Source: Synechococcus sp. SP2 MAG (lineage in GTDB: Bacteria; Cyanobacteriota; Cyanobacteriia; PCC-6307; Cyanobiaceae). Taken from it: a DNA stretch of 32,768 nucleotides. Positions 1-32,768 of this stretch are shown here, piece after piece. How positions within the stretch are numbered: position 1 is the stretch's first letter; every line of letters begins with the position of its first letter. The notes beneath the pieces were generated by a model. That model saw only the letters and a program-made list of their open reading frames with translations, had not been told where the DNA came from and made no database searches. The DNA is taken from assembly GCA_030756895.1 (NCBI GenBank), contig JAVBIX010000025.1, positions 1 through 32,768 on the forward strand, in the 5' to 3' direction. A program made the position numbers and the translations under genes.

Positions 1-1151
1 GCAAAGCACTGCGAGAACAAGGCCATCGCCAAGCCGCGATGTTGCAGTGGCGTCTCTTCCACCATGGCTTCTGCCGCCGTTGGTAAAAAAGCCGCTTCTC
101 CAAAGGCGATCGGAATCATCGCAAGAGCAATCAGGCTGCTTCCTCCCGCCCAGAGCGCTGACCCAGCCAACAAGAGACAGCCTGTGATGAAGCCAAGCAG
201 ACCCATACCTAATCCAAAACGCAGACTGCGCTTTGCAACCCAGTTGCCGATGGGCCACTGAAGCACCATCAACAAAAGAAGCTGCCAAGCAATCAAGCCG
301 CCGCTGGAGGCTTCGCTGAGCGGTGCGCGGGCGAGCCCTCCACGCACCATGTCGAGCGGAAGTGCACTTTGCATTAAAGACACGATTCCAGTGGCAATCA
401 CGCTCACAATGAGCACTGGAATCAGGGGCAGAATCCATCGCCATTCAGCCTCTGGGTTGGCTTTCGCTTCCGTCTTGGAATCGCCGTTCGCTGTCGTCTC
501 AGCTTTGAATTTGTGGTTGTTAATTGTCGCAGCGCTGGCATGGAGTAGCGCTGCCCTTCCGTCTGGCAGGGGCGTGAGCAACAACACCACCAGCATGCTC
601 AATACGGCTGCGGCCTCAACCGCATAGACCATCCGGATCATGTCCATGGCGGTCAGCACCGCACCAAGTAAGGCGCCAGCAGCAACTCCTAAGGCGTCAG
701 CGCTGCGAGCGAGAGCGTATCCACGGCTGGAAGTGAAACCGCTGCAGCTCAATGGAACGGCCAATTCAATCGCAGGGAAATAGAGGCCGGCCGCCAAACC
801 GATCAGCAACTGTCCAACCAGGTATCCGTTGAAGCCTGTGGCCTGAAACAGCACTAAATCCGCCATCAAGGCGAGCAGGGCAGCGGCTCGGACTGGCCAT
901 GAGCATGTCAACCCGCGGTCCAGCAAGACACCACTCAGCAGCCTTGCCACCGTGCCGATCAAGGCAGAGGCCGCCAACCCTTGACTCACTTGCACTGCCG
1001 TGAAGCTGGCCTGGTGAAACACAATCGGTGTCAAATAGATGACACCACCAGCTCCAAAAGACGCAAGCAGGCGAATGAACGCCACTTCTTGCAAAGGTGC
1101 GGGAAACTGGTTCCACCAGTGGACTGGTCTTGGCCTTGCGAAGACGCTCAA
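1..1151 (-). CDS. MFS transporter, C-terminus cut by the left window edge
   Basis: Reading the minus strand from about 1150 down to base 1 gives one uninterrupted frame rich in hydrophobic helices. It begins near an ALIRL-like segment (VAFIRLLASFGAGGVIYLTP) and continues through LSGVLLDRG, the loop motif typical of the major facilitator superfamily between helices 2 and 3. A charged central loop (about 540-430) separates two membrane halves, and WPIGNWVAKRSLRFG echoes the same loop motif in the second half. The substrate cannot be read from the sequence. The frame closes with an in-frame TGA near 1205 and has no ATG; TTG at 1151, TTG at 1094 and GTG at 1085 are the possible starts. The longest is given, but it overlaps the divergent hydrolase gene. 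The C-terminus lies outside the window. Confidence 0.85.
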   Translation of the reverse strand, partial: MSVFARPRPVHWWNQFPAPLQEVAFIRLLASFGAGGVIYLTPIVFHQASFTAVQVSQGLAASALIGTVARLLSGVLLDRGLTCSWPVRAAALLALMADLVLFQATGFNGYLVGQLLIGLAAGLYFPAIELAVPLSCSGFTSSRGYALARSADALGVAAGALLGAVLTAMDMIRMVYAVEAAAVLSMLVVLLLTPLPDGRAALLHASAATINNHKFKAETTANGDSKTEAKANPEAEWRWILPLIPVLIVSVIATGIVSLMQSALPLDMVRGGLARAPLSEASSGGLIAWQLLLLMVLQWPIGNWVAKRSLRFGLGMGLLGFITGCLLLAGSALWAGGSSLIALAMIPIAFGEAAFLPTAAEAMVEETPLQHRGLAMALFSQCF

Positions 1152-2743
1152 CAGGACTGCGATTAGCTGCAGGTTGTGTATGCAGTCTGCTGTTTTTTGG
1201 CGTCACACCGCGTCCGTTGTGGGCTGCTTCTCAGCTGGAAGTCCAGATCGATGGCACGGTGATTCCCTTTTCCATTGGTGATCTGGCGCAATGGGCGCGG
1301 TCTGATGGACGTCACCGCTCCGAACTCAGTAATTGGTTTTCGTTATTAACTCCCGAGAGTCGAGCAGGCGTTTTGGAGCTGCTACAGGCTCCTGTAATCC
1401 TTGATCGCAGCATGGCGCGCCAGCTCTTGAATAGCTGGGCTGGTCGGCAATTGTTAGATCAAATTGCTGATTTGGTGCGGGTGGACGATGACACGGAGGG
1501 GGTCATCGTTCGTCAAACGATCAATGAACTTCTAACTCGACAGCAGCAGGTCTCCAGCTTGGATTTGCTTGAGGCTTTGCCTGCTGAAAGCGTTCGTCTT
1601 GATCTCGATTTACTGCTCAAGCTGGCATCCAGTTGGCGGATGCAACTGGAGCGCCAACAAAATTTGGTGCGCAGCCTGGATCGCTTTCCTGTCACGGCCT
1701 CAGTTTCTGAGCCTGCTGCTGTCTTCCCTAAAGACGTCAACTCGTTGTTGGAACCGCGCTTGATGTCCTTAGCGGTTCGTCATCGCAAGGAGCCATTGGG
1801 ATTTCAGCTCTGGTTGCCCGTGGAGGGGGCCCCAAAGCGGGAGCAGTGGATGGTGCTGATGCCTGGATTAGGCGGCAGCCCAGATCATTTCCGTTGGCTT
1901 GGCCGCGGCCTGAGTCGTCGTGGTTGGGCCGTCTTGGTTCCAGAGCACCCTGGCAGCGATGACGAAGCGGTCCAAGCCCTATTGGAAGGGCGTCTCCCCC
2001 CTCCCGGTGCGGAAGTGCTTCCCGCGCGGCTGAAAGATCTTGATGCCCTGCTTAAGGCCCGCGATCAGGGTGTGTTTCAAGTGCCGGGTCAACGCTTGGT
2101 CCTGGCTGGCCACTCCCTGGGTGCCTTCAGTGCGCTGCTGTCAACCGGTGCAAGTCCGGCTCCAGGTCTTGCGCGGCGTTGTACTTCGGTTTTGCGTGAT
2201 TTGCCGCTCAGCAACTTGTCGCGCTTGTTGCAGTGTCAGTTGGTGGATGTTTCTTTGCCAAAGCAAGTCGCACCCAATGGGTTGTCGGCTGTGATTGGTT
2301 TCAACAGTTTTGGCAGCCTGCTCTGGCCTGCTGGCTCTCTTTCGAAAACCGTCAAAGTGCCTGTGTTGTTCACTGGCGGCACCCTCGATCTGATCACGCC
2401 ACCAATCAGCGAACAGTTGGGGTTGTTATTGGCGATGCCTGCCGATCCGTCCAGCCGCGTTGTGCTTGTGGAAGGAGCGAGTCATTTTTCCCCCGTGCGG
2501 GTGGAGGGGCAGAGACAAGGCGGACGGGGTGAGGATCTTTTTCAGCTGGGAGAAGAGCTCGTCGGTGTTCAGCCGCTCCAGGTGCAAGCCCTATTGGAGC
2601 AGGAAGTGGTGCAGTTTTTAGTGGAACAAGAACAGAGCAAAGGTGAGCATCGAACCCCTGCCAAAACGCTCCATTTGAAGCGGGGAGAGCTTCATCTTTA
2701 TCGGCTCGATCGAGAGGCGGCGTCAGCCCTGGTGCATCAGTAA
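1097..2743 (+). CDS. DUF1400 alpha/beta hydrolase, exported
   Basis: A 548-residue protein with a basic, hydrophobic N-terminus (RRRSTG followed by a Leu/Val-rich stretch and WAAS), consistent with a signal peptide. The N-terminal third (about residues 45-150) matches my memory of DUF1400, a cyanobacterial domain found before alpha/beta hydrolase folds. The catalytic half shows the nucleophile elbow GHSLG (Ser340), a likely acid Asp431 (GGTLDLITPP) and His463 (GASHF). This supports an esterase or lipase-like enzyme, resembling platelet-activating-factor acetylhydrolases; the substrate is unknown. The start is GTG; TTG at 1130 or 1136 would also keep the signal peptide and reduce overlap with the divergent transporter. 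The 3' end overlaps the convergent permease gene by 7 bp. Confidence 0.88.
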   Translation: MRETGSTSGLVLALRRRSTGLRLAAGCVCSLLFFGVTPRPLWAASQLEVQIDGTVIPFSIGDLAQWARSDGRHRSELSNWFSLLTPESRAGVLELLQAPVILDRSMARQLLNSWAGRQLLDQIADLVRVDDDTEGVIVRQTINELLTRQQQVSSLDLLEALPAESVRLDLDLLLKLASSWRMQLERQQNLVRSLDRFPVTASVSEPAAVFPKDVNSLLEPRLMSLAVRHRKEPLGFQLWLPVEGAPKREQWMVLMPGLGGSPDHFRWLGRGLSRRGWAVLVPEHPGSDDEAVQALLEGRLPPPGAEVLPARLKDLDALLKARDQGVFQVPGQRLVLAGHSLGAFSALLSTGASPAPGLARRCTSVLRDLPLSNLSRLLQCQLVDVSLPKQVAPNGLSAVIGFNSFGSLLWPAGSLSKTVKVPVLFTGGTLDLITPPISEQLGLLLAMPADPSSRVVLVEGASHFSPVRVEGQRQGGRGEDLFQLGEELVGVQPLQVQALLEQEVVQFLVEQEQSKGEHRTPAKTLHLKRGELHLYRLDREAASALVHQ

Positions 2744-3756
2744 CGGATGCGTGGATCGAGCACGGCCACCAGGAGATCTACCGCCACGCTCACCATCACG
2801 ACGAGGGCGGCGATGGCGACAACGATGCCTTGGACAACGGGGTAATCGCGTTGGTTGATGCTCTCGTAAAGGCTCATGGCAATGCCTGGCCAGGAGAAGG
2901 TCACTTCAATGAGTAGTGCCCCGCCGATGAGCGATGCCACCGTGATTCCCGCGATCGTGAGCACGGGCAGCAAAGCATTGGGCAGGGCATGGCGGAGTAC
3001 GACCTGGACTTCGCTCAGTCCACGGCTCCTCGCCGATTCCACATAATCCGATTTCAGGGTGCGGTTCAGATTCAGCCGCAGTGCGTTCGTGAACACTCCG
3101 CTCAGCAGGAGGCCCAAGGTGCAGGCTGGCAGCACGAGGTGCCGAATGCTTCCTTGCAGGGCAGCCCAATTGCCGCTGATCACGCTGTCAAAGATCAGGA
3201 AGCCGCTGCCTTCTGGGGGAATCAAGCTGGGAGGAAATCTGCCGCCAACGGGCAGCCATCCGAGCATGACCGCAAACACGAGTTGGATGAGCATGGCCGC
3301 CCAAAATGGGGGTAATGCGTAGGTGCCAATGCCGTAGAAGCGGCCGGCGAAGTCAACTTTCCCCTCGGGCCTGGCAATCCCACTAAACCCAACCGCTAAG
3401 CCCAGAACGGCCGAGATAATTAAGGCGGTGATCCCTAGCTCCAGGCTTGCCGGGAGCGTTTTACTGATGATCGAACGCACCGACTCGTTATTAATCAGTG
3501 CATTGCCTAAATCTCCATGAATCAGCTTGCTGAGAAAATCAAAATATTGATTCCAGAGCGATTGATCGAGGCCCAGGCTGCTTCTCAGAGCTGCTTTAGC
3601 GGCTTCTGGGGCCCTGCTTCCGAGTACCGCATCCACCGGGTCTCCCGGCGCGACACGCAGGAGCAAAAACACCAGGCTGGCAATCAGCCACAGCATCACT
3701 GGAGCGAGTGCGAGTCGGGTTGCGCAATAGCGAAACAGCTCCCTTCCTCGTGCCAT
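2737..3756 (-). CDS. ABC transporter permease, DppB/OppB type
   Basis: An inner-membrane permease of 339 residues, the usual length for peptide/nickel-type DppB proteins. It has an N-terminal helix (WLIASLVFLLLRVAPGDPVD), the family's periplasmic domain with a GLDQSL segment, and the cytoplasmic coupling loop near residues 245-270 (LRHALPNALLPVLTI). The C-terminal SWPGIAMSLYE and RDYPVVQG segments are typical of the family. The ATG overlaps the stop of the upstream lipoprotein gene (TAATG), so the two are probably translationally coupled. No DppC-like second permease and no ATPase gene lies beside it, so the rest of the transporter must be encoded elsewhere. The substrate, a peptide or another small solute, is inferred from family only. 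Confidence 0.93.
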   Translation of the reverse strand: MARGRELFRYCATRLALAPVMLWLIASLVFLLLRVAPGDPVDAVLGSRAPEAAKAALRSSLGLDQSLWNQYFDFLSKLIHGDLGNALINNESVRSIISKTLPASLELGITALIISAVLGLAVGFSGIARPEGKVDFAGRFYGIGTYALPPFWAAMLIQLVFAVMLGWLPVGGRFPPSLIPPEGSGFLIFDSVISGNWAALQGSIRHLVLPACTLGLLLSGVFTNALRLNLNRTLKSDYVESARSRGLSEVQVVLRHALPNALLPVLTIAGITVASLIGGALLIEVTFSWPGIAMSLYESINQRDYPVVQGIVVAIAALVVMVSVAVDLLVAVLDPRIRY

Positions 3757-5339
3757 TAGCGTCTCGCTCCGAGCTTGGACAGATTGACCAGTCCGTTGCC
3801 ATTAAAAGTGGGAGGGTTCAAACGAAGCTGAGCCCAGGCTTTTGGAGCCACAAACCAAACCGGGATGTATGGAGCTCCTTGTGCTGCCATTGCATCCACT
3901 GTTGCCAGCTCCTTTAAACGTGCCTTGCCCTGAAGGCTGTCGCTACGGCGCAACGCTGCTTGGAGCCCTGGTTCGGTCCAGAACGTGCCGCCATCCACGG
4001 CCTCACCCTCCTTGCAGATGTTCCCTTCCGAGCGCTTGCAACTGAGTAACGGGGTGATGTAAGCCTCAGGATCCGGGTAGGAGCCACCCCAGTCAAGAAT
4101 CACCGCTTCGAATGATCCTTCGCTGAGCTGTTTGTACACCGTGGTTGACTCCACGCCGTTAAGGGTCATTTGAACGCAGTTGGGCAGGTCCCGCTTCAGC
4201 TGAGCTTGCCAGGTGAGGGCCATCAAACGATCGGAAGGAACGTTGGTGCGAAACGTGAAGGGCACTTGCAGCCGACGTCCTGTGCAGTAGCCAGCTTGTT
4301 GAAACAACTTTCGGGCTGTTGCAAGGTTGTAGGTCGGCCAGGGCTCGGTTTTGCCTCCCCGTAAACCTGGGGGAATGAGGGATCGCAATGGCTCTCTTTG
4401 CGAGTAGCTAACGCGGGCGCTGATCAACCGGCGATCCAGGCTGTGGGCGAGGGCCCGACGCACGGTTTGGCTTTGCATCGGCGGGCTGTTGGTGCGCAGA
4501 GTCACAAAGGTGATGTTCATGGCCGGACCTTTGCTTTCGCGCAGCAGGGTCTTATCAGCTCGTTCGCTCAAGGCTCGTTTTTGATCTTCATCGATGGAGT
4601 CCGAAAGCAATACGTCCACTTCTCCGCTGATCAGGGCTCCAAACAGTGCTGTGGAATTGCTGAGATTGATGAGGTCGAGCCCCACATTGTTCGGAGGGTC
4701 TCCCCAGTACTGGCGGAAGGGGAGAAGACGTTGTTGGGTGTTGCGAAAGCTGTTGAGGATGTAGGGGCCTGTTCCAATAAATCGATCATTCAAGAAGCGA
4801 TCGGCATGGTCGGCGTAGGCCTTTGGGGATACGGGGGTGAGATAAGGGGAGGTCAGCAGGCTTTCAAACGAGCTGGAGGGCTGCTTAAGGCGCAGGCGGA
4901 GTTCAAAGGGGCTGGGTGTTTCAATTTCGGCAATTCGATCGTTCAGCAAATAGCGCTGCGAACCGATGCGAAGGAAGCGCTTCAAGCTGAAGGCCATCGC
5001 TTTTGCGTCAAAGCGTGTGCCGTCGTGGAACAGCACATCGCGGCGTAATGGGATGGTCAAGCTGAGACCGTCATCACTCAGCTGAGGCTTCGATGCGGCC
5101 AACTGGGGCTGAAGCTTTCCGTTGGTGCCTCGGATGTAAAGCGTGTCCCCTAGGGCGCTTAAGACTTGCAAGACCCCTGTTGTGCTCGCCAGTGCTGGAT
5201 CAAGGGAGGAGATGCGTCCGGCACTGGCCACCGTGAGTCGCTCGCTCTGGCGTTTGGGTTGGCAGGCGCTTTGGCTGAAAGCAAGAGCCATGCCGATCAA
5301 CACGCTGGCCTGAAGGCGGGAGCGACGGCGATCAGTCAC
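3756..5339 (-). CDS. ABC transporter substrate-binding lipoprotein, family 5 (DppA/OppA-like)
   Basis: A 527-residue solute-binding protein. The N-terminus is a lipoprotein signal: RRR, a hydrophobic stretch and a lipobox ending SQSAC at Cys26, so the mature protein should be lipid-anchored in the periplasm. The family 5 signature is visible in SSLDPALAST, LQPQLAAS, FHDGTRFDAKAMAFSLKRF and a C-terminal APYIPVWF. Internal cysteines (YCTGRRL, LLSCKRSEGNICKEGE) could form disulfides. It starts with GTG. It delivers a ligand to the DppB-type permease encoded directly downstream, whose ATG overlaps this gene's stop. Peptides are the usual ligand of this family, but other small molecules are known, so the substrate is left open. 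Confidence 0.93.
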   Translation of the reverse strand: MTDRRRSRLQASVLIGMALAFSQSACQPKRQSERLTVASAGRISSLDPALASTTGVLQVLSALGDTLYIRGTNGKLQPQLAASKPQLSDDGLSLTIPLRRDVLFHDGTRFDAKAMAFSLKRFLRIGSQRYLLNDRIAEIETPSPFELRLRLKQPSSSFESLLTSPYLTPVSPKAYADHADRFLNDRFIGTGPYILNSFRNTQQRLLPFRQYWGDPPNNVGLDLINLSNSTALFGALISGEVDVLLSDSIDEDQKRALSERADKTLLRESKGPAMNITFVTLRTNSPPMQSQTVRRALAHSLDRRLISARVSYSQREPLRSLIPPGLRGGKTEPWPTYNLATARKLFQQAGYCTGRRLQVPFTFRTNVPSDRLMALTWQAQLKRDLPNCVQMTLNGVESTTVYKQLSEGSFEAVILDWGGSYPDPEAYITPLLSCKRSEGNICKEGEAVDGGTFWTEPGLQAALRRSDSLQGKARLKELATVDAMAAQGAPYIPVWFVAPKAWAQLRLNPPTFNGNGLVNLSKLGARR

Positions 5340-5371
5340 GCAGCGTTTCTTGATATCAGCTGCTATTCAAC

Positions 5372-5399
5372 GTCCTAAGGGCCCTGCAGTCCTTAGGAC
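5372..5399. repeat. 9-bp inverted repeat (hairpin) ending the small 81-aa gene
   Basis: GTCCTAAGG and CCTTAGGAC are perfect complements around a 10-base loop. The element spans the stop codon of the minus-strand small gene and sits about 33 bases upstream of the ABC lipoprotein start. There is no T-tract after it on the minus strand, so it is a weak intrinsic terminator at best. It could instead be an attenuator or an mRNA-stabilising hairpin. Confidence 0.55.
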
Positions 5400-5638
5400 A
5401 CTTCTCCTGAAGGGCTGGAGATCTGTTCAAGGGCAACTTCAAACACGGGGCAACCATGGGGATCGAGGGGCCATTGGCGGATCCAACAACGGTCATGGTC
5501 GTCATCAATCCCGATCACTTGAAACGGACCCTCTCCTGAGCGGAGCTTGATGCAGTCACCTTGATGAAGCGTCATGACAGACCGAGAACTCTGCTGATCG
5601 CAGTGTGATCCGTAGGCCAGTGTCAGTTCGTTCGACAT
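5393..5638 (-). CDS. Small hypothetical protein, cyanobacterial type
   Basis: An 81-residue soluble protein with no signal peptide or membrane helix. The region from residue 22 (MTLHQGDCIKLRSGEGPFQV) to ALEQIS reads like a small beta-barrel of the KOW/SH3 kind: short strands, a DDDHDR turn and WIRQWPL. This fold is an inference. The longer ATG at 5638 is given; an internal ATG at 5575 gives a 60-residue protein that covers all of the strand-rich part and may be the real start. It lies alone on the minus strand between homoserine dehydrogenase and the ABC lipoprotein gene. No function can be assigned. Confidence 0.65.
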   Translation of the reverse strand: MSNELTLAYGSHCDQQSSRSVMTLHQGDCIKLRSGEGPFQVIGIDDDHDRCWIRQWPLDPHGCPVFEVALEQISSPSGEVS

Positions 5639-5647
5639 GAACGGTTA

Positions 5648-5679
5648 AGAGCACAGATCTGAAAATGCAGATTTGCTCT
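5648..5679. repeat. Imperfect inverted repeat downstream of homoserine dehydrogenase
   Basis: AGAGCA plus ATCTG pairs with CAGAT plus TGCTCT, interrupted by a small internal bulge. It lies in the 112-base gap after the homoserine dehydrogenase stop and just before the small minus-strand gene. It may form a hairpin in the minus-strand transcript that ends or protects the upstream mRNA. No clear T-tract follows, so terminator status is uncertain. Confidence 0.35.
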
Positions 5680-5750
5680 GTGATAGTTCTTACAACTCTG
5701 CCTTATCTCGGGGCTTAACCGCCAGGGCTGAGTTGGTGATGTGAACCTGC

Positions 5751-7067
5751 TCAAAGACAGCCGAGATGGGCATCCAGGCTTAAGACCCCGGGAAGTGCAT
5801 GAATGGCTTTGAGCGCTGCACTCATTTGACTATTGCCAACAACGTGCGTGATCACAACGATTTCAGCTCCCGCATCACTTGCTTCGAGCTGAACAATTGA
5901 TTGAATTGAGACGTTGTGGTCCCCGAAACAGCTGCCAATGCGGCCGATCACGCCTGGTGCATTTTCTGTTTTGAAACGCACATAGTTTCGCTGGCTGGTT
6001 TGCTCCGTGTTGGCCAGGTGGCAAGCACGCCAGCTGGAGGCTGCAAGCAGGGGGTCGAGGTTTCCGTCTGCTGGTTTGAGTTGGCGAATTCCAGCGATGT
6101 TGAGGATGTCGGCCACCACAGCCGAAGCAGTGGGTCCTGAGCCAGCGCCAGGTCCGTAAAACATCACCCTGCCGATCGGATCACCCTCAACCAAAATCGC
6201 GTTGTTCACCCCATTAACGCCGGCGAGGGGATGGTCATTGGGAACCAGGGTGGGTTGAACACTGACCGCTAGAGGCAGCGATGTGGGATGGCTGGGGTCG
6301 GGCTCCATGCTTTCGGCCACAGCGAGCAGCTTCACGCCGTAGCCCAACTGGGTGGCGTAATCCACGTCTCTGCTTTGCAGCGTGCTGATGCCTGCCGTGT
6401 AGATGCCGTTGCGATCAATGGCCCCCCCGAAGGCCAATCCGGAGAGGATGGCGATTTTGTCGGCGGCATCGAGCCCCTCAACATCTGCGGCTGGGTCCGC
6501 TTCGGCGTAACCCAGATCCTGGGCGTCGCGAAGGACAGCGTTGTAATCCGCACCCTCCTCGGCCATCCGGCTCAGGATGTAATTCGTGGTGCCATTGATT
6601 ATTCCGCTCACGCGCTGAATGCGGTTGCCGCCGAGCGATTGCTTAAGCGGCTCAATGATCGGAATCCCCCCGCCAACGGCGGCTTCAATCAGCACATAAA
6701 CACCTGCGGCGGCCGCGGCCGCGGCAATCTCTTCGCCATGCCTGGCGATGACCGATTTGTTGGCGGTCACAACCGACTTGCCGGCAGCAATCGCGCGCAT
6801 GATCAGGGTGCGAGCTGGCTCGATGCCTCCCATTACTTCCACCACCACATCCACGGCTGGATCGTCGACGACGGCTTCCGGGGATGTGGTGAGGATGCTT
6901 TCGTCTAGAGCAATGGGCCGAGAGCGGTTTAGATCTCTCACCGCAACGCGGACCAGATCGAGATCAGCAATCAGAGGATGTCTTCCTTCTGGCGTCTGGA
7001 GAATGCTTGCCACTCCGGCACCCACAGTGCCGAGACCGAGAAGGCCAATTCCGATCCGGGTGGACAT
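5751..7067 (-). CDS. hom: Homoserine dehydrogenase
   Basis: Catalyses NAD(P)H-dependent reduction of aspartate semialdehyde to homoserine, the branch to threonine and methionine. The protein is 438 residues, normal for the monofunctional enzyme with a regulatory domain. Visible parts are the Rossmann motif GLLGLGTVGAGVAS (residues 8-21), EVMGG, the TANKSVIARHG segment, GGGIPII and INGTTNYIL, and the catalytic-domain DLGYAEADPAADVEG. A C-terminal ACT domain (about 355-430, NYVRFKTENAPGVIGRIGSC) suggests feedback control, by threonine in characterised relatives. It starts at ATG 7067, 36 bases after the SufE stop, and is probably the last gene of the run from 5-FCL through SufE. Confidence 0.97.
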   Translation of the reverse strand: MSTRIGIGLLGLGTVGAGVASILQTPEGRHPLIADLDLVRVAVRDLNRSRPIALDESILTTSPEAVVDDPAVDVVVEVMGGIEPARTLIMRAIAAGKSVVTANKSVIARHGEEIAAAAAAAGVYVLIEAAVGGGIPIIEPLKQSLGGNRIQRVSGIINGTTNYILSRMAEEGADYNAVLRDAQDLGYAEADPAADVEGLDAADKIAILSGLAFGGAIDRNGIYTAGISTLQSRDVDYATQLGYGVKLLAVAESMEPDPSHPTSLPLAVSVQPTLVPNDHPLAGVNGVNNAILVEGDPIGRVMFYGPGAGSGPTASAVVADILNIAGIRQLKPADGNLDPLLAASSWRACHLANTEQTSQRNYVRFKTENAPGVIGRIGSCFGDHNVSIQSIVQLEASDAGAEIVVITHVVGNSQMSAALKAIHALPGVLSLDAHLGCL

Positions 7068-7103
7068 TGAACAGGTTCCGTTTGCGTCGCTAATCAGCAG
7101 ACT

Positions 7104-7565
7104 CTATGAATCCGTAGCGTCATCGGTGTTTTTTAGGGCATGAGCCTGGGATTGCATCGCCCGCAAAATGTTCAAAAAGCCGTTAGCTCTTGAGGGGGTC
7201 AGGCTTGCTTGTAGGCCAGTAGCGGCGATGAACTCGGGATTGACGGCTAAGACCTGATCTGGGGTGAGATTGCTCATCCCTTTGATGAGTAAGGCAAGCA
7301 GCCCTTTGGTGATCAAGGCATCGGACTCTCCTTGCCAGCACACCTGGTTGTTCTTGAGAGCGGCATGAATGAACACTTGAGACACGCAACCTTGAACCTT
7401 GCGGTCTTCGGTTTGAAGCTCTGCGGGCATTGCAGGAAGCTTTTTGGCGAGCCAGAGCACGTACTCGTAACGTTTGCGTGGCTCTGGCGTGCCGCTAAGC
7501 CGATCCGCCAAGCGGTCTAGCTCGTCGCTTCCGTATTGGCTTGAAGAGCAGCAGGGTTCTGCCAT
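7104..7565 (-). CDS. sufE: SufE family cysteine desulfurase activator
   Basis: SufE accepts persulfide sulfur from the desulfurase SufS and passes it to the SufBCD scaffold for Fe-S cluster assembly, central to photosystem I and ferredoxin supply. The protein is 153 residues, close to the family norm. The acceptor cysteine is Cys60 in KVQGCVSQVFI. Other family features are RYEYVLWLAKKLP, GLLALLIKGMSNLTPDQVL and a C-terminal SRANGFLNIL. A Cys-Cys pair at residues 5-6 is an N-terminal extra. It starts at ATG 7565, 8 bases after the stop of the secreted 158-aa gene, so co-transcription with it is likely. The desulfurase is not in this window. Confidence 0.95.
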   Translation of the reverse strand: MAEPCCSSSQYGSDELDRLADRLSGTPEPRKRYEYVLWLAKKLPAMPAELQTEDRKVQGCVSQVFIHAALKNNQVCWQGESDALITKGLLALLIKGMSNLTPDQVLAVNPEFIAATGLQASLTPSRANGFLNILRAMQSQAHALKNTDDATDS

Positions 7566-7573
7566 GGACGGAT

Positions 7574-8050
7574 TCAGCGATTAAGGCTGGGTTGGCGCAC
7601 CTTAACCATCAGGCTCACAAGTCCGAGCAGGGCAGGTGCTCCAAGCCAGGCGAAAGGCGGTAGCGCGGGGGATTGGTTATGCGTTTGCACCACCTCGTCC
7701 AGCAAGACGCTGCCCTGTCGAATTGGTAATTCCAAATAGTCGCGATGTCCTGGGCCACCATCCACTTGCAAATCCAAGACGCCTTCAACCAGGTCTGGGA
7801 GTGTTAAGACCAAATGTCCATTTGCTCCGATCTCCCCGAGTTCATCTCCAGGTGTTCCATCGGCATTGAGCAGGCGCACAGCGGCACCTTTGACTGGCTC
7901 ACCTGTGGAGAAGCTGCTGCTGAGCTCTAATTGGCCATCGAGATAGCGCAGTGAGCTTTCGATTCCATGGGCCTGGGCCTGCTGGCCTGCCATGAATCCC
8001 AGACCTAAAGCAGCGCAGCTGACCAGCAGGCGTCGTGAAAACACGGTCAT
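7574..8050 (-). CDS. Exported membrane-anchored protein with predicted mature N-terminal His
   Basis: A 158-residue protein of unknown function. Residues 1-27 form a signal peptide (SRRLL, hydrophobic core, AQA); predicted cleavage leaves HGIESSLRYLDG as the mature N-terminus. Residues 30-115 are rich in beta strands, with an Ig- or carboxypeptidase-regulatory-like pattern (GEPVKGAAVRLLNADG, LTLPDLVEGVLDLQVDGG). A C-terminal membrane helix (about 128-150) is followed by a short basic tail. The layout resembles CbiL/NikL-like accessory proteins of nickel or cobalt uptake, which is only an inference here. It lies 8 bases upstream of sufE and 42 bases downstream of the folate cyclo-ligase gene. 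Confidence 0.8.
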   Translation of the reverse strand: MTVFSRRLLVSCAALGLGFMAGQQAQAHGIESSLRYLDGQLELSSSFSTGEPVKGAAVRLLNADGTPGDELGEIGANGHLVLTLPDLVEGVLDLQVDGGPGHRDYLELPIRQGSVLLDEVVQTHNQSPALPPFAWLGAPALLGLVSLMVKVRQPSLNR

Positions 8051-8092
8051 GGCAGCAGGCTTAGAAGGTTTTCATCTTGCAGAACATTTGCT

Positions 8093-8668
8093 CTACTGGC
8101 TAGCCCTACGCAAGCTGCAGCCTTGCTCGGTGATCCATCCATCCAAGGGCTGATCCCAGGGTTCTGCCGGTAGCAAGCAGGGATGAACGCACGCCTCTGG
8201 AAGGACGGCAAACGTCGGCAGCGTTGACCACCCCGGTTGACTGAGCAATCGGTCATAACAGCCGCCTCCGTAGCCCAGGCGCATGCCGTTTCGATCGACG
8301 GCAAGGGCTGGAAGAAGCAAGAGGGCTAGCTCGGTGGGCTTTAGCGCTGGGGATGTGAGCGGGGCAGGAATGGAAAAGGCATCGCCGCGAAGCTCTTTTG
8401 GCGATGGGGCGTCTCGCCAAAAGTGATAGGTCACGCTGTAATCCGCTGCCGTTGCAGGCAGGGCAAGAGCTGCAGGCTGCAGTTCGGCCAACAGGCGTAA
8501 ATCGGGTTCCCCTGGAAGGGGCCAGGTGATTCCGATGGCTCCATGGCGGTGAGGAGGCCCCTGGGCGTTCAGATGGGCAAGCACGCTCTGTAGGAGTGAG
8601 GCATTAAGCCTTGGCATCTGCGCATGGCGTATGCGGCGGTATTCAGACCTCAGGGCCTTTTTATTCAT
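8093..8668 (-). CDS. 5-formyltetrahydrofolate cyclo-ligase
   Basis: ATP-dependent conversion of 5-formyl-THF to 5,10-methenyl-THF, returning a storage folate to one-carbon metabolism. With the ATG at 8668 the protein is 191 residues, matching the family; a longer upstream frame adds a non-conserved extension and was not used. Family features are the N-terminal KKALRSEYRRIR, a central TWPLPGEPDLR segment, and the ATP/folate-binding LGYGGGCYDR (131-140), where family members usually have GGGYYDR. It heads the minus-strand run that continues with the exported protein, sufE and hom. Confidence 0.93.
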   Translation of the reverse strand: MNKKALRSEYRRIRHAQMPRLNASLLQSVLAHLNAQGPPHRHGAIGITWPLPGEPDLRLLAELQPAALALPATAADYSVTYHFWRDAPSPKELRGDAFSIPAPLTSPALKPTELALLLLPALAVDRNGMRLGYGGGCYDRLLSQPGWSTLPTFAVLPEACVHPCLLPAEPWDQPLDGWITEQGCSLRRASQ

Positions 8669-9138
8669 GAGCTTGTTTTCATGAGCTTGCTCGGCGGAGC
8701 GCGATGTATGGATCTCTTGGTGCGTGCGCGTTGTATCGAGTGATGTATCGAGCCATTGCGTCCTATGGGTTGAGGTTGAGCTAAATACCAATGACCTTGG
8801 CAACCCTTATCGCAAACACCGTTGAACCAATGTGAAACCACCTCGCAACCAATTTCAAGCAGTTTGTGAGAGCGATGTGGGTGTGGCCATTTCTTGGGTT
8901 CGAGAGGGTGATGTCTGAAGTAACTTCGCGTTATCAAAAAAATCAGGACTGATGAACAAGCTCAAAACTTGGCTGAAGCAGCTCAATGCTTATGCAAACA
9001 AGCATCTTCAGACCTGGGAGGTTGAAAGAAAGCGCTGAAGAACGGTGGCCTTGAAGACTTGATCGTTGCGCTACATGGTGATTTTTCTTGTTGCGTCTTC
9101 TTCTTGGTTAAAACGTGATGAGCACGCTGCTTTGATTG
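8669..9138. other. Intergenic stretch with one short peptide candidate
   Basis: Divergent region between the folate cyclo-ligase gene (-) and a small secreted-protein gene (+). Long frames here lack codon patterns like those of neighbouring genes and look accidental. The only item I could support is the 28-codon frame at 8952-9038. Promoters for both flanking genes should lie here, but I see no convincing -10/-35 pair. Confidence 0.5.
8952..9038 (+). CDS. Candidate 28-aa amphipathic basic peptide
   Basis: A short frame begins with ATG after an AGGA four bases upstream (tight spacing) and encodes MNKLKTWLKQLNAYANKHLQ then TWEVERKR. It is basic and could form an amphipathic helix. It is far below the length where an open frame is significant, and I recognise no family. 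Conservation in related genomes would be needed to accept it. Confidence 0.25.
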   Translation: MNKLKTWLKQLNAYANKHLQTWEVERKR

Positions 9139-9360
9139 ATGAGAGCTCTTTCTTTTTGCGCTTCTCTGTTGCTGGCCTTGCCTATGGCTGCAGCTGAGAA
9201 GGGCACGTCGACAGCCCAGGGTGTGAATGAACAGATGGCAACGGCTCAAGCGATGCGCAGTGTCCCTAAGGGGGCAACAGTTATGGATACCACCTGCAAA
9301 GAAATTGGTGTTGGTGCATTCACCTATCGGTTTCAATGCTCAGTGCATTGGGCTCAATAA
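9139..9360 (+). CDS. Small secreted protein, hypothetical
   Basis: A 73-residue protein with a clean signal peptide (MRALSFCASLLLALPMAAA) and a mature part of about 54 residues: EKGTSTAQGVNEQMATAQAM, a proline/glycine turn, and TTCKEIGVGAFTYRFQCSVHW. Two cysteines in the mature half may form a disulfide around a strand pair. This resembles a family of very small exported proteins I associate with marine Synechococcus, but that is from memory and unverified. An in-frame TTG lies one codon upstream; ATG at 9139 is preferred. Function unknown. Confidence 0.72.
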   Translation: MRALSFCASLLLALPMAAAEKGTSTAQGVNEQMATAQAMRSVPKGATVMDTTCKEIGVGAFTYRFQCSVHWAQ

Positions 9361-9740
9361 TCAGCGCAGCTTGCACGTTCATTCTTGATACCAGCCTGGG
9401 TGGTTTGGCATTTCGATCAGAGGCAAACCAGCTCACCAATTTATTGCCCTGGTCTCTGTTCATGAAGCCCTTGTGCGTGCCGATTGAAAGGATCGAGCAA
9501 AGAGTTTTCTGTCAGTTAACGAATGAGCTCTCTCTCCCCTCTGACATGCTTGTTCCCAGTAAAGACAGTGCAGCACTGGGAATTTGAGGTGTGAGATTCA
9601 TTTCGGCACCGATGTCTTGGGTTCGCACTGAGGATTGACTGCAGAGAGTGTTCTGAAATAGCTGATGTCCTAGAGGTCATCGCAACAGCGACGGCAGAGA
9701 TGGGCCCAACGCAAATGCAAATTCAAATGCAAAAGAAAAC
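9361..9740. other. Intergenic stretch holding one palindromic repeat copy
   Basis: Region between the small secreted-protein gene and the carbonic anhydrase stop. An open frame at 9336-9587 overlaps the preceding gene and looks accidental. The clear structure is an inverted repeat at 9553-9582, which contains one copy of a 19-bp element repeated near 12.1 kb. A 22-codon frame (ATG at about 9522) ends VKTVQHWEFEV across this element; it is not supported enough to call. Confidence 0.5.
9553..9582. repeat. Inverted repeat enclosing 19-bp element, copy 1
   Basis: TTCCCAGT and ACTGGGAA are perfect 8-base complements around a 14-base loop. Bases 9559-9577 are identical to 12098-12116. Inside is a tighter palindrome, AGTGC-A-GCACT. 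This could be a hairpin in RNA or a dimeric protein-binding site in DNA. Confidence 0.6.
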
Positions 9741-10481
9741 TCAAACGATGGAGACCTTTCCGGAGGCAACATCGAAATACCCGGCCACGATTTGAAGATC
9801 TCCCGATTGAACTGCGTTGGCCAAAACTTCGCTGCGTGTCGTGAGCTGTTGAGCTGTCGCACTGGCATTGTTTTTGATGGCGTTCGCCAAGGTGTCTCCT
9901 GGGACCAAGTTGGCTCGAATCGGCTCGATGAGCTGATCGAATAGTGGCGTGAGTGTTTGATTTGATCGCGCGGCTTGAACAGCGCCACAATTGCTGTGGC
10001 CCAATACCAAAATCAAGGGCGTTTTTAAGACTGCAACTCCAAACTCGAGAGAGGCAATTCCCTCGTCAAAAGGAGTGTTGCCTGCGCTACGTACAACAAA
10101 CAAATCACCAGCAGCAGCATCAAAAATCCATTCCGGAGCAACTCTGGAGTCAGCACAGCTAATGATGGAAGCCCAAGGAGATTGAGACTCTTCCAGAACG
10201 CTTGCAGGAAGGAAGCAATTGTCTAACCAAAGGTTGGACATCACTTGTGCGCGTTCGTTCAAACTCGTTGCCTTGTTCTTCGCTTGCCAAGCTGCCGCAA
10301 ACCGCGCATTTCCATCGATCAGGGCCGTGAGTGAATCGTCTGGCCGGCAGGATCGGGCTGATTCCTTTGGCGCTAGAAACGCTGCTTCGGCCTTAGCCGG
10401 CTTGATCAACTGCATCGCAGCCGCGAGACCAAAAGCGTTTAGGCCTCCACGAAACAGAAAAGAGCGTCGATTGAGTGTCAC
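9741..10481 (-). CDS. Beta-class carbonic anhydrase with Tat signal
   Basis: Interconverts CO2 and bicarbonate. The 246-residue protein carries the beta-class zinc site: Cys109, with the Asp111/Arg113 dyad (SCADSR), and His162 and Cys165 (GHSNCGA). The RSAGN motif lies at 131-135. The N-terminus has a twin-arginine pattern, NRRSFLFRGG, then a hydrophobic stretch and AEA near residue 33, which predicts Tat export and a periplasmic location. This differs from carboxysomal CsoSCA and from cytosolic forms, and suggests a role at the cell surface or in regulating CO2 uptake or leakage. Start is GTG at 10481. It stands alone, with spacers on both sides. Confidence 0.95.
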   Translation of the reverse strand: MTLNRRSFLFRGGLNAFGLAAAMQLIKPAKAEAAFLAPKESARSCRPDDSLTALIDGNARFAAAWQAKNKATSLNERAQVMSNLWLDNCFLPASVLEESQSPWASIISCADSRVAPEWIFDAAAGDLFVVRSAGNTPFDEGIASLEFGVAVLKTPLILVLGHSNCGAVQAARSNQTLTPLFDQLIEPIRANLVPGDTLANAIKNNASATAQQLTTRSEVLANAVQSGDLQIVAGYFDVASGKVSIV

Positions 10482-10839
10482 GAAACCTGCTTGAAGTAAG
10501 GCTCAATTCCCAGGGTGCTGATCAAGATCCAGTAAGGACGATTGACAAAGTTTAGACAGGCCTCTCATTCCAATTACACGTTCTGAAGTGCTGTAAACAC
10601 ATTAATTTCAAGCTGTTAGAGGCATTGATTGCAGCCAGGTTGGCTCGTGCAGTGATGCTCATAGCCTATTTGTGAGCCTTAGGACCTTCTCTAGATCGAC
10701 CGATGCCACTCATCAGCCTGAGCGATCCTTTCCATAATCTCTTCATGATGAGCACCGATTTGAGCCTTTGCTCCTTCAGTTCATAGGCCGTTGACTAATC
10801 GATTCCGCGCGTTGTCGCGCTCACAGATATGGAGGGCTT
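10482..10839. other. Intergenic stretch without a supportable gene
   Basis: It contains the upstream region of the carbonic anhydrase gene. On the minus strand near 10695-10780 a short coding-like trace ends EEIMERIAQADEWHRSI and a stop, but it has no usable start and may be a relic or chance. No repeat or terminator was seen. Confidence 0.45.
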
Positions 10840-11064
10840 TTAGATCGACTCTGCGGCGAGATACAGCGAACCAGCAAATCCATCGCGTCGTTTTCGATCA
10901 CCCCATACATATTGCAGATCCCCCTGTGTTTCCTTGTGGTAAAGATCTTCTGCGAGCTGCACAAGATTTCCGCCGGTCTGCAAATAGTCATCGGCGCTCT
11001 CGTATCCATTGTTTTGAAGCCACTGCACGGTGAGGTTGATCGCAGTTTCTTCGACCCTGGTCAT
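10840..11064 (-). CDS. Small hypothetical protein
   Basis: A 74-residue soluble protein starting at ATG 11064. It is acidic and probably helical in its first part (TRVEETAINLTVQWLQNNGY, ADDYLQTGGNLVQLAEDLYHK), with a C-terminal LYLAAESI. No signal peptide or membrane segment. It lies after the cyAbrB terminator, which separates the two transcripts. The regular helix pattern and ATG start favour a real gene over chance. I do not recognise the family. Confidence 0.6.
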   Translation of the reverse strand: MTRVEETAINLTVQWLQNNGYESADDYLQTGGNLVQLAEDLYHKETQGDLQYVWGDRKRRDGFAGSLYLAAESI

Positions 11065-11121
11065 TGCACCGTTACGTCATCTTGACGTTCTACTCGGCTG
11101 ATCTCTTCAGTGCTTGGCAAT

Positions 11122-11147
11122 AAAAAACCCCGCTTGTGGCGGGGCTT
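11122..11147 (-). terminator. Intrinsic terminator of the cyAbrB gene
   Basis: On the minus strand GCCCCGC-CACAA-GCGGGG is followed directly by six T residues. This is a strong GC stem with a U-tract, placed about 25 bases after the cyAbrB stop and before the next small gene. Confidence 0.88.
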
Positions 11148-11170
11148 AACTCAATCAATAGGAGAAGGAC

Positions 11171-11539
11171 TCACTCGTCGCCTTCTTCCTCACCACCCAC
11201 AGGAATCAAGCGAATGGCTTTTTTGCCAAGTTTGATGGTGAATTCGTCACCAACTTGGAGATCGAGCATGGCGGTGTAAGCCTTGCCGATCAGCAGATTG
11301 CCGTTGCCCTGAACTGTTGCAACGTAAGAAAGCTTGCGTCCGCCTTTACCAACACCAGCGTTTCCGCCGCCGAGGTCAATGCCTTTGGCATTGAGGAGAG
11401 CTTCATAAAAAGCGGTGAAATTGACCCGGTCACTGCCGTCTTTCTTTTTAGAGACGTAGCCACAAGCTGTGGCGAGATCAGTCTTGGATACATCTCCAAG
11501 GTCTTTGACTTTGGTAAGCAGGTCGGAACCGGTAAGCAT
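11171..11539 (-). CDS. cyAbrB family transcriptional regulator
   Basis: Cyanobacterial AbrB-like DNA-binding protein. In other cyanobacteria cyAbrB paralogues influence nitrogen and carbon metabolism and redox genes, and bind DNA broadly; the exact regulon here is unknown. With ATG at 11539 the protein has 122 residues and begins MLTGSDLLTKVKDLGD, the usual family start; an extension upstream (TTG at 11569) is less likely. Features include SKTDLATACGYVSKKKDG, NFTAFYEALLNAKG, then a glycine/lysine-rich linker and a C-terminal strand-rich AbrB-type region (IGKAYTAMLDLQVGDEFTIK) ending in an acidic tail. A strong intrinsic terminator follows, so it is probably monocistronic. Confidence 0.93.
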   Translation of the reverse strand: MLTGSDLLTKVKDLGDVSKTDLATACGYVSKKKDGSDRVNFTAFYEALLNAKGIDLGGGNAGVGKGGRKLSYVATVQGNGNLLIGKAYTAMLDLQVGDEFTIKLGKKAIRLIPVGGEEEGDE

Positions 11540-11834
11540 TTGAAACTTGCGTTTCACTATTACTAACAAACTCCATGCCTACTAGTCAACTATTTGGCCA
11601 TATCAGTTGTTTTCCCTCTTGCCTCTTTCTCTGGCCGGAAACGATTCCGATTCAATAGTTTTTGATCATGAGGGATGCTCTGATTCATTTTTACAAGTGA
11701 CTGCAAGGCTTTTGAGATTGTGGGGATAATGCTCTCTTCCCAGAGCAGAGTCAGATGGAGATCTTGATTTTGATATCTGGCTCATTTGTGGTCTGATTCA
11801 GCGGCGTGTCTTACATCCACATGGTGAGGGGCTG

Positions 11835-12487
11835 ATGTGGTCGTTCCTTGTCCCGAAGATCAATGGGATAAACAAGCTCGTCGAATGGTTTCGGCCTGCA
11901 TTGACTACTAAGAAGGTTGTCAACTTGGTGGCTTCCTCGGTTGTGCTCAGTTGCGCGGCTGTTATTACCAACCGTCCCGCAGCAGCTTGATCTCTTGAGA
12001 TCAATCCAGCCTCAAGATGCAGCTCACCAGGCCAGTTCAAGACGATGGATTACGCAGGCCTCGCGAATCCGTTGCTGATTGCTTGCGTATCGCAACGGTA
12101 AAGACAGTGCAGCACTAAGTCAGTCTCTGCTCTTTCTGAAGTCAATATCGATGCGGTGAGGTTTGTGCTGTCGCTAGATGCATTGCCTAAAAAGCTTGAT
12201 GAGATCGTGCTTCTCAGCTCTAACGTTGCACAACAGCGGACAGAGGAATCAATCGTTAACGATTTTTACTCAGTGAGTGGATTTCAAGATTTCAACTGCG
12301 AGCTGTTTCAGTAGGTATCAGTTGAGTGAGCTGTCTGTGAGACTTGATCACATCGGCTGCCATCAAGATTGCGCAGGGTTCTGACGCATTTTTGGGAAAT
12401 GACCAGCTTTTTACCGACCTCTATGTGATAGAGATCGCAAATCACGAAGTGTTGAATGCTAAGCGCATGATGAGGTTGTTGGGGTAA
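11835..12487 (+). pseudogene. Possible decayed gene with signal-peptide-like N-terminus
   Basis: One frame from ATG 11835 (AGGGG just upstream) encodes 51 residues ending in a signal-peptide-like stretch, KKVVNLVASSVVLSCAAVI then TNRPAAA, and stops at TGA 11988-11990. The same frame continues past this stop and a TAA at 12099-12101 into a coding-like segment to TAG 12314 (LSEVNIDAVRFVLSLDALPK; QRTEESIVNDFYSVSGFQDF). After a frame change, 12344-12487 reads IAQGSDAFLGNDQLFTDLYV and VLNAKRMMRLLG. Taken together this could be a degraded exported-protein gene, or separate small frames. No family is recognised, so the call is tentative. Confidence 0.28.
12098..12116. repeat. 19-bp element, copy 2
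   Basis: Exact copy of 9559-9577, about 2.5 kb away. The core AGTGC-A-GCACT is palindromic. The flanking 8-base arms of copy 1 are not conserved here, so only the 19-bp core is shared. Confidence 0.6.
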
Positions 12488-12659
12488 GCCAGTTTTACTT
12501 CGACAGGCGACGCTTGATCGCTCACAGGTGATCAAGCCCCTCACCCCATCTTTAGTGTGATATCAAACCCTGTCTTTGCAGTGGGTTCTCATCTCAAAGT
12601 CTTGGTAGGAACGCTGCGAGGCTGGGAATCACCGTTGAGTTTGCTCAAGGGGGAAATCA

Positions 12660-12779
12660 ATGCGTGATTCTTCCAGGACCACCGACAATGCCCTCTCGCT
12701 GAGAGATCACCTCAATGCAATGGAGGAAACATTGGGGGAGGCGAGCGCTGGGGCCTCTGATTGTTTGCAATGTTGTTGA
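12660..12779 (+). CDS. Candidate 39-aa peptide with Cys-rich tail
   Basis: ATG at 12660 follows an AGGGGG ribosome-binding sequence with six bases between, the best such site in this region. The peptide starts MRDSSRTTDNALSLRDHLNA, continues MEETLGEASAGA, and ends SDCLQCC. A charged, helix-prone leader, a small-residue hinge and a short Cys/Ser tail give it the shape of a ribosomally made modified-peptide precursor, but no modifying enzyme or transporter is in the window. A hairpin with a T-rich tail follows the stop. It overlaps part of a minus-strand frame. The peptide is unrecognised and too short for certainty. Confidence 0.35.
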   Translation: MRDSSRTTDNALSLRDHLNAMEETLGEASAGASDCLQCC

Positions 12780-12922
12780 GGGGCAAAGGCCTTCCCCTGT
12801 TGTTTCAGGTCATCGATGGTTTCTTTCTCCAGGTTTGAGTAGAACCTGAGTTCTGCTGGTAAGTGAATGCCTGCACCAAAATCCACAACCCAACCCAATG
12901 CCCGTTGCTGGGTTTGGTTCAA
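12707..12922 (-). CDS. Competing minus-strand frame, uncertain
   Basis: From TTG 12922 this frame gives 71 residues: ALGWVVDFGAGIHLPAELRF, YSNLEKETIDDLKQQGKAF and a Ser/Ala-rich end. The frame stays open for about 30 more codons upstream without any start codon. Its composition is protein-like, but it runs antisense to the plus-strand candidates at 12660-12779 and 12867-13133, and has only a TTG start. It is kept because about 90 bases of it are covered by no other frame. It could equally be a start-less relic or a shadow. Confidence 0.28.
   Translation of the reverse strand: MNQTQQRALGWVVDFGAGIHLPAELRFYSNLEKETIDDLKQQGKAFAPQQHCKQSEAPALASPNVSSIALR
12780..12797 (+). terminator. Weak terminator-like hairpin after the peptide candidate
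   Basis: Right after the TGA of the peptide frame, GGGG and CCCC arms (with AA/TT extending the stem past a CA bulge) are followed by TGTTGTTT. The stem is short and imperfect, so this is only a possible terminator. Confidence 0.28.
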
Positions 12923-13133
12923 GGGCGATCCGTTGAAGACGGAGGGAAGTTGGAAGGGGGGCTGGTACGGAGCTCCTTCCGTGATTGGTGGGGTGAGGAT
13001 TGAGCATCACGACTATGTGCCGTGCAGGGTTCCGGAGTGGAGGGTGGTGTTCTCTGAGCCTGCTGATCTGTTATCGCCCCCCTCCGTTCCAGATGATGGG
13101 GAGTGGAAGCTGTATCCCACTGAGCCTCAGTAA
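12867..13133 (+). CDS. Small Trp-rich hypothetical protein
   Basis: An 88-residue protein whose ATG immediately follows an in-frame TGA, so the start cannot be further upstream. The central part is Trp- and Gly-rich: WVWFKGDPLKTEGSWKGGWY, VIGGVRIEHHDYVPCRVPEW, then a Pro-rich end with DDGEWKLYP. It has no signal peptide or membrane helix. The dense Trp/Gly/Pro pattern looks like a small compact beta domain and reminds me of small marine Synechococcus families, without a firm match. It partly overlaps a competing minus-strand frame. Function unknown. Confidence 0.58.
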   Translation: MPAPKSTTQPNARCWVWFKGDPLKTEGSWKGGWYGAPSVIGGVRIEHHDYVPCRVPEWRVVFSEPADLLSPPSVPDDGEWKLYPTEPQ

Positions 13134-13435
13134 GCAGACTCGATGTTTTCGTTGCCGCCTACTGCGAGTGCTAACGGAATTCATCGATGTGAAGCCAAAC
13201 GGACATCCATTCGTCGGATCCTGATGTATTGACCGAGCCTGGCTGCTGATTGACTTCTCAGGGAGATAGAATTAATGGTTGGTTTGATTTCTTGTTGGCC
13301 TTTGTATTGTCTACAAATTTGTCTAATAGTTGTAGTAATGCTGTATTGAGAATTTGATTTGTGGTATTTAATTTGCTTCTTGGTCGTGTCTACTGTTTGG
13401 CTAGTTTAATGTATTCAAGGCCAAAAGGCCATGAT
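13134..13435. other. AT-rich intergenic stretch
   Basis: Between the Trp-rich protein gene (+) and a small minus-strand gene, so downstream of both. It is visibly AT-rich, with runs such as TTTGATTTCTTG and TTTAATTTGC. I see no frame, tRNA or clear terminator. Confidence 0.5.
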
Positions 13436-13744
13436 CTAATCAGCTTTAATGGCTGCTTGCCCTAGTAATTGCAGGCTTTCTAAGCTTTTGAGCGTCTGTT
13501 GGGCCTGAGCCAGCATAGGACGTCCTTGGGGAGCGCAATCGGCGATTAAGGAGGCCGCTAATGATGCATCTGTTTTGACCAAGCCTATACAGTGATGCAC
13601 TCGAGATATTGGGTCTGAAGCCATCGATTCACTTTTCTTGCTCAAGGATGGCGTGAGCTCATTCAGGAGTTGATTGATTGCTTGTTGTATTGATTCGATG
13701 CTTGCGTCTGTACATGCTAACTGCTGATCAGATGGGTTTGTCAT
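13436..13744 (-). CDS. Hypothetical helical protein
   Basis: A 102-residue soluble protein starting at ATG 13744. It is predicted almost wholly helical: SIESIQQAINQLLNEL, HHCIGLVKTDASLAASLIAD, and a C-terminal AQAQQTLKSLESLQLLGQAA with leucine/glutamine spacing that could form a helical bundle or short coiled coil. Three cysteines are present. No signal peptide. The nearest neighbours are the SelO gene (about 200 bases upstream on the same strand) and AT-rich DNA. No family recognised. Confidence 0.6.
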   Translation of the reverse strand: MTNPSDQQLACTDASIESIQQAINQLLNELTPSLSKKSESMASDPISRVHHCIGLVKTDASLAASLIADCAPQGRPMLAQAQQTLKSLESLQLLGQAAIKAD

Positions 13745-13943
13745 GGTTAGTCAAGGTGGAGAAAAAAGTGGTTTGATTAAGGCTTAATACGTCTTTTCAG
13801 CTATGGCTACTCTTTGCTTGATGTTTGATCAAGCACATAAAGTGACCGAATACATCCTCGCGGATGGATGATCTTAGTTCGTATTTGAGTCGAGATCTGG
13901 GTTATCGGTGCATGCTTTGCGTGAAGATGAAATGAGCTAAAAA

Positions 13944-15695
13944 TTATGATGAGCAGCTGTAATGAGAAATTCCGCCTGCATTGAAGTACTGAGCAGGTTT
14001 CAAACGATAGTATTTCTCTTCGATGGCTTGTGATTGCTCCTCGTAGGGATGGCTAAACACCTCCTGCAATTCTTTCACAAGTGCATAGTCACCTTGCTTC
14101 GCTTGTTGATAAGCAGGGGCAATGAGCCACTCGCGCCAGGTGTATTTCGGATTAACGCGCTTCATCTTTTCCGCGATCTCGTTTGGATCGCCACTGCCTC
14201 CTATCAGCTCATTCCAGCTCTGAAGCCAGGTTTGCCATTGATGCTCTAGATCTGTGGGGATCGATGCATAGAAGCTTATTTTTAAATCAGACCAATCCTT
14301 TGGAATCTTGCAGAGCTCACGAAAGAAAATTGTGAAATCAACCTTGGTTTGGACCATGAGTTGGAATAACTTATTGACCAGAGTTTCGTTGTAATGGGCG
14401 AGGCCAAGTTTATCTGCCCACATCTGTTGAATAGTGGTGTTGATGTTTTGTTTAAACCCATCACAGATCTTGTCTAATTGCTCTAATGCTGCCGGATCGT
14501 CTGCAATAAGCAGCCTTATGGCCTTCCAAAACATATGAAAATTAGCTTCTGCCGCTACTGGCTGATTAAAGAATGAGAAATGTTCGCCACCCCCAATCCA
14601 AGGCTGGAAACGCGGATCAAAGACTTCACAAAATCCAAACGGTCCATAGTCGAGGGTGAAGCCACCAGCTGCACAGTTATCACTATTGAAATTGCCTTGG
14701 CAATAACCAATGCGTAACCAATGGGCAACCAAGGTTGTTAGCCGATCTCGGTAGAGCTCGGCTAACTTTATTAATTGAGTTGGAAAATCTAGAGTCTGAT
14801 CGATTTCAGATTTGTATTCTCGATCGATTAAATGCATCACGATCATTCGTAACTCTTTTAATACATCTGGATGGTTTTTGGTTCGAGCACGTCTTGCAAA
14901 TAATTCCAATTGACCAACGCGTATAAAAGAGGGTGCTACACGGGTTGAAATTGCAACCGGATCCTCTACTAAAATATCTGGGTCAGATGAATTAGAGCTT
15001 TCTGAATACCAAGGTCGCCTAACGGTCTCTGTCTGTGATACATAAAGTGTTAAAGAACGAGACGTCGGTACTCCAAGGGCATGCATCAAGTCCTGTGCAA
15101 GAAATTCTCTTACGCTTGAGCGCAGAACGGCACGTCCATCAGCACCCCGACAGTAGGGAGTGGGTCCACCGCCTTTTAATTGCATCTCCCAACGTTGACC
15201 TTCAAGAACTCCTTCGAAGACCGAGATTGCGCGACCATCCCCATATCCATTGCCATTTCCAAATGGACATTGTTGATTATATTCAGTTCCATAAATGGAT
15301 AATGCATACCCCGTTGCCCATCCAAATGGGTGCATGGGATCTCGAATTTCAGAGAGATCACCCGAGAAAAGTTTCTTAAATTCCTCATTCAAGGCTAGTT
15401 CTTGATCTAAACCGAGTTCGGAGAAAAATGTTTTGCTATGGCTAATGTAGGTGGGCTGAGGCAGGGGCTTTGGAGTGACAGGAACAAAATGACCTGAGCG
15501 GACCTGTCGAGGTCGATGATCATCACCATCTTTTGTAGATTCCGGATCAGGATGAAGATTATCTAATAATGAATAATTTGCACTTTTAATAAAATTATTG
15601 AATGAAGCAGAGGATTGTTCAGAATTTCGATCAGGTGGATGTGACATTCTTGTTGCTCGCGCTTGTGATCTTTTGTGCATCATAGCTAGTTGCAT
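13944..15695 (-). CDS. selO: SelO/YdiU family protein adenylyltransferase
   Basis: A pseudokinase-fold enzyme; characterised members transfer AMP to Ser, Thr or Tyr of proteins and are linked to redox stress. The 583-residue protein keeps [23 protein letters not shown] (Lys174), [10 protein letters not shown] (Glu197), NFNSDNC (Asp339) and DYGPFGF (Asp349). It ends SCSS: Cys581 is third from the end, where many eukaryotic SelO proteins carry selenocysteine. It is about 100 residues longer than E. coli YdiU, with a polar N-terminal extension (1-80). The start is uncertain: ATG 15695 lies directly against an AGAGGAG, ATG 15683 is 12 bases from it, and ATG 15647 removes most of the unconserved leader. 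Codon use is AT-richer than in the core genes. Confidence 0.95.
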
Positions 15696-15996
15696 CTCCT
15701 CTGGTCATGTTGCTGCCTTGAGGTTGTGCTTTTCTAGCGGTTGATTTACCTCAATCTTGAAATCAGCCGCAAGAATATCCTATGCTTTTTTAATTGATAG
15801 CTTTGTACGGTGCTAATAATTAGTCTATTCCTTTGGGCTAGGCCAAATTCTTGTGCGTTCGTTTTGCTTTGCCTTTCTGCTTAACTTCATGTTCTTATTC
15901 ATGCTGTCTTGATTTAGATGTGATCAGTGCCTATGATTAAAGTGATAAAAGGCCAGCTGCTTCATTCTTGGGGCTTTAACGCCCCTGCCATTCACG
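15696..15996. other. Divergent AT-rich spacer with a leader hairpin
   Basis: Upstream region for the SelO gene (-) and the 111-aa gene (+). It holds a GGGGC/GCCCC hairpin at 15970-15985 just before the plus-strand ATG. No gene seen. Confidence 0.5.
15970..15985 (+). promoter_or_regulatory. GC hairpin in the leader of the 111-aa gene
   Basis: GGGGC-TTTAAC-GCCCC ends 11 bases before the ATG at 15997, where a ribosome-binding site would be expected, and no AGG-type site is visible. There is no T-tract, so it is not an obvious terminator. It may limit translation initiation or mark a leader element. Confidence 0.35.
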
Positions 15997-16332
15997 ATGG
16001 ACTTAATCCAATCCAATGCTATTACCACGCTTCACCGTCTTGCATCGGTAGAAGATGTGGTTCAATTCGTACGCCTGTGTGTGGACAAGAACCTTATTAT
16101 TGATTTTATTGTGAAGGAGGAGCTTGATGCTTTTATTAAGCCAACCAATAACTCTGGCTCTTGGGTTCGTCAGCAAATCGATGGTGTAAGAGTGAAAGCT
16201 GTTGATCGTAATGGTTTTACGGTTTATGCCATTTGGATGAGAGAGTCTTTGATGAAAGATTATGTAACCTATTTGGAATCGATTACTAAGACTCTCTCTG
16301 ATGCATCTGTCTTTTCATTTCCAGTCATCTAA
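15997..16332 (+). CDS. Hypothetical protein
   Basis: A 111-residue soluble protein from ATG 15997. The N-terminal helix region (TTLHRLASVEDVVQFVRLCV, IDFIVKEELDAF) is followed by a central strand region (WVRQQIDGVRVKAVDRNGFT) and a C-terminal helix with LESITKTL. No signal peptide, membrane helix or known motif. A GC hairpin lies just before the start instead of a normal ribosome-binding site. It is convergent with the next gene. AT-rich codon use matches this part of the window. Function unknown. Confidence 0.62.
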   Translation: MDLIQSNAITTLHRLASVEDVVQFVRLCVDKNLIIDFIVKEELDAFIKPTNNSGSWVRQQIDGVRVKAVDRNGFTVYAIWMRESLMKDYVTYLESITKTLSDASVFSFPVI

Positions 16333-16354
16333 GAATTCAATTAAGAGTATTTGA

Positions 16355-16705
16355 TTAACAGATTGAGAACTCTCCGACATGTTCTCTTTTTACCCCAATG
16401 TAATCTTCTAAAACGGCATCCTCGTTGAATTCCCCTGTGAGGCACTCAATAATCTGTGTGTGGATAAAAGCAGATTCTTCAGCTTTGCCTTCTTGGTACG
16501 CAAACCTATCTGGATAGAGAGTTCGGTATTCATTAGGAATTGTGATAAACCAGCTACTATCATCAGCTGCATAATAAATCTCTCCAGCAATTCTGTAGAA
16601 CTCGCCAAATTCTTTTGCAGGTTCGGGAACCTTCAGGTAGATCTTTGCTTGTTCGTCAGCGGTGAGCCCAAGCCAGTTCAAGCTCTGTTCCATCTTCTCG
16701 TTCAT
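16355..16705 (-). CDS. Hypothetical acidic protein
   Basis: With ATG 16705 the protein has 116 residues: MNEKMEQSLNWLGLTADEQA, PEPAKEFGEFYRIAGEIYYA, DSSWFITIPNEYRTLYPDRF, and an acidic C-terminus with DAVLEDYIGVKREHVG. It is rich in Glu and aromatic residues and has no export signal. A TTG at 16723 directly abuts an AGGAGA; ATG 16693 is a third possible start. It converges with the 111-aa gene, with only 22 bases between the stops. I do not recognise the family. Confidence 0.6.
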   Translation of the reverse strand: MNEKMEQSLNWLGLTADEQAKIYLKVPEPAKEFGEFYRIAGEIYYAADDSSWFITIPNEYRTLYPDRFAYQEGKAEESAFIHTQIIECLTGEFNEDAVLEDYIGVKREHVGEFSIC

Positions 16706-17732
16706 TAGAAGCTGGGCAACCAATCTCCTATTGATAGCAGTTTTTCTTCGTTCTTACTGATTAAAAGACAACCTGTGTTGTCTTTCCTCCGGCATCTGCG
16801 CTAACGCTTGTTTTGTTCATCAGCTTGTCTTTCACGTATAAACGACTTCGATACGACCGTTTTGGTCTGTTTTGAACATCCTTTATTGCATGCTCTACTC
16901 GTTGCTGAGCACACAACCCATGGCTGTAAGGGTTGCAGGTTTTCCTATCCGCAGGCGCCTATGCACTCGAAGGTTCCAGTGCTGGAGGCTGCCATCGCCA
17001 TAAAGATGATCACAACCGTGGCTGCCACGAGAACCACAGGTCCGATTTGTGTATCAGGTCCCATTGCCCAATGCCTTCAGCCAATTGCTTCTCACTATCC
17101 AAGCTCATGATGATCACCGCATCAATCTTGATCTCGTATGGCTTAAGCGTTCAGGTCAAATGGCTGCATTGATGATGATTGTCTTTGCAGGCTCGGCTGG
17201 GGAGCGTCTAAGTGGAGCTATCTAGTGGCTCCGTTGCCTGTGATTTTTGGTTTGACTACAGATTTCGTCTCGCGATGCAGCTTTTATATTTGTCAAAATG
17301 TGACAATGGTTACTCTTTCTGTCGCTGGGCTGCTCCTTGTGCTCAACGTTGCTCTTATCTCATCCATCCTCTCCGTTGACCAATTAATTGGCTGATAACT
17401 TTCGGCTGCTTTGCTCTGATGCTGCTGCAATAGTTTATTGGTCTAATTGATTCGATTGATTCCCGTTTGTTGTTAGCAGATTGGGTTGATTGTTTGTCAT
17501 TGTGTTAGCTCTTGATTGGTTTCAATATGGCAAATTGTTAACTCATATGTTGTTTCAATTAATAATGTTTACTGACGGTTTCTGAAAGACTTTTTGTTTG
17601 TCCGCGACCAAATTTGCGCTTAGATGTTCACTTTGTGCAGTGACTGTCTCTTTGTTTTCCTATTGTTGTGAAGTCTTTATTATGTGATATCAGTCTATTT
17701 GGAGCTGTTTTGCTGCTCAGTTTTTCCGCCAT
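16706..17732. other. Long AT-rich intergenic region downstream of ruvC
   Basis: About 1 kb with no long gene. It holds one small membrane-peptide candidate on the minus strand (16945-17064). On the plus strand a 29-codon hydrophobic frame (17306-17395, MVTLSVAGLLLVLNVALISS) is noted but not called. Open plus-strand frames at 16808-17172 mirror the minus-strand peptide. The part 17400-17730 is strongly AT-rich with many GATTGATT-like words and no structure I can name. Confidence 0.5.
16945..17064 (-). CDS. Candidate 39-aa single-helix membrane peptide
   Basis: From ATG 17064 the minus strand encodes MGPDTQIGPVVLVAATVVII, then FMAMAASSTGTFECIGACG and TAG. A short polar start, one hydrophobic helix of about 20 residues and a small-residue tail with two cysteines give it the form of a small photosynthetic or stress membrane protein. 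A GAAGG lies about nine bases upstream of the ATG. It matches no named photosystem subunit I know. The length is too short for certainty, but hydrophobic pattern, start and ribosome-binding site agree. Confidence 0.45.
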   Translation of the reverse strand: MGPDTQIGPVVLVAATVVIIFMAMAASSTGTFECIGACG

Positions 17733-18215
17733 TTATTGTTGAAACCATGCGGTTAGTGCCACGGCTAATGCGTCGGCAGCATCATCGGGGCGCGGGGGCG
17801 TGTCGAGATTGAGTTCACGCATCACGGCCTCAAGAACTTCGTCTTTGTCTGCATGTCCATAGCCTGTTAGCGCTTGCTTAATTTGCATCGGCGGGAATTC
17901 CACGATCGGAAGCCCAAAGCGTGTGAGCGTCATGATCAACACTCCTCTTGCCTGCACCACGGCGATGGTGTTGCTGGAGCGGTAAAAGAAAAATTTCTCC
18001 ACGCTGGCCAGTTCTGGTTGATGAATGCGAATGATTTGGCGCAGATCACGGGCGATTTCCACCATTCGCTCGCCTTCGCTTCGGCCTGGATCGGTGCGAA
18101 TGATTCCGCAGTCGATCATCCGCTGTGAGCCTTCCTGTTTCCCCTTGCGTGGCTCAACGTCGATCACGCCATAGCCGACCCGAGCAAGGCCTGGATCAAT
18201 GCCAAGGATCCGCAA
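17733..18215 (-). CDS. ruvC: Holliday junction resolvase RuvC
   Basis: Endonuclease that cuts Holliday junctions symmetrically during recombination, working with RuvAB. The 160-residue protein is typical in length. The acidic catalytic residues are in place: Asp7 (GIDPGLARVGYG), Glu73 (SVEKFFF), and the C-terminal RPDDAADALA cluster (Asp145, Asp148). The hydrophobic QARG segment follows the FFFYRSSNT loop. It starts with ATG 6 bases after the chlI stop, so it is probably co-transcribed with chlI as the last gene of the cytM-ruvC run. RuvA and RuvB are not in the window. Confidence 0.97.
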   Translation of the reverse strand: MRILGIDPGLARVGYGVIDVEPRKGKQEGSQRMIDCGIIRTDPGRSEGERMVEIARDLRQIIRIHQPELASVEKFFFYRSSNTIAVVQARGVLIMTLTRFGLPIVEFPPMQIKQALTGYGHADKDEVLEAVMRELNLDTPPRPDDAADALAVALTAWFQQ

Positions 18216-18221
18216 CGGGAA

Positions 18222-19310
18222 TTAGCTGGCCAAGGCCAGTTCGAATTCAGAGCGATCGTCCGATTCGTTGCGTTCAAAGACCTTGCAGAACATCTTCACG
18301 ACCCGATCGCCAGAGTCAATTTGCTCTAAGGGATCTTTGCGCAGTCGATGGCGCAGGCAGCAAGACACCACGCGGGCCACGTCGTCCTCGCTGACCTCTG
18401 TGCGGCCTTCAAAGGCTGCTAGGGCCCGTGCTGCCCGATTGGTCACGATGTCGCCACGCAAACCATCCACGTCCAACTCTCCGCAGACTGATGAAATGCT
18501 CAAGCGCAAGTCATCGTCAATCGTGACCTGCTCTAGGCGTTGCTGAGCTTCCACCACCCTGGCCTGTAGAGCTTCTTGGCCAGCCGTCACGCTGATGCTG
18601 AAAGCGTCGGGATCACTGTCGAAAGCCGTGCGCTGATCCACCACTTTCACTCTTAATTGCGGATCGCGAACGGTGCGCACCTCCACGCTCATCCCAAAGC
18701 GATCGAGAAGCTGGGGGCGCAGCTCCCCTTCTTCTGGGTTGCCTGACCCAATCAACACAAAGCGGGCGGGGTGTCGCACGGAAACACCCTCGCGCTCCAC
18801 CGTGTTCCAGCCAGAGGCTGCCGAGTCGAGCAGAACATCAACTAGGTGATCGTCGAGCAGGTTCACTTCGTCGACGTAGAGGAGGCCGCGGTTGGCTTTG
18901 GCGAGCAAACCAGGTTCAAAGGCGCGGACTCCCTCACTCAGTGCTTTCTCGATGTCGATCGTGCCGCAGAGGCGATCTTCTGTGGCGCCCAGGGGAAGGT
19001 CCACCATGGGCACCTGGCGTTGCTCCGTGCCTAAGGCTTCGCCGTGTTCCAAGCGCTGCCTTACCTCACTGCTCTGCAGGTCAGGATCAGTCGGAGAGCT
19101 GTTGTACGGATCGCCCTCAACTACCTCAATGCCGGGCAGGAGGTCTGCCAGCGCACGGATCGTGGTGGATTTGCCCGTGCCGCGGTCTCCCATGATCATG
19201 ACGCCGCCGATGCGCGGGTCAATCACGTTGAGCAGCAGAGCTAACTTCATCTCTTCCTGGCCGATGACGGCGGTGAAGGGAAAGACTCTGCGCTTGCGCG
19301 GTGAACTCAC
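18222..19310 (-). CDS. chlI: Magnesium chelatase ATPase subunit I
   Basis: AAA+ ATPase that with ChlD and ChlH inserts Mg2+ into protoporphyrin IX, the committed step to chlorophyll. The 362 residues match the family. Walker A is GDRGTGKST (41-49) and Walker B LLYVDEVNLL (143-152); the ISSVCGELDVDGLRGDIVTN and RAARALAAFEGRTEV segments of the C-terminal helical domain are also typical. It begins with GTG, which overlaps the TGA of the DUF3370 gene (GTGA), indicating translational coupling. ruvC follows after 6 bases. ChlD and ChlH are elsewhere. Confidence 0.97.
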   Translation of the reverse strand: MSSPRKRRVFPFTAVIGQEEMKLALLLNVIDPRIGGVMIMGDRGTGKSTTIRALADLLPGIEVVEGDPYNSSPTDPDLQSSEVRQRLEHGEALGTEQRQVPMVDLPLGATEDRLCGTIDIEKALSEGVRAFEPGLLAKANRGLLYVDEVNLLDDHLVDVLLDSAASGWNTVEREGVSVRHPARFVLIGSGNPEEGELRPQLLDRFGMSVEVRTVRDPQLRVKVVDQRTAFDSDPDAFSISVTAGQEALQARVVEAQQRLEQVTIDDDLRLSISSVCGELDVDGLRGDIVTNRAARALAAFEGRTEVSEDDVARVVSCCLRHRLRKDPLEQIDSGDRVVKMFCKVFERNESDDRSEFELALAS

Positions 19311-20695
19311 GGGTGAACGTCGGTTGTTGAATTGGATTGTTTCACAGGCAGCACGGTGAGCACCTGCGGTGGTGTGGCATCGGCGGGATAGACCAGTCGC
19401 ACGCGCACCCGCCGGCTCTCTCCTGGCGCTAAAGACACCGTCCCCAGTTGCGGTCCTTCTTGGCCACGTCGCAACACGAGGTGAAAGCGCCGCCGCCCCA
19501 TCGCCCTTCCGTTGGCTCCATCAAGGCCTGTTATCTCAATGGGTCCGCGAAACATCACGGGTCCGCTGTTGCCAGGTTTGAACTGCAATTTGCCGTTGCT
19601 GCTGCCCCGTTTGTCGGGGGATTCCAGAGCGATCGCCACCGTTCGTGAGCTGCGCTCAGGATTGCGTAACGGAAGGGTGAGGTCGTATTCCACGCCGTAA
19701 TTCCCGTGGGCGGCCCAGGCCGTTCCTTTGTCAAATCTTTTCAGTTCAGCTGTTTGAACTTGATTGGTGCCGAGGTCACCCCGCTCCAGACTGCTGATCG
19801 GCCACGAGATCGGTGCTTCGTTGATGTTCAGGGTGTTAGAGCCTGGATCACTCAAGCTGCCGGTCCAGGTGCTGCCGATCTGAACGCCGCTCACCCGCGA
19901 GTAAATCATCCGTCCCTTGCTGCCTCGTGGCGTGGGCTGATGTTCTTTTGGGCTGCGCGTTCCGGTGCTGAGCAGAGCTCTCCAGCGTTGATCGCTTGGT
20001 GGTGAGTCGTTTTGGCCGTAGGCCGCCACGGTGGCCAGATACACCGGTGCGGAGCTCTTAAGTCTGAGCTGCAGGTTTCTGCCGTTGAGCAGTGGGTCAA
20101 GTCCTGCGACCGGTATGGGAAGCACCACCAACGCACTGGCATGCCCAGGGTCAATCTTGATTTGCTTGGGAAGCTCAGGAGCCTGATCGCCGCGGAGCAA
20201 GTCTCCAGCTACCCGGCTTCCTGGTCCAGAGGCGATCGGTGTGGTGCTTTCCGCCATCAGGGAGGGCAGAGGTAGGAACGGGGCTGCTGTTTGCCCAGAT
20301 TTGGTGCCCTGGGACAGCGAGGTGCTGCCGCTGATCACGTCGAGCGTGACCGGTTCTGTTCCTAGTGGTTGCGCAAGCACGGCCAGCCAAAGGGTGGAGG
20401 CCAGCTCCTCTGGTTTGCCGGCGTAAACGTGGTGGCTAAACAGATCAAAACGTCCGTCCAAGGCAACATCGAGCCCTTGGTTGGCTGGAAAAGTGGACAG
20501 CAGCACCCCTTCGCCGGTGATCAGTTCGGGGTTGTTGTCATTGAGCAGCAGCACCCCATCCAATTGGCCTGGGAGGGGACGCAGCTGCTGCTCGCGTAAA
20601 AACGGACCTTTCGCCTGGCTATCCGACCTGGATGGCATGCCAGGGATGCTGATGAGGCAGAAGGCCGCTAGGGCCAGCAGCGAAGAATGACGCAT
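19307..20695 (-). CDS. DUF3370 family exported protein
   Basis: A 462-residue protein with an N-terminal signal peptide (SSLLALAAFCLISIPGM). The rest is strand-rich, with Pro- and Gly-rich loops: LREQQLRPLPGQLDGVLLLN near the mature start, SGVQIGSTWTGSLSDPGSNT, then AWAAHGNYGVEYDLTLPLRN. These fit my recollection of DUF3370, a cyanobacterial family without a known function. No catalytic motif is evident, so a periplasmic or envelope structural role is plausible. The start is 14 bases after the PBP-A stop, and its TGA overlaps the chlI GTG. Confidence 0.85.
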   Translation of the reverse strand: MRHSSLLALAAFCLISIPGMPSRSDSQAKGPFLREQQLRPLPGQLDGVLLLNDNNPELITGEGVLLSTFPANQGLDVALDGRFDLFSHHVYAGKPEELASTLWLAVLAQPLGTEPVTLDVISGSTSLSQGTKSGQTAAPFLPLPSLMAESTTPIASGPGSRVAGDLLRGDQAPELPKQIKIDPGHASALVVLPIPVAGLDPLLNGRNLQLRLKSSAPVYLATVAAYGQNDSPPSDQRWRALLSTGTRSPKEHQPTPRGSKGRMIYSRVSGVQIGSTWTGSLSDPGSNTLNINEAPISWPISSLERGDLGTNQVQTAELKRFDKGTAWAAHGNYGVEYDLTLPLRNPERSSRTVAIALESPDKRGSSNGKLQFKPGNSGPVMFRGPIEITGLDGANGRAMGRRRFHLVLRRGQEGPQLGTVSLAPGESRRVRVRLVYPADATPPQVLTVLPVKQSNSTTDVHP

Positions 20696-20709
20696 GGTGA
20701 AAACAGGAA

Positions 20710-21831
20710 TCAGCGTTGACGAGGAGGCGCTGGCTTGGGTTTGAGCACCGGTGCCATGGCGGCAGCCATGTTGCGGATCAGCTCCGTGGAGCGGGGATCA
20801 TTGAATGGACCTTTCACCACAAAGGCCGCAACGGCACGGCGACCATCGGGGAGTTCGATCAGCCCGGCATCGGCGTAAGCGATGCCGATGTCACCGGTTT
20901 TGTTGAACACGCGATAGCCCTTGATCATCAGGCTGTCATCGGGTTTGCCCTGGGAGCCGCCAAGGCCCTTGAGCAATCCACCGGGCAGTAAGCGGTTGGT
21001 CACGGAGGTGCCCATCACTTCTCGGAATAAATCTCGGCCGCGAATCGAGAGCGCTTCTCCGGTATCCACAAGGGCGATCGCTCTGGCTAGATCACGGGCG
21101 CTGGTGGTGTTGGTGCCCTTTAAATCTGGAAGCCAGTTGTTCACTTTGGTGGCGCTGAGCCCAAGGCTGTTGAAGCGGGCGTTGAGATCCACTTGACCGC
21201 CAACCCGTTCAATCAGCAGATTCGTCGCGGTGTTGTCGCTGATGCGAATCATCTCTGTGGCGACTTCATAGGTGGGGAAGCGGGTCCCCAGTGGTTTGCT
21301 GGCCATCCAGCCGGCGCCGCCGCCTACCACCGTTTTGCTGAGGGTGAGCGGTTCATTCCAGCTCAACCTGCCGGCATCGATTTCCTCGAGGGCGACCAGC
21401 AAGATCGGAGTTTTGATGGCACTGGCGGCCGGCAATGCCGTGCCTGGATTGAGCTGGGCGTAGCGGCCATCATCGAGCGCCAGCATGAAGGCACTCACCT
21501 CGAGATCTGGATCCTGATCTGCTAGCGCCTTCCAGCGTTGGCTCAAAGCGCTGAGTTCTTGTTTGGTCTCGAAACGCCCAAGCGTGTCGGTGCTGCTCGC
21601 TGGATTGCTCACAGCGGCCGCTAGATCTGGTTGTTCTTGTTTGGCGGGTGTGATCGTTGGCGTGAGCCAGCTGGGAAGGCTGAGATCTCCGCGTTGGACA
21701 GCAGGACCTGCCAGCTTCAGGGCCGATCCTGTGATCACGCCCAGACCCACACCCATCAGCACCAGGCGCAGCACCAACCTCAGGGGACGTCCCCAACCAG
21801 GTGGCTTTTGACTGGAACGACTGGAGTCCAA
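20710..21831 (-). CDS. PBP-A type serine DD-peptidase (class A beta-lactamase-like)
   Basis: A membrane-anchored serine peptidase of the beta-lactamase fold. From TTG 21831 the protein has 373 residues with one N-terminal helix (LRLVLRLVLMGVGLGVITG) and a periplasmic domain. The active site is complete: SAIK (Ser137, Lys140), SDN (198-200) and KTG (311-313). In the omega loop, WLPDLKG stands where class A beta-lactamases have WEPELN, so the deacylating Glu166 is replaced by Leu234. That same change defines cyanobacterial PBP-A, a DD-peptidase related to class A beta-lactamases, so peptidoglycan trimming is more likely than antibiotic hydrolysis. A longer frame to 21924 overlaps trmJ and was not used. 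Confidence 0.9.
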   Translation of the reverse strand: MDSSRSSQKPPGWGRPLRLVLRLVLMGVGLGVITGSALKLAGPAVQRGDLSLPSWLTPTITPAKQEQPDLAAAVSNPASSTDTLGRFETKQELSALSQRWKALADQDPDLEVSAFMLALDDGRYAQLNPGTALPAASAIKTPILLVALEEIDAGRLSWNEPLTLSKTVVGGGAGWMASKPLGTRFPTYEVATEMIRISDNTATNLLIERVGGQVDLNARFNSLGLSATKVNNWLPDLKGTNTTSARDLARAIALVDTGEALSIRGRDLFREVMGTSVTNRLLPGGLLKGLGGSQGKPDDSLMIKGYRVFNKTGDIGIAYADAGLIELPDGRRAVAAFVVKGPFNDPRSTELIRNMAAAMAPVLKPKPAPPRQR

Positions 21832-21856
21832 GGCGGGGTTGCAGGAGAGCCTGAGG

Positions 21857-22585
21857 TTACGAGCGGTTGCGCCTGACTGCCCAACGCAATTGACGTACCA
21901 TCCCGCGCAACAGAGCCACTTCATCGCTGCGGATCAGGGCTCGTTGCACAAGTCCTTTCACCTTGGCCATCCGCGCCTTTGCTGTGTGCTCCAGCAGGAA
22001 GCCCACCTCGAGCAGAAGGTCCTCTGCATCGCGCAGGCAGCCATCGAGCTCTGGAGCACTGGCAGGGATCTCTTTTACTGGCGCATCAGGTTTGGCTTGC
22101 AAGCGACGTTCTCGCTCCAGCTCATGCAGCACAACAGCGACGGCATGGGAGAGGTTGAGAGACGGGTATGTGTCTCCGGTGTGCAGCTTGAAAACGCGAT
22201 GGCTGATCAGGAGTTCTTCATTGGAGAGCCCTCGATCTTCCCGTCCAAATACCAGGGCTGAGCGCAGGCCTTGCGTCCTACCCGTTTGAATCCAGGGCGC
22301 GATCTCTTCGGGTGATTGCAGGGGGATCTCGCCGTGATCGATGCGTCCGCAACTGGCCACTACCTGTTGACAATCCGCGACAGCCTCGAGCAACGAGGGA
22401 AAAATGGTGGCGTGTAGGAGCACGGCATCACCGTGGACGGCCATGCGCACGGCCTCTGGATCGCTTGGGTCACAGCGGGGTGCCACGAGCCTGAGATCTT
22501 CAATGTTGTAATTGGCACACAATCGAGCCACGCTGCCGACGTTGAGAGGTCCCGCCGGCTCGACCAGCACCACGGCCAATGTCAA
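21857..22585 (-). CDS. trmJ: TrmJ-like tRNA 2'-O-methyltransferase (SpoU/TrmH family)
   Basis: A SPOUT-class methyltransferase; TrmJ enzymes methylate the ribose of position 32 in tRNA anticodon loops. The 242-residue protein shows VVLVEPAGPLNVGSVARLCANY at the N-terminus, the knot motif ALVFGREDRGLSNEEL, and LHTGDTYPSLNLSHAVAVVL, all typical of TrmJ. A helical C-terminal extension (about 165-242) follows the catalytic domain. It starts with TTG overlapping the cytM TGA (TTGA), so expression is probably coupled to cytM. The exact target tRNAs are not known from sequence. Confidence 0.92.
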   Translation of the reverse strand: MTLAVVLVEPAGPLNVGSVARLCANYNIEDLRLVAPRCDPSDPEAVRMAVHGDAVLLHATIFPSLLEAVADCQQVVASCGRIDHGEIPLQSPEEIAPWIQTGRTQGLRSALVFGREDRGLSNEELLISHRVFKLHTGDTYPSLNLSHAVAVVLHELERERRLQAKPDAPVKEIPASAPELDGCLRDAEDLLLEVGFLLEHTAKARMAKVKGLVQRALIRSDEVALLRGMVRQLRWAVRRNRS

Positions 22586-22971
22586 GACAGTGTTTTGAGA
22601 TAGGCGAGCAGATCAGCCATGTTTTGTGGCTCGATTTCAAAGCGGGGCATTGGCGGTGTCTCACCACTCACAATCTGGTGAATGATCTGCATGTTCTTGC
22701 GCCGATCACTCACCCCTTTCAAGCTCGGCCCAACCAGGCCCTGGCCTGCGATGCCGTGGCAGCCGGCGCAATTGATGCGGAAGATCTGACCTCCGTGTTG
22801 CTCTGATCCTTCAAGAACAAGCGTTGCTTTGGTGTAGGGATCTTGGCGTGTATTGCCCAACATCCACACCAACAAAACGATGCAAGCCATCGCGGCGAGA
22901 ACGGTGAGGGCGGCGATGAGCCCTCGACTCCGCTCTGGAATTGCTGCAGCAGTTGATGACGGTGCCGTCAC
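22582..22971 (-). CDS. cytM: Cytochrome cM
   Basis: A membrane-anchored class I c-type cytochrome found across cyanobacteria; it is linked to control of respiration and photosynthesis, especially under stress or heterotrophic conditions. From GTG 22971 the protein has 129 residues: a short N-terminal arm, one membrane helix ([18 protein letters not shown]), then the haem domain with CAGCH at 68-72 and a probable axial Met in [10 protein letters not shown]. The C-terminal helix is [16 protein letters not shown] at 22995 gives an 8-residue longer form. It diverges from petG and begins the run to ruvC, coupled to trmJ. Confidence 0.92.
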
Positions 22972-23027
22972 AGAAGAGACCAGGCCATGGAACAATTGTG
23001 CTCAATCTTTTCATTGGGCGCGACGAC

Positions 23028-23141
23028 ATGATCGAACCCCTTCTTTGCGGCATTGTTTTGGGTCTAATCCCAATCACCCTGATGGGGTTGTTTGTTGCCG
23101 CTTGGAATCAGTACCGCCGGGGTAGTGCTCTGGGGGGCTGA
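23028..23141 (+). CDS. petG: Cytochrome b6f complex subunit PetG
   Basis: A 37-residue single-helix subunit needed for assembly of the cytochrome b6f complex in thylakoid membranes. The sequence starts [20 protein letters not shown] and ends [12 protein letters not shown], matching PetG in length and in its conserved C-terminal NQYRRG. It lies between divergently oriented cytM and convergent rsmD. Its 3' end overlaps that of rsmD by 68 bases on opposite strands. Confidence 0.97.
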
Positions 23142-23691
23142 GTAGCAAGAGAGCGCTCGTTCCATAGCGTCGTTGATTCACCATCGTCCAGGGCGATGGT
23201 GCGGTTAATTTTTTACGGCGGGCATGCTCACAGATCACTAATCCCTGGCTGCTAACCCAGTTGCCCTCAAGCAATGCAAGCAAGGTGGGCTCATACAGCT
23301 CAGATCCATAGGGAGGATCGAAATAGACGACATCGAACGCGGGTAAGGAGCTGGGACGGCCTGTTTGGAGCCAACTCACCAGATCTCGGCGGATCACCTC
23401 AATGGTTGGAGAGGGAGAACGGCCTCCAGCGATCAGCATGAGATTGTCTCTGCAGATGGAGGCTGTTTTGGGATCCTTTTCCACGGCCCAGACCCTGCTC
23501 ACGCCGCGTTCGATCGCTTCGCATCCCATCACGCCGCTGCCGCTGCAAAGATCGAGCCAGGAGGCGTCCTGCAGCTCTGAGGCGAGCATGTTCATGACCG
23601 CTTCGCGGACACGGGCTGTGGTGGGCCTTGTGGTGGTCCCAATAGGACTGCGTAGGCGACGACCCCCACTGAGACGTAGCAGACCGCTCAC
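23074..23691 (-). CDS. rsmD: RsmD-type 16S rRNA guanine-N2 methyltransferase
   Basis: Methylates G966 (E. coli numbering) of 16S rRNA in characterised relatives. From GTG 23691 the protein has 205 residues, with [20 protein letters not shown] and [16 protein letters not shown] at the start, the SAM-binding motif [16 protein letters not shown] (45-60) and the catalytic DPPYG (125-129). The GTG overlaps the hisH stop (GTGA), which supports this start over a longer frame from 23730 that runs into hisH. The 3' end overlaps petG on the other strand. Confidence 0.95.
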
Positions 23692-24338
23692 GGCACCAAC
23701 GGGGCACCCTGTTGCAGCCATTCCAGCCATCGTGAGAGCAACCGCTGGCCCGTAGTGGCGGATTTCTCAGGGTGAAATTGGCAGGCTCCCAGCCGATTGC
23801 GCCATACCGCTGCAGTCGCACGTCCTGAACCGAAGTCAACGCTTGCAGCTCGATCCTGCGCCTCATGGGGCTCAGCGGCGAATGAATGCACGAAATACAT
23901 CCATTCCGTGCTGGAAGGATCAGGGAGTAGGGGGGAGGGGCGATCGATCTGCAGCCTGCCCCAGCCCATGTGGGGGATGCGCTCTCCCTGGTCCTTCGGC
24001 AGCGCTTTTACCCTTCCAGGGAGCAAGCCAAGTCCCTTGTGTTGGCCTTCTTCGCTGGACTCAAACAACAGCTGCAGCCCCAGGCAAATCCCTAGGAGTG
24101 GACGATCCGCTTTGTTCCAAGCGACCAATTCAGGAATCAGACCTGTGGCTTCCAAGCGGTCCATGGCTGGGTCAAAGGCGCCAACGCCAGGAAGAATCAA
24201 GGCCTGGCAGCCCTCTAAATCCTCTGGGTGTTGCACAGCCTTGAGGGAACTCCCCAAGCGCTTAAAGCACGTTTGAACAGAAAAAAGATTCCCCATGCCG
24301 TAATCGATCAGTCCAATGGTCTGAACTGAACGAGACAT
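23688..24338 (-). CDS. hisH: Imidazole glycerol phosphate synthase glutaminase subunit HisH
   Basis: Glutamine amidotransferase that supplies ammonia to HisF in histidine biosynthesis. From ATG 24338 the protein has 216 residues. The class I triad is visible: Cys85 in LLGICLGLQLL, His189 and Glu191 in CQFHPEKS. The N-terminal IGLIDYGMGNL and the LPGVGAFDPAM segment are also typical of HisH. A TTG at 24353 would extend it by five unconserved residues. It lies 41 bases after trxA and overlaps rsmD by GTGA. HisF is not in the window. Confidence 0.97.
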   Translation of the reverse strand: MSRSVQTIGLIDYGMGNLFSVQTCFKRLGSSLKAVQHPEDLEGCQALILPGVGAFDPAMDRLEATGLIPELVAWNKADRPLLGICLGLQLLFESSEEGQHKGLGLLPGRVKALPKDQGERIPHMGWGRLQIDRPSPLLPDPSSTEWMYFVHSFAAEPHEAQDRAASVDFGSGRATAAVWRNRLGACQFHPEKSATTGQRLLSRWLEWLQQGAPLVP

Positions 24339-24379
24339 GGGGATCAGTGGCAAGGCAAATGACGAAGACCCGCTTCGAG

Positions 24380-24703
24380 TTAGAGATGCTTCGAAATCGT
24401 GCCAGAGAGGGTGGCTTTAGGAACGGCACCAACAACGGTGTCAACTTTTTGGCCGCCCTTGAACACCATCAACGTGGGAATACTGCGGATCCCGTACTGA
24501 CTTGCAACGTTGGGGTTTTCGTCCGTGTTGAGCTTGAAGACTTTGATCTTGCCTTCGAATTCCTTGGAAATCTCATCAACAATCGGAGCCACCATGCGGC
24601 AGGGGCCACACCAGGGGGCCCAGAAGTCAACTAAGACAGGAACGTCACTTTGAAGGACATCCTGTTCAAAGGATGCGTCGGTTACAGCGGTAGCGCTGGA
24701 CAT
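24380..24703 (-). CDS. trxA: Thioredoxin (m-type)
   Basis: A 107-residue dithiol carrier that reduces Calvin-cycle and other target enzymes, itself reduced through ferredoxin-thioredoxin reductase in cyanobacteria. The active site is WCGPC (Cys32, Cys35) in [11 protein letters not shown], and the cis-proline region is [12 protein letters not shown]. The start at ATG 24703 ([10 protein letters not shown]) gives the standard length; an upstream frame to 24724 only adds seven unconserved residues. It sits between guaB3, behind hairpins, and hisH. Confidence 0.97.
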
Positions 24704-24825
24704 TCCATTTGTCGTCGTTATCAAGTCAATTTAGCAACCACTTCAGAAGAATTCTCGGATTCTTTGTGGGGTCTACAGAACTGTGACGGTTTCGAGTTCA
24801 GACTTGAACACAATTGGGCGAAGAC

Positions 24826-24847
24826 AGAAAGCCCGAACGCGTCGGGC
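24826..24847 (-). terminator. Probable intrinsic terminator after guaB3
   Basis: On the minus strand GCCCGA-CGCGT-TCGGGC is followed by TTTCTGTC. The stem is a good six pairs but the T-tract is short. It lies about 55 bases beyond the guaB3 stop. Confidence 0.55.
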
Positions 24848-24864
24848 CGGGGGGTGTGAGGAGT

Positions 24865-24884
24865 GTGTGGGCCGAAGCCCGCAC
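24865..24884 (-). repeat. UUCG-loop hairpin just after guaB3
   Basis: On the minus strand GTGCGGGC-TTCG-GCCCACAC forms an eight-position stem with one C/A mismatch and a TTCG (UUCG) tetraloop. It lies just after the guaB3 stop and before the terminator-like hairpin, so the transcript may end with two tandem hairpins. On the plus strand the mismatch becomes a U-G pair. Confidence 0.5.
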
Positions 24885-24900
24885 CCTTTGAGATTAAGGC

Positions 24901-26064
24901 TTATTTGCCCATCCCTAACTGCTGGGCTTTCTGATACACCTTCCCTTCTGTAAGCAGTGATGGCGCAACCACCACTTCCACCTGCTGCATCTCCTTGATG
25001 GTGCGAGCCCCGAGGGTTCCCATCGAGGTCTTTAGGCAACCGAGCAAGTTGTGGGTTCCATCGTCGAGTTTGGCTGGACCTCGCAGGATGCGTTCGAGGC
25101 TCCCGGTGCTGCCAACGTTGATTCGAGTGCCACGCGGTAGCACTGGGCTTGGGGTGGCCATTCCCCAGTGGAATCCACGGCCTGGTGCTTCTTCTGAGCG
25201 GGCAATGGGGGATCCAATCATCACGGCATCAGCACCACAGGCGATGCACTTGCAGATGTCACCACCGGTGACGATTCCGCCATCAGCCACGACCGGGACG
25301 TAGCGACCGCTTTCCTTTTCGTAGTCAGCCCGTGCAGCAGCGCAATCGGCAACCGCGGTGGCTTGGGGAATACCAACGCCCAGGACCCCACGGGAGGTAC
25401 AAGCAGCACCAGGACCAATACCCACCATCACGCCTGCAGCACCAGCGCGCATGAGTTGAAGGGCGACCTCATAAGTAACGCAGTTGCCGATCACCACGGG
25501 CACACCCATGTCGCGGCAAAGCGTTTCCAAATTGAGGGTTTCTTGTCCTTCAGGGCCGATGTGGTTTGTAGAGACAACGGTGGCTTGCACGAAAAACAGA
25601 TCGGCCCCCGCCTCTGCAATCGCCTTGCCAAAGCGCAAAGCCGCGACTGGGGTACCGCTCACAGCGGCAATTCCACCCTGGGATTTGATCGCTTGAATGC
25701 GCTTGCGAATCAGGCTTTCTTGAACCGGCTTGCTGTAGATCTCTTGCATCAATGGCACAAAGTCGTTCTTGCCGACGGATGTGATGCGATCCAAAGCTTC
25801 GGTGGGGTCCTCGTAGCGGGTCTGAATGCCTTCCAGATTCAAGACACCAAGCGCTCCGAGCTGGGAGAGCTTCACCGCCATTTCTACGTCCACCACTCCG
25901 TCCATCGCACTGGCAATGATCGGGATTTCACGTTCAATTCCGCCCAGTGACCAGCTGGTGTTAGTGACCTCCGGATCAACCGTGCGACCCCCCGGCACCA
26001 GGGCGATCTCATCGATGCCATAGGCCCGGCGAACAACTTTGGAGCGTCCGAGCTGAATGTCCAC
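24901..26064 (-). CDS. guaB3: GuaB3, IMP dehydrogenase-related protein
   Basis: A 387-residue TIM-barrel protein of the IMP dehydrogenase family without the CBS domains of GuaB. The catalytic loop is present: GIGPGAACTSRGVLG with Cys222. The NAD/IMP-site segments VADGGIVTGGDICKCIA and VMIGSPIARSEEAPG are also clear. The cyanobacterial homologue GuaB3 is reported to act as an IMP dehydrogenase, so conversion of IMP to XMP in GTP synthesis is the likely role. Start is GTG at 26064. It is followed by two hairpins and preceded, 60 bases away, by the CAAD-like membrane protein gene on the same strand. Confidence 0.93.
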   Translation of the reverse strand: MDIQLGRSKVVRRAYGIDEIALVPGGRTVDPEVTNTSWSLGGIEREIPIIASAMDGVVDVEMAVKLSQLGALGVLNLEGIQTRYEDPTEALDRITSVGKNDFVPLMQEIYSKPVQESLIRKRIQAIKSQGGIAAVSGTPVAALRFGKAIAEAGADLFFVQATVVSTNHIGPEGQETLNLETLCRDMGVPVVIGNCVTYEVALQLMRAGAAGVMVGIGPGAACTSRGVLGVGIPQATAVADCAAARADYEKESGRYVPVVADGGIVTGGDICKCIACGADAVMIGSPIARSEEAPGRGFHWGMATPSPVLPRGTRINVGSTGSLERILRGPAKLDDGTHNLLGCLKTSMGTLGARTIKEMQQVEVVVAPSLLTEGKVYQKAQQLGMGK

Positions 26065-26124
26065 CGCGAGTCGTACTAAAGATCAGCACAAACTACCAAC
26101 TGGTCATGCACTACGTGACAGTGA

Positions 26125-26796
26125 TCAGGGACGAACGGAGCCCTTGAAGGCGGCCCAAATGCCGCCAACGTTTGCAAGCAGAGCTTTTCGCTCTTCGCTG
26201 CGAATCAGCCTCGTGGTTGAGAACCAGATCACCCAGCCAAGGCCTACCAGTTCAAACAATCGTGGAGCGAGAGGGATGCTGGCAATCGCCTCCAAAATTC
26301 CGCTGTAAATCCTTATAAGCAGGGTTAATCCGATGAGGCCAGCGAGCAGAAAGAGTGGCCTGCGGGAACGTTGCCAGAGCTCAACAAGGTTGTTGTCATC
26401 CCACCACTGACGCACTTTGGAGCTCAGCAGATCCCACTCCCCGCCACCGCTAGTGGTGTCGTCGGTGCTGGCTGTGGCTGCCACTTGGATGCGCTCAGCG
26501 ATTGCTTCGGATCCTGCGGGCGTTGAAATGGGCGCGGCTACAGGTTTCTGGGCAAGTACTGGTTCCTGAGCAATCACCGGATCTGGAGCGATCGAGGCCA
26601 CTGGACTTATGGGTTCTGGTGCCTGGGGCTCAGCTTGAAGCGGTGCTGAATTTTCTTCTGCTGCGGTATCGGCTGCTGAGGGCTTTTCTGCTGACGGATC
26701 TGGTGCTGGGGTACCTGATGCGATCGGATCGGTGCTGTTGATCTCCGTTGAAGGGGTGGAGTCAGAGGGCGACGGATTGATCGGATCGGTTTCCAT
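26125..26796 (-). CDS. CAAD/CURT1-like thylakoid membrane protein
   Basis: A 223-residue protein in two parts. Residues 1-115 are rich in Pro, Ala, Ser and Glu and should be disordered. Residues 120-223 resemble the CAAD domain, found appended to cyanobacterial aminoacyl-tRNA synthetases and related to plant CURT1: WDLLSSKVRQWWDDNNL, a helix (PLFLLAGLIGLTLLIRI), IPLAPRLFELVGLGWVIWF, and EERKALLANVGGIW. Two membrane helices (about 147-165 and 180-196) with amphipathic flanks fit a thylakoid curvature or membrane-anchoring role. This stands alone, without a synthetase. It diverges from gyrA across 129 bases and precedes guaB3. Confidence 0.82.
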   Translation of the reverse strand: METDPINPSPSDSTPSTEINSTDPIASGTPAPDPSAEKPSAADTAAEENSAPLQAEPQAPEPISPVASIAPDPVIAQEPVLAQKPVAAPISTPAGSEAIAERIQVAATASTDDTTSGGGEWDLLSSKVRQWWDDNNLVELWQRSRRPLFLLAGLIGLTLLIRIYSGILEAIASIPLAPRLFELVGLGWVIWFSTTRLIRSEERKALLANVGGIWAAFKGSVRP

Positions 26797-26925
26797 GGCC
26801 TTGATGGCACTGCGCGGATGCGCAACTTTAAGGGCGTTTTCTGGTGCTGTTTTGAAGACGCAGCAAACCCTGACGTATCTCTACGTCCTTCCCGAGATAA
26901 GATGAGTTGAGCAAATAGGTCTTGT

Positions 26926-29571
26926 ATGGCGGATCCAGTGGGACCCGGCAGCGGCGGTCCCGGCGAATCCGTCGAACGGATCATTCAGACAGATTTGCGC
27001 AAAGAAATGTCGCGCTCCTATCTGGAGTACGCGATGAGCGTGATCGTTGGGCGTGCGCTGCCCGACGCTCGTGATGGGCTCAAGCCTGTGCACCGGCGAA
27101 TTTTGTACGCCATGTACGAGCTCGGGCTGACCAGTGATCGGCCTTATCGAAAGTGCGCCCGTGTTGTGGGAGAGGTGCTGGGCAAGTACCACCCCCATGG
27201 TGATACGGCGGTCTACGACGCCCTGGTGCGTATGGCACAGGACTTTTCGATGTCCATGCCGCTGATCGATGGGCATGGCAATTTCGGCTCGGTCGACAAC
27301 GACCCACCGGCCGCCATGCGTTATACCGAATCGCGCTTGCAGGCGCTGACCACAGACAGCCTCCTCGAAGATATCGAGGCTGAAACAGTTGATTTTGCAG
27401 ACAACTTCGATGGGTCGCAGCAAGAACCCACCGTTCTGCCATCACGCATTCCCCAGCTCCTCCTAAACGGTTCAGCTGGGATCGCGGTGGGCATGGCCAC
27501 CAACATTCCTCCTCACAACCTTGGAGAACTGATTACGGGTGTGCTGGCCTTGATCAGTAACCCTGAGATCACCGATCAGGAGCTGATGGCTCTGATCCCC
27601 GGCCCTGACTTCCCTACCGGCGGACAAATTCTGGGCCGCACCGGAATTCGTGAGACCTACCTCACCGGACGCGGCTCGGTGACGATGCGAGGGGTTGCTG
27701 GGGTCGAAACGATCGAGGCTCCCGGTCGTCCCGATCGCGATGCGGTGATCATCACGGCCCTGCCTTACCAAACCAATAAGGCGGCGATGATTGAACGCAT
27801 CGCCGAGATGGTGAACGACAAGAAGCTGGAGGGCATTTCCGACATTCGTGATGAGAGCGATCGCGACGGGATGCGCGTTGTTGTGGAGCTTCGTCGCGAC
27901 GCCTACCCCCAGGTGGTGCTGAATAACCTCTACAAACTCACCCCGCTCCAGAGCAACTTCAGCGCCCACATGTTGGCGCTGGTGAACAGCGAGCCAATCC
28001 TGCTCACGTTGCGCAAGATGCTCGAGGTCTTCCTCGACTTCAGAGTTGAGACGATTGAACGCCGCACGCGCTATTTGCTGCGGAAAGCTGAAGAGCGCGA
28101 CCACATCCTCTTGGGCTTGTTGCTGGCCCTAGATCAACTCGACCCGATCATTGCCCTGATTCGTGCTGCGCCCGATGCAGCAACAGCGCGCACACAGTTG
28201 CAGGAGCGCCATGGTCTGTCTTCTGTGCAAGCAGACGCCATCTTGCAGATGCAGCTCAGGCGTCTCACGGCCTTGGAAGCGGACAAGATCCGCTTGGAGC
28301 ACGAGGATCTTGTCACGAAGATCGCCGACTACAAGGACATCCTTGGCCGTAGAGAGCGAGTGTTCGGGATTATCGAAGACGAGCTGGGGCAGCTGCGTGA
28401 TCGCCATGCCGTTCCCCGCCGCACCGAGATTCTCGATCTTGCCGGTGGTCTGGAAGATATTGATCTGATCGCCAATGAGCGCTCCGTGGTGTTGCTCACT
28501 GAAACGGGCTATCTCAAGCGGATGCCGGTGAGTGAATTTGAAGCCACTAGCCGTGGCACGCGTGGCAAAGCCGGGACCCGTAGCCAAGGGGAAGAAGCGG
28601 TCAAACTCTTTATTGGGTGCAATGACCACGACACATTGCTGCTGTTTAGCGATCGCGGTGTGTCCTATGCCGTTCCTACGTACCGGGTGCCTCAGTGCAG
28701 CCGTACCGCTAAAGGCACACCGATTGTGCAGTTGTTGCCAATCCCTCGGGAAGAAGCGATTACTTCGCTGCTTGCAGTGTCGGAATTCAACGATGACACC
28801 GACTTGTTGATGCTCACCACGGGCGGATACATCAAACGCACGCGTCTTTCGGCCTTTAGCAACATCCGCTCCAACGGTTTGATTGCCATTGGACTGGAAG
28901 AGGGTGATGCGCTCACTTGGGTCCGGCTTGCTGTTCCCGGCGACAGCGTGCTGATTGGGTCGCGGGCAGGAATGACCATCCACTTCCGGCTCAATGACAA
29001 CGAACTGCGCCCGTTGGGCCGTACGGCTCGTGGTGTGCGTTCGATGAATTTGCGCGCAGGCGACAGCTTGGTGAGCATGGACGTGCTTCCTGCAGAGTTG
29101 GCGGATCAAATCGCTGCTAGCGCCGATGAGGGCGACGAAGGCAGTGATGAGGGCGAAACTGCTGCGGTGGTGGAAGGCCCCTGGGTGCTCGTGGCCTCGG
29201 CCTCTGGTCTTGGCAAACGGGTGCCGGTTACGCAGTTCCGTTTGCAGAAGCGCGCTGGCATGGGACTGCGCGCAATGAAGTTCCGAACCGATGCCGATGA
29301 GCTTGTGGGCTTGCGGGTGCTGGGTGCGGGTGAGGAGCTGCTGCTGGTGAGTGAAAAAGGTGTGATTGTGCGCACCAGTGCTGATGCAATCCCCCAGCAA
29401 TCCCGCGCAGCCACGGGTGTGCGCTTGCAGCGGCTCGATAAGGGCGACCGTTTGGCCGATGTCGTGCTTGTTCCACCTGAAGCCGAAACGGAAGACGACA
29501 GTGAAGCCGATGTAGTTGCTGAACAAGCACCCAGCACAGAGGAGACGTCTGAACCATCAGCTGAGAGCTGA
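26926..29571 (+). CDS. gyrA: DNA gyrase subunit A
   Basis: Breaks and rejoins DNA as the A subunit of the gyrase that introduces negative supercoils. The 881-residue protein has the N-terminal breakage-reunion domain with [19 protein letters not shown], the quinolone-site [20 protein letters not shown] and catalytic Tyr133 (AAMRYTES), then the coiled-coil tower and a C-terminal DNA-wrapping beta-pinwheel ([40 protein letters not shown]). The canonical QRRGGRG gyrase box is not seen; SRGTRGKAG occupies its place. The tail is acidic. Start ATG 26926 is well placed. crtL follows after 2 bases. GyrB is outside the window. Confidence 0.97.
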
Positions 29572-29573
29572 TC

Positions 29574-30806
29574 TTGGCTGATTGCGCAGATGTGCTGGTG
29601 ATTGGGGGCGGTCCTGCCGCCCTTTGCATCGCCTCCGAACTGCATCAGCGCGGTGTGCTGGTGGAAGGAATTGCACCGAATCCGGTGGATGCGCCTTGGC
29701 CGAACACCTACGGGATTTGGGCGAAGGAACTCGAGCTCTTAGGTCTGGAGGATCTGCTTGAGCACCGTTGGAGCTACACGGTGAGTTTTTATGGTGCCGG
29801 TGGCTCGGATTTAGAAGATCAAGCCACGCAGCACGGGATGGATTACGGGCTGTTTGATCGCCACAAGCTGCAGCAGTACTGGCTGGGCCACTGCCAGGGG
29901 ATGACCTGGCACCAAGACAGCGTTGATCGCATCGAGCTGGAGGCTGATTGCACCAGGGTGCATTGCGCTTCCGGCGAACAACGCTTGGCCCGGGTGGTGA
30001 TTGATGCCTCAGGCCACCGAACACCTCATGTTCGTCGCCCAGATCAGGGGCCTGTGGCTGGGCAAGCGGCCTATGGCGTTGTTGGTCGCTTCAGCAAAGC
30101 TCCGGTGGAGCCAGGTCAATTTGTGCTGATGGATTTTCGCTGCGATCACCTCAGCCCCGAGCAACGCAAACAACCCCCCACCTTTTTGTATGCGATGGAT
30201 TTTGGGGATGGGGTGTATTTCCTGGAGGAAACATCGTTGGCCTTAGCGCCGGCGGTGCCGGAAGCGGAGCTCAAGCAACGGCTGGAGCAGCGCTTGGCCA
30301 AGGAGGGGATTGCGATCACCGAAGTGATCGATGAAGAGCATTGTTTATTCCCAATGAATTTGCCGCTGCCTGATTTCAATCAGCCGCTGCTCGCCTTTGG
30401 CGGAGCAGCGAGCATGGTTCATCCGGCTTCTGGCTACATGGTGGGAGCGCTATTAAGACGCGGGCCAGGGTTAGCGGAAGCCTTGGCTGCGGCTTTAAAA
30501 GAGCAACCAGCGATGGGATCTGCTGCTTTAGCGCGTGCGGGTTGGCAAGCGCTGTGGCCGATGGAATTGGTGTTGCGCCATCGCCTATTTCAGTTTGGAT
30601 TAGGCCGCTTGATGGGCTTCGATGAACGGCTGTTGCGCCGCCACTTCACCAGCTTTTTTCAGTTATCTCAAGATGATTGGAGTGGCTTCCTCACCAACAC
30701 CTTGCCCTTGCCGCAACTGATGGGCGTGATGCTGCGTCTGTTTGTAATTTCACCGTGGGATGTAAGGAGAGGGTTGGTGCTTGGGGCTCCTAAGAGTGAA
30801 GGCTGA
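29574..30806 (+). CDS. crtL: Lycopene cyclase, CrtL type
   Basis: Cyclises lycopene ends to beta or epsilon rings in carotenoid synthesis, using an FAD fold. The 410-residue protein has the N-terminal dinucleotide motif VLVIGGGPAALCIASEL and, shortly after, NTYGIWAKELELLGLEDLLE, the plant/cyanobacterial lycopene cyclase signature. HRTPHVRRPDQ, YGVVGRF, MDFRCDH, FLEETSLALAPAV and GGAASMVHPASGYMVG are also typical. Marine picocyanobacteria carry CrtL-b and CrtL-e paralogues; I cannot assign which from sequence alone. It starts with TTG two bases after gyrA, so it is translated from the gyrA transcript. A hairpin follows the stop. Confidence 0.92.
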   Translation: MADCADVLVIGGGPAALCIASELHQRGVLVEGIAPNPVDAPWPNTYGIWAKELELLGLEDLLEHRWSYTVSFYGAGGSDLEDQATQHGMDYGLFDRHKLQQYWLGHCQGMTWHQDSVDRIELEADCTRVHCASGEQRLARVVIDASGHRTPHVRRPDQGPVAGQAAYGVVGRFSKAPVEPGQFVLMDFRCDHLSPEQRKQPPTFLYAMDFGDGVYFLEETSLALAPAVPEAELKQRLEQRLAKEGIAITEVIDEEHCLFPMNLPLPDFNQPLLAFGGAASMVHPASGYMVGALLRRGPGLAEALAAALKEQPAMGSAALARAGWQALWPMELVLRHRLFQFGLGRLMGFDERLLRRHFTSFFQLSQDDWSGFLTNTLPLPQLMGVMLRLFVISPWDVRRGLVLGAPKSEG

Positions 30807-30809
30807 GAC

Positions 30810-30833
30810 CTGAAGCGAACGGTCACTTCAGGC
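30810..30833 (+). terminator. Terminator-like hairpin after crtL
   Basis: CCTGAAG and CTTCAGG are perfect complements around a 10-base loop, three bases after the crtL stop. There is no run of T after it, so it may be a weak terminator or a 3' stabilising hairpin of the gyrA-crtL transcript. Confidence 0.4.
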
Positions 30834-31036
30834 GATTGCTAAATAACGGAATTTGCTTATTAATAAAAAAGAAGTTATTAAATCTGATATGAAGCTGAGC
30901 CGCTTCAAGGAGTCTTGCTTTGGTCTTTTTGGCGAGCAAGACTTATCTTAAGTGAGATCAATGAGTCTAACTGTGAGATTTATAGTTGTACGATTGGGGT
31001 CAAGAAAGAAAGCCCCCATTGCTAATCTTTGAGATC

Positions 31037-31044
31037 AAGGGAGG
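31037..31044 (+). promoter_or_regulatory. Ribosome-binding site fixing the surface-protein start
   Basis: AAGGGAGG lies five bases before GTG 31050. It is the strongest ribosome-binding site I saw in the window, and it selects this GTG, which is immediately followed by a signal peptide. Confidence 0.8.
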
Positions 31045-31049
31045 TTGCT

Positions 31050-32768
31050 GTGAGCCTAATTAATAGCCCTGTGAACAAGGTTGCATGGCTTGCATTAATC
31101 CTTGCGTCTTGCTGTCAGCAAAGTTTTGCTCAAAACATAAGGACTGAGTCCAACCCTCTAGATTTCAACGAAAACGCTACATTAAGTGCAATCGATGATT
31201 CATATGAAATATTAAAAGATTTTCACAATTACAACACTGGTCTGCTAATTAAGAGGAATGTGAATGTTCTTAGGCAGCTTCAGTTTGGTGGAGCTCTCAA
31301 CACTTCGGAGGGGCTTCCTGTCGAAGATGTTGTGGAAAATCTTGGGATTAATACGCAAAAATTGGGTGCGATGTTGCTGGTTGATTCAGGCAAGCGACTG
31401 GACATTGGGGGATGGCTAGGCTTTTCAAAACAATGCACTACGGATACCAATGGTGGAGGTGATAATCCGTCAAAAGAATGTATCGCTGCAAGAGAAGATG
31501 TAGGTGAAATAGGTACGGTTTCCAATGACTATTTAGGGGTTGATGGGGCATTGATTGTTGGTGATTATTTTCGATCTTGGGGCGGGAATGATGTTCTTTA
31601 TATGGGTGCTAATGCACTTGTCAGTGTTGCTAATGAAATGGATTTAGGGAAAGGTGACGATCAAGTCAGAATGGAATATGGTAGTTCTCTTGATGTTCAA
31701 AGTGATTTGATTCTTGGAGATGGAAAAGATAAATTTATTTCGAGAGGATTTACCTCTATCAAAGGTGATCTTTATACGGGAGGGGGAGACGACTATATTG
31801 AGATTAGGGGGGAAAGCCCGGTTGGATATGGGAAAATTATAATTACGGGTAAAGTTGACCTTGGTGAAGGAAATGATTTATTTTTATTGAAAAATCCTGT
31901 CAAAGAGGAATTCTCCTTGATTAACAAGCAATTGTCGCTTGGAGCTGGAGATGATGTTGTTGATATAAGATTAAAAGACACGCGACTACTGATTGGAAAG
32001 GCGAGTGATGCAGAGAATAAAAATTATAGTCTTAATTTCGGATTAGGTAATGATACTTTGATGAATAAGGGTACGTTAGAAAGTGGATGGGGAATTATCT
32101 TTGATGGTGGTGATACTGGTATGGGTGATTATATCTATAATTATGAAGGCGGAATTATCGCTTCTTATGCGGGCATCAGCTTTCAAGATAGTGGTAGAGG
32201 CACAATAGATAATCAAGGAACAATTGAAGTCGCTCTTGAAAATCCGAGCGGGAGACAGATTGTTTTTGGCTTAGGAAATGATCGGATCATCAATCGAAAA
32301 GGCGGAGTCGTACATGTAAAAGGAGTGATTGAGATGGGTGATGGTAATGACCTTATCCTTAACGATGGGAGCTTAATTCTTAAGCAAGATTTTAATGGTA
32401 GGAGTGGTCTTGATATGGGTAATGGTGATGATCAGTTCCTTATTGGTAACGGGATTTTAATCCTTACTAATGGAGATAAAGTGAATGGTGGAGCTGGAGT
32501 TGATGATTTAGTGCTTAGTGATCAAGACAATGCAAATCCTGTTTCTTTTGGAACTGATGCTTCTCAGCAGCCTTCCTTCGGTCGCAAGTTGATTGTTGCT
32601 CCTGGCCTATCCAGTCAATACGTAAACTTTGAAAATCTGATTCAAGACAAAGGTAATTATGAGTATCAGGGAGATTTCTCTAAAGATTTTGATCGAGCGA
32701 TTGTTCGAGATGGTGTGTTTGTTGTTCGTGAGTCGTCCCCAGCCACGTTCGAAAATCTGGAATTAAAA
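31050..32768 (+). CDS. Large secreted Gly-Asp repeat surface protein, 3' end cut by window
   Basis: The frame is open from GTG 31050 to the right edge, 573 codons so far. Residues 1-27 form a signal peptide (KVAWLALILASCCQQSFAQ). From about residue 178 the protein carries repeated GxGND/GxGDD-like motifs starting at 178, 200, 223, 244, 272, 298, 331, 407, 430, 457 and 480, mostly 21-33 apart, separated by short hydrophobic strands (for example VDLGEGNDLFLL, IEMGDGNDLILN). This is the pattern of a beta-solenoid, as in autotransporter passengers and RTX-like calcium-binding proteins. No C-terminal barrel is visible because the gene continues past the window. Base composition is clearly more AT-rich than in gyrA and crtL. 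A role at the cell surface is inferred. Confidence 0.85.
   Translation, partial: MSLINSPVNKVAWLALILASCCQQSFAQNIRTESNPLDFNENATLSAIDDSYEILKDFHNYNTGLLIKRNVNVLRQLQFGGALNTSEGLPVEDVVENLGINTQKLGAMLLVDSGKRLDIGGWLGFSKQCTTDTNGGGDNPSKECIAAREDVGEIGTVSNDYLGVDGALIVGDYFRSWGGNDVLYMGANALVSVANEMDLGKGDDQVRMEYGSSLDVQSDLILGDGKDKFISRGFTSIKGDLYTGGGDDYIEIRGESPVGYGKIIITGKVDLGEGNDLFLLKNPVKEEFSLINKQLSLGAGDDVVDIRLKDTRLLIGKASDAENKNYSLNFGLGNDTLMNKGTLESGWGIIFDGGDTGMGDYIYNYEGGIIASYAGISFQDSGRGTIDNQGTIEVALENPSGRQIVFGLGNDRIINRKGGVVHVKGVIEMGDGNDLILNDGSLILKQDFNGRSGLDMGNGDDQFLIGNGILILTNGDKVNGGAGVDDLVLSDQDNANPVSFGTDASQQPSFGRKLIVAPGLSSQYVNFENLIQDKGNYEYQGDFSKDFDRAIVRDGVFVVRESSPATFENLELK

Follow-up and report, generated by a model that had tools for sequence, protein, structure and literature searches.

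Where in a cyanobacterial cell does a beta-class carbonic anhydrase (CA) with a twin-arginine signal act, and what could it do there? The carboxysome depends on a cytosolic pool of HCO3−, which a cytosolic CA would tend to short-circuit. The gene that raises the question lies in a 32,768-nucleotide stretch of the Synechococcus sp. SP2 MAG, referred to here as the window, and occupies positions 9741–10481 of the minus strand. It begins with GTG and encodes a Tat-signal beta-CA of 246 amino acids plus stop, an assignment based on its open reading frame, Pfam, the closest solved sequence, and a test of start conservation. The genome (G000; 2.22 Mb in 88 contigs, 99.77% complete) contains one Pro_CA match, one CsoSCA, and one ChpXY, and a search of it for alpha-CA returned no match. 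Of Pro_CA, CsoSCA, and alpha, the CA families covered by the search, it therefore has only CsoSCA and the window enzyme.

Pfam Pro_CA matches residues 105–243 (E = 5.1e-32; 111.7 bits, cut-off 25.7), and the two NCBIfam models reached scored the protein under their cut-offs. Alignment and comparison with the closest solved sequence place the zinc ligands at Cys109 (10155–10157) and at H162 and C165 (H162 to C165, 9987–9998), with the catalytic Asp-Arg dyad D111/R113 in D111-S112-R113 (10143–10151; all minus strand). All of these residues are intact, and the complete beta-class zinc site proposed in an earlier sequence-only reading is borne out together with its numbering (C109, H162, C165, D111, R113). 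The closest solved relative by sequence is Rv3588c of Mycobacterium tuberculosis (2a5v, 1ym3; E = 1.4e-20), which has the same active site; the alignment starts at query residue 96, so the signal and the cysteine-pair region described below have no sequence match in it. An AlphaFold model of the protein (mean pLDDT 86.3, pTM 0.79) returned 2a5v first in Foldseek (TM 0.65 by query, 0.78 by target), and the 50 matches listed are carbonic anhydrases throughout. From these features we infer that the protein catalyzes zinc-dependent CO2 hydration.

Joining this site to a twin-arginine signal, as the same reading did, presupposes that translation starts ahead of the two arginines. At the N-terminus the motif NRRSFLF (R5-R6; codons at 10464–10469, minus strand, placed by the alignment of 65 proteins) is followed by a hydrophobic stretch whose best 13-residue Kyte-Doolittle mean is 1.57, the arrangement of RR-x-F-L ahead of a hydrophobic stretch that characterizes Tat substrates. 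The signal region comprises residues 1–33 (10383–10481, minus strand), as delimited from the sequence, hydropathy, and the invariance of RR in 65 aligned proteins; by eye, cleavage may occur near AKA/AEA. Nine close orthologues, consisting of the window, six whole genomes, and two single-cell genomes, all share the GTG start. Across them, pN/pS is 0.11 in codons 2–12 (only 11 codons), equal to the 0.11 of the catalytic core, and takes values of 0.16 in codons 2–25, 0.40 in codons 26–44, and 0.21 from codon 45 onward. Of the 20 bases directly before the GTG, twelve never vary, whereas the five preceding 20-base blocks contain at most one invariant position each, and eight of the nine orthologues (all except AG-679-C18) have an AGCAGG-like site, a likely ribosome-binding site found at 10486–10491 (minus strand) in the window. 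Together, start conservation, codon constraint, and upstream invariance make it very probable that translation includes the RR motif and that selection maintains it. A start downstream of RR is thus disfavored, and the union of zinc site and signal gains support from the conserved arginines and from the single TatC gene in the genome, which together point to export via Tat. The reading's interpretation is in this way supported in part. Its further proposal, that the enzyme works in the periplasm, is less secure: the cyanobacterial Tat system serves the thylakoid lumen too, and the destination may be either compartment.

Two features that went unremarked in the earlier reading, a conserved cysteine pair and an insertion, set this enzyme apart. 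Its only cysteines are residues 45, 89, 109, and 165; besides the two zinc ligands there is an extra pair, Cys45 (10347–10349) and Cys89 (10215–10217; both minus strand), recognized by a signal/cysteine test, alignment, and a cysteine census. The test was applied to 108 distinct beta-CAs of the family, drawn from genus, family, and relative loci plus 60 regions chosen from, but not exhausting, the listed family Pro_CA matches, with duplicate sequences and L053, L056, and L057, decayed fragments from G190, kept outside the set. A signal was scored as RR plus hydropathy with a threshold of 1.0, and a pair as Cys 60–65 and 20 residues ahead of the zinc Cys; the window protein has both the RR and the pair that define its branch. 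All 62 picocyanobacterial enzymes that pass the signal test have the pair, its first Cys lying 60, 64, or 65 residues and its second 20 residues ahead of the zinc Cys, whereas among the 46 that fail it the pair is present in three and absent from 43. Those three (L016, L026, L061) carry QRRHFL or HRRHFL and a hydropathy of 0.89–0.95, borderline relative to 1.0.

In the 65 aligned sequences, which were selected for having the pair and share 42–95% identity with the window protein, R5, R6, C45, C89, C109, D111, R113, H162, and C165 are invariant. The spacing within the pair is 40, 44, or 45 residues, and from the first pair cysteine onward there are exactly four cysteines in 32 of the 65 and five to eight in the rest. 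Beyond the family, none of 36 beta-CAs of the phylum (0/16 and 0/20) and none of eight plasmid beta-CAs has the pair, counts that cover the fetched matches only. An RR signal without the pair occurs in 27 of those 36 (16/16 and 11/20); in other lineages, therefore, the signal does not require the pair. Within the family, pair and signal coincide along one branch, so this association counts as one evolutionary event, not many. We infer that C45 and C89 form a disulfide after export. The pair also provides a simple handle on whether exported enzymes stay inactive until export. Two variations within the 65 are worth recording: CADAR replaces CADSR/CSDSR at the zinc/dyad motif in eight (L082, L089, L090, L092, L093, L095, L096, L117), and a lipobox-like LVGC within the Tat signal marks one, L068 (G126), as a possible lipoprotein.

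Export of beta-CAs through Tat has precedents. EcaB, which is Slr0051 in Synechocystis sp. PCC 6803, and EcaB-like proteins are likewise cyanobacterial members of the beta class with a twin-arginine signal and a proposed role outside the cytosol, and the window protein shares with EcaB the combination of a beta-CA with a cyanobacterial Tat signal. A comparison with EcaA and EcaB, suggested alongside the sequence-only reading, separates the protein from both: it is not EcaA, which belongs to the alpha class, and it does not branch with the EcaB-like proteins used for the comparison, among whose rows Slr0051 does not appear by name. In an unrooted tree of 132 rows, the 65 pair-bearing enzymes make up one side of a branch with support 100/99. 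Across a 99/94 branch lie 16 EcaB-like, 8 plasmid, and 2 picocyanobacterial proteins, while 41 picocyanobacterial enzymes that have no signal remain on the near side; a treekit warning accompanies this tree, as long branches meet among the plasmid rows. A second tree of 77 rows, midpoint-rooted on three distant f31 rows, contains 23 of the 65, 14 of the 43, and further rows picked by hand (without L159, L161, L162, and L152b), and places the exported branch together with picocyanobacterial enzymes that have no signal, the support being only 86/77. In these trees the exported picocyanobacterial enzymes are a distinct lineage, which likely gained its Tat signal separately.

EcaB-like proteins lack the cysteine pair, and by eye their segment between GNxRF and the zinc cysteine is shorter by about 17 residues than that of the window branch. 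Some of them (L148, L149, L153) have, again by eye, a lipobox-like cysteine, and EcaB itself has a putative lipoprotein attachment site according to excerpts of two papers (PMC11360081, PMC10096703); in contrast, no cysteine precedes C45 in the window protein. The same excerpts describe a twin-arginine motif in Synechocystis EcaB, an interaction of EcaB with CupA/B, and its localization first to the periplasm and later mostly with thylakoids. Together with a portion of a third paper (PMC9865033), they also report a link to NDH-1 3/4, and activity in a later study following inactivity in an early one. EcaA alpha-CAs are external as well but belong to an unrelated class; an excerpt of PMC11360081 describes a disulfide that is essential to the EcaA of S. 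elongatus.

A similar distribution is described for the beta-A subfamily (clades A–D in PMC9477826, after Whitehead et al.). As described in part of that paper, beta-A is restricted to alpha-cyanobacteria, sporadic in clusters 5.1–5.3, and absent from Prochlorococcus; the window branch, similarly, is found only in its family. This agreement in distribution suggests that the window branch may be beta-A. The terms "periplasm," "EcaB," and "signal peptide" do not occur in the main text of PMC9477826, excerpts of PMC7522525, PMC9337993, and PMC11194058 contain nothing on the window enzyme, and a search of one paper library, judged by title and opening of the abstract, yielded no paper treating export or a disulfide in this branch. 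Neither its class nor Tat export as such makes the enzyme unusual; its lineage, its insertion, and its conserved cysteine pair are what make the variant worth assaying.

PF00484 matched in 149 of 300 family genomes and the window protein, used as query, in 150; by a cut-off of our own, about 119 of these have the exported type (best E of 1e-37 or lower) and 31 other types (1.4e-31 or weaker). Matches in G043, G067, and G103 are partial, those in G043 and G098 contain an internal stop, and G031, counted among the other types, is a contig-end fragment that may be of the exported type. The named relatives are the Synechococcus single-cell genomes AG-686-F08 (89%) and AG-679-C18 (72%). Of the 31 genomes of the genus, 18 have a match, which is of the exported type in 16; the 15 lacking an exported-type match, some of which are incomplete, indicate that the enzyme is not universal.

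Taken as a whole, these observations are best explained by a Tat-exported, disulfide-bearing CA that acts outside the cytosol, an account we consider likely. The enzyme would fold and take up zinc in the cytosol and then cross the membrane through Tat, after which the C45–C89 disulfide would form in its N-terminal arm and the enzyme would equilibrate CO2 and HCO3− outside the cytosol. Our leading, though tentative, candidate for its use is the conversion of HCO3− to CO2, either in the thylakoid lumen, which is acidic, or in the periplasm; ChpX/CupB-type NDH-1 would hydrate that CO2 back to the cytosolic HCO3− pool, and leaked inorganic carbon would be recaptured. If this reading is true, the enzyme may help the cell in CO2 recapture.

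Part of the review PMC13249358 describes a lumen-facing CO2 channel in NDH-1MS and hypothesizes that HCO3− leaking into the acidic lumen may yield CO2 that NDH-1MS rehydrates, an idea that the review itself labels solely structural; EcaB is unmentioned in that part. The channel belongs to the NdhF3/CupA form, whereas the single ChpXY of G000 may be of that type or another, and the EcaB data stem from another branch than the window enzyme. The role of external cyanobacterial CAs is called unknown or unconfirmed in excerpts of PMC11360081, PMC10096703, and PMC9865033.

Genome content is compatible with a connection to NDH-1. With the 300 genomes of both searches taken as the same set on the basis of shared handles, ChpXY occurs in 116 of the 119 genomes that have the exported CA and in 69 of the 181 that lack it (Fisher p = 1e-29, the genomes not being independent). 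The exported CA occurs without a ChpXY match in G029, G067, and G080, ChpXY occurs without the exported CA in 69 genomes, and streamlined Prochlorococcus-like genomes have neither. Since 30 of the 31 genomes whose CA is of another type also have ChpXY, the link extends beyond the exported type; within the genus the respective frequencies are 26/27 for ChpXY and 14/27 for the exported CA. The co-occurrence fits a supply of CO2 to NDH-1 and allows the model rather than proving it, being confounded by ancestry. A bolder version, which we regard as unlikely, holds that the post-export disulfide switches on a beta-CA of picocyanobacteria's own, evolved separately from EcaB, that would be silent in the cytosol, sparing the HCO3− pool that it would otherwise deplete, and would work in the lumen next to ChpX-type NDH-1 to recycle leaked carbon.

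Periplasmic action independent of NDH-1 is possible, if short of probable. Faster HCO3−/CO2 exchange at the plasma membrane would then supply bicarbonate transporters or CO2 diffusion, as would suit the retention of the exported CA in G029 and G080, which have no ChpXY match. Seawater, however, is rich in HCO3−, and the 116/119 co-occurrence with ChpXY would go unexplained, although ancestry could account for it. Excerpts from the literature on external CAs cut both ways: Synechocystis EcaB was placed in the periplasm by proteomics (PMC11360081, PMC9865033), but external alpha-CA added to S. elongatus had no discernible effect (PMC11360081).

Gene neighborhoods bring up a different role, in which the enzyme would support nitrogen assimilation by supplying or removing HCO3−/CO2 and protons for nitrate or urea use. 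Of the genes for the 65 proteins, 23 have moaC directly beside them on the same strand, 3 have urtE, 9 sit at the cyAbrB place described below, and 30 have none of the probes in the stretch covered. The moaC-side loci are L012, L016, L018, L022, L023, L026, L027, L029–L031, L043–L045, L047, L060–L063, L065, and L068–L071 (moaC-moeA), and in the 14 with a long enough stretch the opposite flank of the CA gene carries narB plus a Nitr_red_assoc gene, so that these copies lie in nitrogen-assimilation clusters, the Pfam identities of the moaC/narB neighbors being taken from L189. The urea transporter-like neighbors occur at L020, L048, and L049, where we assign the name urtE from a match to an ABC transporter and from the operon around it. 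Wider stretches for 20 of the 30 copies without a probe revealed narB 4–5 kb away in L199 and L200 and cyAbrB at the edge of L211; the simple gene caller left the CA itself unlisted in 8 of these 20.

Within the genus, 17 intact exported-type copies in 16 genomes occupy three places, beside cyAbrB (9), moaC (5), or urtE (3). Matches to narB and moaC were obtained in 25 and 24 of the 31 genus genomes, respectively, and neither gene matched in the nearly complete genomes G000 and G095, which have probably lost nitrate reduction. The enzyme is thus independent of nitrate reduction there, and it is nevertheless under purifying selection; given in addition the nine window-clade copies located elsewhere and the 30 of 65 without any probe beside them, we find a nitrogen-related role improbable. 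We likewise doubt that the N-terminus is Tat-like but unused, leaving the enzyme cytosolic, or that an uncleaved signal anchors it: N rather than S/T precedes RR, and just 45 of 65 have an A-x-A motif between the signal and the first cysteine of the pair, but RR is invariant in the 65 aligned sequences, the signal codons are as constrained as the core, and CA activity in the cytosol would tend to short-circuit the HCO3− pool that feeds the carboxysome.

Upstream of the CA gene in the window lies a paralogue of cyAbrB, an AbrB-like regulator (PF14250; 11171–11569, minus strand), and between the two is orf74 (10840–11064, minus strand), a 74-amino-acid frame conserved at 84–99% identity in 8/8 relatives and matched by no Pfam family. 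The cyAbrB paralogue is 95–99% identical and about 0.7 kb upstream in 9/9 window-clade genomes. Because the genes around cyAbrB and the CA are collinear in the eight relatives compared, as far as the stretches reach, the pairing is weak evidence of regulation, and we set aside a regulatory link; the linkage may reflect local synteny alone. None of the window's other tested genes is near the CA in five more distant relatives (L189–L193). A promoter scan found none, and terminator-like sites were at chance level (3 versus 2.6).

Searches of mobile elements gave no sign of a recent phage or plasmid origin: tblastn of phages returned 8 records, every one below 60% identity, the plasmid search 757 records with a best identity of about 40%, and the search of viral contigs 4 loci at 34–39%. 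Alpha-CA matched in 11 of the 300 family genomes. In four of these 11, all of one genus, the genes for the alpha-CA and an exported beta-CA are arranged tail to tail, with 0.5–0.7 kb between the matched stretches (G014:C10, G047:C60, G092:C147, G107:C13). Contig 2 of G190 (L053, L056, L057, L194) holds a second, decayed CA copy with several in-frame stops, and the intact copy is elsewhere. Finally, the window also encodes a SelO protein adenylyltransferase, at 13944–15695 on the minus strand.
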